DNA of 62,712 nucleotides from NCBI RefSeq assembly GCF_026586805.1, contig NZ_JAPFHA010000027.1, positions 1 through 62,712 of the forward strand, given 5' to 3'. This document shows, piece by piece, positions 1 to 62,712 of the stretch. The first letter of the stretch is position 1; each line of letters starts with the position of its first letter. This DNA comes from Niveibacterium sp. 24ML (lineage in GTDB: Bacteria; Pseudomonadota; Gammaproteobacteria; Burkholderiales; Rhodocyclaceae). A program made the position numbers and the translations under genes. The notes under the pieces were generated by a model. The model saw nothing but the letters and a program-made list of their open reading frames with translations. It did no database searches and was not told where the DNA came from.

Positions 1-77
1 TCTCTTTGGAGACCTGCGCGAGCGAGATGTGCACTTGCTTGAGCTCGGAGGTGAGCGTGCGCAACGTGTCCTGCGGC
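1..77. repeat. Terminal redundancy, left copy (same as 62636-62712)
   Basis: The first 77 bases are identical to the last 77 of the window. The repeat lies inside traB, and counting it once joins the two traB pieces in frame. An overlap of 77 bases is a common assembler k-mer length, so this is an assembly sign of a closed circle rather than a biological terminal repeat. Confidence 0.95.
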
Positions 78-250
78 GTGTCGCCATCGGCCGCCGGCGC
101 CGAGGCCTCGACGCTGGGCGTGGGCACTGCCGTCATCGCCTGCGGCGCAGGCGCTTCCTTGCCCGAGCGAAAGATCGTCACGATCGCAAAGAGCACCAAC
201 GCGCCAAGCAGGATGTAGGGAATCTTGTTGCCTTTGAGGGACAGGGCCAT
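1..250 (-). CDS. traB: TraB/VirB10-like T4SS protein, N-terminal part (continues at 62635)
   Basis: This is the 5' part of the gene that continues at 62635-61380. The ATG is at 250, giving MALSLKGNKIPYILLG and a single membrane segment at about residues 9-27, then a Pro/Ala-rich periplasmic linker. One inner-membrane anchor followed by a linker and coiled coil is the VirB10/TraB plan. The complete protein would have 501 residues and matches the TIGR03752 (PFL_4705) family of integrative-element TraB-like proteins. The downstream gene begins the TraK-like protein in reverse order of the operon. The split exists only because the circle was opened here. Confidence 0.9.
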   Translation of the reverse strand, partial: MALSLKGNKIPYILLGALVLFAIVTIFRSGKEAPAPQAMTAVPTPSVEASAPAADGDTPQDTLRTLTSELKQVHISLAQVSKE

Positions 251-259
251 GACGCGCTC

Positions 260-1309
260 CTAGAGGGATTCTGCAAACGGACGGTCGCTGACCAGATACA
301 CCGCCGTCGTGTCATAGCCGGATCCGGCAGCGCCCATACGCACGTTCTGGAAGGTCACCGCATGCCAGCGGCCATCGACCTCGCGCGGATCGAGCTCGTG
401 GGGTTGCGTGCCCCGGTTGATCAAGCGCACGGCGGTCACGTAGTAGTCCCCGCCGCGCCAGCTTGCGAGCGGCTCGGCCGCCACGCGGGCGCCGCGGTAG
501 AGGTGAGGCAGGGGCAAACGATCAACCGCGACCTGGTGGATGCCCTCGACCGCCGCTGTCAGGCGGCGCGGCGCATAGATCTGCTTGGCGGCAAAGCGGG
601 TGAGCATCACCGGGTCGATCACCGGCTCACCCCCCAGTACGGGGTTCTCGACCGGCTCGGCCGCGCTGGGAAAGTGCACCTCAATCGGCCGCGCTGCACT
701 GGCATCGGCTTTGGCGCTGGCGCCAATATCGAGCAGGATCGCCTGGCCGGTCTCCACGCTCTCGGCGAGCACGCGCACCGGCTCGAAGGGCGCCAGTGCA
801 GTGAGGTAAGTCGTGCGGCCGAGCACCTGCGTGCGCAGACTGTTTCCAAGCATGGCCGGAATCCCCAGGCGCATGGGCATCGGCAAGAGCAGGATGCGCT
901 CCTGGTTCACCGCGAGCTGGACGCGAATCGGGGTGCGGTCCCAGGTGCGGTGATCGGTGTTGCCGACACTCGCGGAGCGGATCGGCGCCACCTTGGGTGC
1001 TGCGGCACGCGCGCTTTGCGGGGCCACGCTTGCCCGCAGCGCGGGGGCGCGCTCGCTCGCTGCACTCGTCCCCTGACTGGGCGCAGTGGCCGGGGCGTTG
1101 GCGGGCGCCGCAGTAGCCGTCGCGCCCAAGGGCGTCGCAGCGCTGGCCGGCGCAGCGGCTTCGCCAGCGGGCGACTGCGGATCGGCCGCGAGCACCACCG
1201 GGTCCGCGCTGGGCGTTGTAGCAGGGTCCGCAGCGAGCACCGGCGCAGCAGAGAGCGAGAGTGCGAGCAGGGTGCTGATCAGGGTCGGGTTCGAGGTCAT
1301 GGCGCTCAC
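260..1309 (-). CDS. traK: TraK/VirB9-like T4SS protein (PFL_4704, TIGR03749 family)
   Basis: A 349-residue secreted protein that should be the periplasmic or outer-membrane core component pairing with TraB. The N-terminus carries a signal peptide (MSAMTSNPTL... ending SAAPVLAA), followed by a long Ala/Pro-rich linker and a globular C-terminal half. The first codon is a GTG at 1309 that overlaps the stop of the upstream gene (GTGA), a sign of translational coupling; an ATG at 1300 is the alternative. The next gene in the operon is traB, 10 bp away, as in other GI-type systems. Family assignment rests on length, topology and gene order. Confidence 0.8.
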   Translation of the reverse strand: MSAMTSNPTLISTLLALSLSAAPVLAADPATTPSADPVVLAADPQSPAGEAAAPASAATPLGATATAAPANAPATAPSQGTSAASERAPALRASVAPQSARAAAPKVAPIRSASVGNTDHRTWDRTPIRVQLAVNQERILLLPMPMRLGIPAMLGNSLRTQVLGRTTYLTALAPFEPVRVLAESVETGQAILLDIGASAKADASAARPIEVHFPSAAEPVENPVLGGEPVIDPVMLTRFAAKQIYAPRRLTAAVEGIHQVAVDRLPLPHLYRGARVAAEPLASWRGGDYYVTAVRLINRGTQPHELDPREVDGRWHAVTFQNVRMGAAGSGYDTTAVYLVSDRPFAESL

Positions 1310-1998
1310 TTGATGATCGAAAAGGACTTCTCGGCAGGGGCATCGGCCGCACCGGCAGCCGCTGCCTTCTCGGCGGCAAGATCGATGACGCTGGGCGGGT
1401 TTTCCTTCGGGCTGCAGTCGATCGCCAGCCCATAGGCGTTGGTCTGCGGATCAAAGCGGTAACGGATCACGCGCAGGGGCCAGCGCACATAGACCTGCTT
1501 GACGGGCTGGCCATGCACCGTCTCCTGGATCTCGGTATCGAGCGTCACGAGCCAGACGCCACGGGCGAGGCGCTGCACGCGATCGGGCGTGAAGCTGCGG
1601 TCGACCATCTCGGAGAGCACGCGGGTGCGCTGCGAGAGCTCGCCGCGCCCGGCGCGCAGGTTCATGTGGTCGGTCAAATGGTCCTGACAGGAGGGCGTCA
1701 GGTAGGGCGACATGGCGAAGATCTGTGTGCCAAAGTCAGTCTGGCCGTTCTTGGCCCAGCGATTGACCTGCTGCCAGATGGCCAACGTGAAGGCGTACAC
1801 GTTCGGTGGGGGCACCTCGCCCGGATGCACCACCGCCCCGTTGGTCAGATCCGGCGGAATATGCAGATCCATTGAACTGGGGGCGCGGCGCAGGCCGTCG
1901 ATCGCGAAGGCGGTGACCACGAGCAGGCCGGCGATGATCGCCCACTGCACCTTGATCAGCATGCCCGCGTTGTCGAGCGCATTGAGGAATCGAGACAT
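1306..1998 (-). CDS. TraE/VirB8-like T4SS protein (PFL_4703, TIGR03746 family)
   Basis: 230 residues with ATG at 1998 (MSRFLNALDN). One N-terminal membrane segment at about residues 16-35 is followed by a periplasmic domain, the bitopic plan of VirB8/TraE assembly factors. A region reading WQQVNRW and a YLTPSCQ stretch fit the PFL_4703 family. A longer reading from 2163 exists but would run through the end of the upstream gene, so the start at 1998 is preferred. The stop overlaps the TraK-like start, and the gene sits between TIGR03750 and TraK-like genes, the usual order. Confidence 0.8.
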   Translation of the reverse strand: MSRFLNALDNAGMLIKVQWAIIAGLLVVTAFAIDGLRRAPSSMDLHIPPDLTNGAVVHPGEVPPPNVYAFTLAIWQQVNRWAKNGQTDFGTQIFAMSPYLTPSCQDHLTDHMNLRAGRGELSQRTRVLSEMVDRSFTPDRVQRLARGVWLVTLDTEIQETVHGQPVKQVYVRWPLRVIRYRFDPQTNAYGLAIDCSPKENPPSVIDLAAEKAAAAGAADAPAEKSFSIIK

Positions 1999-2015
1999 GG
2001 GGTGGCCTTGTGCAA

Positions 2016-2396
2016 TCAGAGGCGCTCGCGGGTGGAATGGATATCCCACGCACCGCTGCGGTGAATCAGACGCAGGCGCCAGATGCCCCGGCGGCTGAGC
2101 CAGAGGCGGGCGCGATGGATATAGAAGTGGTCGGGTCGGCCGCGCTTTTGGCGCTGAAACCAACCCGCCCCAAACCAGATCCCGAACAAGTCACCCAGCA
2201 TCACCATGCCCAGGAAGTACAGCGGCTTGCCGATGCTCACAGCGATCACGATCGACAGCGGCAGGTTCACCACCGTCAGCACGGCCGCAAGCTGCACCAG
2301 CTCACTGTCCGAACAGCCCCGGAAGATGGGAGGCTCGATGTTGACGCGATCTGCAAGCAGCATCGCGTCGTCATCAAAGTCTTGCTGGGTGCTCAT
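2016..2396 (-). CDS. Conjugative transfer membrane protein, TIGR03750 family
   Basis: 126 residues (MSTQQDFDDD). A cytoplasmic N-terminus is followed by two close hydrophobic segments (about residues 38-75), then a basic C-terminus. This matches the TIGR03750 family of GI-type conjugation systems, comparable to TraL of the F system, which supports assembly of the secretion pore. A TTG one codon earlier at 2399 is a possible alternative start. The gene lies directly after the pilin-like gene, as in PFL-type islands. Confidence 0.75.
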   Translation of the reverse strand: MSTQQDFDDDAMLLADRVNIEPPIFRGCSDSELVQLAAVLTVVNLPLSIVIAVSIGKPLYFLGMVMLGDLFGIWFGAGWFQRQKRGRPDHFYIHRARLWLSRRGIWRLRLIHRSGAWDIHSTRERL

Positions 2397-2408
2397 CAAC
2401 GGCGTCGC

Positions 2409-2795
2409 TTACAGGATGGTGGCAGCGGTGTTGAGCAGGTACACATCGAGCACGGCGACACCGCCCGCGCCCACTGCGTACAAGCCCACCGTGCCCCACT
2501 CGGCTTTGCCGGTGCGCGCTTCGTTGAACTTGGCGATCAGACCCCAGGCGAGCCAGAGGAAGGCGCCAGCACCGAGCGCGAGCCCCAGGACGATGAAGCC
2601 ATCCTTGAGGTAGCCCTGGATCAGCCCGAGCCAGTCGCCCGCACCGGGGTTGGTACTCGGTGCCTTTTGCGTGGGCAATGCAGCGACGGCGTTCTGGGTG
2701 CTCAGCGCGAACCCGGTCAGGGTGGCGGTCAGAGCGATGAAGTGGGCGCGCGCACGCGCCAGTTTGTTACGTACTGCGGCAAGCAAGGTTTTCAT
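2409..2795 (-). CDS. Pilin-like membrane protein (PFL_4702, TIGR03745 family)
   Basis: 128 residues, ATG at 2795 behind a clear GGAGA ribosome site. It has a long signal-like N-terminus ending near NAVAALP, then two hydrophobic segments (about residues 62-85 and 103-125). That is the plan of VirB2/TrbC prepilins, and the PFL_4702 family is thought to supply the pilus subunit of GI-type systems. A reading from 2966 exists but would overlap the upstream gene. Neighbours on both sides are small membrane proteins of the same apparatus. Confidence 0.8.
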   Translation of the reverse strand: MKTLLAAVRNKLARARAHFIALTATLTGFALSTQNAVAALPTQKAPSTNPGAGDWLGLIQGYLKDGFIVLGLALGAGAFLWLAWGLIAKFNEARTGKAEWGTVGLYAVGAGGVAVLDVYLLNTAATIL

Positions 2796-2836
2796 GGTGG
2801 GTATCTCCGGGTGGTGGTGGGTACAGCGGAACAACT

Positions 2837-3067
2837 TCAGTGGATGAAATAGAGCAGGACGGAAGCGAGCACGGCGCCGCGAACTAGGTAGGTCATGAAC
2901 TCCCCCTGGTCGAGCGTCCGCTCCTGCCACTCGCGAAAAAGGGCGAAGGCGAGCCATGCAAGCCACAGCAAGAGCGGCGTGGCCAAAGCCATCGCCACCA
3001 CGAGCAGCACCGCACCGGGTTGTTCGCCGGAGGCGGCTTGGAAGGCTGCGGCTTGGGTCGGGCTCAC
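2837..3067 (-). CDS. Small T4SS membrane protein (PFL_4701/DUF3262, TIGR03758 family)
   Basis: 76 residues from a GTG at 3067 with GGAG-type ribosome site. The sequence has an FQAASG-like N-terminus, two hydrophobic segments (about 18-42 and 60-75) and a WLAWLAF core, all typical of PFL_4701. The C-terminal part of the protein at 50088-50987 looks like a second copy of this domain fused to a transglycosylase. Confidence 0.75.
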   Translation of the reverse strand: MSPTQAAAFQAASGEQPGAVLLVVAMALATPLLLWLAWLAFALFREWQERTLDQGEFMTYLVRGAVLASVLLYFIH

Positions 3068-3080
3068 GCGTGCGCTCCGC

Positions 3081-3380
3081 TTAGCGCCGGTAGTCGCCGG
3101 AGAGCGGCGCGACCGGGCGCGGCTGCCGTGGGGCGTCCAGGTGCTCGTCCACGCCGCGCTTGATCAGCTCGATGTCGCGCGAGAGCAGCGCGTACTCAAA
3201 GCGCACACGCGCGGCCGGATCGGCTTGGCGCGCAGCGGCGCGCACGAGCTCCTGCACGCGATCGAGTTCATGCGTGATGCGCGCAAGCGCTTCACGCTCG
3301 GCGTCGGCATCGGCGCCCGCGTGGGCCGGGGCGATGAGCGCGCCGGCAATCAGGCACAGGGCTAAGAGGCGTCGGGTCAT
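3081..3380 (-). CDS. RAQPRD family conjugative element protein
   Basis: 99 residues, ATG at 3380 (MTRRLLALCL). A signal peptide ends at AHAGADAD, and the mature part is helical, ending in the conserved ARVRFEYALLSRDIELIKRGV stretch that marks RAQPRD (TIGR01690) proteins, where the family name motif is only loosely conserved here (ARQADPAARV). The function is unknown, but the family is restricted to conjugative islands and always lies beside PFL_4701. Confidence 0.8.
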   Translation of the reverse strand: MTRRLLALCLIAGALIAPAHAGADADAEREALARITHELDRVQELVRAAARQADPAARVRFEYALLSRDIELIKRGVDEHLDAPRQPRPVAPLSGDYRR

Positions 3381-3391
3381 GGGTGTTCTCC

Positions 3392-4126
3392 TCACAGGTA
3401 CTTCTTGAACTTGGCGGCCATCAGGCCGATCACGCACGCCATCAGGACGTAGCCGATCAGCACTGCGGTAACAGGGGCGAGGCCAGGCAGTGGCCAGGCG
3501 AGATAAACGGTGAAAGCAAGCGTGGAGAGCGGCCACAGGTAGCGCTTGCTGTTGTGATAAATGAAGCTCGACTCACGGCCGCCGCACCAGCGGCGCACGT
3601 CGCGCCGCGCGAGCCCATCGGTGAAGGTCACGCACAGCGCGACACCGAGCACCGGCAGGGCGAGGAAGGCAATCACCAGGCGCACCGCAATGTCTTGCAG
3701 CAGGTAGTAGGTCGCCGCCAGCGCCGGCCCCATCCCGGCCAGCAGCCCCTTGAAGGAGACCGAGAGCGGGCCTTTGCCCTGCGCTTGTTCGGCTGCCTGC
3801 GGTGCAGCAGCCACCGCGCCGAGCACCCGCGTCATGCCGCTGTATTCGCTCACCAGAAGCGCCGAGGACTGCGCCAGCAGGAGCGGATCGCGCACGCCCG
3901 GCAGCGCCGAGCGCGTGAAGGGTTTGAGTGCGGCCAGGTCCGCTTCGAGCAGGCTGCGCGCACGCCCCGCGCCCTCCTGCGGCCAGAACCACGCCAGGCC
4001 CGCCCAGTGGATCGCGCAGCCGAGCACGATCGCCATGAAGGTGGCGACGATCAGCCCCGAGAGGATGCTGATGAGCGGCGTGAAGGGGCCGGGCTTGGCC
4101 GGGCGTGCGGCAGCGGTTTCAGCCAT
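3392..4126 (-). CDS. T4SS membrane protein (PFL_4697, TIGR03747 family)
   Basis: 244 residues, ATG at 4126 (MAETAAARPA). Hydrophobic segments lie at about residues 17-45 and in the C-terminal half (several between 140 and 235), with a soluble loop holding EYSGMTRVLG. The family is found beside TraD and resembles TrhP/VirD4-associated membrane proteins, though its exact task is not known. The start overlaps the traD stop by 8 bp, so translation of the two is probably coupled. Confidence 0.75.
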   Translation of the reverse strand: MAETAAARPAKPGPFTPLISILSGLIVATFMAIVLGCAIHWAGLAWFWPQEGAGRARSLLEADLAALKPFTRSALPGVRDPLLLAQSSALLVSEYSGMTRVLGAVAAAPQAAEQAQGKGPLSVSFKGLLAGMGPALAATYYLLQDIAVRLVIAFLALPVLGVALCVTFTDGLARRDVRRWCGGRESSFIYHNSKRYLWPLSTLAFTVYLAWPLPGLAPVTAVLIGYVLMACVIGLMAAKFKKYL

Positions 4127-6434
4127 GGCTGGGCTCCGAGGCACGCGCTTGCGGCGCCTTGACCGCACTGGCCACACTGACCGCAGGAGCGGGCGCTGCG
4201 GGCGGCGTGCCCTCGCTGACGGGAGCCCCCACCGGAAGGGCAACGGTCAGCATCCGCTCCCAGTCCGCGCTAGTTTCCCGGCCGGCATTGGCCGGCTCGT
4301 CCGGGTCTTGTTCGGGCGTAGCCGCGCCGCTGGCCTCGCCCTGCGCCTCGTGGTCGTAGCGCTCGCCTTCGACCGTCAGGCGATCGGCGCCCGCCGTCCA
4401 GTTCTCAGCCGTGCGATAGCGCGCCTGCATGTCGATCGCGATCGCGCGCAGCGACTCGGGCATCATCGGATCCGCGTCCTTGGACGGCAGCGGCATGCGG
4501 ATCTTCCACAACTGACCGCCATTGAGGATCGCGAAGGCCTGGCCCTTGGGCAGACTCATCACATCGGCCGGCGTGAGCATCGGTACCCGAGTGGCCCCCA
4601 CGCGGTCCTCGTTCTTGGACGTGAAGTGCGTGCCGTCGCCAGCGCCGGCCGCATCGGTCACGCCCGAGACGGTGGTCAGGGCGCTGACCGAGACTTCCGG
4701 CAGGCCATCGGTGAGCAAGCGCGCGGTCTCGACGTTCTTGACGCGCAGCATCGCGAGGCTGTTGAAGTTGCCTACCACCTGCTGCGCTTTGGCCGCGTTT
4801 CCGATCTTCGCTTCGATGTCCTGCAGGGTCTGGGTGTAGGCGGTCACTTGGAAGCCGGCACCGCCGGCCTTGTTGACCATCGGGATGAACTCTTCACCCA
4901 TGAGCTCATTGAACTCGTCCAGGTGAAGGTTGATCTTTGGCCCCGGCCCCGCCGAACCATCACTGCGCCCGCCGTCAATGCCGACCTTGTAGATCTGGCC
5001 AGCGACTGACACCAGGTCCGCAAACATCGAGTTGCCAACGGCCGAGCCCACTTGCGCATCCGAGAGCGCATCGAGCCCGACATACACGATGCCGCGCTGT
5101 CTGATCACCTGCATCCACTCGAAGATCGGGCGGCTGTCCGTCAGATCCAGATAGTCCGGTGAGAGCAGCGCTGCGGTCTTGCCGGTGGTGAGCTTGTCGA
5201 GCAGCGGGCCGACGCTGGCGATGATCTTGTCGAAGAAGGCGCGCTCATACTTGAAGGCGGCCGCGAGCCCTTCGAGCACGGGGTCGTCGACCGGGTAGGT
5301 GCGCATGTATTCGAGGATCGCGACGAGCTCAACGGCGCGGTCCTGCAAGCTGCGCGCGACCGGGATCTTCTTGCCCTCGATACCGGCGATGATTTGCTTG
5401 AGCCGCGTTTCGCCATTGACACGGCGTAGCGCGAGCTCGCCGTACTGGCGAAAGAGCGGCTCAATGTCGGTGAAGTGCTTCTGCATCTCCACGTAGCTGG
5501 GCTTGCGGCCCAGCGCGACCACCGCCTTGGCGATTACGTTGGAGAAACGCCAGGCGAACTCCTTGAAGGCTGCGCTATTGCCCGAGTTCGGCAGGGGCGA
5601 CGTGAGGCGGGTCGCGACCTCGGTGATGCGCGAGAAGGAGCCGATGCCGTTGTAGCGGGCGGAAATCTCCGGGTAGCCCAGATGGAACATGAAGAACTGG
5701 TCTTCACGGCCGGCGCGCTTGGCTTCGGCCCACATGCGCATCATCAGCTCGGCGTCGCCCTTGGGATCGATCACGATCACCACGTCGCCGCGGTGGATGT
5801 CCTGAGTCACCAGGATCTCCAAGAGGCGCGTCTTGCCCACCCGTGTGGTGCCCACCACCAGCATGTGCCCGACGCGCTCGCCCAGCTCGGCGAACACGTC
5901 GCGCTCTTCGTCCATGCCGACGCCGTGCAGATGCGGCGAGCCGCCGACCTTGGCAGGCGGGGGCGCCGGGTTCCACCAGGCATCCTGCGTGGTCAAGCGC
6001 GCGAGCAGGCGCGCGACCGTGTCGCGATCCTGGCGGTCCTCGATCTGGCGGAAGAGCTTATCGAGCGAGCCCGGCTGCAGGTATTCCTGCGCGCTTTGTT
6101 CGAGCGCGTCAGTGAGCCGTTGCGTGTGCTTCTGGGTCCAGTTAAAGCCCCGTCCCAGGTACATACGCTGGGGCGAGACCGGCATATTCGAGGGGCGTAT
6201 CTCAAAGCGGGGCAGGCGGCGCATGTTGCGCTGATAGCGCAGCACGCGCACACCGGCCTTGCCCCGGTAGAGCGCGTAGCCGTAGAGCGCTACGGCACAG
6301 CCCGCCCCGACAGTCGGTTCGAGCATCAACGCCCAGGGCGCGGCGGCGCAGAGCGTGCCGGCGACCGCCCCCATCGCGGCGACGTTGAGCTCGACCGGCG
6401 GGCGCAAGAGCCCTTCAAGGACGGCATCACTCAT
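4119..6434 (-). CDS. traD: Conjugative coupling factor TraD (SXT/TOL type)
   Basis: 771 residues, ATG at 6434. Membrane segments lie at about residues 20-55; Walker A is GTTRVGKT at 195-202 and Walker B is the INLHLDE stretch at 501-507. This hexameric ATPase joins the TraI-DNA complex to the secretion channel and pumps DNA. The family length (650-800) fits. The C-terminal 100 residues are Pro/Ala-rich and probably contact the relaxosome. The start overlaps the stop of the PFL_4695 gene by 4 bp (ATGA) and the end overlaps the PFL_4697 start. Confidence 0.93.
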   Translation of the reverse strand: MSDAVLEGLLRPPVELNVAAMGAVAGTLCAAAPWALMLEPTVGAGCAVALYGYALYRGKAGVRVLRYQRNMRRLPRFEIRPSNMPVSPQRMYLGRGFNWTQKHTQRLTDALEQSAQEYLQPGSLDKLFRQIEDRQDRDTVARLLARLTTQDAWWNPAPPPAKVGGSPHLHGVGMDEERDVFAELGERVGHMLVVGTTRVGKTRLLEILVTQDIHRGDVVIVIDPKGDAELMMRMWAEAKRAGREDQFFMFHLGYPEISARYNGIGSFSRITEVATRLTSPLPNSGNSAAFKEFAWRFSNVIAKAVVALGRKPSYVEMQKHFTDIEPLFRQYGELALRRVNGETRLKQIIAGIEGKKIPVARSLQDRAVELVAILEYMRTYPVDDPVLEGLAAAFKYERAFFDKIIASVGPLLDKLTTGKTAALLSPDYLDLTDSRPIFEWMQVIRQRGIVYVGLDALSDAQVGSAVGNSMFADLVSVAGQIYKVGIDGGRSDGSAGPGPKINLHLDEFNELMGEEFIPMVNKAGGAGFQVTAYTQTLQDIEAKIGNAAKAQQVVGNFNSLAMLRVKNVETARLLTDGLPEVSVSALTTVSGVTDAAGAGDGTHFTSKNEDRVGATRVPMLTPADVMSLPKGQAFAILNGGQLWKIRMPLPSKDADPMMPESLRAIAIDMQARYRTAENWTAGADRLTVEGERYDHEAQGEASGAATPEQDPDEPANAGRETSADWERMLTVALPVGAPVSEGTPPAAPAPAVSVASAVKAPQARASEPSHG

Positions 6435-6961
6435 TGCGCGAGCCCTCCATTGGGGAGGATCACGATCGGATAGGTGGTCAGGCCGTATTGCCCGGCCAGG
6501 GCATCGGCTGAGGCAGGCAGGACCGGCAGAGCGCCCGCGATGCGGCGGATCTGGGTGTAGGTGGCCAAGTCGGGCACTTCCACCAGTTGGATCGCAGCCG
6601 ATTGGGCATTGAGCCAAGTCACCCGGCGTTTGAGCCAGGCGATTGAGTACGGATCAGAGCCCATCAAAGCCAGGGGCTGAGCCAGTCGGCCCGGCATCTT
6701 GAGCGGCGCGCGCGCCTCAGCCTGTCCAGCACGCATCGACGCGGTGCGCACAGGAAAGACGGTGAGCTCTGCCGGCGCGTCGGGGCCGCCCTGGGCGGCT
6801 TCCTCGACCAGCGCACCAGCCATCGGTGCAAGGTAGCCGGCAACCGGAACGGTCTGGCCGGAGTCCTGCAACACAATCAAGCCGTTTGCCGGGGTTGCAG
6901 CAGAAACGGGGCCGCACAGCACACTGGCCACGATCAGCGAGAAGCGCGCGAGCCTAGACAT
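6431..6961 (-). CDS. Conjugative element protein (PFL_4695, TIGR03765 family)
   Basis: 176 residues with a signal peptide (MSRLARFSLI... PVSAA). The C-terminus reads YGLTTYPIVILPNGGLAQ, with a conserved-looking YP-x-V pattern that gives the fold a thioredoxin-like flavour, although no CXXC is present. The family accompanies TraD in GI-type systems and acts in the periplasm by prediction. The stop overlaps the traD start by 4 bp. Confidence 0.8.
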   Translation of the reverse strand: MSRLARFSLIVASVLCGPVSAATPANGLIVLQDSGQTVPVAGYLAPMAGALVEEAAQGGPDAPAELTVFPVRTASMRAGQAEARAPLKMPGRLAQPLALMGSDPYSIAWLKRRVTWLNAQSAAIQLVEVPDLATYTQIRRIAGALPVLPASADALAGQYGLTTYPIVILPNGGLAQ

Positions 6962-7538
6962 TGGCGACCTCGCTCACGAAGCGAAAGACGCTGGCGGCAT
7001 AGGCGGCGCCCACCTGAGGGTCGGCATTGTGGTAGCGCGCCACCGCCAAGGCCCACTTGCCGGTGGCGCGATAGTGCTCGGCGAGGATGCGCGCGCCGGC
7101 ATCCAGGTTGATGAAGGGATTGACCGCGTGCGCGGGCGAGCTGAAACGATGGGCGTGGTAGCGCCAGTGCACCTGCATCAGCCCGATGTCGATCCGGGTC
7201 TGACCGCGTCCGAGCTCGTAGAGGACGCGTGAGAGGCACGCACTTTCGGTCTGCGCACGGTAAGGCTCGCCGGCGATGTTCAGCGTCCAGGGCCAGGGCA
7301 GCAGCGTGCGCTGCTCGCTCGTTTTCCACAGGCGGCTTGACTCCTGCAGCGCAACCCCAAAGAGGATCGCGGGCGGGATGCCATGGCCGTTGGCGGCAAC
7401 GATGTAGTTCAAGGGCACCACGCGCGGAGCACGCGCCCGCGCGCCCTTGGCTTGCGCCGAGCTGGGCATGCCCAGCGAGCTGGCCGCGAGCGTGCCGGCG
7501 AAGCCCGCGAGCAGACGACGGCGCTCAAGATCGGCCAT
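6954..7538 (-). CDS. Lytic transglycosylase (SLT domain), VirB1-like
   Basis: 194 residues (MADLERRRLL). The N-terminus is a signal peptide with an RRRLL start, which could use the Tat route. The SLT domain shows the catalytic Glu in LQESSRLW (about residue 66), then GLMQVHW and a final RYHNAD, the standard SLT motifs. It would locally open peptidoglycan so that the T4SS can cross the wall. A GTG one codon earlier is an alternative start. It lies between PFL_4693 and PFL_4695 genes, its normal place. Confidence 0.88.
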   Translation of the reverse strand: MADLERRRLLAGFAGTLAASSLGMPSSAQAKGARARAPRVVPLNYIVAANGHGIPPAILFGVALQESSRLWKTSEQRTLLPWPWTLNIAGEPYRAQTESACLSRVLYELGRGQTRIDIGLMQVHWRYHAHRFSSPAHAVNPFINLDAGARILAEHYRATGKWALAVARYHNADPQVGAAYAASVFRFVSEVANV

Positions 7539-8014
7539 CACCGCTCACCCTTGGGCGCTTGGCCAAAGCCCGGCTGCGGCTGCAGGCGCCCATCGCCCTT
7601 GCCGAAGTCCATCACCTTGATATTCGGGTAGAGGCGGAAGATCGCCGCTTCCCGCTCGCGCTCGAAGGCAAGCACCCTTTCGGCGTCCGCGACCATGATC
7701 TTGGCGAGCATCTCGGCGTACTTGCGCCGCTCCGCGTCGTCGCGGGCGTGGATGCCCAGCACCTCAATGGGGCTGATCTGCGGGTTGGAGACTGAGCCAC
7801 GATAGCCGCGCATCAGGAGCTGAAAGCGACGGATCTCATCGACCGTGAGTCCCCAGATCTGGGACATATCACGCGTGGTCTGATCCACCACACCGCTGTT
7901 TTGCTGGGTGCTGCTGCGCGTGCTGCTGGCCACTTCAACCGCATGGGCCGGCGCGAGCAGCATGAGCGCGAGCGCGCCCGCGCCCAGCGTCCCACGAACG
8001 CGAGCGGCGATCAC
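7538..8014 (-). CDS. Conjugative element protein (PFL_4693, TIGR03759 family)
   Basis: 158 residues from GTG at 8014 that overlaps the previous stop. A signal peptide ends near APAHAVEV; the mature protein contains WGLTVDE, a YRG stretch and LGIHARDDAERRKYAE, which are the hallmarks of this family. It is secreted by prediction and of unknown biochemical role. Both ends overlap neighbours by 4 bp or less, so the operon is tightly packed here. Confidence 0.8.
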   Translation of the reverse strand: MIAARVRGTLGAGALALMLLAPAHAVEVASSTRSSTQQNSGVVDQTTRDMSQIWGLTVDEIRRFQLLMRGYRGSVSNPQISPIEVLGIHARDDAERRKYAEMLAKIMVADAERVLAFEREREAAIFRLYPNIKVMDFGKGDGRLQPQPGFGQAPKGER

Positions 8015-8673
8015 TGCGCGCTCTCCTGAGGCAGCGCGGAGAGCTGCGCGCCCGTCGCGCTGGCAGCGCCCGTGCTGCCCTTGGCTTCACGCCGACGAAA
8101 CACGGCAGTCTGGCCGTGGGCGTCGGCGCGTTCGAGCATCGCATCGCCCACCTTGTCGCCAGGGCGTGCAAATTCGATCTGGCCGCCCACCTTGACCGCA
8201 ACGACCGGCTCGCCATTCCAGGTGTCGACACCCAGCACGCGCGAGGCCTCCGGCGGGGCCGCCGCGATCGGACGGGCAGGGCGGGGAGCGGGGCGGCGCA
8301 CCGGCTTGGCTGCTGCCACAGCGGGCGCCTTGTCGGCCTGCGCGCGCAGCGCGCTGGTGTCGGTCCCAATGGCCGCCAATGCACTGATCACCTGGTCCAG
8401 CTTGCGCTGCACCTCGCTAAGACCTTGCTGCAAGGCGGCATCCTGTGCGGCGCTCTTGTCCATGCGCGCTTCCAGCGCATTGAGCCGAGCGGAGAGCGGG
8501 TCATTCTCTGCGGCCTGCGCGGACGCCAGGGCGCCGCGCTCTTGAACAAAGCGCAGCGCCGTGACGCCCACGGCCGCGAGGATGCCGAGCAGGGCAACCC
8601 ACATGAAGAAGCGCAGGGCGCCAGAGCGGCGAGGCGAACGGCCAGCGGCCGCATCAATCGGGGCGGTGGTCAT
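8011..8673 (-). CDS. Conjugal transfer membrane protein with coiled coil
   Basis: 220 residues. A basic N-terminus, one membrane segment (about 22-42), a coiled-coil region (about 50-100), a basic Ala/Pro linker, then a small beta-rich C-terminal domain starting GVDTWNGEPVVAV. This is the plan of TraP/PilP-like periplasmic proteins that sit between inner-membrane and secretin components. I cannot assign it to a named family. It sits second in the operon after the TIGR03748 gene. Confidence 0.6.
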   Translation of the reverse strand: MTTAPIDAAAGRSPRRSGALRFFMWVALLGILAAVGVTALRFVQERGALASAQAAENDPLSARLNALEARMDKSAAQDAALQQGLSEVQRKLDQVISALAAIGTDTSALRAQADKAPAVAAAKPVRRPAPRPARPIAAAPPEASRVLGVDTWNGEPVVAVKVGGQIEFARPGDKVGDAMLERADAHGQTAVFRRREAKGSTGAASATGAQLSALPQESAQ

Positions 8674-9194
8674 TGGGCAGCTTTCTCTGAGGCAGGCAGC
8701 GGTGTTTCGCTGATAAGGGCGGGGGAAGGGGCGGTGAGGCTTGAAGCCAGCGGCAGTGCTTGGGCCGGCGCGGCGCCCTCCGGCTGCACCTCGCTGACGT
8801 GGATGCGACGTGAGGCCGCTTCGGCGCTCAGCACATAGCCCTCGCCGGCAAGGGTCTGCAACACCGCCAACACGGTGTAGGGACCGAGGGTGCGATGGGA
8901 CTCAGGCAGCGGCTGACGCAGCAGCTCGGCAAACTGAGGGTTGCCCACGGCGTTGGGCGCGAAGCGGTAGCCGGTGCGCGGCAGGATGTAGGCGATGGCA
9001 TCAGCCACGGTGCGCACCTCCGGTCGCGGGAAGGAGACCTTGATCACTGCGCGCAGTGGGTCGCGCTCCGAGGCGCTCGGGGTCGCGGCGACACTGGTGT
9101 AGCGGGAGACGCGCAGCGCGTCTTGCTCGGGCTGCCCGCCCGCAAAGGCTGGGGCGTGAAGCACTAGAAGCGCGATCGGCAGGAAACGGCGCAT
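8670..9194 (-). CDS. Conjugative transfer protein, TIGR03748 (PilL-like) family
   Basis: 174 residues, first gene of the leftward mating operon. The ATG at 9194 has an AGGAG site 8 bases upstream; a second ATG four bases upstream is out of frame. After a signal peptide (MRRFLPIALL... AFAGG) the protein shows the VADAIAYILPRTGYRF and LLRQPLP stretches typical of TIGR03748. These resemble the secretin N-domain of type IV pilus PilL proteins. Its leader contains a terminator-like hairpin (9212-9237). Confidence 0.8.
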   Translation of the reverse strand: MRRFLPIALLVLHAPAFAGGQPEQDALRVSRYTSVAATPSASERDPLRAVIKVSFPRPEVRTVADAIAYILPRTGYRFAPNAVGNPQFAELLRQPLPESHRTLGPYTVLAVLQTLAGEGYVLSAEAASRRIHVSEVQPEGAAPAQALPLASSLTAPSPALISETPLPASEKAAQ

Positions 9195-9211
9195 GCATTT
9201 CTCCTTGGTGG

Positions 9212-9237
9212 AAAAAGCCCCCGACGCTTGCGGGGGG
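9212..9237 (-). terminator. Terminator-like hairpin in the leader of the mating operon
   Basis: On the minus strand a stem CCCCCG/CGGGGG (loop of 7) is followed directly by TTTTT, and the ribosome site of the first gene follows within 15 bases. This position suits transcription attenuation rather than ordinary termination. Confidence 0.55.
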
Positions 9238-9417
9238 GAAGGCTGACAGCAGTCAGGCCAGTCACGTGCCGAACTGTAAAAATCTGTCACAGGCGCCGCC
9301 ACCGAAAAGTCCGGAAACGTTTACCGGCTTTTCGCTGGACGCATTTGTCATAGCGCGCTAAAGTGGAAGGCTTTGCCAAAAATGCCGGCCGGGTAGTGCT
9401 GCAAGCGCACGCGGTGG

Positions 9418-9590
9418 GGCCAAAGGCAAGCCAGCTCGGGGGAGCTGGCCGCTTGAAGGGGTTACTGGCCCTATCGAAAGGCCGCGCCAGCCCCTTGAGG
9501 CTGGGGCTGGCGCAAAGGCATTACGGGGAAGGGCTACCGACTACGGCAAGGGCTTACAGGGCGTGATGGCCTGCGGCTATCACGAAAGGC
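9418..9590. other. Candidate oriT: three inverted repeats upstream of the relaxase
   Basis: Perfect 8-bp stem GCCAGCTC/GAGCTGGC at 9430-9449 (loop GGGG), perfect 11-bp stem GCGCCAGCCCC/GGGGCTGGCGC at 9484-9513, and a 9-bp stem with one G-T pair at 9563-9583. Clustered dyads in the noncoding stretch beside traI are typical of a transfer origin. The nick site cannot be read from sequence alone. Confidence 0.45.
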
Positions 9591-9782
9591 GTGCGCTCGC
9601 AACCGAGAAGTCGGTTTTTCGGTATCGTATTTATCGGTGTGAGCAAAAGGCGAAAAGCGCCAGAATCGCCACTCGCGAAACCGGCCTTTGTGGCCTGCCG
9701 GTCTCACATTGCTGCAGTACGCCGCAGTCCGGTATTGAAGCAGGCCACCTCTCAAACGTCAGAATCCGCCGTGACCGCCACC

Positions 9783-10244
9783 ATGTCCCGATTGCCTCCC
9801 CTGTCTGACGAACGTGAGCAGGAGCGACGGCAAGCGACGATGACCATCGCCTTGTTCCTGGACGCCCTGGGCGAACCAGGCTGGCGCACGGTCGTGCTGC
9901 AGTGGCTCGCACAATACGAGGGCTTGGAGCGCTACCTGTGGCCTGAGGACGATGCGGCCGTGCAGGTGCAGAACCTCTTGGCCCGCTACACGGAAGAGGG
10001 CCATCTGCCGGATGCGGAAGCCTTCGTAACGGCCCTGACCGAGCTGCCACACTGCTTTTACAAAGCCAGTCGCAACGGCAAGCGCTGGGATCCGCTGAAC
10101 CAGACCTTCGCCGACTTCGCCCAAGGCGAGCTCGTGGATGTGTGGTCCTGGCCTCACCCCGAGCCGAGCGCTGCAACAGTGCAGTCCTGGTTGTTGCTCA
10201 AGTATTGCCAGACCCAGACGCAAAGCCAGTCGGGGGGCAGTTGA
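9783..10244 (+). CDS. Unknown protein upstream of the relaxase
   Basis: 153 residues from ATG 9783 (MSRLPPLSDE). Soluble, rich in Trp and acidic residues, with no motif I recognise. The frame is open further upstream (from 9591), but that part overlaps the noncoding repeats and has poor codon character, so the later start is preferred; there is no strong ribosome site for either. It ends 3 bp before traI and is surely cotranscribed with it, which suggests a relaxosome accessory role. This is inference from position only. Confidence 0.6.
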   Translation: MSRLPPLSDEREQERRQATMTIALFLDALGEPGWRTVVLQWLAQYEGLERYLWPEDDAAVQVQNLLARYTEEGHLPDAEAFVTALTELPHCFYKASRNGKRWDPLNQTFADFAQGELVDVWSWPHPEPSAATVQSWLLLKYCQTQTQSQSGGS

Positions 10245-10247
10245 AGC

Positions 10248-12572
10248 ATGTTCGCCAAGGTCTTGGGAGAGCTCACTGCTGCAGCCAGATCCAGCTTTGC
10301 GCGCCTCACAGCCACAGCACCGGCGGCGAGCGCCCCGGATCCAGCCCCGAGCCCCCCACCGACGCTGGCCCAACAGCGCGCCGGCTCTGAGCCTGGCTGG
10401 ATCCGCGTGCTCGCAAGCGAGGCCTTGCTGAGCAACGATGCACAGACCATCAGCCAGATCTACATCCAGTCGCAACAGTCCGATGCGATGTTCCAGCGCG
10501 ACTTGCTGCCTGCGATCCACCGATACGCGAGCTTTGTGCAGTTGCTGCCCGCCTCCGAGTCGCATCACCACGCGCACGTCGGGGGCTTGCTCGCGCACAC
10601 CCTTGAGGTGATTGTCGCTGCGCTCAAGCTGCGCAATGGCCAACTGCTGCCGCGTAACGCCACGGCTGAGGACATCGCCAAAGAACGCGCGGCCTGGAGC
10701 TACGCGGTGTTCTTTGGCGCCTTGCTGCACGACATTGGCAAAGTGCTCACCGACTTGCGCATTGAGGGGCGGGACGCGCAGCGCACCACGCATCGCTGGA
10801 TGCCGATGGCAGGCGGCATGGCCAGCGCTGGCTTTACGGAGTACCGCGTCGGCTTCACGCCACGCGCTCAACGCGATTACGCCGCACACAAGAAGCTGCC
10901 GGTCGCGCTCTTGCTCGCGATGGTGCCACCCACGGCACTGGCCTTTCTCGGGCGTGAGCCCAAGGTGTACGAGGAGCTCGTGGCCTTTCTCTCCGCCGAA
11001 GAAGCGGCCGAGAAGGGCGCCATTGCGCAGATCGTGCGCCGCGCTGACCAGTTCTCGACCGCGCAGAACTTGGCCAATGGCTCGCGCGAGCGCTTTGCCT
11101 CCGCTCACGCCGTACCGCTGGTCGAGCGGATGATGGAAGCGATGCGGCGGCTGCTCGCGCAAGGCACACGCCTGCCGCTCAACCGCGATGGCGCAGCGGG
11201 TTGGGTGTTCGATGGCGCGATCTGGTTTGTCGCCAAACGCGTTGCGGACGAAGTGCGCGCCGAGCTGCTGCGCGCTGATCCAGAGGATCCGGGCGTGCCG
11301 GGCGTGACGAAGAACGACCGGCTCTTTGACACCTGGCAGGACTACCGCGTCATCGAGCTCAACCCCGAGACCAAACAGGCCATCTGGTACGTGCGCCTTG
11401 AGGGCGAGGGCTACTGTCACACCTTCTCGATGCTCAAGTTCCCGCTCGCGCGGATCTGGTCTGATCCAGCCGGCTACCCAGCCTCAATGGACGGGCGGAT
11501 TGTTCCAGTCAGTCGGGATCAGGCGAAGGCTGAAACAGTTGCCGACGAAGGCGATCCCAAAGAGACCTTCGAGGCGGACGCGCCCGCCGGTGTGGCCGCG
11601 TCGATAGCCGTGCCTGAGGCTGCGCCCTTGCCACCGGCACCTGGCGCACCCCCTGGCGCATTGGCTGCCGAGGCTCATGAGGCATTGCTCGACGCGGCCG
11701 AGGCGGCGCCAGCCATGCCGATGGCGCCGCCGGCCGCGCCAAGCGCGCCGCCACCGAGTTCGCGGCGCCCAAGCGCAGTGCCGCCGCCACGCGCGCCGGG
11801 CGCGGCGCGCAACAAGGCGTCCAGTCCCAACAACACGGCGCCGAAGACGGAAAGTGTGCCAGCGCCAACGCCTGCGCCAGCCGGACCCCGCACTGCGCCA
11901 GTCAAGGGCAAGCCAATCGGTGGGATCTTGCGCCAGAGCTCGCCAGAGCCCGAATACGGTGCTGCGCGCACCCCGGCCAGCGCGCCCGCGCCGGCCGCCA
12001 GCGTGCCGCAGGCTGCGCCAATGCAGTCCAAAGCGCCAGCGAGCGAGAGCGAACTGCTCGATGAATCAGATGCGGCGGTCGCTGCGCCAGTCTCGGCGCG
12101 CAAGACGCGCCGCCCCAATGGGATGGCTTCTGGGCCAGTTCAGGCTTTTTCCACGCCACCGAAGATGGCGAGCGATGCGGAGCCGGATCCTGCTGCAATT
12201 GCTTTCATGAGCTGGCTGCAACAAGGCATTGCCGATGGTGCGATCAAGTACAACGAGGCCGGCGCGCCGGTGCACTTCGTGCAAGAAGGCATGGCCCTGG
12301 TGACGCCGCGCATCTTCAGGGACTTCGCCACGCAGTGCTGCGAGGAAGCGGCCGAGGCCATGACGGTGCAGCGCCTGGTGATTAGGGCGCGCTGGAATGT
12401 CATCGGCCCGGAGAACTCGAACATCCTCAACTATGCCGTGGTCGGCCGTGGCGGTCAGCGCGTGGGCAAGCTCGCGGCGGTGGTGATCCAGCACCCCGAG
12501 CGCTGGGTCAACCCGGTGCCGCCGGCCAACATCGCGATCGTTCCGTACATCCAAACCACTGCATCGGCGTGA
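10248..12572 (+). CDS. traI: MOBH relaxase TraI (TIGR03760, HD-hydrolase type)
   Basis: 774 residues. The N-terminal TraI_2 domain carries a histidine cluster HHHAH at about 106-110 and an HD pair in LLHDIGK at about 161-165, the metal-binding signature of MOBH relaxases. A long Pro/Ala-rich low-complexity linker (about 430-650) leads to a C-terminal TraI_2_C domain (from about 650, FMSWLQQGI onward). It should nick oriT, probably in 9.4-9.6 kb, and pilot the strand to TraD. Length agrees with the family. The gene is the last of a two-gene unit. Confidence 0.92.
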   Translation: MFAKVLGELTAAARSSFARLTATAPAASAPDPAPSPPPTLAQQRAGSEPGWIRVLASEALLSNDAQTISQIYIQSQQSDAMFQRDLLPAIHRYASFVQLLPASESHHHAHVGGLLAHTLEVIVAALKLRNGQLLPRNATAEDIAKERAAWSYAVFFGALLHDIGKVLTDLRIEGRDAQRTTHRWMPMAGGMASAGFTEYRVGFTPRAQRDYAAHKKLPVALLLAMVPPTALAFLGREPKVYEELVAFLSAEEAAEKGAIAQIVRRADQFSTAQNLANGSRERFASAHAVPLVERMMEAMRRLLAQGTRLPLNRDGAAGWVFDGAIWFVAKRVADEVRAELLRADPEDPGVPGVTKNDRLFDTWQDYRVIELNPETKQAIWYVRLEGEGYCHTFSMLKFPLARIWSDPAGYPASMDGRIVPVSRDQAKAETVADEGDPKETFEADAPAGVAASIAVPEAAPLPPAPGAPPGALAAEAHEALLDAAEAAPAMPMAPPAAPSAPPPSSRRPSAVPPPRAPGAARNKASSPNNTAPKTESVPAPTPAPAGPRTAPVKGKPIGGILRQSSPEPEYGAARTPASAPAPAASVPQAAPMQSKAPASESELLDESDAAVAAPVSARKTRRPNGMASGPVQAFSTPPKMASDAEPDPAAIAFMSWLQQGIADGAIKYNEAGAPVHFVQEGMALVTPRIFRDFATQCCEEAAEAMTVQRLVIRARWNVIGPENSNILNYAVVGRGGQRVGKLAAVVIQHPERWVNPVPPANIAIVPYIQTTASA

Positions 12573-12913
12573 TTTGCGACTTGTTGTGTTGACAACGGCG
12601 TAGGAACGAGAGGATTATCGTCGCCAGCGGAGCGAACAGTTTGGTCGCGGTCAGCAAAAACGAGGTCTTGCACCCCGTTTTTTTAGGCTCTCGAACCCCG
12701 CATAATCTGTATAATGACAAGCGCATATTTCACGGTTTGTCAAGAGGCAGATTTCGGGTGAAATTAGGTGTTTATCGTTCGTTAGTCAATTGACTGGATC
12801 TCACGTGTAGTTGCTCCGATTTCCTATCCTGGGAGATTGGGCATGACAAAAACACGCAGTCACACAAGTCAGCAGGGCAACCGTAATCTCGCCAGCGCGG
12901 CGGGGTGCCGGTC
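12573..12913 (+). promoter_or_regulatory. Intergenic region with parA promoter (-10 at 12710-12715)
   Basis: 341 bp without a gene. A perfect TATAAT lies at 12710-12715 directly after a TG; no good -35 is seen. The sequence just downstream, TGACAA at 12715-12720 and TTGTCA about 17 bases later, forms an inverted pair that could be an autoregulatory operator for ParA or ParB. Composition is more AT-rich than the surroundings. Confidence 0.5.
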
Positions 12914-13822
12914 ATGATCGTCTTTACGGTTGTCTCAACCAAGGGCGGCGTCGGCAAGACCACGATCGCGGCGAATATCTCGGCGCTTCTCGCCGATCTT
13001 GGCTTCCGAGTGCTCATGATCGACGCGGATGTTCAGCCGTCGCTCACGCGCTATTTCCCCATCGCTCACCGTGCCGAACACGGCATCACCGAGGTGGTCA
13101 AGCGGGGGGTCATCTCTCAGGATTGCATCAGCAACATCGGCTTTCCTGAGTCAGAGAGCGGGCGCCTCAATCCCAATGGCTGCCTGGATCTAGTCGTCTC
13201 CGACGCCCCTGAGGGCGCCTTGCAGGACTGGCTCTCGCAACGCATGGATCGCGCCGTGCGAATGAAGAAGGCTCTGCGCAGCCCATTCGTCGCGGAGAAC
13301 TACGATGTGGTGCTGATCGACACGCAGGGGGCGGTGGGCCATCTGCAAGACACGGCGGTCCTTGCGGCCGATCTGCTCATCTCGCCCGTGAGCCCCGACA
13401 TCATTTCCGCCCGCGAGTTCACCAGCGGGACGCTCGATCTGCTCAAAAAGCTCGAAACCGCCGAAGAGATCGGCATGAGCGTACCGCCAATGCAGGTGGT
13501 GATCTACAAGCTGGAGAAGACGCGCGACTCGCGTTCGATCGCCGACACTATCCGCAAAGAGCACGTCACTTTCCGCGGTCGGGTCAATGTGCTGCGAACC
13601 GTCATTCCGCATGCCGTCGCCTACAAGAACGCGGCAACGGCCCAACTGCCGGTGCATTGGATCAATCCCGATCGCGCAGGCCTCACGATGCACGATCTGG
13701 TGTGGGAGTTGATCCCCAGCCTGCAAAACGTTGTCGCAGAAGCCTGCCAGCCCTTCGCTGAAGCAATGCTTGAGCAAGCAGAGAGCGAAAGCGAGCCCAC
13801 CGACAGCGAGGTGGCGTCATGA
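12914..13822 (+). CDS. parA: ParA-type partition ATPase
   Basis: 302 residues from ATG 12914 (a GTG at 12905 is an alternative). Deviant Walker A KGGVGKTT at residues 10-17, a second conserved Asp stretch IDADVQPS near 39-46, and a VVLIDTQG Walker B. This P-loop ATPase moves plasmid copies together with ParB. No N-terminal helix-turn-helix is present, so it is of the short type found in conjugative islands. It overlaps parB by 4 bp (ATGA). The DnaB-like helicase gene that often lies between parA and parB in islands is missing. Confidence 0.92.
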   Translation: MIVFTVVSTKGGVGKTTIAANISALLADLGFRVLMIDADVQPSLTRYFPIAHRAEHGITEVVKRGVISQDCISNIGFPESESGRLNPNGCLDLVVSDAPEGALQDWLSQRMDRAVRMKKALRSPFVAENYDVVLIDTQGAVGHLQDTAVLAADLLISPVSPDIISAREFTSGTLDLLKKLETAEEIGMSVPPMQVVIYKLEKTRDSRSIADTIRKEHVTFRGRVNVLRTVIPHAVAYKNAATAQLPVHWINPDRAGLTMHDLVWELIPSLQNVVAEACQPFAEAMLEQAESESEPTDSEVAS

Positions 13823-15645
13823 ACGCGCGCTCGAAGAGTCCAGGTTTGCCGGAAACGGTGACCGTAAGCGAGGTCGTGCGTCGGCGGCCCCCGCGTATCA
13901 GCCTGACACCGGCGGATCTGTCCGCCAAGATGAACGCTCCCGGCCCGGCCAACGCCGCAGCGGGCATGAAGCCCGGTGACGACTTCGATGGCTCGGTCAT
14001 GCGCTTGCGCTGCACGGACATCAAGCCTTACGACCACAACCCGCGCTCGTCCACCAACGCCAAGTACAGCGAGATCAAGGCCGGAATCCTTGAGCGCGGG
14101 GGGCTGCCCACGGGATCGCTAAGTGTCACCAAGCGCCCCGGCAGCAGCCAGTACATGCTCTACATGGGTGGCAACACCCGCCTGGCCATCATCAAAGAGC
14201 TCTGGGAAGAGACGGGCGATGCGCGTTTCGAGTACCTGGACGTGTCATACAAGGCTTGGAAGTCCGAGAGTGACACGCTCGCGGCCCACTTGATCGAGAA
14301 CGAGGCGCGCGCGGACACCCTCTTTTGGGAGAAGGCGACCGGCATCATCAACCTGCGAGAGCAACTGCAGGAAGAGTCGGGGAAGGTCATTACCTCGCGC
14401 AACCTTGAGGATCACACCAAGTCGCTGGGCCTGCAGGTTAGGCAATCTCTAGTCATCACCTACGATTTCGCGGTGGAGAACCTCGCGCCCTTGGCGCTGT
14501 GGCTCACCCACGACAACGTGCGCGTGATCAAGGCCCGGTACGCCCAGCTCGAAAAACTCGCCACGACACTGCACGATCTTGGGCGCTTTCGCGCCGAGTA
14601 CCCCGCTCGGTTCTCTGCGCTCCAAGTGCAAGCAGCCGCCGCACTGGAAGCCGAGCAGGCAAGCCGCAAAGGCAATGACGACGAACGCGGGCAGGTGGCC
14701 TTGCGCGGCGAAGCGCTGGAGTCGCTGCTGCATGCGATGGACGCCGCGCTCGGTCAGGCACTGGGCCTGACCGCTGACGCCCGCCGCATCGGCGAGGTCG
14801 CGGCCTATCTGAGTGCCAATCCTTCGACTGAACTGGCTCAGTTGCGCGCCATGCTCGACGCGCCGGCCATGCCGGCGCCCGAGCTGAGCACCGCTGCGCC
14901 CCCCTCTTCGACGACGAGCGCAGCGCAAACCGGAGCCCTGCTGCGCGGTAAGGCCAAGGCGAGCAAGCCTCCTCGCGGCGCAAGCGTTCCGCCGCTTTCG
15001 GCCGCAAGCGAAGCGCCTGCGCCAGTAGGCGGCACACCGGGCGCAGCAGCGCAAACGCAGGCACCCTCCGCACCCTCCGTTGCGCCCAGCACGCAACAAA
15101 GCGCGCCGGCGCCGCTCTCGGACGATGATCCGGCGCTCGCCTTCGATCAGGCGCTGTTTGATTTCGCCCAGACCACGCACATCGCTCATTGGCTGCGGCC
15201 GGTGGACGGCCCGCCACTGGGCTTCTACCTGGAGCTACCGGCCACCTTGCCGATCGAGGCGGCCGAGGATCCCCAGTACGCCTCCTTTGATCAGATCCCC
15301 GAGGACATTGCGATCCTGCGGGCCGCTGCATTCCGCCTCCTGGCATCGCTCTCGGGGCAGTTCGGCAGTTCGCTGCCCGGCCATCCCTCCAATGCCCGCG
15401 AGTTTGCCGAGCGCCTGCCGGCCGACTCGCGTTGGCGGGCCGCTGTGGAAGCCGATTCCTTGGGGCCAGAGGCCTTCAGCATCACTTGGGAGCACCAGAT
15501 GCTGGGCACGATGGAAATGGACGGCACGCCCACGATCAACGGCAAGGATCTGCACAAGATTCTGCAACACCCGCTCGCCGGCAATCAGTGGTGCCTGCTG
15601 CAGTTCGCCCTGATCGAGTTACTCGCTGCGCGAGGAGGCCAATGA
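13819..15645 (+). CDS. parB: ParB family protein (TIGR03764, PFGI-1 type)
   Basis: 608 residues. The N-terminal domain shows GGNTRLAI (about 116-123) and HLIENEARAD (about 157-166), the two ParB/Srx boxes. A long Ala/Pro/Ser linker (about 350-440) separates a C-terminal domain of about 165 residues, which is a feature of the large island-type ParB. It should bind a centromere site and stimulate ParA. ATGA overlaps exist with both neighbours. Confidence 0.88.
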   Translation: MNARSKSPGLPETVTVSEVVRRRPPRISLTPADLSAKMNAPGPANAAAGMKPGDDFDGSVMRLRCTDIKPYDHNPRSSTNAKYSEIKAGILERGGLPTGSLSVTKRPGSSQYMLYMGGNTRLAIIKELWEETGDARFEYLDVSYKAWKSESDTLAAHLIENEARADTLFWEKATGIINLREQLQEESGKVITSRNLEDHTKSLGLQVRQSLVITYDFAVENLAPLALWLTHDNVRVIKARYAQLEKLATTLHDLGRFRAEYPARFSALQVQAAAALEAEQASRKGNDDERGQVALRGEALESLLHAMDAALGQALGLTADARRIGEVAAYLSANPSTELAQLRAMLDAPAMPAPELSTAAPPSSTTSAAQTGALLRGKAKASKPPRGASVPPLSAASEAPAPVGGTPGAAAQTQAPSAPSVAPSTQQSAPAPLSDDDPALAFDQALFDFAQTTHIAHWLRPVDGPPLGFYLELPATLPIEAAEDPQYASFDQIPEDIAILRAAAFRLLASLSGQFGSSLPGHPSNAREFAERLPADSRWRAAVEADSLGPEAFSITWEHQMLGTMEMDGTPTINGKDLHKILQHPLAGNQWCLLQFALIELLAARGGQ

Positions 15646-16226
15646 TGAGCATCCCAGTCGATGACGACGGACTCAAACGGGCATTGCTGGACTACCTGAT
15701 CCGCATGATCGCGGACGGTCACATTGATCCACTGCTCGAAGCGGGGCTCTCGCCCGAGCTGCTGGACGATCTGCGCAACCGTCCGGTGCGCGACATCCAG
15801 AAGGTCGCCCAAATGTCGCTGGGCGTGATGCTCAAGCTCGAACCGACGAGCTTGAGCACCGCGCTCATGCGTCTGGATGCGATGACACGCAATCAGGTGC
15901 TACTGGAGTACTACATCAAGAACGGAGCTGCGCCGGATCTGCTGACGCGGCTGTTCAAGGTTTCGGACGCCGATCAACGCGCACTGCGCGAGATGCTCTG
16001 TGGCGACAGCGGGCGCCGTGGGCGCCCTGCCATGCCCGAGCCGAGCGAGCGGGAGGCGATTCACGCCACCTGGTCGCGCCTTGAGGGCACCAGCGAGGAT
16101 GCACGCGAGCAGTACTTCTTGCTGCATCAAGCGCACCCGGATCACTCGATCGCCACGCTCTGGGCGGTCGTGCATGAGTTTGCCGATGAGCAATCCGGGC
16201 GAGGCACCCATGCACTCGCCAAATAG
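15642..16226 (+). CDS. Island replication-associated protein (DUF2857 / STY4526-like)
   Basis: 194 residues (MMSIPVDDDG). All-helical and soluble; the C-terminal part includes GRRGRPAMPEPSER followed by a helical stretch, suggesting DNA binding. Gene position directly after parB is that of DUF2857 or STY4526-type proteins of pathogenicity islands, which is the main ground for the name. A GGAGG ribosome site lies inside the end of parB and the ATGATG start overlaps its stop. Confidence 0.55.
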   Translation: MMSIPVDDDGLKRALLDYLIRMIADGHIDPLLEAGLSPELLDDLRNRPVRDIQKVAQMSLGVMLKLEPTSLSTALMRLDAMTRNQVLLEYYIKNGAAPDLLTRLFKVSDADQRALREMLCGDSGRRGRPAMPEPSEREAIHATWSRLEGTSEDAREQYFLLHQAHPDHSIATLWAVVHEFADEQSGRGTHALAK

Positions 16227-16671
16227 CGCCTACAGCGCGTTGCAAGACGATGCACAAGGCCTCTCGCCGGGTTTGCTATTGGAGTTGTTCGGGCAAACGC
16301 CGATTGCCTTCCACCCGATCTACGTCGATATCACCGGCTCCCTGACCGCCGCGCTCTGGCTCGCTTATGCCGCCTACCACGTGGCCGAATGCGGCACCGA
16401 TGCAGACGGCTACTTCATCAAGAGCCAAGAGGACTGGGCGCGTGAGACGCGCCTGACGCGACGTGAGCAGGAGAGTGCTCGCGCGCGGCTACGCGAGCTC
16501 GGGCTCTTGGAAGAGCGCCGGGGACTTAACCAACCCTTGGCTTATCGCCTGGTCACAGCGCGCCTGGTCGCGCTGCTCGAAGCGCACTGCAATGCCCAGC
16601 AAAGCCTCACGGCCGACGCTGGCGAGCTGACTGCGGCCGATTCATCGAGCCATGGTTCCCCACGTCGCTGA
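16210..16671 (+). CDS. Small winged-helix replication-type protein
   Basis: 153 residues from ATG 16210, or 161 from ATG 16186; the first has a better placed GGCGAGG site. It contains a single winged-helix domain: FHPIYVDITGS, then a Trp-rich helix and TRREQESARARLRELGLLEE as recognition helix and wing. The same plan occurs twice in the next gene (YVQYYPVLAELTGS... DEQERARRCLREAGLI), so the two are probably paralogues. It overlaps both neighbours. Likely role: helper or competitor of the initiator. Confidence 0.6.
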   Translation: MHSPNSAYSALQDDAQGLSPGLLLELFGQTPIAFHPIYVDITGSLTAALWLAYAAYHVAECGTDADGYFIKSQEDWARETRLTRREQESARARLRELGLLEERRGLNQPLAYRLVTARLVALLEAHCNAQQSLTADAGELTAADSSSHGSPRR

Positions 16672-18274
16672 GCCTTCTCTGTTGCCAACATCCAGCCCCG
16701 AGGCGGGCAGCATCGACGTGTTGATGACCGTGCTCGGCCAGCGCTACGTCCAGTACTACCCGGTGCTGGCCGAGCTCACCGGCTCGGCCAAGGCCGCGCT
16801 GATGCTCGGTCACATGCTCTATTGGTCGCGCAAGTATCTTGCGGGGCGAAGCGAGCGCGAGGGTTGGTTCTGGCACACACGGCGTGATTGGCACGCCGCG
16901 ACGGGCCTCTCGCGCGACGAGCAGGAGCGCGCGCGCCGCTGCTTGCGCGAGGCAGGGTTGATCAGCGAGCGCCTGATGGGCGTGCCTGCGCGCCTGCACT
17001 ATCGCATCGAGCTTGAAGTGCTGGGCAGCAAGATTGCGCGCCACCTGCGCAAGCAGTTTGCTGGCTGGCGCTGGGACGATGCGTTCGTGCGCGGCTTGCT
17101 TGGGCGCAACATCGCCTTCTTGCGTGGTCTGGCTGACGTGTCAGGCAGCATCCACGCCGCGCTCTACCTCTCCGAGTTGTGTGCCGCCCATCGACGCACC
17201 CAGAACGACCGCAAGAAGAATCGGGGCGGCTGGATGGACTTGCCGATCGGGGAAGCTGCCAGCCGGCTGTCACTGAGCGAGAAGAGCCTGCGCCGGGCGC
17301 GTGCTTTCCTGCGCGAGCGGCGCCTGATCCGGGAGCGTTCAAGCGGTGGGGTTCAACCTCGCACCCTGACCTTCATCGAACTGCCGACGATCGCTGAACG
17401 GGTTATCCAGAACCGTCAGCGCGTGCTTGTGCCGGTCGAGCGCATGCCTGTTGCGCCCGGCAAGGCCGCTGAAAGCGCACAAAAAGCACAGCAAGCCCTT
17501 GATTTAGAAGGAATGGCGGAAAGCGCCATTCCAGACCTTCCCAAACCCGCCAACTGGAATGGCGGAAACGTACATTCCAGAGGTGCCCAAACCCGCCAAC
17601 TGGAATGGCGGAAAGCGCCATTCCAGACCTTCCCAAACCCGCCAACTGGATCTGCCCAAACCCGCCAACTAGAACTGCCCATACCCGCCAACAAGCTGGG
17701 GGAAAACGTCAGTTCTATTAAAGAGGTTTTAAGTACACAGAAGTTAAAACCACTACTAACCCCTACAGAGCTTGCAGGGGACGCCACTGCGGCACACGCA
17801 GCGAGCGCTCAGTGTGGTGGTGGTTGGGAAGAGGATTCACTGGCAAACACGGCTTCCTGCAACGCAGCGCCCGTGCCGCTGCAGCTCGACCGGCCCTTGC
17901 CGGCCGGGGTAAGCGAGGAGGAAGCAGCGCAGGCGCTTGACCTGATCCAGCGCTTGCCTGCGGCGCAGCAGCAGCCCGTTCTGGATGAGTGGATCGGCCA
18001 GCTTCGCATTCCGGGCAAGATCGCCAACCGACTGGGCTACCTGTTCGCCTTGGTTCGCTCGGCACGGCAGAACGAGTTCGTTGCCCTGATCGGTCTGCAG
18101 GTGGCCAAGGAACGGGCTCACCGGCAGCACGTGAAGGAAGCCGTTGCGCGCTCGCGGACCACGGTGGCCGCAGAGGTGGTTGCAACGGTCGGGCATGAGC
18201 GGCGCGGCGCACCCAGCGCTTCGGTTGCGGACGCCCGGCAGGCAATCCAGGACATTCGGAGGAAGCTCAGATGA
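16652..18274 (+). CDS. Replication initiator candidate (STY4528-like), carries internal iterons
   Basis: 540 residues. Two winged-helix domains lie at about 20-125 and 140-255, each with a helix-turn-helix rich in Arg (LSRDEQERARRCLREAGL; LSLSEKSLRRARAFLRERRL). Residues 281-350 are encoded by a 23-bp DNA repeat array and look like filler. The C-terminal third is helical, with a basic end. The plan, two DNA-binding domains followed by an origin within the gene, recalls lambda O. I infer it binds its own array at 17494-17700 and recruits a host helicase. Confidence 0.7.
   Translation: MVPHVAEPSLLPTSSPEAGSIDVLMTVLGQRYVQYYPVLAELTGSAKAALMLGHMLYWSRKYLAGRSEREGWFWHTRRDWHAATGLSRDEQERARRCLREAGLISERLMGVPARLHYRIELEVLGSKIARHLRKQFAGWRWDDAFVRGLLGRNIAFLRGLADVSGSIHAALYLSELCAAHRRTQNDRKKNRGGWMDLPIGEAASRLSLSEKSLRRARAFLRERRLIRERSSGGVQPRTLTFIELPTIAERVIQNRQRVLVPVERMPVAPGKAAESAQKAQQALDLEGMAESAIPDLPKPANWNGGNVHSRGAQTRQLEWRKAPFQTFPNPPTGSAQTRQLELPIPANKLGENVSSIKEVLSTQKLKPLLTPTELAGDATAAHAASAQCGGGWEEDSLANTASCNAAPVPLQLDRPLPAGVSEEEAAQALDLIQRLPAAQQQPVLDEWIGQLRIPGKIANRLGYLFALVRSARQNEFVALIGLQVAKERAHRQHVKEAVARSRTTVAAEVVATVGHERRGAPSASVADARQAIQDIRRKLR
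17494..17700 (+). repeat. 23-bp iteron-like array inside the initiator gene (nine units)
   Basis: Five direct copies of CCCAAACCCGCCAACTGGA start at 17540, 17586, 17632, 17655 (1 mismatch) and 17678 (diverged), spaced 46, 46, 23 and 23 bp. The 23-bp gaps at 17517, 17563 and 17609 hold a second unit that contains CCATTCCAG, the inverse of the CTGGAATGG end of the first. Together they give perfect hairpins GGAATGGCG/CGCCATTCC at 17510-17532 and 17602-17624. Because 23 is not a multiple of 3, copies are read in all three frames, so the DNA and not the protein is conserved. Confidence 0.85.
17701..17763. other. AT-rich stretch beside the iterons, candidate unwinding element
   Basis: Right after the array the sequence turns AT-rich for about 60 bp and holds a perfect 8-bp inverted repeat GGTTTTAA (17725-17732) and TTAAAACC (17744-17751). 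The rest of the gene is GC-rich. Iterons followed by an AT-rich duplex are the usual layout of theta origins. Confidence 0.6.
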
Positions 18275-19068
18275 ACCTTCGGGACGTTCCCTTCGCAAGC
18301 GCTTCGCATCTACGCAGCGCGGGATTCTTTGATGCACTGATGCACCAATTCAGCGGCGACTATGCGGCCGTGGCGACCCTGTGGGTGCTGCTATATCGCC
18401 AGGCCGACTTAGCCCTGATTCCGACGAGCAATCGTGATATTGAGGGCTTTACCAAAGGGTGCATTACGAAGAACACGGCGGGTCGCTCGCTCGACCGTTT
18501 GGCGGACGCTGGCACCATTGTTCTGAAGAAGCACCCAAGGACGACAACTGAGGTTGGTGTTCGTCCAAGTGCGCTGACCGAGCGCATGGGCCGTTATGGG
18601 GCAATGATCAAACATTATTCATTGCCCCAAAACGACCAGCAGCATAATTGCACCGAACTTGGCGTTGGCGTCGCCGCGCGATCTGCTGAGCTTGCGGCGC
18701 GAATGGCCGGTGACTTCGCCGCCGCCCGTGTGCTCGTTGCTCTGATCGCGCTCGGCGCTGCGGACGGCTTTATCGCGATCAGTCGCCGCTCGCTCGCAGA
18801 GCAGGTGCAGGCGACTGTTACGGAGCGGGCCACGCGGCTGGCGCTTGACCGCTTGGTCGCACTTGGTTTGGTTGAACGGTGCGCTCGATCGAGTGTTGCC
18901 ACAGAGTTCCGAGTCCATTGCGAGGCGGTTGACGCCTTGCTCGCGCAGCCGTTGCCCTCGTCGGCGGTGCTGCCCGGTATCACCCCGTTAGACGACGCGC
19001 TGGCCCGCATCTTCGGGCAGCCCACCCCAAACACCCAAGCAGGAGACCGATCAAATGGCGAAAATTGA
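18271..19068 (+). CDS. Unknown protein with winged-helix features
   Basis: 265 residues, ATGA overlap with the initiator gene. Two repeats of a helix-turn-helix-like pattern are visible: NRDIEGFTKGCITKNTAGRSLDRLADAG near 45-75 and SRRSLAEQVQATVTERATRLALDRLVALGLVE near 170-205. This resembles a regulator or replication helper and continues the theme of tandem winged helices in the two preceding genes. No family name can be given. Codon use is a little poorer in GC than its neighbours in the first 400 bp. Confidence 0.6.
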   Translation: MNLRDVPFASASHLRSAGFFDALMHQFSGDYAAVATLWVLLYRQADLALIPTSNRDIEGFTKGCITKNTAGRSLDRLADAGTIVLKKHPRTTTEVGVRPSALTERMGRYGAMIKHYSLPQNDQQHNCTELGVGVAARSAELAARMAGDFAAARVLVALIALGAADGFIAISRRSLAEQVQATVTERATRLALDRLVALGLVERCARSSVATEFRVHCEAVDALLAQPLPSSAVLPGITPLDDALARIFGQPTPNTQAGDRSNGEN

Positions 19069-20224
19069 GTCAGTCGAGGGGGTCGCTGCCCCCAAGCGGA
19101 TGGTGAGCCCGACGCCGCGTGCGTCCTCACTCATGGCCGAAACCCCCGGTGTGCTGCCCCCACGCCACTGGGTTGAGTTGCCGATCGTGTTCGAGCGTGA
19201 GGAAGGCTCTCCCTTCCCGGATGGTTACAGCCTGACCAAAGAGCGCGTCGTATTGCGCGAGTTGCTCGAAGCGGACGATCCCGACTCCAACAGCCCACTG
19301 TGGCCGCGCTACGAGCTCTACGAGGAACGCCTGGCCCAGTACGAGCGCATGAAGACCGACTACCGGCTCAAGGTCGGTGCTGGGCCTGAGGTGCCGTATT
19401 CGGAGGCACGCAAGCTCAAGGAACTGGGCGGCTTGGTGGACGAGGGCGTCGATACGATGTCGATCCACACCAAGGAAGGGTTTCGGATGTTCCTGGGGCG
19501 TGGGCGCGACCCAGAGGGGCAGGTCAAGGCGATTCCGGGTGGCAAGCGCATGGCCTCATCGCTCAAGGCGCTGTGGTTGCTTTCGTCGCAGGACAACCCG
19601 TATGCCGACTGGGCGCTGCTGCGCGCAGCGACCTGTATCGAGGAGATTCAGGCTGAGCTGGAGCAGAAGATCAGCACCTACACCGAGCAGCTCGATGTCC
19701 TCAAGAAGCGCGGCCTGAGCGTGCATGTGCTCAAGTCCAGCGAGCCCAAGGAAGTTGAGCTCACTTTCAAGTCGCCCTATGGCTACCTGATCGCCGAGCT
19801 CGTGATCCAGTTCGACTACTACGTTCGCGTGGTCAAGACGATGATTCGCAAAGGGCGATTCACTGATGCAGCCGGCCGCGATGTGATCCGCACGACCACG
19901 CGCCGGATCCGCGCCTTCTTCGAGGAGATTGCGCGCTTTGATCGGTATCTGCTGCGACCCGAACTCAAAGGGCTGTGTCGTGCCGACTTCCTGCCGGGCG
20001 CTGATGCAGAGTCGGCCAAGCGGGTGAAGGCTGCGACAGGCATCTTCGGGCCGGTCCCTGAAGCAATCTTCACCGGCAAGATGGTGCCGCCGTATTCGCA
20101 GCGCAGGGCCGCGCCAATGAGCCCGGCTGAGCGTGAGTTGCTCGAACGCGTTGCCCATGACCTGATCGCGCAGGACGCTGCCGCTGAAGCGGGCGGTGAA
20201 GCAGCCGGCCAGGCCTTGGTGTGA
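19055..20224 (+). CDS. Integrative element protein, PFL_4669 family (TIGR03761)
   Basis: 389 residues with an AGGAGA site before ATG 19055; the start overlaps the end of the preceding gene. It contains MSIHTKEGFRMFLGRGRDP, GGKRMASSLKALWLLSSQDNPYADW and FKSPYGYLIAEL, all recognisable TIGR03761 stretches. Soluble, with a coiled-coil portion near 190-225. The family occurs next to replication genes of PFGI-1-like islands, and its biochemical role is unknown. Confidence 0.88.
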   Translation: MAKIESVEGVAAPKRMVSPTPRASSLMAETPGVLPPRHWVELPIVFEREEGSPFPDGYSLTKERVVLRELLEADDPDSNSPLWPRYELYEERLAQYERMKTDYRLKVGAGPEVPYSEARKLKELGGLVDEGVDTMSIHTKEGFRMFLGRGRDPEGQVKAIPGGKRMASSLKALWLLSSQDNPYADWALLRAATCIEEIQAELEQKISTYTEQLDVLKKRGLSVHVLKSSEPKEVELTFKSPYGYLIAELVIQFDYYVRVVKTMIRKGRFTDAAGRDVIRTTTRRIRAFFEEIARFDRYLLRPELKGLCRADFLPGADAESAKRVKAATGIFGPVPEAIFTGKMVPPYSQRRAAPMSPAERELLERVAHDLIAQDAAAEAGGEAAGQALV

Positions 20225-20234
20225 GCCAACCAAC

Positions 20235-20750
20235 ATGGCCCTGAACCAACCCATGAAGCAAAGGCCGGGAACTGCCGCAGTGCGGGCAATGGACCGGCAA
20301 GCTGGCGAAGCAATCAGTTGTCAACCGGATGCTGACGCAAAGGCTTTTAAGGCCTTTAAGGGTAGGGGGGTAATGGAGGGGCGGCTGGCCCACCTGCAAT
20401 CGGAGCTGGACCGGATCCATGCCGAGCAGAAGAACCTGTCGCTGGTGACGCGTCAGGTGGCGGGGCGCCAGTTCTATCTGGCCGTGCACCGCCGCTCGGT
20501 CACCGGCCAGCATTCACTGCGTTGGCGGATGGCCAACATGAAGCGGGGCGGCCACCTGGCGTGGTCCGAGATGCCCCAGCTCTTTGCAGCCCAGCCGCAT
20601 CAGTTGCGTGACTGGTATCGCCGGATCAATGAAACAGCGCTAATGCTCAATGAGTCCGAGGTGCGTATGCGCGGCTCTGTCCGCTGGTTGCTACAGCATC
20701 AGGACGCATCGAGTTCGGATGTGGCCGGATCGGAGGCGTCAAATGTTTGA
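20235..20750 (+). CDS. DUF3158-like protein
   Basis: 171 residues from ATG 20235; several later ATGs exist (20289, 20373) and no start has a clear ribosome site. The core AFKGRG, then a coiled coil LAHLQSELDRIHAEQKNL, followed by VAGRQFYLAVHRR and LRWR, fits DUF3158, the usual partner gene after TIGR03761. Basic and helical, so probably DNA-bound. It overlaps the next gene by 8 bp. Confidence 0.65.
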   Translation: MALNQPMKQRPGTAAVRAMDRQAGEAISCQPDADAKAFKAFKGRGVMEGRLAHLQSELDRIHAEQKNLSLVTRQVAGRQFYLAVHRRSVTGQHSLRWRMANMKRGGHLAWSEMPQLFAAQPHQLRDWYRRINETALMLNESEVRMRGSVRWLLQHQDASSSDVAGSEASNV

Positions 20751-21033
20751 TTCAAAGACCGAGCTTCACACGAAGGAAGCGGCGGCAGTGCTGGCCACCG
20801 GCAAGTGCTTGCTTGAGGGGCGGGGGCGACTGATCCATTTGCCTGCCGCTGAGCCTAAACATCCGGGGTACGCCGTATGGAGCGGCCTGGTGCTGAGCCT
20901 CTCGGGCAACGTCGACTACCAGGGCAAGGAGCACACCTACGTCACGATGCTCGATGGCCGACAGTTCAATACCAGCCTCAGCTTGCAAGCGGCCATGGCG
21001 CTTGTGGCGTCAGGCGCGACTGAGCGTACCTGA
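20743..21033 (+). CDS. Hypothetical protein
   Basis: 96 residues (MFDSKTELHT) with a strong GGAGG ribosome site 5 bases upstream, inside the end of the DUF3158-like gene. Soluble, with a predicted beta-rich C-terminal half (HPGYAVWSGLVLSLSG, HTYVTMLDGRQ). No known domain. Close coupling to replication genes suggests a maintenance role. Confidence 0.6.
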   Translation: MFDSKTELHTKEAAAVLATGKCLLEGRGRLIHLPAAEPKHPGYAVWSGLVLSLSGNVDYQGKEHTYVTMLDGRQFNTSLSLQAAMALVASGATERT

Positions 21034-21048
21034 AGCGAGGAGATGGCG

Positions 21049-21300
21049 ATGAGTGTGAAAGACATGCTGAAAGTGCTGGCGATGTTGCTGTTTGCAGTTG
21101 CCGGGGCCGCCCTGATCGTTCACGCCCGTGTGGATCTGGGCATGACGCTGGAGCAGATGACGGATGCGATGAGCGGATGGACCAGCACCCTTCTGCTCGT
21201 TACCGCTGTGATCGTCGTGCAGCTTCTCGTTTGGTACGTGCTCTATCCGGCGATGCGCAGTTGGATGGCCAAGATGGATCAGCAGGACACGACGCGATAG
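21049..21300 (+). CDS. Small membrane protein, two helices
   Basis: 83 residues. ATG 21049 is chosen over 21043 because the GAGGAG site then lies 6 bases away. Two hydrophobic segments (about 8-27 and 43-66) with short loops. Unknown function; it begins a run of four small genes coding mainly for membrane proteins (21049-21935), tightly spaced. Confidence 0.6.
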   Translation: MSVKDMLKVLAMLLFAVAGAALIVHARVDLGMTLEQMTDAMSGWTSTLLLVTAVIVVQLLVWYVLYPAMRSWMAKMDQQDTTR

Positions 21301-21310
21301 GAGGATGAGG

Positions 21311-21763
21311 GTGGAACAAAACCACAAATCAGCGAATGAAGCGGCACCGTCGGCTGCCGCGATCGAGCGACTGTCTCAGTTGAAGGACGCGATGGGGGTT
21401 GCACGTAGCGAAGCCTGGCAGGCCGTGGCGCTTGCTGCACGAAAGCCCTCCGTCTGGGTGGAGCAGGCGCTTGAGCTTGCGATCTGGATCGTCAAGTGGG
21501 GTGCGGTGACTTACGCGGTGGTGCTTGCCTTCCTGGGGCTCGCCTGGATGTGGGTGGGTGGCCAAACCTTCAACGCGAACCTGAGCACGGACACGGTTGA
21601 AACCCTTCACAGCACGGCGATCGTTCTGGTGATGGTGTGCATTCCCTTCACGCGCTGGCGCTTGCCAGGCCTGCCGCTGGTGAAGGTGTGGCAACGCAAC
21701 TACTCGGCGGCCTTCTACAAGGCCATGGCCCTCACGGCAGATCCGAGAACCAAACGCACTTGA
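21311..21763 (+). CDS. Membrane protein of unknown function
   Basis: 150 residues from GTG 21311 with AGGAGG exactly 6 bases upstream; an ATG at 21305 would leave no spacing. Two membrane segments lie at about residues 58-80 and 98-118, with a soluble helical N-terminus. The region between the segments reads WVGGQTFNANL. No family is recognised. Confidence 0.6.
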   Translation: MEQNHKSANEAAPSAAAIERLSQLKDAMGVARSEAWQAVALAARKPSVWVEQALELAIWIVKWGAVTYAVVLAFLGLAWMWVGGQTFNANLSTDTVETLHSTAIVLVMVCIPFTRWRLPGLPLVKVWQRNYSAAFYKAMALTADPRTKRT

Positions 21764-21773
21764 GGTGACGCGA

Positions 21774-21935
21774 ATGAAACGCACGCTGCTCATTGCCGGG
21801 CCACCGTTGGCCATCATCCTTGCCTTTGCTGCCCTGGCACCCGAGGACTTCAATAGTTGGGGCTGGGTCGTCTGCTTGGTTGTGGGCTCGCTCATGACGG
21901 TGGCAGCGCGCTTTGCCCTTGGACCGAAGCCTTGA
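21774..21935 (+). CDS. 53-residue membrane micropeptide
   Basis: Short frame MKRTLLIAGP... ending LGPKP, with two hydrophobic segments (5-22 and 30-46) and a GAGGTGACG-like site before the ATG. It starts 10 bp after the previous stop in the same direction. No known family. Confidence 0.5.
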   Translation: MKRTLLIAGPPLAIILAFAALAPEDFNSWGWVVCLVVGSLMTVAARFALGPKP

Positions 21936-21955
21936 ACGAGAAAAGGTGTATCGAC

Positions 21956-22486
21956 ATGATCAGCAAATTGCTCGACCCGATCAAAGCCCTGGTAGGACGC
22001 CAGTCGGCCGCGCCGGACAGCCTTTCGGACGCAACCGTGGAGCAACTCATCGACGCCTTCCGGGCGGCGCCCGAGCGCTTCTTGAACAGCATGGGCCACC
22101 CTGCCTACCCCTGGCCGAATGCCGCGCCATTGGACTTCCCCAACATGTACTTCCAGTATCGCGGCGAGGCCTTTGGCTATGCCCATGGACTGCACATCGA
22201 GGAGCGGGACGATGTGCGTACCTTGGTCGTGGGCCACTTTGCCATCGGTGAAGGGCGCGTTGCCCGTCAAGGGCTGGGCCGACGCCTGGCGCACTGGCTG
22301 CGGGACGAATTCAAGCGCCGTTACGGCGTCACGCACATTCGATTTGAAGAGGCCGAACGGGAGAAGCGACCGCAGGATGCGGCGTTCTTTACCGCGCTCG
22401 GCGCGCAGGCGCTGGGCAAGAGCGGCGGTAACAAGCAGGTCTACCTCTGGCGCGTGTCGACCCAGACGGCGTGCGTGCAGACGTGA
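21956..22486 (+). CDS. GNAT-like acetyltransferase candidate
   Basis: 176 residues. A helical N-terminus is followed by a beta-alpha core: VVGHFAIGEGRVARQGLGRRLAHWL resembles GNAT motif A, where QGLGRRL would bind the acetyl-CoA pyrophosphate, and a later FFTALGA helix follows at about 150. GNAT families are diverse, so the substrate is unknown; an anti-defence, modification or toxin role are all possible. The ATG at 21956 is preferred over the longer open frame from 21857 because the latter overlaps the small gene upstream. Confidence 0.55.
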   Translation: MISKLLDPIKALVGRQSAAPDSLSDATVEQLIDAFRAAPERFLNSMGHPAYPWPNAAPLDFPNMYFQYRGEAFGYAHGLHIEERDDVRTLVVGHFAIGEGRVARQGLGRRLAHWLRDEFKRRYGVTHIRFEEAEREKRPQDAAFFTALGAQALGKSGGNKQVYLWRVSTQTACVQT

Positions 22487-22555
22487 TTCACGGCGAGGCC
22501 GGCTGGCGCCGATCGGCCTCGCTCACTTCAACCGCGGCGCGAAGGAGTGTGCAAC

Positions 22556-22954
22556 ATGCCTAATCAATTCTTCGGGAAGGGCAATCTCGCTGATGCCCCG
22601 ACCTTGAAAATCGTGAAGATCGCCGGAGAAGATCGTCATGTCGCGGAAATGCGCGTCATGTTCGACGAATATCGCTACAACGAAGAGAAGCAGGAGTACG
22701 AGCAGAAGGGGGGCTTCTGGATGCAGGTGAGCCAGTGGGACGAGGCCGGACAGAATGCGGCGCGTTTGCTGCGCAAGGGCGCGCGGGTCAAGGTCGAAGG
22801 CAGTCTGCGTCAGTTCATGTACACGCCTGATGGTGCCAAAGAGCCGGTACCGGGATTTCAGGTGGTCGCCGACGAGATCGCGCTGTGCCTGGGCTCACGC
22901 ATCGAGAACGTCACCTACGCACCCAAGCGTGAGCGTGAAACAGAGCCCGCCTGA
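22556..22954 (+). CDS. ssb: Single-stranded DNA-binding protein
   Basis: 132 residues, ATG 22556 behind GAAGGAG. The OB-fold is recognisable: FFGKGNLADAP start, a beta hairpin with VAEMRVMFDEY, FWMQVSQWDEAGQNAARLLRKGARVKVEGSL, and VVADEIAL. The usual acidic C-terminal tip is absent (it ends ETEPA), so contact with the host SSB interactome may differ. Plasmid SSBs protect the incoming strand and support replication. Confidence 0.88.
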   Translation: MPNQFFGKGNLADAPTLKIVKIAGEDRHVAEMRVMFDEYRYNEEKQEYEQKGGFWMQVSQWDEAGQNAARLLRKGARVKVEGSLRQFMYTPDGAKEPVPGFQVVADEIALCLGSRIENVTYAPKRERETEPA

Positions 22955-23052
22955 GCGAGCCCGCCTTGCGCAAATGGCATAATCTGTCCGAACCCCAATG
23001 ACGCTTCTGAGCAGCAGGCCAGTCACACCCTGCAACGCATCAGGAGTGCACC

Positions 23053-23493
23053 ATGCAAGAACAACTGAGGCCTGATCACGTGAGCCACGAAGCGGAACAC
23101 CGGCGCCAACAAGCCATCGCTTCGGCCATCCTCACGCAGTATCACCGTCTTGACGCCCTGGGCCACGATGCCGGCGCCGATCCCATTGCGATCGAGCAGG
23201 CGCGTCAGATGGTCCAGATGATCCAGCAACGGCTGCTGGAGAGCCAATTCCAGGCGGGCGTGGATCTGTCCGCATTCTGGCGAACCGACACGCGATCCTT
23301 GCCGGGTGCCGCCAGCGCCAGGGCACCGATGAGCGGCACACCTTCGCCCGCACCCGCAGTCGATTTCATCTCGCGCATCCAGGGCAAGGCCGGCGGCGCA
23401 AGGCTCAACGCCGAGTTCCTCGCGCGGCTTCAAGGCCTGGGCGTGCTGATCGAGCACGCACTCCCCTACGACGAAGACCCCGACCGGCTCTGA
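23053..23493 (+). CDS. Hypothetical helical protein
   Basis: 146 residues with a CAGGAG site before ATG 23053. Helical, rich in Gln and Ala; it includes HRRQQAIASAILTQYHRLDALGHD and a coiled-coil-like ARQMVQMIQQRLLESQF. The stop is 2 bp before the helicase start, so it is likely cotranscribed and may be a partner of that helicase. No family is recognised. Confidence 0.6.
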   Translation: MQEQLRPDHVSHEAEHRRQQAIASAILTQYHRLDALGHDAGADPIAIEQARQMVQMIQQRLLESQFQAGVDLSAFWRTDTRSLPGAASARAPMSGTPSPAPAVDFISRIQGKAGGARLNAEFLARLQGLGVLIEHALPYDEDPDRL

Positions 23494-23495
23494 GC

Positions 23496-25484
23496 ATGGC
23501 TTACGTACCGACGCCCGTTGCGCCCGCCCGGCGCAAGGTGGTGCTGCGCGCCGTCAGCGACGGGCGACGGCTCGGGATGGCCACGGCGCCAATCGACAAC
23601 GCCGCGCAGGTGTTCAAGCCGCTTGCGGGCTACTGGTTCGCGCCGCGCCGCATGTGGGTGTTTCCGCAACCGCGTGACACGGAGCAGTTCTGCGCATCGA
23701 TCGCGCAGGCCTGGCAGCACTTGCGTCTGGACTGGGATGATCTGCCGGCGATGGTCAGTGCGGCGGTGGCCAGCCCTCAGGCCGACTACTTCGCGGAGCT
23801 CCTGGATCTTCAGGTGTTTCCGCTGGAGCAGGGCGGGTTCGCAGTGAGTGGCCTCTACGATCCTTGGTTTGTTGGCGCCATGCGCGAGTGCGGCGGGCGC
23901 TTTCATCGGTTTGCCTCCGCGTGGGAGGTCAAGCGCAACGCGACCGACGTGCTCGACGCCCTGCAGGGAATCGGAATCAATCCGGTGTTCGTGTTCGTCC
24001 ACGAACAAACCATGCAGCTCGAAGAGCTCGGCAGCAAGCCCAAGTCGGAAGTGCCGATCAACGTGCCGGCGGCCGCGCCGGAGTGGGGAGCGGGCGCGAG
24101 CGACGCGGACGATACGCCAACTGGCTCGGGTTTTCTGTCCAGTTGCGCGCAGCCGCTGCAACACATTGCCGTCGATGAAGGCTTGCTTGCGCAAGCGGCC
24201 ATTGCGCACGGACTGATGGATCATCAGCCTGCCGGTGTTCGCCATCTCTTGGCGCGCAGCTCGGCGCTGCTCGCGGACGACATGGGGCTTGGCAAGACGC
24301 GCCAGGCGGTGGTGGCCTCGCGCCTGGCCGCCGGCGAGGGCCGCATCCTGATCGTGTGCCCAGCCTCGCTGCGCATCAACTGGGAGCGCGAGATTCACAC
24401 GGTCTACCCGGACGATATCGTCGGCATGCTCGGCGAGGATCGCATGGCGACCTTGCGCGGCTGCCGTTGGGTCATCAGTGGGTACGAGCGCCTTTGTGGC
24501 CTGGTGCGCGAGGTGGATCTGCAGTTCGCGGTGATGACGATCGATGAGGCGCACTACCTCAAAGAGCACCAGACCGGTCGCACCCGCAATGCCTTCGTGA
24601 TGGCTGAGCGCATCCCGCGCCGTTTCCTGCTCACCGGCACGCCGATTCTGAGCCGCGAGATCGAGATGCACACGCTTCTGCGCCTCTCCGGGCATCCGCT
24701 GGGGCTCATGCCCCTGGCCGACTTTCGCAAGCGCTACGCCGGTGGCGAGGCGCAGCGCGTGGCCTTGGCCGAGGCGGTGTCGGACTGGATGCTGCGCCGC
24801 TCGAAGAAGGTACTCAAGGGGCTCGGCAGCAAGACGCACCAGGTGCGCTACATCTCGCCGCGAGAGGGCTTGGAGCCCTATCACGCGATCATGCGCGACA
24901 TGCACCTGACGGTGATGCCCAAGATCACCAAGCTGCGCCAGACCCTTGAAGCCTTGAAATGCGAGGCGGTGGTCGACACCGTGCTGGGCCTGCAGCCCGA
25001 GGACAAGATGATCGTGTTCTGCGAGTACATGGCGAGCGTTGATTTCCTGCGCGAAGCCTTCCAGAATGCAGGCATAGGGTGCGTAAGCCTCGTGGGCAGT
25101 GACAACGGTAGCTCACGACAGCGCGCCGTCGATGCGTTCCAGACCGACCCCGCGGTGCGGGTGTTCATCGGCACCACATCGGCGGCGGGAGTCGGCATCA
25201 CGCTGACGGCTGCCAACTACGTGCTCTTCGCGTCTTTGCCCTGGACCAACGCTCTGAAGCGCCAGGCAGAGGACCGTGCCTACCGCAACGGCCAGAAGCG
25301 CGATGTGTTCGTGATCCTGCTGATCGTACCCGGCACCATCGACGAACAGATCATCGCTTTGCTCGATTCCAAAGAGGAGATCGAGTCCGACGTGGTGGAT
25401 AACGCGGTGCGCGCTCACCTTGCCCGTTGCCCGGCGCCGGCCCTGCCGTCCCACCCCTCGACTCCGAGCGCGCACTTGCACTGA
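23496..25484 (+). CDS. SNF2/SMARCAL1-like helicase
   Basis: 662 residues. Residues 1-220 hold a non-helicase N-terminal part with repeated HARP-like motifs (FAPRRMWVFP, FAPLEV-like regions). The motor shows motif I DMGLGKTRQ (about 260), motif II IDEAHYLK (about 348), motif III LLTGTP, and a C-terminal lobe with motif V GVGITLTAANYVLF and motif VI RAYRNGQKRDVFV. It should translocate on duplex DNA, perhaps annealing or remodelling branched DNA during transfer or replication. One of two SNF2 enzymes on this plasmid. Confidence 0.88.
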   Translation: MAYVPTPVAPARRKVVLRAVSDGRRLGMATAPIDNAAQVFKPLAGYWFAPRRMWVFPQPRDTEQFCASIAQAWQHLRLDWDDLPAMVSAAVASPQADYFAELLDLQVFPLEQGGFAVSGLYDPWFVGAMRECGGRFHRFASAWEVKRNATDVLDALQGIGINPVFVFVHEQTMQLEELGSKPKSEVPINVPAAAPEWGAGASDADDTPTGSGFLSSCAQPLQHIAVDEGLLAQAAIAHGLMDHQPAGVRHLLARSSALLADDMGLGKTRQAVVASRLAAGEGRILIVCPASLRINWEREIHTVYPDDIVGMLGEDRMATLRGCRWVISGYERLCGLVREVDLQFAVMTIDEAHYLKEHQTGRTRNAFVMAERIPRRFLLTGTPILSREIEMHTLLRLSGHPLGLMPLADFRKRYAGGEAQRVALAEAVSDWMLRRSKKVLKGLGSKTHQVRYISPREGLEPYHAIMRDMHLTVMPKITKLRQTLEALKCEAVVDTVLGLQPEDKMIVFCEYMASVDFLREAFQNAGIGCVSLVGSDNGSSRQRAVDAFQTDPAVRVFIGTTSAAGVGITLTAANYVLFASLPWTNALKRQAEDRAYRNGQKRDVFVILLIVPGTIDEQIIALLDSKEEIESDVVDNAVRAHLARCPAPALPSHPSTPSAHLH

Positions 25485-25584
25485 ACGCCATGCGTTTGCT
25501 TGCACAAGGCCAGCACGCTTTCGCGCAGGCTCGGTGGAGCGATGCGCATGGCACACGCGCAATCAACCGTGAGGAGTCCGAGTC

Positions 25585-26022
25585 ATGACACACAACGTAG
25601 TGGCCATTGGCAGCCACCCCAAGCTCGCGCCGGCCGGCACCGAAATGATCCACGAAGAGTTGGGCTGGGTCGCCGTGCTGATGGCACGCGGCAATGAGCG
25701 CCTGGTGCGCTCCTTTGCGATCGAGGACGACCCCGAGCCCGAGCTCTTGCCCGGCGAGGAGCCTGAGGCGGTGCTGTGCGCGTACCGCATCACGCCCCAT
25801 GACGTATGGGTGTGCGTCAGTTCGCTGCGTGCGGTACGCGACCCTGAGCGCAGCCGGCCCGAGCGCTTGCGCCCCACGTATCGGCACGGCAGCATGTTCA
25901 GGCTGAGCGCGCTGCAGTTCGAGTACAGCATTGAGACCCCCGAGCAGGCCCAGCGGCGCAAGCGGCTCTCGGCCGCCGATACGCGAGCGCGCAACTTTGT
26001 CGTCGGCCGTGATGCACGCTGA
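25585..26022 (+). CDS. Hypothetical protein
   Basis: 145 residues after a GAGGAG site. Soluble and acidic in the middle (EDDPEPELLPGEEPE), beta-rich in appearance, with a basic C-terminus. No recognised domain. It follows the helicase after 100 bp and precedes another small unknown gene with only 23 bp gap. Confidence 0.55.
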   Translation: MTHNVVAIGSHPKLAPAGTEMIHEELGWVAVLMARGNERLVRSFAIEDDPEPELLPGEEPEAVLCAYRITPHDVWVCVSSLRAVRDPERSRPERLRPTYRHGSMFRLSALQFEYSIETPEQAQRRKRLSAADTRARNFVVGRDAR

Positions 26023-26045
26023 CACTTCACATGGAGAAGTTTGAA

Positions 26046-26288
26046 ATGGATCTTGATCAGCTTGTCGGTGGCGGCTTTGGTGCAGGGGATGATCTGGGCG
26101 GTGCCAAGCCCGACGTGGAAGGGGCCTATCGGCGTGGCTACCACCAGGCAATCGCCGAGGTGGCGCATGCCTTGCGGTCAGGGGACACGCTCACCGCTGA
26201 GAGTCTGGACGCCTGGGTGGAAGGGGCGGGGAGCAAGTGGCGTAAAGACATGCCGCTTGATCGGATGATCGTGCCGCCTGAACTCTAA
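26046..26288 (+). CDS. Small hypothetical protein
   Basis: 80 residues. ATG 26046 is preferred over 26031 because GGAGAAG then lies 8 bases upstream. Gly-rich N-terminus (LVGGGFGAG) and a helical GYHQAIAEVAHALRSGD stretch. Unknown function. The gene ends the rightward replication block; the opposite-strand gene follows 75 bp later, with a small GGGGAC/GTCCCC hairpin between them. Confidence 0.5.
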   Translation: MDLDQLVGGGFGAGDDLGGAKPDVEGAYRRGYHQAIAEVAHALRSGDTLTAESLDAWVEGAGSKWRKDMPLDRMIVPPEL

Positions 26289-26363
26289 GGGGCTTGGGGC
26301 GCTGTCGGCCGCGGGGACACGTCCCCGGCGCTGCCAGCGCATTGCGCGGGAGTGAGGCGGCCC

Positions 26364-26708
26364 TTAGCGCTTGGGCTCGGCGCGGCGGTAAGCGCTGCGC
26401 TTGGACTTGAGCTCGCCCGAGCTCGCGTCAATCGCGAACACCTGCGGCGCGAAAAACGCAATGCGCAACGAACCATCTGCCAGGCGCGTGGCCTTGTACG
26501 TCTTTGGCCTGTATTGCGTGGGCTTGTCCGCGTAGATGATCGCCTCGCGGCCGAGCACTTCGTAGTGGCCGTCCGCCTGCTTGATTTCGATCTGGTTGCT
26601 CGGGTCCGTGGTGCTCGTCCAGGTGCCGACGTATTGATCAGCAGCGAGCGCGGTGGCGCCGTAGAAGGCACCCGCAGCAAGCAACATGCGAACAAGGTGT
26701 GAGGTCAT
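26364..26708 (-). CDS. Secreted small protein of unknown function
   Basis: 114 residues with a signal peptide (MTSHLVRMLLAAGAFYGATALAA). The mature part is beta-rich, starting DQYVGTWTSTTDPSNQIEI, which resembles small lipocalin-like or immunity-type domains. It is the only leftward gene between 9.2 and 47 kb, so it probably has its own promoter in 26709-26890. Could be a surface or entry-exclusion factor, but this is a guess from secretion only. Confidence 0.6.
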   Translation of the reverse strand: MTSHLVRMLLAAGAFYGATALAADQYVGTWTSTTDPSNQIEIKQADGHYEVLGREAIIYADKPTQYRPKTYKATRLADGSLRIAFFAPQVFAIDASSGELKSKRSAYRRAEPKR

Positions 26709-26890
26709 CGCGAGGATCCCGAGAGAAGGAGGCGGGGCACATTATGCCATTTGGGCGAGCGCCTCAAGATGAGGCAGATAACCCAAATTTCGCCAGATCC
26801 CTTGATGCGTCGGGCATGCAAAGATGCCCTGGGCGCGCTTTTCCACAGCCTTACGAACAGCAAATGTGGATTGTTCCGCTTCGGGCCGCC

Positions 26891-26920
26891 TTGACGGCGC
26901 GATGTGTCCAGTTGTAGAAG
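26891..26920 (+). promoter_or_regulatory. Putative sigma-70 promoter for leader RNA 1
   Basis: TTGACG at 26891-26896 and TAGAAG at 26915-26920 with an 18-bp spacer. The start would fall just upstream of the first structured leader. The remainder of 26709-26890 shows no gene I can support. Confidence 0.4.
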
Positions 26921-26939
26921 GGCTTTGTGTGTGCAGTAC

Positions 26940-27012
26940 CGCTGATCGACGTGTCGATCGGCGTTTTGGAATCCGTCAGCCCCTTTAACGGAGACAGCCG
27001 CAAGGCTCGGGG
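26940..27012 (+). ncRNA. Pseudoknot leader RNA, copy 1
   Basis: P0 stem CGC-GATCGAC/GTCGATC-GCG (26940-26963), U-rich linker, P1 TCCGT/ACGGA (26972-26992), loop with CAG then CCCC (26980-26983), P2 AGCC-GCAA-GGCT (26996-27007), and GGGG (27009-27012) pairing back to CCCC to close an H-type pseudoknot. Precedes the 113-residue membrane protein gene. See copies at 27896, 28743, 30057 and 32458. Confidence 0.75.
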
Positions 27013-27031
27013 TCGCGTGTTGTATCCATCA

Positions 27032-27091
27032 CCCGCCGGGAAGATCGCCTTCCCGCCAGGGGTGCGTTCTCCCGGTTTAACCAGGAGAACG
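27032..27091 (+). promoter_or_regulatory. Double hairpin and anti-SD stem before 27093
   Basis: Outer CCC (27032-27034)/GGGG (27059-27062) encloses inner CGGGAAG/CTTCCCG. Then CGTTCTCC (27065-27072) pairs over 8 bp with GGAGAACG (27084-27091), which holds the ribosome site of the next gene. Translation would be off when the second stem forms. Confidence 0.7.
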
Positions 27092-27092
27092 T

Positions 27093-27434
27093 ATGAGCAA
27101 GTTCAGTATTCGCCGCGCCCGTCTGGGTGCTTTCAAAAGTCGCTTCCGCCTGCCGGGAGCATTGCGTCGTCCGCGTTCGCGTCAGGAAGGCATCATGATC
27201 CTGAGGTGGCTGGCCACGCGAAGTGAAGAGGTGGCCAAGTACGGTTCGGTCATCGCAGGTATCGCGTCGCTCCAGTCCTACTGGGGCTTGATCGGCACTT
27301 GCGCGGTCTACGTGATGTGTCACGGGCTTGCCTTGCACTTTACGTTGCGCGCAAGACGTCTTGAGGAGCTGCCGGTCATTGTGCTCGGTGCTCATCATGA
27401 CGAACGTGGCGCTCGCAGCAAGGGCTCCCCTTGA
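27093..27434 (+). CDS. Membrane protein of unknown function behind leader RNA 1
   Basis: 113 residues with a GGAG site sequestered in a stem. A very basic N-terminus (Arg-rich, about 1-32) leads to a hydrophobic stretch with KYGSVIAGIASL and GLIGTCAVYVMCHGLALHF, one or two membrane segments at about 48-80. No family is recognised. It is the first gene of the leader-controlled cluster. Confidence 0.6.
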   Translation: MSKFSIRRARLGAFKSRFRLPGALRRPRSRQEGIMILRWLATRSEEVAKYGSVIAGIASLQSYWGLIGTCAVYVMCHGLALHFTLRARRLEELPVIVLGAHHDERGARSKGSP

Positions 27435-27491
27435 TGGGCGTCGGTGTGGAGTTACCCCTCTGAATCGACTAACATCAAATGGAGACTCATC

Positions 27492-27626
27492 GTGAGCACA
27501 ACCATGACGCCGCATCTGTGGACTATCTTTGGCTGCATCTCTGTACTGTTCGTGATTGGCTTGATCGCCTTGCGCTATTACGGCAATCCAGACCGCTACC
27601 GGGATGACTACACCAACCAGAAGTGA
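27492..27626 (+). CDS. Micro membrane protein, first of a tandem pair
   Basis: 44 residues from GTG 27492 (TGGAGA 6 bases upstream), or 40 from ATG 27504. One membrane segment, then a charged tail ending DRYRDDYTNQK. It is clearly paralogous to the product of 27684-27806: both start MTP-aromatic-LWT and carry a GC pair, an IG in the helix and a YxDDY tail. Probable regulator or stabiliser of a larger membrane protein. Confidence 0.65.
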   Translation: MSTTMTPHLWTIFGCISVLFVIGLIALRYYGNPDRYRDDYTNQK

Positions 27627-27683
27627 GGCAATTGAGCGCGCCCTGCGTAAGCGGGGCGTGCTTGCCGAGTCCTTTTGACGATC

Positions 27684-27806
27684 ATGACACCTTACCTTTG
27701 GACGCTCGTGGGCTGCGGGGCCGTGCTGTATGTGATCGGCAGCATTGCTCTATACCAGCTCGAAAAGGCACGTCCGTACTACGACGATTACGAAGAGCGT
27801 CAATAA
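27684..27806 (+). CDS. Micro membrane protein, second of a tandem pair
   Basis: 40 residues (MTPYLWTLVG, tail RPYYDDYEERQ), one membrane helix. Paralogue of the preceding micro gene with about half of positions identical. The ribosome site is poor, so it may be translated by coupling. A terminator follows 14 bp after its stop. Confidence 0.65.
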   Translation: MTPYLWTLVGCGAVLYVIGSIALYQLEKARPYYDDYEERQ

Positions 27807-27819
27807 CCACCCCATAACC

Positions 27820-27840
27820 CCCTGTATAACAGGGCGTTTT
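27820..27840 (+). terminator. Rho-independent terminator
   Basis: Stem CCCTGT/ACAGGG (27820-27834) followed by CGTTTT. Ends the micro-gene unit just before the promoter of leader RNA 2. Confidence 0.7.
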
Positions 27841-27846
27841 ACCCAC

Positions 27847-27875
27847 TTGACATCGCAGTGGGGGAAGGTCTAAAA
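27847..27875 (+). promoter_or_regulatory. Sigma-70 promoter for leader RNA 2
   Basis: Perfect -35 TTGACA at 27847-27852, -10 TCTAAA at 27869-27874 (16-bp spacer) or CTAAAA at 27870-27875. Position agrees with a transcript that begins shortly before the P0 hairpin. The best promoter of the five leaders. Confidence 0.65.
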
Positions 27876-27895
27876 AGACACTGTCTTTGTTGTAC

Positions 27896-27965
27896 CGCTG
27901 GTTGTCATGACCGGCGTTTTGGAATCCGTCAGCCCCTTTAACGGATACAGCCGCAAGGCTCGGGG
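27896..27965 (+). ncRNA. Pseudoknot leader RNA, copy 2 (before DUF3577 gene)
   Basis: P0 CGC-GGT/ACC-GCG (27896-27916), P1 ATCCGT/ACGGAT (27924-27946), CAG then CCCC in the loop (27933-27936), P2 AGCC-GCAA-GGCT (27949-27960), GGGG at 27962-27965 closing the pseudoknot. Published RNA screens have named candidate motifs upstream of DUF3577 genes; whether this is one must be checked in Rfam. Confidence 0.8.
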
Positions 27966-27980
27966 TCTCGTGTTTCATCA

Positions 27981-28042
27981 CCCTCTGGGAAGCGTTCACT
28001 TCCCAACAGGGGACGTGCGCTCTCCCGTTTTGTCTCTGGAGA
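27981..28042 (+). promoter_or_regulatory. Double hairpin and anti-SD stem before the DUF3577 gene
   Basis: CCC (27981-27983)/GGGG (28009-28012) around TGGGAAG/CTTCCCA. TCTCC at 28021-28025 pairs with the ribosome site GGAGA at 28038-28042, but can pair instead with GGGGA at 28009-28013, giving two exclusive states. Confidence 0.65.
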
Positions 28043-28047
28043 TCATC

Positions 28048-28554
28048 ATGCGCAACGTCAATTCCAACGCTTTCTCTTCGTCTAACACCGCCAATGGCGA
28101 CAAGCAGTTCTTTGATCTGCATGTCAAAGGTTGCGGATATTTGTCTCGCGTTCGGTATGTCGAAACCAAGAAAGGTGGCCGCAAGTCAGCCCCCTTCCTC
28201 GCATGCGTGATCAACGCCATGCACGGTGACGCCGACGAACCGAGCTACACCTACTTCGACCTCCGCGTTTCAGGGGAAGAAGCGGCCTTCCTGATCGAGT
28301 CCCTCGATCTGGGCGCTGCGGCAGACAAAGACAAAAAAGTCTTTGTGGCTTTCAAAGTTGGCGACATCTATGCCCACCATTACGAGCGTAAAGCGCGTGA
28401 GGGAAATGGCACGGAGACCGCTGCTTTGATCAAGGGCCGTTTGCTGCAGCTCACGCACATCAAGGTCGATGGTGAAGTGGTGTATGAACGTCCGGCACCG
28501 GAAGCTCAAGACGAGAGTCAAGAGCCCCAGTACCGTACCGGCACCGACAATTGA
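28048..28554 (+). CDS. DUF3577 protein (STY4534-like island replication protein)
   Basis: 168 residues, ATG 28048. The family core is clear: FFDLHVKGCGYLSRVRYVETKKGGRKSAPFLAC-type start, YTYFDLRVSGEEAAFLIE, VFVAFKVGDIYAHHYE and LLQLTHIKVDGEVVY, an OB-like beta-rich fold comparable to SSB. NCBI uses the name STY4534 family ICE replication protein for it. It may act on single-stranded DNA after transfer. Expression is expected to follow leader RNA 2. Confidence 0.85.
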   Translation: MRNVNSNAFSSSNTANGDKQFFDLHVKGCGYLSRVRYVETKKGGRKSAPFLACVINAMHGDADEPSYTYFDLRVSGEEAAFLIESLDLGAAADKDKKVFVAFKVGDIYAHHYERKAREGNGTETAALIKGRLLQLTHIKVDGEVVYERPAPEAQDESQEPQYRTGTDN

Positions 28555-28566
28555 GAGACGAGCTGC

Positions 28567-28601
28567 ACTTTGCACCGACGCCTCGCGCGCCGGTGCAAAG
28601 T
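28567..28601. terminator. Hairpin after DUF3577 gene
   Basis: Perfect 11-bp stem ACTTTGCACCG (28567-28577) / CGGTGCAAAGT (28591-28601), 13-base loop, no clear T run. May be a weak terminator or an mRNA 3' end protector. Confidence 0.45.
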
Positions 28602-28742
28602 TGTCCCAAGCCTCACAAGCGCAGCCCCTGATCTTCAGGGCGCTGTCCAGAACAGTGCATCATGCCGTTTGGGTGTGTTATTGTTGCGGACAGTGCAGTT
28701 TTGATGAATTCCAACGTTTTGCGTGTTTCGTTAAAAACACGA

Positions 28743-28812
28743 CGCAGCTTCGGCTGTGAGGCATTTCGAGATCCGTCAGCCTCTGAAACGGAAACGGTCG
28801 CAAGACCTGAGG
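28743..28812 (+). ncRNA. Pseudoknot leader RNA, copy 3 (before DUF3275 gene)
   Basis: P0 CGCAGC-TTCG-GCTGTG (28743-28758), P1 TCCGT/ACGGA (28772-28792), loop CAG then CCTC (28780-28783), P2 GGTC-GCAA-GACC (28796-28807), and GAGG (28809-28812) closing. The pseudoknot strands changed on both sides (CCCC to CCTC, GGGG to GAGG), a compensatory change. An extra hairpin CGTGTTT/AAACACG lies just upstream. Confidence 0.8.
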
Positions 28813-28928
28813 CCACGTAGTCTAGGCCGGGAGCTCCCTGGTGCTGTTCGTCTCCGCTAAATTCGACCAAAGCCATAGCAACCCGCGCCCGCATCAGGAC
28901 TGGAAATCCTGCTGCAATCTCCAAACCC

Positions 28929-28953
28929 AAACCGCCAACTCCGTTGGCGGTTT
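28929..28953 (+). terminator. Terminator-like hairpin inside the DUF3275 leader
   Basis: Perfect 11-bp stem AAACCGCCAAC/GTTGGCGGTTT with a 3-base loop. It lies between the pseudoknot and the gene, so it could act as an attenuator. Confidence 0.45.
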
Positions 28954-28965
28954 CCCAATTCTCAA

Positions 28966-29028
28966 CCCGTCGGGGACCGATCCCCGCCACGGGTGGCGTT
29001 CTCCGATACCTTCCCTTCTGGAGACGCC
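28966..29028 (+). promoter_or_regulatory. Double hairpin and anti-SD stem before the DUF3275 gene
   Basis: CCCGT/ACGGG around CGGGG/CCCCG (28966-28993). GGCGTTCTCC (28995-29004) pairs with GGAGACGCC (29020-29028, the ribosome site) over 9 bp with one bulged T. Confidence 0.7.
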
Positions 29029-29031
29029 CTC

Positions 29032-29727
29032 ATGCCAGTTCGCATTCAGGGCACCTTGACCGTCAAACGGATCAACGGTGCCAACGGTCCCTTCTGTGTA
29101 GGTTCGCTCGTCAGCGAGATCGGCGAGTTCCGCGTCAAGGATGCGGTGCTTGAGCAGTTCGAGGAGGGCGCCTACCAGGGCACCTTCTGGATTGCCCAAA
29201 TCTTCCCCTCGTCGTACATCACCAACGGCCGCATGGTCGTTGAAATCCGCGCCAAGCTCGCCGATCTACAGATCGATGAGCACGATGCCAAGGCACAGGC
29301 AACGCCTGAGCAAGAACCTGATCCGGTCAATGAAGCGACCCAAGCGACCCCCGTGGGCGCCCAAGCCGCTTCCCGCCGTCCTCTACCCGGCAAACCCAAG
29401 CCGGCCACTGCACCCCATCAAAACCCTGCAACACCTGCCGTCGAGTCCCGAGTGGATTCACACCCCGCAGATAGCCGCGCGCCCCAAGCATCGCAAAGCG
29501 CGGCGACTGCGAACGCACCTGCCAGCACTGAAGCACCGGTGATCGAGCAGGCGCGTGATCTGGCCCTGTTCGGCGAATCACTCTTTGCCGAGCTGAACGC
29601 GGGCTTGCCGATCAAGCTCGATCCCACGATCGATCGCTTGAAGTTCCGCGAGCAGATCATGCGTCTGCGGGCACTGGGGTACGCCCCGAACGCCAAGACA
29701 CAAACCTGGGAGCGTCAAGCGACCTAA
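29032..29727 (+). CDS. DUF3275 family protein
   Basis: 231 residues. The N-terminal 85 residues are the conserved domain (IQGTLTVKRING, FCVGSLVSEIGEFRVKD, LEQFEEGAYQGTFWIAQIFPSSY, GRMVVEIRAKL), followed by a disordered Pro/Ala/Gln linker and a C-terminal helical piece (FGESLFAELNAGLPIKLDPTIDR). The family is confined to conjugative islands; function unknown. Single gene between leader RNA 3 and a strong terminator, so it is probably its own transcription unit. Confidence 0.82.
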   Translation: MPVRIQGTLTVKRINGANGPFCVGSLVSEIGEFRVKDAVLEQFEEGAYQGTFWIAQIFPSSYITNGRMVVEIRAKLADLQIDEHDAKAQATPEQEPDPVNEATQATPVGAQAASRRPLPGKPKPATAPHQNPATPAVESRVDSHPADSRAPQASQSAATANAPASTEAPVIEQARDLALFGESLFAELNAGLPIKLDPTIDRLKFREQIMRLRALGYAPNAKTQTWERQAT

Positions 29728-29753
29728 AGCGCACCTGACCGTGCCTTCCTTAC

Positions 29754-29776
29754 CCCGCTGTCCGCAGCGGGTTTTT
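29754..29776 (+). terminator. Rho-independent terminator after DUF3275 gene
   Basis: CCCGCTG-TCCG-CAGCGGG followed by TTTTT. An overlapping 10-bp repeat TTTTCACTGC / GCAGTGAAAA (to 29804) may make it bidirectional. The rest of 29777-30000 shows no gene I can support. Confidence 0.75.
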
Positions 29777-30008
29777 CACTGCACATCGCACATGCGCAGT
29801 GAAAAGCCCGCCACGCTGGCAGGCCTTCCAAGCAGGGCAGCAGCCGTCCGACAGGCTGTGGCATTTGCGCCGCGTGCGCAGACCCAATCGGCATCCCAGG
29901 CTCTCAAATTCGGGGTGTCTCGCCGGCGAATCACCGACACGCATCGCGTTCGGCGCCGGCGTCAGAGAGCAACGTCGAAGACCTCTTTCAAGCTGAACCT
30001 CGCGTCAG

Positions 30009-30046
30009 GTTCTCAGGGCACGTTCGATCGAGCGTGCCGCGAGAAC
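30009..30046. repeat. Inverted repeat upstream of leader RNA 4
   Basis: GTTCTC-AG-GGCACG and CGTGCC-GC-GAGAAC pair over 12 bp with a mismatched pair in the middle, around a centre containing CGATCG. Could be an operator or a leader hairpin; no clear promoter is visible next to it. Confidence 0.5.
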
Positions 30047-30056
30047 TTGCTGCACC

Positions 30057-30128
30057 CACGCGCAATCAGCGGCGTGGTTTGAGGCCTGTCAGTCCCTGGA
30101 TACAGGCACGGGCATTACGCCCTGGGAC
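30057..30128 (+). ncRNA. Pseudoknot leader RNA, copy 4 (before methyltransferase gene)
   Basis: P0 CACGCGC/GCG-CGTG (30057-30076, one bulge), P1 GCCTGT/ACAGGC (30084-30107), loop CAG then TCCC (30093-30096), P2 GGGC-ATTAC-GCCC (30110-30122), GGGAC (30124-30128) pairing with GTCCC. Nearly every paired position differs from the other copies, yet all pairs are kept. Confidence 0.75.
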
Positions 30129-30200
30129 ACCGTAAGCACCTTCCCGCAACACCCCTTTCACACGCCGCTGCTGCGGCACACCGAGCTCTCAACCCACCCG

Positions 30201-30245
30201 CCCACGGGCTTGCCCCGTTGGGCATCCGTGCGGCCATTGCAATGG
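30201..30245 (+). promoter_or_regulatory. Double hairpin and palindrome before methyltransferase gene
   Basis: CCC/GGG around CGGG/CCCG (30201-30222). The palindrome CCATTGCAATGG at 30234-30245 covers the start of the ribosome site (GGAGG). Confidence 0.55.
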
Positions 30246-30256
30246 AGGTCTTTGTC

Positions 30257-31360
30257 ATGGCTTTGATGTTCAACCGGCTCGCTCACAACTTCATCAAGAA
30301 CGGCTACTACCCCACCGACGAGGCAACGCTCGCCGGCATCGTGAGCGCCATCGAACCTTCTGGCACGCGGATCCGCATCTTTGATCCGTGCTGTGGTGAA
30401 GGCACGGCGCTGGCCACGCTCAAGCAGCACCTGGTGCAATTGGCAGCGGTGCAGGCCTTGGGCGTGGAATACGACGCCGAGCGCGCTTGGCACGCCAAGC
30501 GGCTGCTCGATACGGCGCTGCACAGTGACATCCATGACGTCACGTTCACGGCCCGCTCGATGGGGCTCTTGTTCCTCAACCCGCCTTACGGCGATGTGGT
30601 GGCCGACAAGGCGCAAACGAGTGGCGAGAGTGGCGGCCGCGCGAGACTGGAGAAGCTCTTCTTCCGGCGCACCTGGTCCTCGCTCAAGATCGGCGGGTTG
30701 CTGGTGCTGATCGTGCCCTTCTACGTGCTCGATGCCGAGTTCGCGCAGATGATCGCGCGCAACTTCGAGCAGGTGCGCTTCTTCATGGCACCGGAGCGCC
30801 AGTTCAAGCAGTGCGTCGTGTTTGGCGTGCGTCGTCGGAGCGATCGACCCAACCCTGCCATTGCCGAGCTCCTGGAGCGCGGTGGTCGGGGCGAGATCGC
30901 GGACGTGTTGCCGCAGGCCTGGCCGGATGAACCTTACGCCGTGCCCGACTGTGACCTGGACGATCCGGCCTTTCGCCTCAACGCGGTGCGTCTTGACGCC
31001 CCCCAGTTGGAAGCGGAAGTGGATCGTTTGAACGCCTCGACCTTGTGGCCCTCGTTCGCCACCTTCTTCGCTCAGGGCTATCTCGCGCCGCGTGCGCCGC
31101 TCTGTCCGATGCGCCCCTGGCACTTGGCCCTGGCGCTTGCGGCAGGGCAGGTGGGCGGTGTGGTGCGCTCGCCCGATGGCCGCGTCTTGTTCGTGAAGGG
31201 TGACACCTTCAAGGCCAAGCGCGATCACGTGGATGTGCAAACCAACGAGGACGGGTCGATCACCGAAACGCGCGTGTCGACCGATGTGTTCGTGCCGTTG
31301 ATCCGTGGCATTGACTTCACGCCGGGCGCCTCTCTGGGCTCGATTGTGACGGTCAGCTAA
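30257..31360 (+). CDS. DUF6094-type DNA methyltransferase
   Basis: 367 residues, ATG 30257 behind GGAGG. SAM motif I is IFDPCCGEGTALATL (about 42-56), and the catalytic motif IV is LFLNPPYGD (about 113-121), so an amino-methyltransferase acting on adenine or cytosine of DNA is expected. The acceptor motif and target are unknown. It has no restriction partner nearby; a role in protecting incoming DNA or marking the plasmid is possible. Family recognised from the DUF6094-like start HNFIKNGYYPTD. Confidence 0.78.
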   Translation: MALMFNRLAHNFIKNGYYPTDEATLAGIVSAIEPSGTRIRIFDPCCGEGTALATLKQHLVQLAAVQALGVEYDAERAWHAKRLLDTALHSDIHDVTFTARSMGLLFLNPPYGDVVADKAQTSGESGGRARLEKLFFRRTWSSLKIGGLLVLIVPFYVLDAEFAQMIARNFEQVRFFMAPERQFKQCVVFGVRRRSDRPNPAIAELLERGGRGEIADVLPQAWPDEPYAVPDCDLDDPAFRLNAVRLDAPQLEAEVDRLNASTLWPSFATFFAQGYLAPRAPLCPMRPWHLALALAAGQVGGVVRSPDGRVLFVKGDTFKAKRDHVDVQTNEDGSITETRVSTDVFVPLIRGIDFTPGASLGSIVTVS

Positions 31361-31374
31361 GCGGGGAGGGCGTC

Positions 31375-31566
31375 ATGGAAGAGCTCACCGAGAAGCGCAG
31401 CTACAGCGTCGAGTTCACCCGCTTTGCCTACCACTACGCCGGCCGCTGGCATCCAGCGTGTCGGATGACGTGGAAAGTACAAGCCGTATCACCGCGTGAG
31501 GCCTTGCGTCTGGCCAAAGCGCGTTACCGCCGCGCGGACAAGTTCCGCGTCACCGAATCGGGCTGA
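31375..31566 (+). CDS. Small hypothetical protein
   Basis: 63 residues, 14 bp after the methyltransferase, with GGGGAGG ribosome site. Basic, aromatic N-terminal half (FTRFAYHYAGRWHPACRMTW) and a helix PREALRLAKARYRRADKF. Could be a small nucleic-acid binder. It lacks a leader of its own and is probably cotranslated with the methyltransferase mRNA. Confidence 0.6.
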   Translation: MEELTEKRSYSVEFTRFAYHYAGRWHPACRMTWKVQAVSPREALRLAKARYRRADKFRVTESG

Positions 31567-31602
31567 TCGCCCGACTCATTCAAGCCGTGTCAATCCGTGC
31601 GA

Positions 31603-31628
31603 CCCGTGGGGAACCGTTCCCCTACGGG
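31603..31628 (+). promoter_or_regulatory. Double hairpin in the leader of 31674
   Basis: CCCGT/ACGGG around GGGGAAC/GTTCCCC, one bulged T. Same plan as the other leaders, though its ribosome-site pairing partner is weak here (ATCT with AGAT). Confidence 0.6.
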
Positions 31629-31673
31629 GCGCTGCCCTGCATCGCACATCTTCATCTGAGAAGGAGATCTACC

Positions 31674-32261
31674 ATGCAGCAAGCAGTTACCCCGGAGAGT
31701 TGCGCACGTGAGCTGTGGATGCTCATCGATCAGCGCGAAGTCAATACCATCAGCGGCCGGCGCGTCGATCGCTCCGAGCGCGCGGTGGTCGAGCGGTACG
31801 TGCGCAAGACCGTCCAGGTCTTTGCCGCGTCCGAACTGGTGGTGCGCTCGGTGGGCGTGCCGCTCAGCGTCAAACATGGCGACCACGCGCAGGTGCTCAG
31901 CACGGTCGAGCGGATCCGCACGTGCTTCTACAAGCGCCTGGTGGACACGCTCGCGCGGCTCGATCGTCGGCGGATGGCCCCGGAAGTCGAGGCCTCGCCG
32001 ATGGCCGTGCTGCACTACGCGGGCAGTTTGCTTGCCGAGCTCGAGCGCCGACTGGGCGATGCGCGCGAGGCAGACATTCAGGCCACGGTGCGTCTTGAGC
32101 TGAGCACACTGGCGCGCGTGCTCTCAAGTCGTCTGACGCGCGATGCCCTGTTCTTTGATGTGCAAACGGCCAGCACCCGGATCCCCGATCGCGCCGATCT
32201 GGAGATTCACCTGGTCAATGCACCGCATGACTTCTGGCTCGTGTCCTTGCTCATTGAGTGA
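31674..32261 (+). CDS. Hypothetical helical protein
   Basis: 195 residues, ATG 31674 behind AGGAGA; a longer frame from 31587 would run through the leader hairpin. Almost all helix, with many Arg pairs, for example RRVDRSERAVVERYVRKTVQVFAA. No known domain. Length and composition suggest a DNA- or RNA-associated factor. The gene is bounded by leader hairpin and a long inverted repeat. Confidence 0.6.
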   Translation: MQQAVTPESCARELWMLIDQREVNTISGRRVDRSERAVVERYVRKTVQVFAASELVVRSVGVPLSVKHGDHAQVLSTVERIRTCFYKRLVDTLARLDRRRMAPEVEASPMAVLHYAGSLLAELERRLGDAREADIQATVRLELSTLARVLSSRLTRDALFFDVQTASTRIPDRADLEIHLVNAPHDFWLVSLLIE

Positions 32262-32297
32262 GGGGGCGATCTGGCAGCGGCGGCTCTCTTAACCCAG

Positions 32298-32359
32298 CAG
32301 ACCCCCCTCGATGAGAGGGGTCTGATTCGAGCGCATCGACGGTGCGTTGGAATCAGACC
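32298..32359. repeat. Two mutually exclusive hairpins between 32261 and leader 5
   Basis: CAGACCCC (32298-32305) pairs with GGGGTCTG (32317-32324), while GGTCTGATTC (32319-32328) pairs perfectly over 10 bp with GAATCAGACC (32350-32359). The two share bases, so only one can form. Could be terminator and antiterminator, although no T run is present. Confidence 0.6.
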
Positions 32360-32410
32360 AAGGGCACTCGCAAGAGGCCCAAGCGCCTTGTGGCGCAGGG
32401 CAAAACCGGC

Positions 32411-32438
32411 TTGCGCCCCCATGCGCGTTGAGTACAAT
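32411..32438 (+). promoter_or_regulatory. Sigma-70 promoter for leader RNA 5
   Basis: TTGCGC at 32411-32416, 16-bp spacer, TACAAT at 32433-32438. A start near 32445 would place P0 at the very 5' end of the RNA. Confidence 0.55.
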
Positions 32439-32457
32439 GGAATCGCTTCTGTAGTAC

Positions 32458-32528
32458 CGCAGACTCTCCCGAGTCGGCGTTTTGTGATCCGTCAGCCCCT
32501 GTCACGGATACGACCGAAAGGTCCGGGG
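32458..32528 (+). ncRNA. Pseudoknot leader RNA, copy 5
   Basis: P0 CGC-GACTC/GAGTC-GCG (32458-32479), P1 ATCCGT/ACGGAT (32487-32509), CAG then CCCC (32496-32499), P2 GACC-GAAA-GGTC (32512-32523), GGGG (32525-32528). P2 changes on both strands relative to copies 1 and 2 while the GNRA loop stays. Confidence 0.8.
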
Positions 32529-32546
32529 TCATCCTTGCATCATCCA

Positions 32547-32619
32547 CCCGAACGGGAAGAACTCACTTCCCGCTTCTGGGGACGTGCGCTCTCCCGTTTT
32601 TTCGTTTCTGGAGAACGTC
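32547..32619 (+). promoter_or_regulatory. Double hairpin and anti-SD stem before 32620
   Basis: CCC/GGGG around CGGGAAG/CTTCCCG (32547-32581). GACGT+TCTCC (32581-32594) pairs with GGAGA+ACGTC (32610-32619) over 10 bp with a four-base bulge; alternatively GGGGA/TCTCC forms just before a run of six T, like a terminator. Confidence 0.7.
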
Positions 32620-32997
32620 ATGTCCAAGCCCGTTGAAGCCCTCAATCCCGTCGATGTCCTTCACGCAACTGCCGTCGAGCAGTGGCAACACCTCTTCGAG
32701 CGCATCCGTGACCCGTTGGTTGCGGCTGTGTTGGTCGAGACGCTTGAGAGCGATGCATCGCTCAAAAAGCAGTTCGCCGCCGCTTACACGCTCGCGCGTG
32801 AAACCCTGGCACGAGACGCGGCTCGTCGCGCTCGCGCCGACCGTAGCCGTCAGCAACGTGCTGTGCTCGCAAGCGCCCTGCGCGCCTTTGCGGTCAAAGC
32901 GGGCTTGATGACGCCGACCCCTCAAAAGGTCAGCATCAGCACTCCTGCGCAGCGCAATGAAGAAACCTTGGTCTGGCCCACGCTTAACCAGGCGTAA
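32620..32997 (+). CDS. Hypothetical protein behind leader RNA 5
   Basis: 125 residues. Helical, with an Arg/Ala-rich central stretch (ARDAARRARADRSRQQRAVLA) that would be a strongly basic helix, and a polar tail. No family recognised; a nucleic-acid binding role is plausible from charge alone. Confidence 0.6.
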   Translation: MSKPVEALNPVDVLHATAVEQWQHLFERIRDPLVAAVLVETLESDASLKKQFAAAYTLARETLARDAARRARADRSRQQRAVLASALRAFAVKAGLMTPTPQKVSISTPAQRNEETLVWPTLNQA

Positions 32998-33017
32998 CTG
33001 ACCACCGCATCAAACCA

Positions 33018-33078
33018 CCCATGGGGACACGCACCCCATGGGGCGTGTCTCCCCCGTTTATCTCTCGTGGAGCACGCC
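33018..33078 (+). promoter_or_regulatory. Competing hairpins with 10-bp anti-SD stem before 33079
   Basis: GGCGTG+CTCC (33042-33052, one bulged T) pairs with GGAGCACGCC (33069-33078). The same bases can pair upstream with GGGGACACGC (33023-33032), and CATGGGG/CCCCATG (33020-33040) is a third option. This is the clearest case of a three-strand switch. Confidence 0.75.
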
Positions 33079-33531
33079 ATGTCCCAAGCCAACGTAGTCC
33101 TCTTCAAGCAACCTGTCGCATCGCTCGATGCACTGATCGTCAAAGCCGTCGCACTGCCCCCCGCGCAATTGCACATGATCGATGAGATCAAACGTGTGAT
33201 GCACGCGGAGCTGCTTTGCGCGCCACTCGAAGGCGCCGATCCTTGGCTCCTGGAGTTGCTCGCAGTGCAAGCGCACCAGGTTGTGATCGGTCGCGTGGCA
33301 CGTCCATTCGTGGCCTCTGAGTGGGTCACCCGGCGCAACTTCTTCGGCACTCACCATGCTGCAGAACGCGTCCTGTGCTCGGATGGCTGCTTTCACGACA
33401 TCGCCGATAGCGGTGTGGTGGTGGCGCGCTTTCCGACCATGTTCGCAGCGGAGGCGGCCGGCTATCTGGCCCTCAACCGCCGCGACGATGCAGTGGTTTG
33501 CGTGACAACGCGACCCTATCTGCAAAAGTAA
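33079..33531 (+). CDS. Hypothetical protein
   Basis: 150 residues, ATG 33079. The N-terminal half is helical (AQLHMIDEIKRVMHAELL), the C-terminal half beta-rich with a SDGCFHDIADSGVVVARF stretch. No catalytic motif seen. No relative is recognised, although it may be an island gene with a DUF number. Confidence 0.6.
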   Translation: MSQANVVLFKQPVASLDALIVKAVALPPAQLHMIDEIKRVMHAELLCAPLEGADPWLLELLAVQAHQVVIGRVARPFVASEWVTRRNFFGTHHAAERVLCSDGCFHDIADSGVVVARFPTMFAAEAAGYLALNRRDDAVVCVTTRPYLQK

Positions 33532-33541
33532 GCCCCTTGCC

Positions 33542-33619
33542 CCGGATGCGCGTCATCCGGGGTCGATTCTCGACCCGACCCGATCCGTTGCCCGACCAGG
33601 CGCGCATCGGGTTTTTCTT
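33542..33619 (+). terminator. Attenuator-like leader before 33631
   Basis: Three hairpins in a row: CCGGATG/CATCCGG (33542-33560), GGGTCGA/TCGACCC (33560-33576), then CCCGAT/ATCGGG followed by TTTTT (33579-33616). The ribosome site GGAG comes a few bases later. The first two share a G, so read-through could be regulated. Confidence 0.65.
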
Positions 33620-33630
33620 TGGAGCCCACT

Positions 33631-34662
33631 ATGGGAAACCTGATGAGCGTTCGGGAGAGCGCCGATGTGTTTGTCGACGCGTGCCTGCGCAACGACGCGG
33701 GCGAGCTGTTGTTCTTGTCGGTCTATGGGCGCGATACCGCTGTGCTCTCACTCTTTGCGGCGTTCTCATTGCCGCAAAGCGGTGGCGGCTATCGGTCCTT
33801 GCACGTGAAAACCGACGAGGGCGAAGTGGAGGTACTGGTCTCGCAACCGGATCGCCTGGAGAAGATGACAGCGCGGCTGCCCAAGGACAATCTGTTCGGA
33901 AACCTGACCCACTCTTGGTTGTATGACCCGGATGCAGTCAGACCCGATCGGGTCAATCGGCGCTCGCTGCTGCTGCAATACAACGAATCGGACGAGCAGT
34001 TCGCTGCGCGGATCTGGTCCAACGTCAAACAGCTCAGCCCTGTACCACTGATGGATCACTGGCGCACCGCGCTCATGGACGGCTTGGGGGACGAACTTGT
34101 CCGCTGGCTCGACCAGAGTGCTGCACCGCCGATCGGATGTGTCGGGGGGTGTCGTGTCGAGCTCGATGAGCGTTTTGAGCGGATGGTCTCGATCGCAGTG
34201 GCCAGTTCGACACTCACGCTCGAACCGGCCGACATGCCAAGTGATGCGGCCGCGCGTATCGCACAGGCCTTCGAGTTTGCCCTCAGTGCCACCCCGGAAC
34301 TGGAGGCGGAACCCGATGCGCAGAGTGTGATCGTCCTGCCCGCCGGCCAGGGTCTGTTTTCCCCAGGTCTTGTGGGCTGCACGCCAGGCATCCAAGCGCT
34401 CGCTGAGCGAGGTGTGAATGTGCAGGCGCTGATCATCAAGCTGCTTCGGCGGCACCTTGCCGGCGACTGGGGCATCGTGTCGGCCGCTGATGCGAGGGAG
34501 AACCGCGCTGCGCTCGTGCAGGGCTTTCGTTTGATGTCGGTCTATCTGATCGATGAATCACTCTCGGAGGACGCAGAGGGGAGTGATGAGGGCGAGAAGG
34601 TCTGGGTGATTACCGAGGCCGATCGCAGTTCCACCACCGTGCTGTTGCCCAGCGAATACTGA
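33631..34662 (+). CDS. Plasmid-related protein with conserved C-terminal domain
   Basis: 343 residues, TTTGGAG before ATG 33631. The N-terminal 210 residues are unlike anything I know. The last 75 residues (VNVQALIIKLLRRHLAGDWGIVSAADARENR... KVWVITEADRSSTTVLLPSEY) match a small domain that occurs alone in many conjugative plasmids, reading HxxGDWG and TEADRSxTTxLLP. Function unknown. The fusion of this domain to a new N-terminus is unusual. Confidence 0.7.
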   Translation: MGNLMSVRESADVFVDACLRNDAGELLFLSVYGRDTAVLSLFAAFSLPQSGGGYRSLHVKTDEGEVEVLVSQPDRLEKMTARLPKDNLFGNLTHSWLYDPDAVRPDRVNRRSLLLQYNESDEQFAARIWSNVKQLSPVPLMDHWRTALMDGLGDELVRWLDQSAAPPIGCVGGCRVELDERFERMVSIAVASSTLTLEPADMPSDAAARIAQAFEFALSATPELEAEPDAQSVIVLPAGQGLFSPGLVGCTPGIQALAERGVNVQALIIKLLRRHLAGDWGIVSAADARENRAALVQGFRLMSVYLIDESLSEDAEGSDEGEKVWVITEADRSSTTVLLPSEY

Positions 34663-34689
34663 GCACAGCATCCAAGTTCGCAGCACCCA

Positions 34690-34759
34690 CCCGCACGGGG
34701 ATCTGATCCCCTCACGGGCTCGGGTCTCCGTGTTCGTCATTCTGAACCCTGGAGATCCG
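34690..34759 (+). promoter_or_regulatory. Double hairpin and anti-SD stem before SNF2 helicase gene
   Basis: CCCG/CGGG around CGGGGAT/ATCCCC (34690-34718). CGGGTCTCC (34721-34729) pairs with GGAGATCCG (34751-34759) over 9 bp with one G-U. Confidence 0.7.
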
Positions 34760-34760
34760 C

Positions 34761-37046
34761 ATGCAGACCAATCTGGCCCCGGCCACCCCCGTTCGACTGG
34801 CGCTGCCGGCACCCGCGACGTTTGCGCTGCCGCAGTTCGTTTCAACCTTCAGCGACAGCCTCATTGCGGCCGTCAGAGAGCAAAACCCGCCCGTCTATGA
34901 GGGGCAGTGCCACCCGGCCCGCGATCGCGTGCTGGACGGCCTAAAACGCAAACCGTTCGACGCGCAGCGCAACACGGTGCAGGCGGTCAGCGCCTTGCTG
35001 GTCGATGCCAATGAACCGGCCGCGATCATCAACGCGGAGATGGGCACGGGCAAGACCATGATGGCGATTGCGACCGCTGCAGTGATGCACGAGGAGGGCT
35101 ACCGGCGCACGCTGATCATCTCGCCACCGCACCTGGTCTACAAGTGGCGGCGCGAGATCCTCAGTACTGTGCCGGGCGCTCGGGTGTGGGTGCTCAACGG
35201 CCCCGATACCCTGCGCAAACTGCTCGCCATTCGCGCCACGATGCGTCCTGCTGAGGTGCCCGAGTTCTTTGTGCTCGGGCGCGTGCGGATGCGGATGGGC
35301 TATCACTGGCGTGCTGCCTTCAGCGCACGGCGCACGGTCTATCGCGACGAGCTGGGCGCGCTGCACCATGCCCGCTACGCCGCGTGCCCGGACTGCGGTG
35401 AGTACCTGATCGACCCGGATGGCGAGGGTCAGCCCTTGTCGCCCGAGCTCGCTCGGGTCGCGCTCGAAGAGCGGCGCCTCTCGTGCACGCACTGCGGTTC
35501 GCGCTTGTGGACCCTGGTGCGCAAACGTGGCGCGGTGCGGCCCAAACGGGAGATCGTGCTCGATGCGCTGCAGAAGTTGCCGACGATCGGCGAGAAGACG
35601 GCGCAGCGGCTCCTTTCCGGTTTCGGTGAGGATCTGCTGGGCTCCATGCTCGAAGACAACGTGTTCGAGTTCATCAATCTGATGGACGAGAACGGCGACC
35701 TGGTGTTCTCCGACCGGCAAGCAGTGCGGATGGAGCGGGCGCTCTCAGCGACGGAGTTCTCGTTCGGACAGGGTGACTATCAGGCCACCGAATTCATCAA
35801 GCGGTATCTGCCTCAGGGTTACTTCGGTCTGCTCGTGGTCGATGAGGGCCACGAGTACAAGAACGAGGGGAGTGCGCAAGGGCAGGCGATGGGTGTGCTG
35901 GCACGCAAGTGCCGCAAAACCTTGCTGCTGACCGGCACCTTGATGGGCGGCTACGCCGATGATCTGTTCTACCTGCTCTGGCGGCTCAACCCCACGGCGA
36001 TGGTGCAGGACGGCTATCGGGTCAATGCCCGTGGCAGTCTGGGTACGGCCGCGCAAAGTTTCATGCGCGACCACGGCGTGCTCAAGGACATCCACAAGGA
36101 GACCACGAGCGTGTCGCACCGGACCTCCAAAGGGGAGTCGAAATCCGATCGAACGAGCAAGGGGGCGGGCTTCGGACCCAAGGGGGTGATGCGTTATGTC
36201 CTTCCCTGGACCGTGTTCCTCAAGCTCGCGGAGATCGGCGGCAACGTGTTGCCGGCCTACAAAGAGCACTTCGTTGAAGTGGCCATGTCGGACGATCAGG
36301 CGAGCGCTTACGAGCGTCTTTCCGGGTCGCTGCGGGCCGAGCTCAGGCAAGCGCTGGCCAAGGGGGACACCACCTTGCTCGGCGTGGTCTTGCAGGTGCT
36401 CTTGGCCTGGCCAGATTGTGCGTTCCGCGAGGAGCGTGTCGTTCATCCGCGCAGTCGCTCACTGTTGGCCTTCCAGCCGCCGGTGTTCGATGAGCAAACG
36501 TGGACGCCCAAGGAGCGTGAGCTGCTGGACCTGTGCAAGCGGGAAAAGGCGCGGCACCGCAAGGTGCTCGCCTACACCGTCTACACAGGGACACGCGACA
36601 CCACGGCGCGCTTGAAGCGGCTGCTTGAGAGCGAAGGCTTTCGGGTAGCGGTGCTGCGTGCCAGTGTCGAAGCGGTCAAGCGTGAGGATTGGGTCGCTGA
36701 CCAGGTGGAGCGGGGCGTTGATGTCCTGCTCACCAACCCGGAGCTCGTAAAGACCGGGCTGGACCTGCTCGACTTCCCGACGATCGCCTACATGCAGTCG
36801 GGCTACAACGTTTATACGCTGCAACAGGCCTCCCGTCGCTCGTGGCGGATTGGCCAGAAGCAGGATGTCGACGTGTACTTCTTTGGCTACGGCGCCACCG
36901 CACAGATGGCGTGCCTGGAGCTGATGGCCAAGAAGATCGCGGTCTCTCAATCGACCTCCGGGGACATGCCCGAATCGGGCCTGGACATCCTGAATCAGAA
37001 CGAGGACAGCATCGAAGTTGCGCTGGCCAAGCAGTTGATGGCCTGA
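34761..37046 (+). CDS. SNF2-like helicase with zinc-ribbon insertion
   Basis: 761 residues. Motif I MGTGKTMM (about 94-101), motif II VVDEGHEYK with DEGH in place of DEAH (about 359), motif III LLLTGTL, and C-terminal motifs with LDLLDFPTIAYMQSGYNVYTLQQASRRSWRIGQKQDV. Between motifs I and II there is an insertion of about 150 residues with four cysteines CPDCGEYL (about 210) and CTHCGSRL (about 245), probably a zinc ribbon, followed by a helix-hairpin-helix-like PTIGEKTAQRLL. This enzyme is a frequent part of conjugative islands. Confidence 0.85.
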   Translation: MQTNLAPATPVRLALPAPATFALPQFVSTFSDSLIAAVREQNPPVYEGQCHPARDRVLDGLKRKPFDAQRNTVQAVSALLVDANEPAAIINAEMGTGKTMMAIATAAVMHEEGYRRTLIISPPHLVYKWRREILSTVPGARVWVLNGPDTLRKLLAIRATMRPAEVPEFFVLGRVRMRMGYHWRAAFSARRTVYRDELGALHHARYAACPDCGEYLIDPDGEGQPLSPELARVALEERRLSCTHCGSRLWTLVRKRGAVRPKREIVLDALQKLPTIGEKTAQRLLSGFGEDLLGSMLEDNVFEFINLMDENGDLVFSDRQAVRMERALSATEFSFGQGDYQATEFIKRYLPQGYFGLLVVDEGHEYKNEGSAQGQAMGVLARKCRKTLLLTGTLMGGYADDLFYLLWRLNPTAMVQDGYRVNARGSLGTAAQSFMRDHGVLKDIHKETTSVSHRTSKGESKSDRTSKGAGFGPKGVMRYVLPWTVFLKLAEIGGNVLPAYKEHFVEVAMSDDQASAYERLSGSLRAELRQALAKGDTTLLGVVLQVLLAWPDCAFREERVVHPRSRSLLAFQPPVFDEQTWTPKERELLDLCKREKARHRKVLAYTVYTGTRDTTARLKRLLESEGFRVAVLRASVEAVKREDWVADQVERGVDVLLTNPELVKTGLDLLDFPTIAYMQSGYNVYTLQQASRRSWRIGQKQDVDVYFFGYGATAQMACLELMAKKIAVSQSTSGDMPESGLDILNQNEDSIEVALAKQLMA

Positions 37047-37116
37047 ACTCGCGGGCGCGCAGTCGGCGCCCGACGTGATTGTGTCTCGCGTGCTCGTCAC
37101 GCTCTTTCAAACCAAC

Positions 37117-37173
37117 GCCCAAGGGGTTCGCCCCTTGGGGCGGACTCCGCGGCGGCCTTTTTGACCAAGGAGT
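37117..37173 (+). promoter_or_regulatory. Double hairpin (UUCG loop) and anti-SD stem before 37179
   Basis: CCAAGGGG-TTCG-CCCCTTGG at 37118-37137, with an outer C and G on each side. ACTCC (37144-37148) can pair with GGAGT (37169-37173) at the ribosome site. Confidence 0.6.
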
Positions 37174-37178
37174 TTCAA

Positions 37179-37676
37179 ATGAGTGAGCAACACGTTCCGG
37201 CCGCAGCGATTGCGGTGCATGACCTGAGCGGCCTGCAGCCCGAGGAAGCCTGCGACGAAGCGCGAACGAACCCGAACATCAAGGACGGTGACGTGCTTGA
37301 TCTGGGCGAGGGCGACGTGGCCGTACTGGTGGCCGCCTGGCCGGTGATGGTCGTTGGCCATTGTTGCGGCTTTCACGAGCTCATCCCCAGCGGTTGGGAG
37401 CGGCTCGATGGTGGCAAGTACCTTGCGGCCGTATCGCGAGCACATGAGCTGTCCAGGGAAGCTGCGGCCAAACGCGGTCCGACGCGGCGTCAGCGCGAAG
37501 CGCTCACGCGGTTTCGTGATGCCTACGGCCGTGACTGGAAGTACAAGCTGAATCTGTGCTGGACGGCCGGGAACTATCGGGCCATCAGCACAGGACAGGC
37601 AGCCCTGCTGCAACAGGTGCGCAACGAGCTCGGACCGGAGTGGTTAGACGCGCTCAAAGACGCGGATCTGGACTGA
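37179..37676 (+). CDS. Hypothetical protein
   Basis: 165 residues, AAGGAG before ATG 37179. An acidic N-terminal half with a short hydrophobic stretch (VAVLVAAWPVMVVGH) and a basic helical C-terminal half (REALTRFRDAYGRDWKYKLNLCW). No family recognised. Same leader class as its neighbours. Confidence 0.6.
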   Translation: MSEQHVPAAAIAVHDLSGLQPEEACDEARTNPNIKDGDVLDLGEGDVAVLVAAWPVMVVGHCCGFHELIPSGWERLDGGKYLAAVSRAHELSREAAAKRGPTRRQREALTRFRDAYGRDWKYKLNLCWTAGNYRAISTGQAALLQQVRNELGPEWLDALKDADLD

Positions 37677-37694
37677 TCTGCTTTTCAACCAAGG

Positions 37695-37751
37695 CCCAAG
37701 GGGTTCGCCCCCTGGGGCGGACTTCGCGGGCGCATCCGAGCAAGGAGGCGC
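37695..37751 (+). promoter_or_regulatory. Double hairpin and anti-SD stem before 37753
   Basis: CCCAAGGGG-TTCG-CCCCCTGGGG (37695-37717), almost a copy of the previous leader. GCGC-TCC (37730-37737) pairs with GGA-GCGC (37744-37751) around one mismatch. Confidence 0.6.
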
Positions 37752-37752
37752 A

Positions 37753-37890
37753 ATGCGCTACTACACCCAGCTGATCGCCAGCGCCACCGGCGTGACCGAT
37801 GCACTTGTTCGCTGGCGCCAGAAGCTGGAAGGACTAGCTGACGATGCGGCGATCACGCCGTGGATCTCACCACCGAAGGTCAGCGCGTAA
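37753..37890 (+). CDS. 45-residue hypothetical protein
   Basis: Short frame MRYYTQLIAS... ending PPKVSA, with AAGGAGG exactly placed before the ATG. Helical and soluble. Last gene of the leader-controlled cluster; a strong terminator follows. Confidence 0.55.
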   Translation: MRYYTQLIASATGVTDALVRWRQKLEGLADDAAITPWISPPKVSA

Positions 37891-37916
37891 GCGCTTGCTG
37901 CACGCAGAGAAAGGTG

Positions 37917-37949
37917 GCCCCCGGTTGAACGAGCGGGGGGTCTTCTTTT
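37917..37949 (+). terminator. Rho-independent terminator ending the leader-controlled cluster
   Basis: CCCCCG (37918-37923) / CGGGGG (37934-37939) followed by GTCTTCTTTT. Marks the border between plasmid core and cargo. Confidence 0.8.
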
Positions 37950-38048
37950 GTGAGTCGCTTACGCAGCGTGGACAGTTCCGCGGTGCGAAGAGCCTGGATG
38001 CGAACGGCACGTTCGCGACGATGGCTAACTCTGCAGATCGCCGCTTTA

Positions 38049-38077
38049 TTGCTCAATGAACATTACGTGGATATTCT
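38049..38077 (+). promoter_or_regulatory. Sigma-70 promoter of parDE
   Basis: TTGCTC (38049-38054), 17-bp spacer, TATTCT (38072-38077); a start near 38084 gives a short leader with the GGAGG site of parD. Confidence 0.6.
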
Positions 38078-38106
38078 GTGTACATGAATCCCAAGGAGGT
38101 GCAGCT

Positions 38107-38394
38107 ATGACCATGCACATCAATCTCTCGCCCGAGATGGAGACCTTCATCAAGGGCAAGGTCGCGGGCGGCTTCTATGGCAACGCGACCGAAGTGATCC
38201 GCGACGCGCTGCGCCGCATGCAGGCCGAAGAAGTCCGCGTGCAGGCTTGGCGTGCGGCCATCAAGAAGGGCGACGACGAGCTCGACCGTGGGGAGGGCAT
38301 CGCGTACACGTCCAAGGCCCTGAACGACATCACCGAAGCTGCGTTAGGCGACATGCACAGCGGGAAGCCGATGGACCCTGATGTCCTCCCCTGA
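38107..38394 (+). CDS. parD: ParD-like antitoxin
   Basis: 95 residues, AAGGAGG before ATG 38107. A ribbon-helix-helix N-terminus (MHINLSPEMETFIKGKVAGGFYGNATEVIRDALRRMQ) is typical of ParD, followed by a toxin-binding tail. It should bind ParE and repress its own promoter. The stop overlaps the parE start by 14 bp. Confidence 0.88.
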   Translation: MTMHINLSPEMETFIKGKVAGGFYGNATEVIRDALRRMQAEEVRVQAWRAAIKKGDDELDRGEGIAYTSKALNDITEAALGDMHSGKPMDPDVLP

Positions 38395-38689
38395 ACGTAG
38401 CCGGAAGCTGGTCCTCTCGCCACGGGCGCGGCAGGACTTCATCGACATCCTGCGCTACACGGGCGAGACGTGGGGCCAAGGCCAGCTTCACACCTACCGG
38501 GACAAGATCAATGACGCCTTGCAGCTCATCGGACGCAATCCAACCATGGGACATCGTTCGCCAGAGCTTCCCGACACGCATCGCCTCTACCTGGTGGGCT
38601 CGCACGTCATCGTTTACCGTGACCAAGAGACCTCCGTCGCAGTGGTGCGGATACTTCACCAGCGCATGAGCTTGGCCAGGCACGTCTAA
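38381..38689 (+). CDS. parE: ParE-like toxin
   Basis: 102 residues. RelE/ParE fold: LVLSPRARQDFIDILRYTGETWG, HRSPELPDTHRLYLVGSHVIVYR and VAVVRILHQRMS are characteristic. ParE toxins inhibit DNA gyrase. Together with parD this pair would kill plasmid-free daughter cells, and it stands directly before a restriction-modification system that can do the same. Confidence 0.88.
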   Translation: MSSPERSRKLVLSPRARQDFIDILRYTGETWGQGQLHTYRDKINDALQLIGRNPTMGHRSPELPDTHRLYLVGSHVIVYRDQETSVAVVRILHQRMSLARHV

Positions 38690-38715
38690 CCATCCAAAAA
38701 CACGACATGAGGAGC

Positions 38716-38746
38716 GACAACAGCGGGGGCCATCCCCGCTGTTGTC
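38716..38746. repeat. 13-bp perfect inverted repeat between parE and mod
   Basis: GACAACAGCGGGG (38716-38728) and CCCCGCTGTTGTC (38734-38746), five-base loop, no T run. It lies 10 bp before the methyltransferase start. Terminator, boundary or operator are all possible. Confidence 0.7.
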
Positions 38747-38756
38747 ATCAGGGCAC

Positions 38757-40697
38757 ATGGACTACGAACAACTACCAAGGGCAGCGCTGATCCGGCTCCT
38801 GCAAGAACACGATACCTCGCTGAGCGAAGCCGGCAAGAACGGCATCGTCATGTCGTACACCGGGCGCACCGCGCCCTGGCAGATCATTCGTCAGGTCAAG
38901 CCGAAGCTGAACAAGATCGTCAAGAAGCTCTCGGTCGGTGATGAGGCGGATCAGTCGCTCAACGAGATCTGGGACGGCGAGAACCTCTCGGCCATGGTCA
39001 CGTTGTACAAGTACCGCGGCCAGATTGACCTGATCGTCGCGGATCCGCCCTACAACACCGGCACGGACTTCCGCTACAACGACAAGTGGGACAAGGACCC
39101 CAACGACCCCGACCTCGGCGAGCTCGTGCCGAAGGAGGATGGGTCACGACACAGCAAGTGGCTCAAGTTCATGACGCCGCGCCTGTGGATGATGCGGGAG
39201 ATGCTGAAGGCCGGCGGGGTGATGGCGATCTGCATCGATCACCGGGAGCTCTACCGGCTCGGCATGCTGATGGACGAGATATTCGGCGAAGACAACCGCC
39301 TGGCCATCATCAACTGGCAGAAGACCACCCCGAAGAACCAAGCGCAGCACATCACGATCACGACCGAATACGTGCTCGTCTACGCGAAGTCATTAGAACG
39401 GGCAAAGACAGGAACGGTCGAACGCTCGGCGCTCGCCGATGCCAGGTTCGGCAACATCGATCAGGACACACTGAGCGACTGGAAGCAGGGCGACTTGACC
39501 GGCAAGGGTCCAAGTCCGGGTGCCAACTACGCCATCCAGTCACCGTTCACCGGCACCTTCCATGATCCGGGCGAGCGCCATTGGGCGAACAAGCGAGCCC
39601 AGATCAAAGCCTGGGCGGAAGAGTGGGGTGTCGAGTATGAAGACCGCGATATCGGCGATGGTCGCGGCAAGGCGCTGGCCCTCAAGGGCTGGGGCAAGGC
39701 CAAGACCGAAGCCCAGATGCGAACACTGCTCAACGCATCCCGCAAGAAGGCCGAGGCCCGACTGAAGCAAGGCGCCTGGCCAGTTCTGTACTGGGGCAAC
39801 GACGGGCAGCAAAAGCCCGTCAAGAAGGTCTACAAGACCTTGGTCAGGCAGGGCGCTGTCCCGCAATCTTTCTGGGTCGCGGATGAAGATGGGCCCGCCG
39901 ATCTTGAAGCGGTCTCGTGGCTGCGCAACATGAGCGGCCGGTCACGCGATGGCATCGAGGAACTCGACGCCATCGTCGGCAAGGGGCACGGCTTCGAGAC
40001 CGTGAAGCCCCTGAAGCTCATCAAGAAGATCATCCAGATTTGGTGCAAGCCGGATGGCATCGTGCTGGACCCCTTCGCCGGATCGGGGACCACAGGGCAC
40101 GCCGTGCTTGAACTGAACGAGGAGACCGAGGCGACACGGCGCTTCATCCTCATCGAGCAAGGCAACACCGACAAGGGCGACCACTACGCCAAGACCTTGA
40201 CCGCTGAGCGCGTGAAGCGCGTCATCACCGGCCAATGGGCAGAAGGTGAACGGGAGGGTCTGCCGGGAGGCTTCCGCTTCGTGGAGCTGCGTCGCGAGAA
40301 GATCGACGCGGACGCGGTGAACACACTCGCTCGTGAGGAGATGATCGACCTGCTGCTGACCAGCTATTGGGACAAGTCGGAACGGGCGAAGAGCTACCTT
40401 CGCCGCTTGCCGGCCGGTACGCACCGACACCTGTTCGGCGTCAACACGAAGAACGAAGGTTTCTTCTTGATCTGGGATGCACCCGACCAACCTTCATCAC
40501 TGACACGGGATGCCTTCCGCCGGGTGGTGGAAGAGGCGGCAGCGGCCGGCCTGGCCCCGCGTTATCACGTCTATGCGTCGCTTGCCCCCTACACGGGCTC
40601 CGGCATCGAGTTCTACAAGATCCCCGACTCGGTTCTCGAACACATCGGCTTCAACCCGCGCGCTGATGCCTACAACAACGAAGGCGCCGAGGACTGA
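38757..40697 (+). CDS. mod: Type III restriction-modification methyltransferase (Mod)
   Basis: 646 residues, ATG 38757 (a TTG at 38742 would fall in the inverted repeat). Beta-class order: catalytic DPPYNTG (about 95-101) precedes the SAM-binding FAGSGTT (about 439-446). The long middle with ANYAIQSPFTG should hold the target-recognition domain. It would methylate adenine in a short asymmetric site. It pairs with the Res gene 2 bp downstream. Confidence 0.9.
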   Translation: MDYEQLPRAALIRLLQEHDTSLSEAGKNGIVMSYTGRTAPWQIIRQVKPKLNKIVKKLSVGDEADQSLNEIWDGENLSAMVTLYKYRGQIDLIVADPPYNTGTDFRYNDKWDKDPNDPDLGELVPKEDGSRHSKWLKFMTPRLWMMREMLKAGGVMAICIDHRELYRLGMLMDEIFGEDNRLAIINWQKTTPKNQAQHITITTEYVLVYAKSLERAKTGTVERSALADARFGNIDQDTLSDWKQGDLTGKGPSPGANYAIQSPFTGTFHDPGERHWANKRAQIKAWAEEWGVEYEDRDIGDGRGKALALKGWGKAKTEAQMRTLLNASRKKAEARLKQGAWPVLYWGNDGQQKPVKKVYKTLVRQGAVPQSFWVADEDGPADLEAVSWLRNMSGRSRDGIEELDAIVGKGHGFETVKPLKLIKKIIQIWCKPDGIVLDPFAGSGTTGHAVLELNEETEATRRFILIEQGNTDKGDHYAKTLTAERVKRVITGQWAEGEREGLPGGFRFVELRREKIDADAVNTLAREEMIDLLLTSYWDKSERAKSYLRRLPAGTHRHLFGVNTKNEGFFLIWDAPDQPSSLTRDAFRRVVEEAAAAGLAPRYHVYASLAPYTGSGIEFYKIPDSVLEHIGFNPRADAYNNEGAED

Positions 40698-40699
40698 GC

Positions 40700-43072
40700 A
40701 TGCTTGATCTGAAGTCTTTCCAATCCGAGGCGGCCAAGTCCATCTCGGACCGCTACGCCTTCTTCGCGAACCACCCCGATAGGCCACGCAAGGGCATCAA
40801 GCCGCGGCCGTTCTTCCAGGCCCTCTCGGCGCTCACGGGTGCGGGCAAGACCCCGATCCTCGCCGAGGCAGTCGCACGGATGCGGGTGCACTTCAGCGGC
40901 GATCCCATCATCTTCTGGATGTCCAAAGCCAAGTCGGTGGTTGGCCAGACCTACACCAACTTTTCGGCGGGCGGCAAGTACAGCGGGATCGTTGACGGCT
41001 TCCGGGTCATCAACGCGGCGCAACTGAATCCCGTGCTGATCGAAGATGCCAGCACGCCCCTCCTCGTGCTGGCCACGACGGGACTGTTCAACAACAAGGA
41101 CCAGGCCGCGGGCGCCCTCAACATCTACAAGCGGGACGAAGACCTCTTCGGCAAGGAATCCCCCTGGGAAAGGCTCATTGTCCGCACGAAAGACGGGAAG
41201 CGCCGACCGCTCATCATCGTTTACGACGAAGGCCACAACCTTTCTGAGCAACAGGTCGAAATCCTGTCGGAGCTGGAGCCTGACGCCTACCTTCTGGCAT
41301 CGGCCACCCTGAAGCTGCCGGACAGCTTCAACCAGACCGTCATCCAGCACATCCGCCTGTGGGTGCAAGACGCAGCCAGCGACAAGGCCAGCTTTGCAGC
41401 CCTCGGCGCGGTGGACCCGAATACGGGCAAGCCGGATGTGCAGCGGTTCACCACCACGTCGGTGCCAAGCGACAAGGTGGTAGATGCCGAGCTGGTGAAG
41501 CGTGCCGTCCAATTCGACGGCACGACGGCACCGATGGAGCGTTGCCTCGATGATCTGCATGCGCGCCTAGCCCTCTTGCAAGAAGAGATCGACGCGCGGG
41601 GCCTAGGGTTCACGCCCAAGGCGATCTACGTCTGTAAGACCAACATCGCCGACGACGGCGAGAAGGACGATGCCTCGAAGCCCTTCAACCAGCGCAAGGC
41701 GCCGCCCATCAGGATTTGGCGCTACCTGGTTGAACAGAAGGGCGTGGACCCGAAGGACATCGCGATTTATGCGAACCTGACTTTCGTCGAGGGCAACAAG
41801 CCCGAAGAGGTCAACCTGTTCTCGAAGGGCGAGAACGACTTTGACGAGTTCACGGCGGGCAGTTTCCAACACATCATCTTCAACCTGGCTCTGCAAGAGG
41901 GGTGGGACGATCCCGCCTGCTACCTGGCCTATGTGGACAAGAGCATGGGCTCTTCGATCCAGGTGGAGCAGGTCATCGGGCGCGTCTTGCGTCAGCACGG
42001 GGCCAAGCACTACGACACACCGCTTCTGAACTCGGCCCACTTCTTCCTGCGGGTCGATAGCGAGAACGTCTTCTCGGACGCCATCAACGCGGTCAAGAAC
42101 AAGCTGCAGGCCGACGGTACCCCCATCGAGATCGTCGGCAACTTCGGCGGCAGCGGCTCGGGGTCGGAAGACCTCAAGCCCAAGGATGACGTGGATGTCG
42201 AGCTCCACTGCATCAACGTGGACGCCGAAGCTGCGTGCGAGCACGTGGCAGAGATCATCAGCGCCTTCCCAACCTACGTGACGGGCAGCCCCGACACCAT
42301 CGGCCAGGCGCACAGCGCGACACAGACGATCGACCTGACGGCGCTCGACCAGCAAGGAGGGCAACCGTCGTGGACGGCTTCAGGCCACACCAACCCGGTT
42401 CGCCTGCGGTGGCTGGTGTCAACAGCCCTTCGCGCCCGATCAACACGGGCACTCGCCGTAACGGACCTCAAGGACAGCAAGTTTGATGTCCTGGTCCAGA
42501 TTCAGAGCAACGCCGACAAGCAGGCCGAGAAGCTGTCCCGCGAGATCGTGGCTTGCTACTTCCAGCATGCTGAGCTCGTCTATGAAACCCTGAAGCCCTT
42601 CAGGTTCGGGACCATCCGCGTGCCAGTCGGCGCGCCATCGTTCAAGAATTCGCTGTACTCCCGATACGCCGGGCTCAACAAGCTGGAAAAGCCCTTTGCG
42701 GATGAGCTGGACGCGGCGGGGTTCACATGGCATCGCAACCCGAGCAGCGGGGGATTTCATATCCCACTGCTGAGCGAAGGTGACACCAGTGCCTTCTATC
42801 CGGACTTCATCGTCTGGAAGGGCAACCTGGTCTATTGCCTAGACACTAAGGGGTCACATCTTTTGACCGACGCGGTGGCCCGCAAGCTCTTCGACATCCA
42901 GGACGACGGCAAGACCAAAGTGCTGGTTCGGTTCATCAGCGAAGGCAAGCAGTCCGAGCTTCGGGGCAAGGCGATCAAGGGCGGATACACTGTGTGGAAA
43001 ATGAAGGTCGGCAACCCGACCCCGGTTCACGTGGATAGCTTGGCAAAAGCCGTCAAGGAATGTTTGAGGTAA
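40700..43072 (+). CDS. res: Type III restriction enzyme (Res subunit)
   Basis: 790 residues. Helicase motif I LTGAGKTP (about 45-52), motif II YDEGHNL (DEGH, about 174), motif VI-like QVIGRVLRQHG (about 430). The C-terminal nuclease shows PDFIVW ... CLDTKG (about 699-715), a PD-(D/E)XK pattern. With Mod it forms a defence system against unmethylated incoming DNA. Shorter than many Res proteins (about 900) but all motifs are present. Confidence 0.9.
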   Translation: MLDLKSFQSEAAKSISDRYAFFANHPDRPRKGIKPRPFFQALSALTGAGKTPILAEAVARMRVHFSGDPIIFWMSKAKSVVGQTYTNFSAGGKYSGIVDGFRVINAAQLNPVLIEDASTPLLVLATTGLFNNKDQAAGALNIYKRDEDLFGKESPWERLIVRTKDGKRRPLIIVYDEGHNLSEQQVEILSELEPDAYLLASATLKLPDSFNQTVIQHIRLWVQDAASDKASFAALGAVDPNTGKPDVQRFTTTSVPSDKVVDAELVKRAVQFDGTTAPMERCLDDLHARLALLQEEIDARGLGFTPKAIYVCKTNIADDGEKDDASKPFNQRKAPPIRIWRYLVEQKGVDPKDIAIYANLTFVEGNKPEEVNLFSKGENDFDEFTAGSFQHIIFNLALQEGWDDPACYLAYVDKSMGSSIQVEQVIGRVLRQHGAKHYDTPLLNSAHFFLRVDSENVFSDAINAVKNKLQADGTPIEIVGNFGGSGSGSEDLKPKDDVDVELHCINVDAEAACEHVAEIISAFPTYVTGSPDTIGQAHSATQTIDLTALDQQGGQPSWTASGHTNPVRLRWLVSTALRARSTRALAVTDLKDSKFDVLVQIQSNADKQAEKLSREIVACYFQHAELVYETLKPFRFGTIRVPVGAPSFKNSLYSRYAGLNKLEKPFADELDAAGFTWHRNPSSGGFHIPLLSEGDTSAFYPDFIVWKGNLVYCLDTKGSHLLTDAVARKLFDIQDDGKTKVLVRFISEGKQSELRGKAIKGGYTVWKMKVGNPTPVHVDSLAKAVKECLR

Positions 43073-43135
43073 CTGTGTTGGGCGCCCAAGGGAGAGCCAC
43101 GTCGCTTACAGCCCCTGGCTGCGCCGTATGGCTTT

Positions 43136-43163
43136 AGTCGTTCAAACGGTCGATTAAACGACT
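43136..43163. repeat. 28-bp dyad, candidate resolvase site I
   Basis: AGTCGTTcAA at one end and TTaAACGACT at the other form a 28-bp inverted site, the usual length of a serine-resolvase crossover site. The resolvase gene starts 933 bp downstream. Confidence 0.5.
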
Positions 43164-43191
43164 GAACGCCGGCGCGTGCAGCCGACTCCTG

Positions 43192-43222
43192 AAAACCGCT
43201 CAGATTGGGCGGTTTTTCTTTT
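43192..43222 (+). terminator. Rho-independent terminator
   Basis: AAACCGC/GCGGTTT stem with TTTTCTTTT tail, just downstream of the type III system and between the two candidate resolvase sites. Confidence 0.75.
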
Positions 43223-43241
43223 GTCGAAGAGTCGGTTTTCT

Positions 43242-43292
43242 TGTCGTTTGAACTAAGTCGGCCTAACATGTTAGTGTTTTCATTAAACGACT
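43242..43292. repeat. 51-bp dyad, candidate accessory resolvase site
   Basis: GTCGTTTGAA on the left and ATTAAACGAC on the right repeat the arms of the 43136 site; the centre has the palindrome CTAACATGTTAG. Arm spacing is longer than at the first site. Confidence 0.45.
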
Positions 43293-43303
43293 CCGGGGGC
43301 CGC

Positions 43304-43537
43304 ATGCTGAGGATCCGAAGCGAGACGGGTGACATCGAGGCGTCGCCCGAAGATGAGGCCCGCGTAAAGGCGTTGAGCAACGTCGCCTTGTGCCGCGCGC
43401 TGAACACGACCAGCGGCGAGGATCTGTTCCTCGTGGCAGAAGGTCTATCCCGACTGGACGATGGCCAGGTGAGTTACTCGGAGCGCTTTGGCTGGATGGC
43501 GCGACAACCCGAACCCCGAGGAGTACGCAATGACTGA
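43304..43537 (+). CDS. Small hypothetical protein
   Basis: 77 residues from ATG 43304 (GGGGG site). Acidic N-terminus (SPEDEARVKALSNVALCRALN) and a basic tail. An upstream ATG at 43268 lies in the candidate recombination site, so the later start is preferred. Overlaps the next gene by 8 bp. No family recognised. Confidence 0.5.
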   Translation: MLRIRSETGDIEASPEDEARVKALSNVALCRALNTTSGEDLFLVAEGLSRLDDGQVSYSERFGWMARQPEPRGVRND

Positions 43538-44093
43538 GCAAGTGATCTTTGATGTGTCCTTCGACGGCATCGATACCGACGCCAAGACAGTCACCTTCAC
43601 CACGGTGGAGGGCGGCCAGATCGTGCGCCGCTACGACGCCGGTCCGTACTGGAGGAAGGTTGGGGATGTGGGCGTGCTGTACCTGGACGAGCAGGGGGCG
43701 GACTTCCGCTTTCACGCCTATCCCGACAATCGGCTGCGCCGGGTGCCCGCCCAGGACGAACCGGCCGATGGCCTATGGTGCTGGCGCCTGGAAGGCGAGG
43801 ACGATGTGACTTACAGCATCAAGGCGGGCGTCATCCCAGGGAAGGACTGCAGCGTCATCGTTGATGACTCCGAGGTGATCTCGTTCAAGGTGCCGCGCGA
43901 GTTTCTTGACTTTTGCCAGACGCACGAGCTGAGCCCCGACGCCTTCCTGCAGGGCTTCATTGCTGACCTCTGCGAATTGCAGAACTTCATGGTGCGCCCA
44001 CGCGAAGACGGGCTGAGCTCACATGGCAGCGACGAGCGCGCGCTCGCCAATGAGTGGTTCGAGCGCGCCTACGGACATTTGCTGACCCGTTGA
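43530..44093 (+). CDS. Hypothetical acidic protein
   Basis: 187 residues, GAGGAG before ATG 43530. Beta-rich N-terminal half with DVSFDGIDTDAKTVTFTTVEGGQIV; the C-terminal half is helical. Very acidic, which is a frequent feature of DNA mimics and anti-restriction proteins, but no such family is recognised. It precedes the resolvase by 2 bp. Confidence 0.55.
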   Translation: MTEQVIFDVSFDGIDTDAKTVTFTTVEGGQIVRRYDAGPYWRKVGDVGVLYLDEQGADFRFHAYPDNRLRRVPAQDEPADGLWCWRLEGEDDVTYSIKAGVIPGKDCSVIVDDSEVISFKVPREFLDFCQTHELSPDAFLQGFIADLCELQNFMVRPREDGLSSHGSDERALANEWFERAYGHLLTR

Positions 44094-44095
44094 GC

Positions 44096-44650
44096 ATGCG
44101 CATCGGATACGGTCGCGTATCGACCGACGATCAGCACCTGGACCTGCAGCGGGATGCGCTGCAGGCGGCCGGCTGCGAAGTGATCTACGAAGAGGCTGCC
44201 AGTGGCAAGACGACCAAGCGCCCGGAGTTGGAGCAGTGCCTCAAGGCGCTGCGGGCAGGCGACAGTCTGGTGGTCTGGCGCCTCGATCGGCTCGGGCGGA
44301 ACCTGGCCGACCTTGTGCACATCGTCACCGAGCTGAAGAACCGTGGCGTGGGCTTTGAGAGCCTCACTGAGCGCATCGAGACGATTAGTGCGGCCGGCAC
44401 CCTGGTCTTTCACGTCTTTGGCGCGCTCGCCGAGTTCGAGCGCGCCCTCATTCGGGAACGCACCCGCGCCGGCCTGGCCGCCGCCCGCGCGCGCGGCCGA
44501 AAGGGCGGGCGCAAGCCCTTGGCGCCCGAGAAGATCGCAGCGATTCGCGCGATGTGGGCGAGCAAGAGCATGACTGCGGACCAGATCGCCGCGCAGCTCG
44601 GCGTGCATCGGGCCACGGTCTTCAAGTACGTCGAAGCAAGGGAGGCGTAG
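44096..44650 (+). CDS. Serine recombinase (resolvase/invertase)
   Basis: 184 residues, ATG 44096. Catalytic Ser9 in GYGRVSTDDQ, the DRLGRN box (about 64-70), the long E helix, and a C-terminal helix-turn-helix (ADQIAAQLGVHRATVFKYV). This small enzyme resolves plasmid dimers or inverts DNA; it is not a large integrase. It shares a unit with WGR and nuclease genes. Candidate sites lie at 43136 and 43242. Confidence 0.9.
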   Translation: MRIGYGRVSTDDQHLDLQRDALQAAGCEVIYEEAASGKTTKRPELEQCLKALRAGDSLVVWRLDRLGRNLADLVHIVTELKNRGVGFESLTERIETISAAGTLVFHVFGALAEFERALIRERTRAGLAAARARGRKGGRKPLAPEKIAAIRAMWASKSMTADQIAAQLGVHRATVFKYVEAREA

Positions 44651-44652
44651 CC

Positions 44653-44880
44653 ATGCTGCTGCGATGGGAGTCCGAAGCGTCCGGGCGCTACTACTTGGTG
44701 CACATTCAGGAGGACTTGTTTGGTGAGCTCACGCTGCGACGGGTGTGGGGCGGGGGGCTGCACGGGCGCCGGGGAGGGGAGCGGATCGAATGCCTGAGCG
44801 CGGACACGCTCGATCGGCGACTGCGTGCCATCGATCGCGTGCGCCGGCATCGCGGCTATCTGCCACGCGCGGTTGCATAG
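44653..44880 (+). CDS. WGR-domain protein
   Basis: 75 residues with GGAGG upstream. It has the RWESEASGRYYLVHIQEDLFGELTLRRVWGG core, in which the WGR box is degenerate (VWGG). WGR proteins bind nucleic acid ends. Between resolvase and nuclease genes with 2-bp and 1-bp gaps, so a compact operon. Confidence 0.75.
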   Translation: MLLRWESEASGRYYLVHIQEDLFGELTLRRVWGGGLHGRRGGERIECLSADTLDRRLRAIDRVRRHRGYLPRAVA

Positions 44881-44881
44881 G

Positions 44882-45403
44882 ATGAACCTGGTCTATCGCG
44901 CCGCGTTGCCGGCGCTCCTTTCGATCCTCGTCGCCGGCAGCGCCGGTGCGCAAACCGTCCTTGTCGGCCGCGTCGTGGGCGTTCACGACGGCGACACCAT
45001 TACGGTCCTCTCGGCTGACCAGGTGCAGCACAAGATCCGCCTGGCGGGGATCGATGCCCCCGAACTGGGTCAGCCGTGGGGACAGAACGCCCGACGAACC
45101 CTCTCGGGCCTGGTCTTTGGGCAACAGGTCGAAGTCCTTACGAGCAAGCGCGACCGCTATCAGCGTGAAGTCGGCAAGGTGCTCCGGGCGGGCAAGGACA
45201 TCAATCTGGCGGTGCTCGATGCCGGCATGGCCTGGTGGTATCGCGAGTACGCGAAGGAGCAAGCCCCCAGCGACCGAGCGGCGTATGCGCGAGCCGAAGC
45301 GGATGCTGCCGGCGACCAGCGCGGGTTTTGGGCCGATCGCGACCCGGTGCCACCGTGGGAGTGGCGACGTGCGAAGCGCCGTGAATCGACCGAGCCAAGG
45401 TGA
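44882..45403 (+). CDS. Secreted thermonuclease-like nuclease
   Basis: 173 residues with signal peptide (LSILVAGSAGAQ). SNase core VVGVHDGDTITVL, IRLAGIDAPELGQPWGQNAR and KRDRYQREVGKV carry the calcium and catalytic residues. As an exported DNase it could degrade DNA outside the cell or at the envelope. Rare as a plasmid gene paired with a resolvase. Confidence 0.88.
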   Translation: MNLVYRAALPALLSILVAGSAGAQTVLVGRVVGVHDGDTITVLSADQVQHKIRLAGIDAPELGQPWGQNARRTLSGLVFGQQVEVLTSKRDRYQREVGKVLRAGKDINLAVLDAGMAWWYREYAKEQAPSDRAAYARAEADAAGDQRGFWADRDPVPPWEWRRAKRRESTEPR

Positions 45404-45420
45404 CTGTATAAAATGCCAGC

Positions 45421-45762
45421 ATGCAAGTTGCAGTCGTTCAGCTCTTCGCACACGGCGTCCAGTGCGATCGGAGCGCCGTCAAAGCCGAGCCCGCGATCGA
45501 GGGCGAGCTCACGCTCGAACCGCGTGGGCGCTCGCTTGTGGCCACGCTCAAGCGCAGCAGCGTTGGCGCCGGGAGTTACGGATCCATGGCGCTCGACGCA
45601 CTGATGCCGCTGCTCGACCCGGTTCTCACCGGCATGAACGCGACGAGCTTCGTGATCGAGGGCATCCAGCGCCGGCATGACGAGGCTGGCAAGCTGCGCG
45701 AAGAGCGCCAGGCTTGGTGGTGCCGTCCCCTGGCGCCAGGGACTTGCGGGGATCGGGGGTGA
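45421..45762 (+). CDS. Hypothetical protein
   Basis: 113 residues. A TGTATAAA sequence lies 8 bp upstream of the ATG, so the transcript may start almost at the start codon. Beta-rich with EGELTLEPRGRSLVATLKRSS. No family recognised. Overlap with neighbour is nil and the next gene follows after 1 bp. Confidence 0.5.
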   Translation: MQVAVVQLFAHGVQCDRSAVKAEPAIEGELTLEPRGRSLVATLKRSSVGAGSYGSMALDALMPLLDPVLTGMNATSFVIEGIQRRHDEAGKLREERQAWWCRPLAPGTCGDRG

Positions 45763-45763
45763 C

Positions 45764-46387
45764 ATGAAGATTGCAGGCCGTTACGGTCGCTTCAAGCCCA
45801 AGGCTCACCAGTCGGACTTTTATGCCAAGCGTGCAAAGCGCGAGGCCCAAGCGCGCCGCGAGGCGGCCGGCTCGCTCAACGCATGGCTGGAGCGCCACAA
45901 GACCTGCGCGAATGGATGTGGGCAGCCCGTTGCGTTCTACGACAACATTCACTACGCGCTGCGGTACAGCGGATGCTGTTCGGCCCAGTGCGAACTAGAG
46001 AGGGAAGAGCGCATGCGCGAGCTCTTGACGTACTGGGCGGTGGGTGTGGATGGCGCCCGCATCGTTGGGGGGAGTAACTTCACCGCGGCCACGATGGATG
46101 AAGTATTCCTGAGCCCGACCACCAAGCTCGCTGGCTGGAAGAAGCACGCGATGCTTGATTCGAGCGAGCTGGCGCAAGCGTTTGCCGATGCATTGACAGA
46201 TGTCATCGCGAAACGCCAGGGCGTGCCGGTAAAGCTTCGCGTGGTCGAGATGCAGGTGGGCGGCTCGTCTAAGGCGCATGAGGCGCAGCGCACAGTGATC
46301 GCAGCCCATTCGGCCGAGGTCCGCGAACGTCTGAAGCGTGGCGAATTTGCCCCGAACAAGCGCGTGCTTGATCTTCAGGGTCCATAG
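45764..46387 (+). CDS. Hypothetical protein with four-cysteine motif
   Basis: 207 residues. Basic N-terminus (KPKAHQSDFYAKRAKREAQARREAAGS), then CANGCGQP and CCSAQC spaced about 30 residues, which could bind zinc. The remainder is mixed helix and strand. Unknown role; GC-poor third positions compared with the plasmid core. Confidence 0.5.
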   Translation: MKIAGRYGRFKPKAHQSDFYAKRAKREAQARREAAGSLNAWLERHKTCANGCGQPVAFYDNIHYALRYSGCCSAQCELEREERMRELLTYWAVGVDGARIVGGSNFTAATMDEVFLSPTTKLAGWKKHAMLDSSELAQAFADALTDVIAKRQGVPVKLRVVEMQVGGSSKAHEAQRTVIAAHSAEVRERLKRGEFAPNKRVLDLQGP

Positions 46388-46527
46388 CGCAGCCTCTCGC
46401 ACCCAGGCGAGACGAGCAACGGGATCGGCGAGCACGGGATGCCTTAAAGTATCTGGGCCGCACAGCCAGCCACCGGCCTCTCAGCAGCGCATCACAACGT
46501 CATCAACCTTCACTTGTAGGTCACTCG

Positions 46528-47421
46528 ATGCCTTCAACCTTCGCGCATTCAAACCACTTCTCAAGCAATGCCATCGAGAGCGTTCTGCGCTTGCAAAAAT
46601 TCGCTGCACGACAGTTTCCGAAGGCCGCCAAAGAAATGACCGAGACGGTTCGGCTGATGCGCTCTGCGGAGAAGTTCAATCTTCCTGACGATGGCGTGCT
46701 TCTGGATCTGAAGTCATACCGGCCAGAGTTTGAGCCAATGTTGAGACTGCCCTATCCGCTTGTAAGCCTGGAATTTGCAGTCAGAACGCCCCCAGAAGAA
46801 GGCTCACTTCCATCGACAAAGCGAATAGTCCTCGCTTGGATGCAAGGCGCTGATACCACTTTCAAGATGCAAGACGCTCCCGAGCGGACGATCTATTTCA
46901 CTCAAGTATGGTTCGATGACGAGCAGGGCGAGTGGGAGCCATCGCCAGTGGTGTGGGGTTTCAACCCTACTGAACTCGACATTACAGACGGAAACTTCGC
47001 CGTTACCGGGTTCCATCACTTTCCGTGCCACCCTGAACCCTACGAACGATTTGATGATCGATCGCTGAGCCACGACTTGCAGAGCGCGGCCACGCCGCTT
47101 TTTGAGTTTTGTCTGACAGTCAATTGCGACAACATCGAGACAGAACCGCTCGTACCGCCAGAGAAGTTGAGTGCGAAGCGCAAGAAGAACGGCCGCGAGC
47201 CCTTCTACACCTACCATGTTCTCCGCATTCCGGCAGCACAGAGTGGCGAGGCTACACAAGAGGGGTCGTCGATTGGCGATCGAAACTCCCCAAGAGCGCA
47301 TTGGCGCAGAGGCCACCTGCGGCGACTTTCAACGGGCAAGGTGGTCTGGGTGAGACACACCATTGTTGGATCGGCTGAACTCGGCCGAGTCGAGAAGTCG
47401 TATCTGCTGGAGAAGCAATAG
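46528..47421 (+). CDS. Hypothetical protein, probably acquired
   Basis: 297 residues with lower GC than the neighbours. The C-terminal stretch SPRAHWRRGHLRRLSTGKVVWVRHTIVG resembles a motif present in many phage or plasmid hypothetical proteins, usually as RGHxRRL..G..VWVR. No catalytic motif. Intergenic 46388-46527 shows nothing clear. Could be cargo of the resolvase-bearing segment. Confidence 0.5.
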   Translation: MPSTFAHSNHFSSNAIESVLRLQKFAARQFPKAAKEMTETVRLMRSAEKFNLPDDGVLLDLKSYRPEFEPMLRLPYPLVSLEFAVRTPPEEGSLPSTKRIVLAWMQGADTTFKMQDAPERTIYFTQVWFDDEQGEWEPSPVVWGFNPTELDITDGNFAVTGFHHFPCHPEPYERFDDRSLSHDLQSAATPLFEFCLTVNCDNIETEPLVPPEKLSAKRKKNGREPFYTYHVLRIPAAQSGEATQEGSSIGDRNSPRAHWRRGHLRRLSTGKVVWVRHTIVGSAELGRVEKSYLLEKQ

Positions 47422-47479
47422 GGGGTCTGCGGCGTGGCTGCGATCTATCTGGCTTGCAGCAGACTGGCTTACACCGGTT

Positions 47480-47770
47480 TCATTCAATCGGTGGCCACAT
47501 CTGCGCGCCATGCAGGATGGCGAGGATTTCCACCCGCCCCTGGGGCTCGTTGATCCGATAGACCGCGATGAGCGGCGTTCGCGCAATGACCAGCTCTCGC
47601 GTGCCTTCGATCCGTCCGGGCCGCCCGAGCGCAGGAGTGGCCGCCAGTTGCGCGACCTGCAGGGCAACCTGCTCGCCAATGCGGATGGCCGCCGCAGGGC
47701 TTTGCGCAGCGATGTAATCAAGTTGGGAGTCGCGCTGATCAACAGCACGAGCAAGCCAGACAAGCCTCAA
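47480..47770 (-). CDS. ParE/RelE-like toxin, second system
   Basis: 96 residues. RLVWLARAVDQRDSQLDYIAA, LGRPGRIEGTRELVIARTPLIAVYRINE and VEILAILHGAQMWP follow the ParE fold. The partner gene at 47767 overlaps by 4 bp and lies upstream, the usual antitoxin-toxin order. Confidence 0.85.
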   Translation of the reverse strand: MRLVWLARAVDQRDSQLDYIAAQSPAAAIRIGEQVALQVAQLAATPALGRPGRIEGTRELVIARTPLIAVYRINEPQGRVEILAILHGAQMWPPIE

Positions 47771-48243
47771 TGGGCATCTCCGCTGCGCACGGCCTCGTCC
47801 AACGCCTCTCGCCTTGAGCGCCAGCGCGCTTGGGCGGCCTCATCCGAGACCCACTGCGCTGCCGGATCGTTAGCCTCCGCGATCGCGGCATTGACCTGGT
47901 CGCGGAACCACTGATCATGCGAGGCCGCATCGAAGGCGCCCCGCATGCGCGCAGCGGCATCCGGGCGCGCCCGCGCACTGGTGAGGGAGTGAGGGTCATA
48001 GCCTTCGGCGTTCACCTGGTAGCGAACGACGCCAAGCCCCTTGAGGTAGGCCACCACGGTCTCGAAGCGGCGAAACATCCGCACACTGCCACGGCGTGCC
48101 GAGAGCGTGCACTCGCTGGTGCCGTACTTCACAACGATCCCCCAGCCCCCAGGGAATCCAACAACTTCGGCGCTGCGCAGCGCGCCCGATTCGATCACGT
48201 GCGAGAGCGTGGCGTGATCAATCGTGTTTGTGGTGTTCGCCAT
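47767..48243 (-). CDS. Antitoxin-type partner of the second ParE-like toxin
   Basis: 158 residues, ATG 48243 (the frame is open further upstream, but MANTTNTIDH is the start expected from the promoter). Longer than ParD. Contains ALRSAEVVGFPGGWGIVVKYG and RGSVRMFRRFETVVAYLKGLGV, a compact domain found with ParE-like toxins, then a helical tail with DQWFRDQV, as in toxin-neutralising tails. Neutralisation by this protein is inferred from order. Confidence 0.65.
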   Translation of the reverse strand: MANTTNTIDHATLSHVIESGALRSAEVVGFPGGWGIVVKYGTSECTLSARRGSVRMFRRFETVVAYLKGLGVVRYQVNAEGYDPHSLTSARARPDAAARMRGAFDAASHDQWFRDQVNAAIAEANDPAAQWVSDEAAQARWRSRREALDEAVRSGDAH

Positions 48244-48278
48244 GGTGCAGTCCGGTGCGTTGTTGCGAGAATCAATGC

Positions 48279-48307
48279 ACGGTAGCCGATTACTCATTAA
48301 GTGGCAA
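48279..48307 (-). promoter_or_regulatory. Promoter of the second toxin-antitoxin pair
   Basis: On the minus strand TTGCCA (48302-48307) and TACCGT (48279-48284) with a 17-bp spacer, 36 bp before the ATG. Confidence 0.4.
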
Positions 48308-48350
48308 TTACCATCCGCACATCACGGGAGGCCGTTGGCCAGGGGCTGTG

Positions 48351-49151
48351 TCAGCCGTGGGCGAGAAAGGGCTGTCCGCAGTCGTTGCACGTGAGGTTCA
48401 AGCCTGGCCGCCCCCACACGGCGTTCGGCCGGCACACCTTTCCATCCGTGTCCTCACGGCATTCGCACACGTACTTGACCCGATTGCTCTTGCCTGCGGC
48501 CGAGGCCTGCGCGACGAGCGCTCGCACCCCCGGCACGGCCAGCACCTCACCGCCGTTGAGTGACTGTATCGACGGGGTAGGGCTCACTTGGGAGGGGGCG
48601 CCCAGGGCGCCAGGCAGCGACATCGACGCGCTGTAGCAGGACTGCCCGACCCGCACGGCATCGGGCGATGGGAAGCGGTCGTACCAGGAGATCTGGAAGT
48701 CGCGCGTGAGCAGCAGCTCGCACGCCTGGAGAAAGCGGCCGCCCGCGATCGGGTAGTCGGCCATCTTGTCGCCCGTGCGCTTGCCGCCCGGCTGGCCCGT
48801 GTCCGAAGGCATGAGGCCGATGGCCTCCATCTTCGCAGCCCATTCTTCGTTGTGGTAACGATTGCGCCCCGGCTTGCCGTGGTGCGCTTGCCAGGCGTGA
48901 CACATCTCATGGACGAGGGTCTGCATCACCTCGACCACCGGCACCACACCGAAGTACGCCGGGTTCAGGGCGATCTCGTCCGACTCGGCGCCTGCGCGGT
49001 TGCCAAAGCGCGCCCGCGAGAAGTACCCGCACGTCGCCTTTTCTCTCTGCAGGGTGATCAGGCAGTCGGGCAGCCTGCCGTCAAACAGTTCCGCGTTGAA
49101 CGTCTCGTAGGCGAGCTGCAGCTCGCTGTAGGTTTCCGAGGTCGGCTTCAT
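48351..49151 (-). CDS. SprT-like metalloprotein
   Basis: 266 residues, ATG 49151. Zinc protease motif LVHEMCHAWQ (HEMCH at about 81-85) in a SprT-like domain, followed by a C-terminal zinc ribbon of four cysteines (YVCECRED...KVC and NLTCNDCGQP). SprT/Spartan proteases cut protein crosslinked to DNA, an attractive function for a plasmid that makes relaxase-DNA adducts. The substrate is inference. Confidence 0.82.
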   Translation of the reverse strand: MKPTSETYSELQLAYETFNAELFDGRLPDCLITLQREKATCGYFSRARFGNRAGAESDEIALNPAYFGVVPVVEVMQTLVHEMCHAWQAHHGKPGRNRYHNEEWAAKMEAIGLMPSDTGQPGGKRTGDKMADYPIAGGRFLQACELLLTRDFQISWYDRFPSPDAVRVGQSCYSASMSLPGALGAPSQVSPTPSIQSLNGGEVLAVPGVRALVAQASAAGKSNRVKYVCECREDTDGKVCRPNAVWGRPGLNLTCNDCGQPFLAHG

Positions 49152-49470
49152 CGGCGCATTCCGCTCAAAGTGTACTGTGCAATACAAGCAATCCGTGCCC
49201 GCATTGTATTGCGCAAAACAATCAGCAGCCAACAAGCATATTGACTCAGCAGGCGATCGGCATATCGCTTCACAGGCGGCGAGATGCCGCGAGCATTGTT
49301 CGTGACGGAATGCGCCGCACCTTGTGCGATGTCATTGACATGGTGCGGCGCGAAAGCAGAATGAGGCCTTGCGGAACGAACAGCACTTCCGCCCTGCAGA
49401 CGGGCGCGGAAGCGGTGTGCCATCCCTCCGATGCACGCGCCGCAAAGGGAGCTCCGCGCGCCGTTTAACG
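49152..49470. other. Intergenic region with promoter and inverted repeat for SprT-like gene
   Basis: 319 bp with no supported gene. Minus-strand promoter TTGGCT (49227-49232), 18-bp spacer, TACAAT (49203-49208). TGTGCAATACAA (49176-49187) and TTGTATTGCGCA (49204-49215) form a 12-bp inverted repeat with one mismatch covering the -10 and the start, so it is a probable operator. Confidence 0.55.
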
Positions 49471-50058
49471 CTACTTCTTGGCCTTGGCTGTTGAGGTGGT
49501 CTTGTTTGTAGCACTCGGCTTCGAGGTTGCAACCGCCCCAACGATGCTTGGGAATTGGCTGTCCATGAACGCAAAGAAGCCAGGTCCTTCTCGTTCTAGC
49601 GCGCAGTACCGATATTCGGCCGCAGAGCCAGATCCCTCTTTAGTGAGCCTAATCCCAACTGTCGCACCACGTAGAGTGCCGTCCGTATAGGTCATGTCCG
49701 TTGAATCCCAGAGGTCGTACATGACCCCTGGCGTTACAGTGTGGCGATAGTTGTCCGCCAGCCATAAGCCCTTGCGCTGTTTGTCCTCTGGGGTGTCGAA
49801 ACCGATGGCTCGCATTGCTCGGACATATGCAGTGTCGACATCAGACGGACCAACGACGACGCCCTTCTTGCAAATCTCCTTGAGCTCAGCCTGCCCAGAC
49901 TGGCTCTGTTGAGCCACTTGCGACGCCTGGGGCGAGGGTTTGAGCGGCGGCAGTACCTTGTTCGCGTAGTCTGCGAACGCCTTGTTCTGCTCTTCCAGGC
50001 TCGCGCAACTGCATAGCGCCAGACTGAGGAGCGTGATCGGCAACAAGTTCTTGGTCAT
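49471..50058 (-). CDS. Lipoprotein of unknown function
   Basis: 195 residues, ATG 50058 (MTKNLLPITL). Lipobox LCSC gives a lipidated cysteine near residue 18. A polar linker with SQASQVAQQSQSGQ, then a beta-rich domain with MYDLWDSTDMTYTDGTLRGATVGIRLTKEG and a Lys/Thr/Ser tail. Probable envelope protein of the mating or entry-exclusion module, on the basis of position beside DsbC and transglycosylase genes. Confidence 0.65.
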   Translation of the reverse strand: MTKNLLPITLLSLALCSCASLEEQNKAFADYANKVLPPLKPSPQASQVAQQSQSGQAELKEICKKGVVVGPSDVDTAYVRAMRAIGFDTPEDKQRKGLWLADNYRHTVTPGVMYDLWDSTDMTYTDGTLRGATVGIRLTKEGSGSAAEYRYCALEREGPGFFAFMDSQFPSIVGAVATSKPSATNKTTSTAKAKK

Positions 50059-50087
50059 GGTCGAGTCTCCCTGCAGTGCGCGTGCAA

Positions 50088-50987
50088 TCAATAAACGATG
50101 GCCATCATCACCAGCATTAACGCGCAAGCGCCCAGCGCGTTACGCTTGAGCGTCATTGCGCTGCCGATGCCCCGGTGCATCCAGCCGCGATAGTGGGCCA
50201 ACAGGCTCCAGGCCATCCAGAGTACGAAAAGTGTCATCAAGGTGCCCGCCACGACATAGCGGACCTCGCCCATACTCCGGCCGGAGCCGAATGCGAAGGC
50301 CTGATCCGCGCTCGCGAATACGGGCGCCTGTCCCATGCCATTGTGCAACCAATTCTGCCCGCCACCTTGTGGGGGATTGACCACCCCGCCACCGTTAGCG
50401 GGGGGAGGGGCGCCAACGCCCCAGTAGGCAGGCGGCGACCCACTCACCTGAAAGCCGCCGAACTGCTGCACATACGCGGTAATCGCTACCTTGTTGCCGT
50501 CCTTCGGCACGAAGGTGCCGCCGCTTTTGATCCAGTCTTTAAGGTTCCCCATGCCGACCAGGTGCGCCCCGGCGATCATTCCCGACTTGGTTAGGGTGAC
50601 GCCATTGAGCGTCTTGCCTTCGTAGGCATCGAGCCCGTTGCTCTTGATGTACTGCTCGATCTTCTGGTGATAGGCCGTGATGGCGTTCACCTGCGCTTGG
50701 GGACTGGCGAGAAAGTCCTTCAGGCTCGTGATGCCGTCCTTGCCGGTCCAGCTCGCAGTCCAGGCGTTATCGGCGCCCTTGTAGTAACCGGCATCGTTGA
50801 GGGCGGCACCGCCCATCTGGAACAGCCCGGCATAGCCGTACTTGTTCACGATGTCTGGCCGATTGCCCGACTCGCGTTTGGCCAGCGCTTGCAGGAAGTC
50901 GCCGTAGGCCGCACCGGCTGCGATCGCAACCGTGGCGATGAGCGCAAGCAGCCAGGTCGGGGCGCGTCGAAGTCGCAAAGAAGTCAT
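50088..50987 (-). CDS. Lytic transglycosylase fused to PFL_4701-like membrane domain
   Basis: 299 residues, ATG 50987. N-terminal membrane or signal segment (about 10-28), then a lysozyme-like domain with the catalytic Glu in AKRESGN (about 39) and GYAGLFQMG. After a Gly/Pro-rich linker the C-terminus reads VFASADQAFAFGSGRSMGEVRYV and two helices, the pattern of the small PFL_4701 protein at 2837. The fusion brings wall opening and pore assembly together. Second transglycosylase of this plasmid. Confidence 0.75.
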   Translation of the reverse strand: MTSLRLRRAPTWLLALIATVAIAAGAAYGDFLQALAKRESGNRPDIVNKYGYAGLFQMGGAALNDAGYYKGADNAWTASWTGKDGITSLKDFLASPQAQVNAITAYHQKIEQYIKSNGLDAYEGKTLNGVTLTKSGMIAGAHLVGMGNLKDWIKSGGTFVPKDGNKVAITAYVQQFGGFQVSGSPPAYWGVGAPPPANGGGVVNPPQGGGQNWLHNGMGQAPVFASADQAFAFGSGRSMGEVRYVVAGTLMTLFVLWMAWSLLAHYRGWMHRGIGSAMTLKRNALGACALMLVMMAIVY

Positions 50988-50997
50988 TGGCGCCCCC

Positions 50998-51510
50998 TCA
51001 GTTGCACTGGCCGACTTCGCGCACCAGGTCATACTCTCTGCCCACCATGCCCCAGACTGGCGAGCACCGCCCCCCCAGGGCGAGCGCAATGTCTCGCCAG
51101 CCCTGATGCCGCGTCTCCAGCAACTCGTACCCGCCGGCGCCGACGTTCAACACCTGAACCCAGCCATTGCCTTGCTTTGCAAAGACGTAGAGGGTGGCGC
51201 CGCTCATTCCGCTTATGCACGCGTTGCCGGCAACAACGATCACTTCGTCTGCGCGGTCGCCATTGAGATCAAGGAGCTGCACGCGCGAGCTCGCGGGCTC
51301 ACCGCACACATCGTCACGCAGGGCGCCGCTCACGAGCTTGAGCGGGAGCTGGCTTGCGATCGCGATCGCATCGGGCGCCGCAAGGCGCTCTCGTGCGAAC
51401 AGCGCACGGGCTACCGCCACCGCCTGATCGCCGCTGGGCGCGGCCGAGGCGCTCGCGCACGCCGTAGCGGCCAGTGCGCAAGCAAGAATGCGAATGGTCT
51501 TTACGCTCAT
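50998..51510 (-). CDS. Secreted protein of unknown function
   Basis: 170 residues with signal peptide (MSVKTIRILACALAATACASASAA). A DLNGDRADEVIVVAG stretch looks like an EF-hand or VCBS-type calcium loop, and the mature protein has several cysteines (VCGEPA, NACISG, RCSPVW, QCN) that fit with DsbC-dependent folding. No named family. Confidence 0.6.
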   Translation of the reverse strand: MSVKTIRILACALAATACASASAAPSGDQAVAVARALFARERLAAPDAIAIASQLPLKLVSGALRDDVCGEPASSRVQLLDLNGDRADEVIVVAGNACISGMSGATLYVFAKQGNGWVQVLNVGAGGYELLETRHQGWRDIALALGGRCSPVWGMVGREYDLVREVGQCN

Positions 51511-51524
51511 GTCCTGACTCCCGA

Positions 51525-52295
51525 TTACTTCGACAAGCGCGAAGTGTTGAGCTTGGCCAACAGATCACGCGGATCGGGCGCGCCATCGACACGCGAGCCG
51601 TCCGCGAAGAACAAGGTGGGCGTGCCGTTGATGCCGCGCGCGCGCGCCCAATCAATGACCGCATCGATGCTGGTCGCGCAGCCGCCAGCGCCGGTCGCTT
51701 CGCCACGCGTCATCAGGCGCGTCCAGGCTGCAGCCCGATCGGGCGCACACCAGGCGGCTTCGGCGGCCGGGCGCGAGGAGGTGGTCGGAATCGGGAAGGC
51801 GTAGATCGTCACGTCGGTCTGGGCATCAAGGAACTTGTGAACCTTCTGGCAATAGACACACTCCGGGTCTTCAAACAGGGCTACGACGCGCGAACCCTTG
51901 CCACGCACGATCTTGATTGCGTGCTCCAGGGGGAGCGAGGAGAAGCGCACGGCACGAATCTCGTCCATTCGTGCCTGCGTGAAATCCTTGCGCGAAGCCA
52001 GATCCACCAGGTGCCCCTCAACCATCGCGTACCGCCCCGTCTCATCGACGTACATCAGCTCAGTGCCAACACGCACCTCAAACAGCGACTCGACGGCGGT
52101 TGCACGCACCTCATCAGGTGCAATGACGCCGCCGGTGGCGCGCATCACGCCGGCCTTGATCGCGGCGAAGTCAGCGGCAAAAGCCGGTGGCACCGCGAGC
52201 AGGGCGGCGTATGCTATCCGCATTGTGCAAGCGGAGCCGAGGCGCCTGCAAGCCTTTGTCGCACCCTGTGCGATTGATGCAAATTGACTGTTCAT
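51525..52295 (-). CDS. DsbC-like disulfide isomerase
   Basis: 256 residues from ATG 52295; a shorter 232-residue form from 52223 begins directly with the signal peptide. N-terminal DsbC dimerisation-type region (LFEVRVGTELMYVDETGRYAMVEGHLVDL), then a thioredoxin domain with CVYC (about 146-149) and a GTPT cis-proline. It should rearrange disulfides in the Cys-rich periplasmic T4SS proteins, such as the TraU-like product of 56195-57202. Confidence 0.85.
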   Translation of the reverse strand: MNSQFASIAQGATKACRRLGSACTMRIAYAALLAVPPAFAADFAAIKAGVMRATGGVIAPDEVRATAVESLFEVRVGTELMYVDETGRYAMVEGHLVDLASRKDFTQARMDEIRAVRFSSLPLEHAIKIVRGKGSRVVALFEDPECVYCQKVHKFLDAQTDVTIYAFPIPTTSSRPAAEAAWCAPDRAAAWTRLMTRGEATGAGGCATSIDAVIDWARARGINGTPTLFFADGSRVDGAPDPRDLLAKLNTSRLSK

Positions 52296-52561
52296 TGGGT
52301 GGCCTCTGTTGGGTGAGGTGTTGCAATAGGTTGAATTGCAGCCGCATGGGCTGCTATGGTGTGAGTGTGCAAGGCGCGCGATCCAGAGCGCGCCCAGGCC
52401 GCAGCAATGCGATGCCGACCTTCTCCGCGACCCCGATGCGGTCGCCACCCTGAATCCGCTTGAGCTTGACCCGAACCGCGTCGCGGATCGCCGAGCCTGA
52501 GCGTCGGCTCAATGCACTGCCAGGCGCGCCCGACGGCGCCCCGGTGAGATGGAGGCATCAC

Positions 52562-52789
52562 ATGGATACCGCTCTGAGAGTCCTTGTTTTTTCCAGCAAA
52601 CTGCTTTGGATGATTGTTGTCGCACTTGCGAAGATCGCCGTGGGTTTGATCTCGATAGCCATCCCAGTGGCGCTTGCGGTTGCCGAAGAGGCCGAAGAGG
52701 TTGAACGGCTGAATGAAGCCGCTCGCCCAGGGCTGGGCACTCCGGGCATCGCCCTTGATGGACGTCGATGCCGGCTCTTTGAGGACTAG
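52562..52789 (+). CDS. Small membrane protein on the opposite strand
   Basis: 75 residues, ATG 52562 with GGAGG 6 bases upstream. A long hydrophobic segment (about 10-42), then EEAEEVERLNEAARPG. It runs against the two flanking operon genes and is the only plus-strand gene in the mating block. Candidate entry-exclusion or regulatory peptide; low confidence. Confidence 0.5.
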   Translation: MDTALRVLVFSSKLLWMIVVALAKIAVGLISIAIPVALAVAEEAEEVERLNEAARPGLGTPGIALDGRRCRLFED

Positions 52790-52824
52790 CATCACAGTAA
52801 CGGAGCAGGCGTGATTGCGTGAGC

Positions 52825-54393
52825 TCACCGCTTGCCCCCGCCGCCCCGTTTCAAACTGAGAAGCCCAGTCGGAGATCCCGATTGGCGTAAAGATCCGGCA
52901 CCTTCATTGGTCAACTGCGACAGGGATTGCCCAACTCGGAAACCCGCCCAAGTCATCATCCCTGTCCAGAGGGCTGGGAGAAAGATGTAGAGCGAAAGAA
53001 TCACCATATCCAGAATCACCCGCTTCGCCAGATCCCCATCCGCGACCGTGGTGAGCTGCTTGAGGGTCAGCACGAAGCGTCCCATGAGGTAGTCCGAGCT
53101 CGGGTAGAGCGCTGCAATGAGGTGCTCATCCAGCCAATCCACGCCGAACCAGAGCACCGTCCAGAACTTCACGCTGAAGATGCCCAGGGCGCCGATGATC
53201 AGCGCTTCGAGCTCGAAGCGCGCCAGAATCAAGTAGAGCCCCATCATCGCGTACATGCCCATGAGCAAGAGGGGCTGGATGAACTTCAAACCAGGCACCA
53301 CGACGCCCATCACGAACCAGTTGATGGCGTAAGCGATGCTGGCGGTCACCCAATTGACCGTGTTGCGAGTGCCACCGGCAATTGCATCGCCCACGCCCAT
53401 CGGCGTGGCCTTGGCCGCTGGCCCCTCGTTGGTGAGCACCGAGCGGGCGACCACATCCTCAGCCTTGGTGTCGTTGAAGGCAAAGACCGACTTCAGACGC
53501 GTCACCAGATCCACGCCGTTGAGCTTGGCGTCTCGGAGCAGCTTGTCGTGAATGCCAATCTTCGAGGCAGTCCACCAGGTGTGGCAGGATGGCCGGGCAA
53601 ACAAGGGCGGATCAGGTTCGCCGGCCACGTCCGCAGCCGATGCGTCGCCTCCATTGAACGGCCAGCCCGGAATCTCGGCCGCTGCGTAGATCGCGGGGTA
53701 GAGCGTGATGTCATCGAGAAAGGCATGCGAGCCGATCCACTCGGTGTCTTCCACGCCGTGCGTCTTGATGGCGGCCGCTGCAACCGGCGAGGGCTCAGCG
53801 GACATGAACTTCGTGCGCGCCGGGATATAGCACTCGTTGTAGAAGCGGATCGCCTCCGCGCGTAGCGCCGGATCCGCAATCGCAACAAGACCTGACTGCT
53901 GCTGCAACTCGCGCAGGCCGGTCAAACCGCTACCGATCCCCGCCATGGCCGCCTGGTTGATGCCAGAGGAGAGCTTCATCACCGCGTACCACCAGAAGGG
54001 CACATCGGCCGACTGCTTCTTCAGGGCGCCGAAACTCTGGCCAAAGGTGTCGCCGCTATTGGAGCCGTCCGCAGTGGGAGGGTTGGGGTCCGCCACCGTT
54101 GCCGTCGGGGTGTACTGCGTGGTCGCGGGCGACACGGGCGTGAGCGGGCAGGGCAGGCCTGCGAAGATGATCACCAGCAAGGCCAAGTAAACCTTGTTCT
54201 CCATCTCGCGCACACAACGTGCAGCCGCGCCCTGCTCGCCGCCTGCGACATACGCATCGCGCCAGGCGGTCACGAGCATCGCAATGAAGGGAATGAACAC
54301 GATGCCGGTGGAGGTCACAATGTCCCAGAGGATGTTGTACCAAGTCCAACCGATCGCGGTGGTCCAAATCTCAAGAGGGGTATCTGCAAGCAT
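52825..54393 (-). CDS. traG: TraG-like T4SS membrane protein
   Basis: 522 residues, ATG 54393. Two N-terminal membrane segments (about 20-40 and 66-86), a large periplasmic region (90-330) with a NECYIPARTKF cysteine stretch, then four or five membrane helices (330-480). This agrees with TraG_N-type proteins of GI systems, involved in pore and mating-pair stabilisation. Follows a small membrane protein gene and ends the main mating genes. Confidence 0.8.
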   Translation of the reverse strand: MLADTPLEIWTTAIGWTWYNILWDIVTSTGIVFIPFIAMLVTAWRDAYVAGGEQGAAARCVREMENKVYLALLVIIFAGLPCPLTPVSPATTQYTPTATVADPNPPTADGSNSGDTFGQSFGALKKQSADVPFWWYAVMKLSSGINQAAMAGIGSGLTGLRELQQQSGLVAIADPALRAEAIRFYNECYIPARTKFMSAEPSPVAAAAIKTHGVEDTEWIGSHAFLDDITLYPAIYAAAEIPGWPFNGGDASAADVAGEPDPPLFARPSCHTWWTASKIGIHDKLLRDAKLNGVDLVTRLKSVFAFNDTKAEDVVARSVLTNEGPAAKATPMGVGDAIAGGTRNTVNWVTASIAYAINWFVMGVVVPGLKFIQPLLLMGMYAMMGLYLILARFELEALIIGALGIFSVKFWTVLWFGVDWLDEHLIAALYPSSDYLMGRFVLTLKQLTTVADGDLAKRVILDMVILSLYIFLPALWTGMMTWAGFRVGQSLSQLTNEGAGSLRQSGSPTGLLSLKRGGGGKR

Positions 54394-54407
54394 TTGGGCA
54401 CCAGCCT

Positions 54408-54779
54408 TTACTCGAAGAGGGTGAAGGGCAGTCCCGCCACCAAGGTGGCGTCGAGGGCCAACAAGAAGGTCGCGATGCGCCAGCGGGCATCGACCAGCGG
54501 CTCGCGGAATGCGAGCGGCACGAGCTCGCGCCGACACAACCAATCGACCAAGTCGTTCCAGTAGAAGCGGGCGGTGAGCCAGATCACGCCGGCCCAGAAC
54601 AGCGCAGCCCATGGGCGTGCCTGGCGGGCAAAGCGCGCCAGCTCAGTGACCCCCTGCATCCCGAAGGCAGCGGCCACCAGTACCAGCAGCGCGGAGGCCG
54701 CGAGCAGCGCGAGCACGAGGCCGATGCTCAGTACGAGCAGGCGTTTCCAGCCGCGAGCGGTCTTTCCGGTATCAGACAT
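54408..54779 (-). CDS. T4SS membrane protein of unknown function
   Basis: 123 residues from ATG 54779 (alternative 54806). Three hydrophobic segments (about 18-45, 56-75, 100-118). It sits between PFL_4711 and TraG-like genes, as in related islands. No known activity. Confidence 0.65.
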   Translation of the reverse strand: MSDTGKTARGWKRLLVLSIGLVLALLAASALLVLVAAAFGMQGVTELARFARQARPWAALFWAGVIWLTARFYWNDLVDWLCRRELVPLAFREPLVDARWRIATFLLALDATLVAGLPFTLFE

Positions 54780-54805
54780 ACGGTCCTCGTGCTTGGGTGG
54801 CGTCA

Positions 54806-56176
54806 TCAGGGGGCTGCACGGCCATTGACGAGCGGATGCGCGTCGGGGGTGGCGGACGGGGCGACGGCCGCTGAGCTGGTCTGCTGCGCGCGATAGGCCT
54901 CAACGATCGCACCGGCCGTGGTCGACACGATGTCGCGACGAATGCGGATGTCTTCTGAAGTCGAGGCGATCAGTTTGTTCAGGGCTTCGAGCTTCTCCTT
55001 GATGGTGGGTGCCGCATGACTGGAAGCCACCTCAGGAACACCCGAAACGCCGGCCATCATGAGGTCGCGCACGAGAAGCGCCTTGTCCAGCACGCGGCTC
55101 TGGGCGATCTCCATCGCCAAACGCGTCACCATGGCGCCACGATCCGAGACAGGCATCGCGCGCAGCGCATCCACGAGCTCGCGGCTGACGGCGACGCCCG
55201 GCGCGTTGGCCGCCGCCAAGTCCGCCTGCGCAGGAACGCCGGTTCCGTTGGCCAACTGGCTCATTTGCGTGAGGGCGAGACTGAACTCGCTCTCAAGCCG
55301 GGGCAGGAGCCCCGTTCCCGCGATGGCTCCTTTGGCCGGGCAGTTAACTTGGGAGCAGGTTGCGATATCCTGGTCTCCGAGTACCACCAGAGCCCAGTCA
55401 GCAGCTGCGGCCGCAGTTGGAAATGCCCTTGTCAGACGATAGTTCTGCGGATTAGCCACTTGGGCCGCTGGAGGTGTCGCGACCGGTCGGTTCATGGTGA
55501 TTTGGAAACCTGCTGCGACTGAATCTCGGACCGGCTTGACTGCCGCTTGGCCTTTGCCACCGGCCTTCACACCGGCAACCCAACCCATGCCATCTTCACC
55601 GTCCTTGTTCTCAACCGCCTTCTTCGCCTGAACCGCGTCCGCCGTCTGCGTGGTCTGCATCTTCCAGTCCTGAGACTTGGCCGCGTTGATGTAGTCCTCG
55701 TAGGGATCGCCCCCGTTGCGAATGGACTGCTCCATCTGCTCGCAGGACTTGAGGGCGATGTCGAAAGTCTTCTCGGCCTTGTAGAGATAGGTCTGCAGCA
55801 TCTCGTAGAGGCCTGGCTGGGCGCGCTGCACGATATACATCGGCAGTGCTGCGATCCCCGCCTGCACCGCATTGGTCAGTTGGGTGCCCCACTGTTTGAC
55901 GTTGTTCATCAGGTTCTGGATGGTGATCTGAGCGTCAAACTTGCCGCAGGAGTAGTTGAGCTTGGCCGCTCCACTCAGGCCGAGCTTCATCGAGAGCGTG
56001 CCCGGATTGGGCGCCCGCGAAGAAGACTCGGAACCGCCAATCTTGTAGTAGAGCAGCGAGTTCTTGTCGCGCGGCGCACGCGGCGCAGCCTGTGCGGTAT
56101 TGGCGATGAGCGTGCTGCCGATGAGCACGGCAGCGATCGTGCGCCGGGCCGTCATGAAGGTGTGGTGTTCGGTCAT
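54806..56176 (-). CDS. T4SS periplasmic protein (PFL_4711, TIGR03755 family)
   Basis: 456 residues. Signal peptide ends near AQAAPRAP; then YYKIGGSES, LNYSCGKFDAQITIQNLMNNVKQWGTQLTNAVQAGIAALPMYIVQRAQPGLYEMLQ, which are hallmark stretches of the family. C-terminal half helical. Comparable to TraH of the F system, an outer-membrane and periplasm factor for pilus assembly. Confidence 0.82.
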   Translation of the reverse strand: MTEHHTFMTARRTIAAVLIGSTLIANTAQAAPRAPRDKNSLLYYKIGGSESSSRAPNPGTLSMKLGLSGAAKLNYSCGKFDAQITIQNLMNNVKQWGTQLTNAVQAGIAALPMYIVQRAQPGLYEMLQTYLYKAEKTFDIALKSCEQMEQSIRNGGDPYEDYINAAKSQDWKMQTTQTADAVQAKKAVENKDGEDGMGWVAGVKAGGKGQAAVKPVRDSVAAGFQITMNRPVATPPAAQVANPQNYRLTRAFPTAAAAADWALVVLGDQDIATCSQVNCPAKGAIAGTGLLPRLESEFSLALTQMSQLANGTGVPAQADLAAANAPGVAVSRELVDALRAMPVSDRGAMVTRLAMEIAQSRVLDKALLVRDLMMAGVSGVPEVASSHAAPTIKEKLEALNKLIASTSEDIRIRRDIVSTTAGAIVEAYRAQQTSSAAVAPSATPDAHPLVNGRAAP

Positions 56177-56194
56177 GGAATCGCTTCCCCTGTG

Positions 56195-57202
56195 TCAGTC
56201 GCCGAAAGAGCCAATGAAGATCTGCCCGGACTTCTGGCAGCACCGATAAGGGCGCCACAGCGCCCACACATAACCGGACTCGGCCGAAGTCTTGTTGTCC
56301 CCGAAGGCGCTGAGGTTGACCGCGTCGTTGTCGCCAAAGACCACGCAACTGCCGACCTTCGGGTACTGCATCTGCCACATGCCAGTCGAACCCTTGCGCT
56401 CTTCGAGCTCGGGGGGCAACCACACGCGCTTGTTGTTGCTCGTCGTAGTGCTGTTCTTGCCCACTGCCGTATAGACGTGCGCTTGGCCTGAGCGCGTCAC
56501 GATGTCCCCGACGCGCTGCGCGAGCAGCGCGGAGTTCTTCACGTCATGCTGCTGAACCAGCCAGCCCGTGCGCGGGTAGAGATTTCCCCAGGTGTTGGTG
56601 GGCCAGTTGCCCACCTCGCGCAAGCCGGGTATCCAGGACGCGAAGTTGAGCGCTTCCAGGCCTACGAAATTGCGCCAGGCCAGCCCATCGAGCGGCGTGA
56701 GCATGTAGGGCCGGAAGGCCTGCACCGCAGGCTGAGGGCAGAGGATCGGCAGGGAGGACAGCCACCCATTACTGGCCGCCGAGGGGTGCCCGATCGCATC
56801 GGCATCGCGAAAGCGCGTGTTCTTGTCGACACGCGTCTCGCGCGAGCGCGTGCCGGCGGTATCGAGCGAGCCTACGAGCTTCTCGGCGACCGACATGGCA
56901 CCTTCCTCGACCGTGCGGCCGTAGTCCTTCCAGGGGTGATCCTTGACGTTGTGGAAGGTCGAGACAGCCAGGTCCGGGGCGTAGTGGCGCACCTTGACGC
57001 TGGTCTTGACGCTGCACTTGAAAAGCGCGCACTTGATCCAGAAGCAGGCGCCCACCGGGGTCCACTTGGTGCAGCTACTCATGCCCGAGATGCTCGCGCT
57101 CATCAGCTCGGTGGTGGTCGTTTGCCCCTGCGCGTGGGGGCTGAGCAGCGCCAGCGCGCCACTCAGGGACAAGAGCGCCAGTGCTCGCGTCAGTGCGCTC
57201 AT
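56195..57202 (-). CDS. traU: TraU-like protein (PFL_4710, TIGR03756 family)
   Basis: 335 residues, ATG 57202. A signal peptide, then CTKWTPVGACFWIKC, ILCPQ and a PYRCCQKSGQIF end; many cysteines as in TraU. These proteins are needed for DNA transfer and mating-pair stability and depend on DsbC-type enzymes, one of which is coded nearby. The start overlaps the preceding stop by 4 bp. Confidence 0.85.
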   Translation of the reverse strand: MSALTRALALLSLSGALALLSPHAQGQTTTTELMSASISGMSSCTKWTPVGACFWIKCALFKCSVKTSVKVRHYAPDLAVSTFHNVKDHPWKDYGRTVEEGAMSVAEKLVGSLDTAGTRSRETRVDKNTRFRDADAIGHPSAASNGWLSSLPILCPQPAVQAFRPYMLTPLDGLAWRNFVGLEALNFASWIPGLREVGNWPTNTWGNLYPRTGWLVQQHDVKNSALLAQRVGDIVTRSGQAHVYTAVGKNSTTTSNNKRVWLPPELEERKGSTGMWQMQYPKVGSCVVFGDNDAVNLSAFGDNKTSAESGYVWALWRPYRCCQKSGQIFIGSFGD

Positions 57203-57633
57203 GGCCGTGTCCTCTCTTGTCCATCCTGCGCGATGCGCCGGCGCCAACGCTCGATCGAAACGGCTGTGCGCGTCTCGCCGAAGTCGACGTAGCGCTGGTC
57301 GATCACCGTTGCGGGCACGCGGTCGATGCCGTACTGCAGGGCAAGCCCGACGCCCACGCCCGCCGCAAGGACAGCGTTCTGCAACTGCACCCCCCCAGCG
57401 CGGATGCGCTGCTCGGCGATCGCCGCGGCGCGCTCCGGGTCGCCCGGCAAGCCATCGGAGAGCGTTGCCTCAATCTGGGCGAGTCGGTCGAGCTGGTAGA
57501 CCTGCGCGAGCGCCGGCGCATGCACCGGGATGCTCGATAGCGTGAACACCTCAATGCGCTGGGGCTCAGCCGCGTGCGCAGCAGCGGCGCCGAGACAGAG
57601 CGCGAGAGTGAGCACCACTTGATGCGCGCTCAC
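57199..57633 (-). CDS. TrbC/TraW-like thioredoxin-fold protein (PFL_4709, TIGR03757)
   Basis: 144 residues from a GTG at 57633 (GTGA coupling to the ATPase stop). Signal peptide up to AHAAEP; VQLQNAVLAAGVGVGLALQYGIDRVPATVIDQRYVDFG is the family core, with a thioredoxin-like cis-Pro box VPATV. Periplasmic accessory in pilus assembly. Confidence 0.8.
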   Translation of the reverse strand: MSAHQVVLTLALCLGAAAAHAAEPQRIEVFTLSSIPVHAPALAQVYQLDRLAQIEATLSDGLPGDPERAAAIAEQRIRAGGVQLQNAVLAAGVGVGLALQYGIDRVPATVIDQRYVDFGETRTAVSIERWRRRIAQDGQERTRP

Positions 57634-60467
57634 AGGATCACCCGCGACTTGTCGAGGCGGTCGGCAATCTCGTAGACCGCTTCGAGCTCGGTGCAGCTAC
57701 GCTCGCGCATGATCTTCGCCCGATCGGCCTTCTCGTCCTTTTCGGTCTGGGCCAGCGCCAGGGCCAGCGAGGGCGGCACGTTGCGCACCAGGCATTCGAC
57801 CTGATCGCTCAAGACCACGCCTTCGGTAAATGCCCCCATCTGCTTCTTGGCCGACAAGAGCAGATCGCGCGTTTCCTTGCTGATCGTGCGAAAGCGGCTG
57901 AGTTGCTCAACTTCCTCGTTGGGCATCACCAGGAGCATCCACCACTCCATCATGTTGAGCATGCGCTTGGCGGTGTCGGGGAAGTCCTGCATGTTCTGGG
58001 TCGCGAGCCACAGCCACACACCGAGCTTTCGCCACATCTTCGAGATCTTCACGATGTAGGGCGAGAGCATCGGGTTAGTGGTCACGATGTGCGCCTCGTC
58101 GGTGAGGACCACCGTCGCGCGCTTCTCGTACTGGCGCGCTTCGGCCAGCGCGTTCGCGTAGTTGATCAGCGAGATGTAGGCGATCGTGAGCTGATCCTCG
58201 TAGCCCTCGCGGGCGAGGATGCCGAAGTCCACAATCGTCACATCCGCATCCGGCCAGCCTTGGCCAGCGCGGTTGAAGAACCGCCCGGCGATGCCGTCGC
58301 AGAAGAGGCGCATCGCATCGCTCATTTCCGAGACGCGGCCCCGACGCACTTCCGGGAGCTCGGGGTCGCGCGCAATGTCGGCAAGCGCTTCGACCACATC
58401 TTCGGTGAGCATCATCGGCTTGCCGACATCGCGCGCCTTGCGTGCGGCCGCCTTGATCGCGCGGCGAATCAGCCCTTGATCTGCCCGCGTGAGCTTGGCC
58501 GCTTCGCGCGGATCGCCCCCGGTGATCATGATTCGCGCGGCAATCTCCATCTCGCCCAGGATGTCGCGTTTCTCATCGAGCACGGAGGCGTCGGTCTCTT
58601 CGGCCGCTTCAGGCTCGTCGTCCGAGAGCGGGGCGGGCGACTCGTCCAGTTCGTCAAAGGGCAGTTCGGTGAGCTCAGGGCGCACCGCATCCAGGAGCTT
58701 GTAGGCGTCGGCAAAGGGCGGCAGCGACACGTCCGAGTCGGGGTTGAGCACCACGTGATTGACGGTGAGCCCCAGGCTTGCGCAGTGCTGCCCCAGCAGG
58801 CCAAAGGAGTTGCCGGCGTCGGCGATGATGAAGCGCGGCCGGTGCACTGCGAGGGTCGAGATCGTCAGCGAGTTGCAGGTCGCCGACTTGCCCGCGCCGG
58901 TTGGGCCGAGCAGCAGCAGGTGAGCGTTCTTCTTGCGATCGGCCCGGTGCAGCGGATCCATCATCACCGGCTCGCCGCCGCGATTGAAGAACCACCAGGC
59001 CGGGCGCCCGGTGCCGCGTGCGCGGCCGTAGAGTGGCAGCAGGGCCGCCAGGTGAGACGAGAAGAGAAATCGGCTGCGCAGCGATTCCTTCTGATCGAGC
59101 ACCGGGTCAAAAGCCATCGGCAAGCCCCGGATCCAGGAGTCGACCGCCAAGAGGTCGGCCTGGCGATCGATGAACTTCAGATCCGCCGGCAAGAGCACCG
59201 CATTGGCCGAGTTCACCCGGCGCCGCAGATCCTCTTCGGAGCTGCCGCGCAGGTAGAGGTTGATCACGGTTGGCAGCACCTTGTCGCCGCGCGCAATGCG
59301 CCGCGAGACCTTGATCGCCTGTTCCTTGGCGAGCTGCGCATCGGCCGAGTCACCCACCGAGGCGCGTTTGATCTTGTCGATGTGATCGCGCACCTTGTCC
59401 TGCGCGCGAAAGCTGATCGAGATCGAGAGGATTGCCCCCTCCGGGAGCTTGTCGAAGAGCGCATACAAGCGCCCATCCTTGAAACTGCGCTCGGCAGTCA
59501 GGTGCCCGCTGACCGGGGGCTGGCGCAATGCCTGCAGCGTGAGCACCTGGTGCGGCATGCCGTCGAACCACCACAGGCCCCGCTCGGCATCCGAGCGGGG
59601 CATCGACATGAAGAGCTGCTCGCAGAAGTCATAACCGAACGGCGCATCCGGCCCTTCGCCCGGATAGGGCATCACCTGCAGCAGATCCGTGCCTTCAGGC
59701 AGGGCAGGGGCGGGATTGAACCAGGGCACGAGCCATTCGTAGAGGTGCTTGCGATCCTGGCGGATCGTGCGCACGCCCGCTTGGGCGAGCGCGCCCTCGA
59801 AACGGTCGGTGATGTTGTCCAGTTGTTCGGCCGCCGTGAGCCCGCCGTCTTCGTTGAAGTCGTACCCGGACGGGTAGCGCCGGTAGATACACACCCGCGT
59901 GCGCCGCAGCTTCGCGCAGAAGCGGTTGCCCGACACTTCGTTGTCGGTGAAGAGCCCTTCGCGCCGCGCCACGATCTGCAAGTGCTTGCGCATGCGCGCA
60001 AGGTAATCCTGCGTGAAGGCCGTCGCCCGAATCTCCGGGTCGATGTAGGCCTCCAGGTGGGCGACCGCTGCATCAATGCCCGGATCGTCCTGCACGAAGA
60101 TCTGCATCACCCAGTCGCCTTTCTCCACTTCCGGGAAGGCGCCGTTGAGCACCGTCTGCAGGGCATCGGCCTGGCGCTTGAGAAACTCCTTTGAACGCCC
60201 CTCTGTCGCAGTCGGGATGAGCTCGTAAAGCGCGGCAAGCGAAACCCCGTCTTCGAGCACGAAGACCTTTTTCTCGGGCAGGTAGTCCATCCAGGGCAGA
60301 TGGTCGATCAGTGAGACCGGCCGCTGTCCCATCGTGTGCCGCTGCACGCGCGAGACCGGCTGGTGCTGATAGGGATGCTGTGCTTCGTCCTCGCCATCGA
60401 GGGCCGGGGCGGTTTTCTCGGGCGCGGACGAGGCGCTGGCGAGCACGCGCTTGAGGGTCGCGAGCAT
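57630..60467 (-). CDS. traC: VirB4/TraC-like conjugative transfer ATPase (PFL_4706, TIGR03744)
   Basis: 945 residues, ATG 60467 with GGGAG 5 bases upstream; a GTG at 60473 is the alternative. N-terminal TraC domain; Walker A LLGPTGAGKSATCNS at about 515-528; Walker B region VVLTDEAHIV near 787; the gap holds an acidic insertion (about 605-640, SPAPLSDDEPEAAEETD). It energises pilus assembly and substrate passage. Motif II is DEAH. Length is right for the family. Confidence 0.92.
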   Translation of the reverse strand: MLATLKRVLASASSAPEKTAPALDGEDEAQHPYQHQPVSRVQRHTMGQRPVSLIDHLPWMDYLPEKKVFVLEDGVSLAALYELIPTATEGRSKEFLKRQADALQTVLNGAFPEVEKGDWVMQIFVQDDPGIDAAVAHLEAYIDPEIRATAFTQDYLARMRKHLQIVARREGLFTDNEVSGNRFCAKLRRTRVCIYRRYPSGYDFNEDGGLTAAEQLDNITDRFEGALAQAGVRTIRQDRKHLYEWLVPWFNPAPALPEGTDLLQVMPYPGEGPDAPFGYDFCEQLFMSMPRSDAERGLWWFDGMPHQVLTLQALRQPPVSGHLTAERSFKDGRLYALFDKLPEGAILSISISFRAQDKVRDHIDKIKRASVGDSADAQLAKEQAIKVSRRIARGDKVLPTVINLYLRGSSEEDLRRRVNSANAVLLPADLKFIDRQADLLAVDSWIRGLPMAFDPVLDQKESLRSRFLFSSHLAALLPLYGRARGTGRPAWWFFNRGGEPVMMDPLHRADRKKNAHLLLLGPTGAGKSATCNSLTISTLAVHRPRFIIADAGNSFGLLGQHCASLGLTVNHVVLNPDSDVSLPPFADAYKLLDAVRPELTELPFDELDESPAPLSDDEPEAAEETDASVLDEKRDILGEMEIAARIMITGGDPREAAKLTRADQGLIRRAIKAAARKARDVGKPMMLTEDVVEALADIARDPELPEVRRGRVSEMSDAMRLFCDGIAGRFFNRAGQGWPDADVTIVDFGILAREGYEDQLTIAYISLINYANALAEARQYEKRATVVLTDEAHIVTTNPMLSPYIVKISKMWRKLGVWLWLATQNMQDFPDTAKRMLNMMEWWMLLVMPNEEVEQLSRFRTISKETRDLLLSAKKQMGAFTEGVVLSDQVECLVRNVPPSLALALAQTEKDEKADRAKIMRERSCTELEAVYEIADRLDKSRVIL

Positions 60468-60469
60468 CC

Positions 60470-60967
60470 TCACTCCCCCAAGCGCGCACGGCTGGGCGGC
60501 ACTTCGCCCGGCATCGCGTACTCAACGCGTTCATACATCGGGAACACCGTCACATAGCCGGGCACCGGCGCCCCCGAGGCGCCCAGGTGCGGCGGGACGT
60601 ACATCACCAGATCGGGATTGGGCAGGCGCGCAAAGCGCTGCGTGAGCACCGCGGATTCTTCGCGGGCGTAGCCCGCCGTGCTCGCGCCCACCGCCGCGTC
60701 AAGGTAGAGCGGGGCGGCCGGGGCGGCACTGCGCTTGGGCTGCGCAGCGTCCGTCGCAGCAGGGGCCGCGCTACCGGCCGCGCCGCCGCTTGCCGGGGCC
60801 GGGCCCGGCGAGGGCAGCGTGGTGCCCAACTGGTGCGCGCGGTAGATCTCCAGCATCGTCGGGCCGGTCTTCGGAATCACTTCCTCGCTGGTGGTCGCGC
60901 AGGCAACCATGGCCAAGGCGAGCGGCAGGACCGTGAAGCGTTTTGCTAGGACGTACAGGGGGTGCAT
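60470..60967 (-). CDS. Conjugative transfer lipoprotein (TIGR03751 family)
   Basis: 165 residues, ATG 60967 behind GAGGAGAG. Lipobox MVACAT; then TGPTMLEIYRAHQ, an Ala/Pro linker and the ending PDLVMYVPPHLG...PVPGYVTVFPMYERVEYAMPGE, which is the family end. VirB7-like outer-membrane anchor for the core complex. Stop and the ATPase start are within 3 bp. Confidence 0.82.
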   Translation of the reverse strand: MHPLYVLAKRFTVLPLALAMVACATTSEEVIPKTGPTMLEIYRAHQLGTTLPSPGPAPASGGAAGSAAPAATDAAQPKRSAAPAAPLYLDAAVGASTAGYAREESAVLTQRFARLPNPDLVMYVPPHLGASGAPVPGYVTVFPMYERVEYAMPGEVPPSRARLGE

Positions 60968-61011
60968 GAATCTCTCCTCGAATCGGGGTAGGCGCTGCAG
61001 CGATCGGCCGA

Positions 61012-61362
61012 TCAGGCGGAGCCGCAGCCCGCCGGACAACAGCCCAAGGGGATGCCGTGGCTGCAGTAGCCGTGCTCGGCGTTCCAGTCCTGCTCAGCCT
61101 CGCGCGATGCGCGCGTCTCGTAGCCGAACTCACGGGCGATCGCGAGTGCGGCCTCGCGGTGGCGCGCTTCGAGCTGGGCGAGGCCGGTATCGATCGCACT
61201 GCTGAGCAGTTCCACATAGAGCCCGTCCGAGCAGGCGCAGCGCGCACCGGCGTAGAGCGCCCAGCGCTCGCACGCGCTGCGCCATTGGGTCGCATCGAAC
61301 GGGCTCAGGGTGATCGGCTGGGCGGTCGGGACGGGGTGGTGATGGGTGTGAGCGGTTTGCAT
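61012..61362 (-). CDS. Small Cys/His-rich protein between traB and lipoprotein gene
   Basis: 116 residues. N-terminal HTHHHPVPT and C-terminal GYCSHGIPLGCCPAGCGSA are likely metal- or disulfide-binding. No signal peptide. Not part of the standard gene set as far as I know, so of interest as an accessory factor. 17 bp separate it from traB. Confidence 0.6.
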   Translation of the reverse strand: MQTAHTHHHPVPTAQPITLSPFDATQWRSACERWALYAGARCACSDGLYVELLSSAIDTGLAQLEARHREAALAIAREFGYETRASREAEQDWNAEHGYCSHGIPLGCCPAGCGSA

Positions 61363-61379
61363 GGTCGCGCTCCGGCTGA

Positions 61380-62712
61380 TCAGTCAAGCCGCGCCGTGAC
61401 GCGCGATTGCGCGGCGCGGGCGCGGCGGTAGTCGAGCTTGCGAGCGTCAGGCAGCTTGTCGAGCTCGATCGCGCGATCCATGTGCAGGGCCACGCGCACA
61501 CCGGCCTGCACAAAGATCGCGTCAAAGGAATTGGCCATCCGAGCGGTGATCCAGTTACTGAGCTCATTGGCCGCGCCTGAGGCCGACTTGCCCAGGATGT
61601 ACTTGCCCTGATCGCCGGTCACCGAGCTCGTGGCGCCCCCCGTGAGGGAGCTGGTGCTCGTGGTGGTCTGGGCCGCTGCAGCCGCTTCTGCGGCAATCCC
61701 AAGGGTCTGGATGCCGACTTGGGTGGTGATCCAGGCGGGCGCATTAGTGATCTTCGAGCCGCCGATGCAGGGCACGCCGCGATCGTCGGAGAGCCAGGCG
61801 ATGCGATCTTCCGAGACACCCGTGCTGCTGCCAGCACTGTTCGAGCGCCGGTTCGAGACGGTGCGGATGGTGCCGTCAGCAAAGAGGAAGGTGACCGATT
61901 CGACGTTGCCGTAGACGCAGGAGAGCGTCCAGTCGCCAATGGCCTTGCCCGAGACCACCATGCCCACCACTTCGTCGGGCACATCGAGGCCGTTGGCCGC
62001 GAGGTTCGGGCGACCGATCAGCGCCTTGAACGGCACCGGGTCGGTGACCTTGCCATTGACCGGCACGCGGCCGATCAATGCTGTCATCGTGGTGGATCCG
62101 ATCAGCGTGGCGTTCTCTGGCACCGTGAACCAGGGCTCGGTTTCCGCGACGGGCGCGGCCGTGCTGGAGCGCTGGGCCGCGCCGGGCGCCGTCGCGCTAC
62201 CTGCGTAGGCGCCGCTGCTGACGCCCGCGCCAGTCGGGGGCAGCGCATCGAGCGGGTCGGTGTAGGCCACTTGCGTAGGCGCAGCGTTGTTGCCGCTGCC
62301 CGGTGCGGGCGCCACGGTGCGCCCCATCGGTTCGACCCAGGTGGTGGCGGCCGGATGCGCCCAGGCGTTCGCCCCGCCGGCGGGGGCGCCGCCGCCCTCG
62401 TAACCGAATCCGCCCGGAATGCCGTTAGCGCCGGCAGCGTTGCCGCCTGCGCGCACGCCGCCCCCGGCCACGTCATAGCCCGCGAGGCGCGTCTCCATTT
62501 GCGTCAGGCGCGTGAGCACCCCGCCCATCGGGCCGCTCTCGGTACTGATCTGCTCGCCCACCTTGCGCGCCACTTCATCGACGGTCTGATTGCGATCGCG
62601 CAGCAGCCGCTCATTGCGCTCGCGCAGCTCGGTGTTCTCTTTGGAGACCTGCGCGAGCGAGATGTGCACTTGCTTGAGCTCGGAGGTGAGCGTGCGCAAC
62701 GTGTCCTGCGGC
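61380..62712 (-). CDS. traB: TraB/VirB10-like T4SS protein, main part (PFL_4705, TIGR03752)
   Basis: Main part of the 501-residue TraB, whose first codons lie at 250-1. A coiled coil (KQVHISLAQVSKENTELRERNERLL, about residues 68-95) precedes a Gly/Ala-rich linker and a C-terminal beta-barrel domain with LIGSTTMTALIGRVPVNGKVTDPVPFKALIG, the TrbI/VirB10 pattern. It spans inner and outer membrane in the core complex. Bases 62636-62712 duplicate 1-77 and must be counted once. Confidence 0.9.
   Translation of the reverse strand, partial: PQDTLRTLTSELKQVHISLAQVSKENTELRERNERLLRDRNQTVDEVARKVGEQISTESGPMGGVLTRLTQMETRLAGYDVAGGGVRAGGNAAGANGIPGGFGYEGGGAPAGGANAWAHPAATTWVEPMGRTVAPAPGSGNNAAPTQVAYTDPLDALPPTGAGVSSGAYAGSATAPGAAQRSSTAAPVAETEPWFTVPENATLIGSTTMTALIGRVPVNGKVTDPVPFKALIGRPNLAANGLDVPDEVVGMVVSGKAIGDWTLSCVYGNVESVTFLFADGTIRTVSNRRSNSAGSSTGVSEDRIAWLSDDRGVPCIGGSKITNAPAWITTQVGIQTLGIAAEAAAAAQTTTSTSSLTGGATSSVTGDQGKYILGKSASGAANELSNWITARMANSFDAIFVQAGVRVALHMDRAIELDKLPDARKLDYRRARAAQSRVTARLD
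62636..62712. repeat. Terminal redundancy, right copy
   Basis: Identical to bases 1-77. See the left copy. Confidence 0.95.

Follow-up and report, generated by a model that had tools for sequence, protein, structure and literature searches.

In one conjugative element, five separate genes each have a leader that, judging from comparative sequence data, almost certainly contains a cis-acting pseudoknot RNA of a single leader family. The DNA studied, hereafter the window, is the 62,712-nt contig NZ_JAPFHA010000027.1 of Niveibacterium sp. 24ML (GCF_026586805.1), and the region of interest spans positions 26,940-32,528. TraI_2, TraG and TraC genes are present on the contig (Pfam scan), and the Pfam families among 40 window proteins also include AcaB, SSB, helicases, methylases and resolvase. 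By its predicted fold, the leader RNA is a short, sequence-distinct counterpart of the radC RNA, and very probably a functional counterpart too. Support for the family is comparative, since a single leader alone is unconvincing; with a relaxed structure descriptor, copies 1 to 5 were equalled by 7, 2, 1, 0 and 5 of 60 shuffles. From all this we infer a function for the leader RNA, and give even chances to the complete explanation, i.e. a leader family that is the counterpart of the radC RNA and is read by an OB-fold protein.

Five pseudoknot leaders in the window

All five copies lie on the forward strand where a preliminary description of this DNA had placed them, as seen with patterns, folds and the covariance model. 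The fold starts with a P0 hairpin and continues as a pseudoknot of the H type in which a hairpin is nested (P1, a loop CAG-NNNN-U-NN-A, P2 and a closing strand). Copy 1 has its P0 hairpin at 26,940-26,963 (fold and alignment), followed by a TTTTG linker, and its core at 26,971-27,014, made of P1, the CA-GCCCC pseudoknot strand, P2 with a GCAA loop, and GGGGT. The other P0 hairpins, delimited by folding, and cores are found at 27,896-27,916 and 27,924-27,967 (copy 2), 28,743-28,758 and 28,771-28,814 (copy 3), 30,056-30,077 and 30,084-30,129 (copy 4), and 32,458-32,479 and 32,487-32,530 (copy 5). The P1, P2 and pseudoknot pairs listed in the preliminary description are correct. The pairing of a 4-5 base strand back into the P1 loop was also right, but not its 4-bp version, the pseudoknot having 5 bp, the fifth of them a G-U pair in three copies and a G-C pair in the other two; copies 3 and 4 have GCCUC/GAGGC and GUCCC/GGGAC, respectively. 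P2 loops, said to be usually GNRA, are so in four of the five copies (GCAA three times, GAAA once), the 30-kb copy having ATTAC. P1 loops are CAGCCCCUUUA (twice), CAGCCUCUGAA, CAGUCCCUGGAU and CAGCCCCUGUC.

Two IUPAC patterns, drawn from the five copies themselves, together match exactly these five. The first has 4 exact matches (0 mismatches), and at least 4 were found in 0 of 100 shuffles (mean 0.27). The second, with one extra loop base, has a single match, and because 26 of 100 shuffles give at least one, this copy is not significant from its pattern alone. The covariance model gave 53.2, 55.1, 54.0, 49.2 and 54.6 bits to the five cores in order, these 49-55 bits being by construction, as the model was partly built on the window copies; elsewhere in the 4.64-Mb genome, its best site reached 19.9 bits.

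The five genes downstream, all on the forward strand, are different. Copy 1 precedes a gene for a 113-aa protein with no confident family (27,093-27,434). Behind copy 2, as had been described, lies a DUF3577 gene (28,048-28,554; PF12101, 1e-41) for a STY4534-like ICE protein, whose score with the STY4534-like NCBIfam model is under cut-off. Copies 3 and 4 are followed by a DUF3275 gene (29,032-29,727; PF11679, 3.9e-46) and a DUF6094, methyltransferase-like gene (30,257-31,360; PF19587, 7.5e-31). Finally, the gene after copy 5 (32,620-32,997) codes for 125 aa, and has weak relatives behind other copies (L003, L043, L049). The fold is separated from the start codon by some 80-220 nt in the five genes; in copies 1, 2 and 5, the spacing from core to start codon is 78-89 nt, and other hairpins are seen there by eye.

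Relatives and covariation

We gathered 88 copies, mostly betaproteobacterial, from the 96 rows of alignments A8 and A9, after dropping 2 partial rows (L056, L077) and 6 duplicates, defined as identical over the core and 20 nt on either side; near-identical copies were retained. Low-scoring sites (L017, L019, L020, L026, and an 18-bit site within a DUF6094 gene) had been excluded from A8 and were taken for chance, mostly without further check. P0 is less specific than the rest of the fold: its sequence is not conserved, a stem of at least 5 pairs is present at most 45 nt upstream in 80 of the 88 copies, and best-hairpin scores average 15.45, versus 11.85 for shuffled sequences (highest of 40 shuffled sets, 12.55).

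RNA structure had been proposed on the basis of pairs changing together in the five copies, and covariation among the relatives strongly upholds it. The cleanest test, an independent one, concerns the pseudoknot in 26 relatives found by a model of P1 and P2 only, counted without the window, L002 and L003 rows: 127 of 129 cells pair, all five pairs are formed in 23 of the 26 rows, and two-sided changes are seen at 4 of the 5 pairs. For the whole structure, in alignments whose rows were fitted to P1 and P2 (A6-A9), 97.7% of cells are paired among 38 rows, with two-sided changes at 14 of 15 pairs (0 of 500 shuffles), and 98.3% among 65 distinct rows, with two-sided changes at 13 of 15. The 10-row seed alignment (A5) has 97.3% of cells paired, its rows being a subset well aligned by MAFFT, chosen among eight subsets tried; the descriptor scans behind its L002 and L003 rows required pairing. 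Were the repeats double-stranded DNA operators and not RNA, the long, nearly identical stretch that copies 1, 2 and 5 have in common would be accounted for; two-sided changes in all three helices, pseudoknot included, nevertheless refute the simple form of this reading, which we find hardly credible.

Wobble pairs favour the transcript strand. On the coding strand, G-U pairs outnumber A-C 53 to 4 among 947 cells, with 34 of the 53 G-U cells sitting in one column and the P1 and P2 rows coming from a G-U-tolerant model; in pseudoknot cells, fitted by no model, the count is 31 to 1. The preliminary description had named a lack of covariation, or a binding site dependent on double-stranded DNA, as what would speak against RNA; the covariation is strong, and the wobble biased towards the transcript.

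The same counts bear on whether the structure acts in single-stranded DNA during transfer, as do the Frpo promoters of leading regions. The gene set (OB-like, methyltransferase and RadC proteins, with antirestriction genes nearby in L004, L047 and L049) resembles that of leading regions. Passages of PMC11541004 report a Frpo-like sequence before an SSB gene in plasmids, and Frpo/ssi promoters are there, as here, folded elements before ssb or anti-defence genes of conjugative elements. However, a folded template strand would give the opposite wobble bias, a 25-kb stretch of G049 has copies on both strands, and -10-like boxes, where seen, are mostly upstream of the structure, and we hold an action in single-stranded DNA to be very improbable.

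Gene context of the relatives

BLAST linked 44 of the 88 copies to downstream relatives of four window genes (DUF3577, 15; DUF3275, 13; DUF6094, 12; 125-aa gene, 4); for 43 copies, the downstream gene was unlinked to window genes by BLAST, or no gene was found. The GUCCC pseudoknot strand of copy 4 is shared by all 11 further DUF6094 leaders found. A RadC-like gene (PF04002, 7e-37) follows the window-type copy in L040, and an annotated radC gene follows a weak copy (19.2 bits) in L003. Several copies occur per element: 7 within 25 kb of G049, 5 in the window, and 5 in L003, which has a weak sixth besides. This regulon-like spread, already remarked upon in the preliminary description, suggests a common trans factor or signal. 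In a shallow first look with strict filters over 369 genomes of the class, covariance model R2 had matches solely in the window's own genome. Among viral contigs, the DUF3577 protein had no match, and a core pattern occurred in 4 stretches, R2 matching none of them at E up to 1.

Comparison with the radC RNA

The suspicion that a motif near DUF3577 genes had already been published was right insofar as the radC RNA (RF01754), a candidate structured RNA described in 2010 (Weinberg et al., PMC2864571), is such a motif, but not one that the window RNA matches. No site in the window reaches gathering (40 bits) with RF01754, which also has no match on 26,500-33,200 at E up to 10, nor in the whole genome or in 14 control genomes, while the model does match in other sets. 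The searches with a covariance model and against Rfam that had been proposed brought the relatives above and no match to any Rfam 15 family, neither in the window nor, at gathering, in five further loci with copies. What we covered of the literature on RF01754 states no function for the radC RNA. Our literature search returned no description of the window-type RNA; an uncurated publication is possible, and a 2017 screen, which reportedly lists 224 motifs, was outside its scope.

The two RNA types share a P0 hairpin and a P1 whose loop strand pairs past a nested P2, and this P1/pseudoknot/P2 topology fits 14 of 14 radC RNAs, using a best-fit script without shuffle control. Both are present in several copies per element (3-4 radC RNAs in stretches of L045, L046 and L050) and in DUF3577 leaders. 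The radC RNA is named after RadC genes, and RadC-like genes likewise follow copies of the window type. They differ in the loop, which is ACGAUCUUCAA (consensus acGauCUUCAA) in the radC RNA and CAG-NNNN-U in the window type, and in that the 149-position radC model has a second, 3' pseudoknot (GUUCGC..GCGAAC) and a terminal hairpin, both missing from the window type (cmscan). With filters off, R2 does not recognise radC cores, the lone 7.8-bit overlap with an L045 radC site being at chance level. The term counterpart thus refers to shared topology and leaders rather than to common descent. A single model for both RNA types was dropped for the same reason.

The leaders of DUF3577 genes are divided between the two types. 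The gene is present in 24 of 200 related genomes, and RF01754 gave 4 matches, in 1 genome, over 274 genomes of the class. Among 28 distinct DUF3577 loci, the radC RNA was found in 18, a leader R2 match of at least 28.6 bits in 4, and a window-type fold by weaker signs in 6. DUF3577 leaders of L004, L047, L048 and L049 had no convincing match. In G104, the sole DUF3577 gene has a radC-type leader, and window-type copies are far away from it.

Expression signals in the leaders

A hairpin, GCGTTCTCC pairing with GGAGAACGT, covers the ribosome-binding site in the copy 1 leader (27,064-27,092, forward strand). Such a long helix is seen in copy 1 only; in the window leaders of the other four copies, this pairing is weaker or missing. 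Over 66 leaders, pairing of the ribosome-binding site scored 16.05, versus 13.47 in shuffles (highest of 30 sets, 14.05). In 16 radC-type DUF3577 leaders the score, a mismatch-free one, was 13.78, not above shuffles (12.53; highest of 30 sets, 14.16).

If the leader were a riboswitch, the pseudoknot would bind a small molecule or ion as its aptamer, with this hairpin as the output. A common form of aptamer is the small H-type pseudoknot whose loop letters are conserved; the small pseudoknot riboswitches preQ1-II, SAM-II and fluoride have, like the present RNA, an H-type pseudoknot within the leader. Loop positions A8, C11, U14 and A18 are indeed invariant over 13 rows, and the excess of pairing in the 66 leaders fits an output. 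Yet at the thresholds used no Rfam family matches the window RNA, its genes belong to a mobile element and not to a metabolic pathway, no stem common to aptamer and output is seen, and a hairpin over the ribosome-binding site also precedes window gene 34761, which has no pseudoknot. Together with the restriction of the long helix to copy 1, this makes a riboswitch unlikely.

A second possibility is transcription control, whereby the 5' structure would modify RNA polymerase (put-like antitermination) or govern a downstream terminator. The structure is apparently near the transcript start; its 5' position rests on the looser -10 boxes, because a promoter scan of 26,500-33,200 found 0 sigma-70-like sites (1.2 expected by chance). 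A strong hairpin lies between copy 3 and the DUF3275 start (28,929-28,953, forward strand, partly by eye), and 12 of 13 DUF3275 leaders have one; in 5 of the 13, a clear T tract follows (two of the five by eye). Terminator-like sites are also found in the leaders of copy 2 (28,009-28,025) and copy 5 (32,578-32,594), and in P0 of copy 5. Nevertheless, the clear T tract is missing in 8 of the 13 DUF3275 leaders, one of which (L051) also lacks the hairpin, the excess of terminator-like sites is small (9 in 26,500-33,200, versus 5.5, sd 2.3, in shuffles), and no NusG-type protein was found by Pfam among the 40 window proteins; we consider such control improbable.

Alternatively, the leader might be a ligand-free mRNA stabiliser or translation booster, its 5' structure blocking 5'-end-dependent decay. 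The likely location near the 5' end, and a P0 that is variable in sequence and usually present, would suit this role, but conserved loop letters and a covarying pseudoknot exceed the needs of a simple 5' hairpin, and it too has a low probability. Pairing of leader G-tracts back to the pseudoknot strand was rejected by eye, strand changes in L003 and L022 being unmatched by the leader.

A candidate protein partner

The mechanism that we favour, tentatively and by analogy, involves an SSB-like protein. A promoter just upstream would place the fold close to the 5' end of the mRNA, and one trans factor would read all copies. This factor may be an element-made single-strand-binding (OB-fold) protein, with DUF3577 as first candidate, that sits on the pseudoknots and represses translation of its own message and of the sister ones. 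Single-stranded DNA from replication or conjugation would draw it off, ending repression.

DUF3577 and DUF3275 are the best candidates, as weak protein models place both with SSB proteins. With Foldseek, SSB proteins made up 43 of 50 among the matches listed for DUF3577 and 50 of 50 among those listed for DUF3275, whose N-terminal domain resembles SSB in its model; an E of 0.001 or better was reached by just 1 of 741 matches for the former and 0 of 713 for the latter, and the models are of poor quality, with a mean pLDDT of 66 and 70, respectively, and TM-scores by query of 0.23-0.39. Sequence profiles found no solved relative and no match to solved SSBs.

The analogy is with phage T4 gp32, which represses its own synthesis via a 5'-terminal pseudoknot of its mRNA (PMC535899). 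The gene 32 leader resembles those described here by such a pseudoknot upstream of the ribosome-binding site, and by a gene for a single-stranded DNA-binding protein (PMC535899), a likeness that for the window proteins comes from the models. In contrast, the gp32 operator is less structured, UUAAA-rich and serves one gene, whereas window leaders are structured past the pseudoknot and precede many genes.

Another trans factor, either a host or element protein without an OB-fold or a small RNA, might read the pseudoknots instead. In favour, each element has many copies, whose loops are common while their stems differ; among the Pfam families of the 40 window proteins, however, there is no candidate and no obvious RNA-binding regulator, and this reading seems rather doubtful. 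As for the favoured OB-fold protein, the radC RNA and the shorter type could be alternative post-transcriptional sensors of single-stranded DNA, from which OB-fold proteins would be released at unwinding or entry into the recipient, switching on a whole establishment regulon at once, a scenario we regard as somewhat unlikely.

The finding of a smaller RNA with the radC core in the same gene leaders cuts the problem down to a directly assayable 44-nt pseudoknot. The shorter type also names a common gene set and a concrete candidate partner, possibly SSB-like proteins from two genes. If true, control of a class of conjugative elements would gain a post-transcriptional layer.

Five pseudoknot leaders and their genes

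The five leader RNAs announced in the preliminary description are all present, on the forward strand at 26940, 27896, 28743, 30057 and 32458 (copies 1-5), and each has the layout proposed for it: a P0 hairpin, a linker, P1, a loop starting with CAG, a nested P2 and a strand pairing back into the P1 loop. As claimed, they precede five different genes, encoding respectively a 113-aa protein, DUF3577, DUF3275, DUF6094 and a 125-aa protein. With a covariance model built on ten seed rows, copies 1-5 among them, these copies score 49-55 bits by construction, and no other site of the whole genome exceeded 19.9 bits. The contig also bears TraI_2, TraG, TraC and AcaB-family genes and so belongs to a conjugative element, of which the AcaB-family protein (PF08900, family scan, 19055-20224) is a candidate transcriptional activator. 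Two related 40-codon frames follow the copy-1 gene, at 27504-27626 (MTPHLWTIFGC..) and 27684-27806 (MTPYLWTLVGC..), and look like membrane peptides.

Covariation supports a folded transcript

The claim of a covarying RNA structure was borne out by alignments of relatives, in which pairs change on both sides in P1, P2 and the pseudoknot. In the ten-row seed (window and two plasmids), 97.3% of pairs are standard over 15 pairs, a level reached by none of 500 shuffles; two-sided changes occur at 13 of the 15, and sliding the partners by one base leaves only 43-45% pairing. Some of these rows had been picked by requiring pairing. The pseudoknot in later rows is a better test, because the search models contained P1 and P2 only. 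Its cells are paired in 127 of 129 cases among 26 later rows (without the window and loci L002 and L003 of related elements), with two-sided changes at 4 of 5 pairs, and in 252 of 255 cases among the 53 distinct rows of a larger set (3 of 5 pairs). The whole structure is 97.7% paired in 38 rows and 98.3% in 65 distinct rows.

Counted on the coding strand, there are 53 G-U wobbles versus 4 A-C mismatches, or 19 versus 3 if the outermost pseudoknot pair is left out. Among the 53 rows, the pseudoknot cells to which no model had been fitted show 31 versus 1, almost all of them in a single column. Such an excess is expected of a folded transcript, and is the opposite of that expected of a folded template strand. 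Single leaders give a modest signal only, 0 to 7 of 60 shuffles equalling the real one. We conclude that this is a real, multi-copy, covarying family of leader RNAs without a match in Rfam.

Distribution and downstream genes

The first covariance model of the window-type RNA, R1, matched in 10 of 200 related genomes (E up to 0.1). At least three copies were found in G000 (5), G049 (7), G104 (3), G108 (4, same GTDB family as the host) and G078 (4); the other five genomes have one or two weak copies each. The second model, R2, recovered only the window's own copies from 369 genomes sampled evenly across the class. A pattern scan covering the contigs of 84,980 species genomes picked out 29 stretches; 12 come from Aromatoleum and others from Azoarcus, Denitromonas, Thiobacillus, Hydrogenophilales, a Dokdonella and an unclassified gamma MAG. 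Four other stretches, from Actinomycetes, Butyrivibrio, Serratia and Rhodobacter, had no complete R2 match (E up to 1).

Together with plasmids of Comamonas, Nitrogeniibacter and Burkholderia, these stretches and genomes provide 88 non-redundant copies. By a crude start finder, a start codon lies at most 300 nt downstream in 69 of them and further away in 11, some mispredicted; the 8 with no start are at the locus end (5), first of a tandem pair (2) or in L002 (1), where an annotated gene begins 72 nt downstream. Tandem pairs of pseudoknots, about 400-500 nt apart, precede a single gene in L047 (13051/13514), L049 (11120/11628) and L051 (5593/5201). BLAST against the five window proteins, window included, linked 15 copies to DUF3577, 13 to DUF3275, 12 to DUF6094, 4 to the 125-aa gene and one, the window's own, to the 113-aa gene, leaving 43 unlinked. 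Among ten unlinked genes submitted to a family scan, one is RadC-like (PF04002), one weakly CCDC90-like and one a weak DUF551, and seven had no family. In L003 an annotated radC comes after a weak copy that scores 19.2 bits and is outside the 88. The GUCCC pseudoknot strand is kept in all 12 DUF6094 copies and also occurs before some other genes.

A counterpart of radC RNA

Novelty, which remained to be checked, held in part. A search of the window region against Rfam 15, with E values of up to 10 allowed, gave no family match other than four at chance level, which lie outside the cores and score far under gathering, but the published radC RNA (RF01754) shares architecture, place and genes with the copies. 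In pKLC102 and in one plasmid each of Stutzerimonas and Enterobacter, the stretches analysed hold three to four radC RNAs, one of which precedes DUF3577 in every case. The RF01754 consensus has a P0 hairpin, P1 with a GauC strand in its loop, a nested P2 and then uGaUC. A best-fit script, run without shuffle control, fitted the P1/pseudoknot/P2 topology in 14 of 14 radC RNAs, with paired strands GATC/GATC (4), GGTC/GACC (5), GACC/GGTC (2) and others (3). In a published re-analysis, radC is one of the families listed as having additional covarying pairs (PMC7657543).

DUF3577 occurs in 24 of the 200 related genomes, and of 28 distinct loci examined, 18 have radC RNA and 4 a leader matching R2 at 28.6 bits or more (L107, L108, L110, L114). 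The remaining 6 show soft signs of the window-type fold only: weak R2 matches in L105 (15.1 bits), L109 (17.5) and, ahead of a small gene preceding DUF3577, L111 (15.7), and a descriptor match only in L104, L106 and L115. The descriptor score was equalled by 5 of 60 shuffles for L104, 2 of 60 for L105 and none of 60 for L106, L109, L111 and L115. Five plasmid leaders outside the sample were also tried: L002 has a fitting structure, better than 60 of 60 shuffles, and L004, L047, L048 and L049 gave nothing convincing by descriptor, the best L049 structure beating 60 of 60 shuffles but sitting elsewhere with an AT-rich pseudoknot. Both RNA types coexist at separate places in G049 (radC RNA L098, window type L114) and G104 (L094 and L039-L041).

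The leaders of L104, L105, L106, L109 and L115, at 15-17 bits or no score with R2, have a loop variant, e.g. GAGAUCUCCUGAAA with P2 GGCC GCAA GGCU, possibly a bridge between the two types. By eye, a structure that the descriptor missed lies upstream of DUF3577 in L047 and L049 (GTCCT-CCATCCCTCAC-AGGAC in the latter) and may be a third variant.

R2 does not recognise radC cores, and common descent is thus not demonstrable by this model. As architecture, leader position and downstream genes are shared but sequence differs, the two RNAs are of the same kind but different variants, and the window type is best regarded as a short counterpart of radC RNA that occurs mostly in betaproteobacteria.

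Signals around the leaders

In 30 of the 88 copies the best -10-like box begins 35-46 nt upstream of P1 (a count without control), and in 7 related copies it is at -11. A stricter sigma-70 scan of 26500-33200 gave no site, so the 5'-terminal position of the pseudoknot is inferred from these looser boxes.

Pairing of the ribosome-binding site across 66 leaders exceeds that of shuffles (16.05 versus 13.47, highest of 30 sets 14.05), which suggests control at the level of translation. Covering stems include GCGATCTCC/GGAGATCGT and GTGTCC/GGACAC. However, among the window leaders only copy 1 has a long helix (21.5; others 13, 13.5, 10.5 and 18.5, the last from a different pairing), at 27064-27092 right before gene 27093, and gene 34761, with no pseudoknot upstream, has one too. 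By eye, hairpins at 28021-28042, at 32578-32619 and before 33079 also cover this site right before start codons; in the window they thus occur with or without an upstream pseudoknot. Control of transcription is a less likely alternative, suggested by a terminator scan that picked up terminator-like hairpins, each with a T tract, in the leader of copy 2 (28009-28025) and in that of copy 5 (32578-32594); both overlap the region able to pair with the ribosome-binding site.

DUF3275 leaders (window 28891-28915; L002, L003, L038, L042, L065) show by eye an extra hairpin with changing stems and a C(N)GGAAA loop, which may resemble the GGA-loop sites of CsrA/RsmA proteins.

A putative reader

The predicted DUF3577 fold is beta-beta-beta-alpha-beta-beta, and SSB proteins are 43 of 50 among the PDB matches listed for the model, the rest being PriB and editosome OB proteins. 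For DUF3275, whose first 83 residues are modelled at pLDDT near 90, they are 50 of 50 among those listed. Because TM-scores are low for both and sequence profiles found no solved relative, this apparent likeness is a lead only.

A published account (PMC535899) describes T4 gp32, a ssDNA-binding protein, as repressing its own mRNA, whose 5'-terminal pseudoknot serves as nucleation site; this pseudoknot in its own leader is the basis of our analogy. Given this precedent and the SSB-like models, we favour a mechanism in which an OB-fold protein encoded by the element would read the pseudoknot leaders and would be released from them by ssDNA. Against it, the leaders are structured, the protein models are poor, and the window-type copies of G104 do not adjoin its DUF3577 gene. 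The putative function of the leaders can be assayed directly on the 44-nt core.
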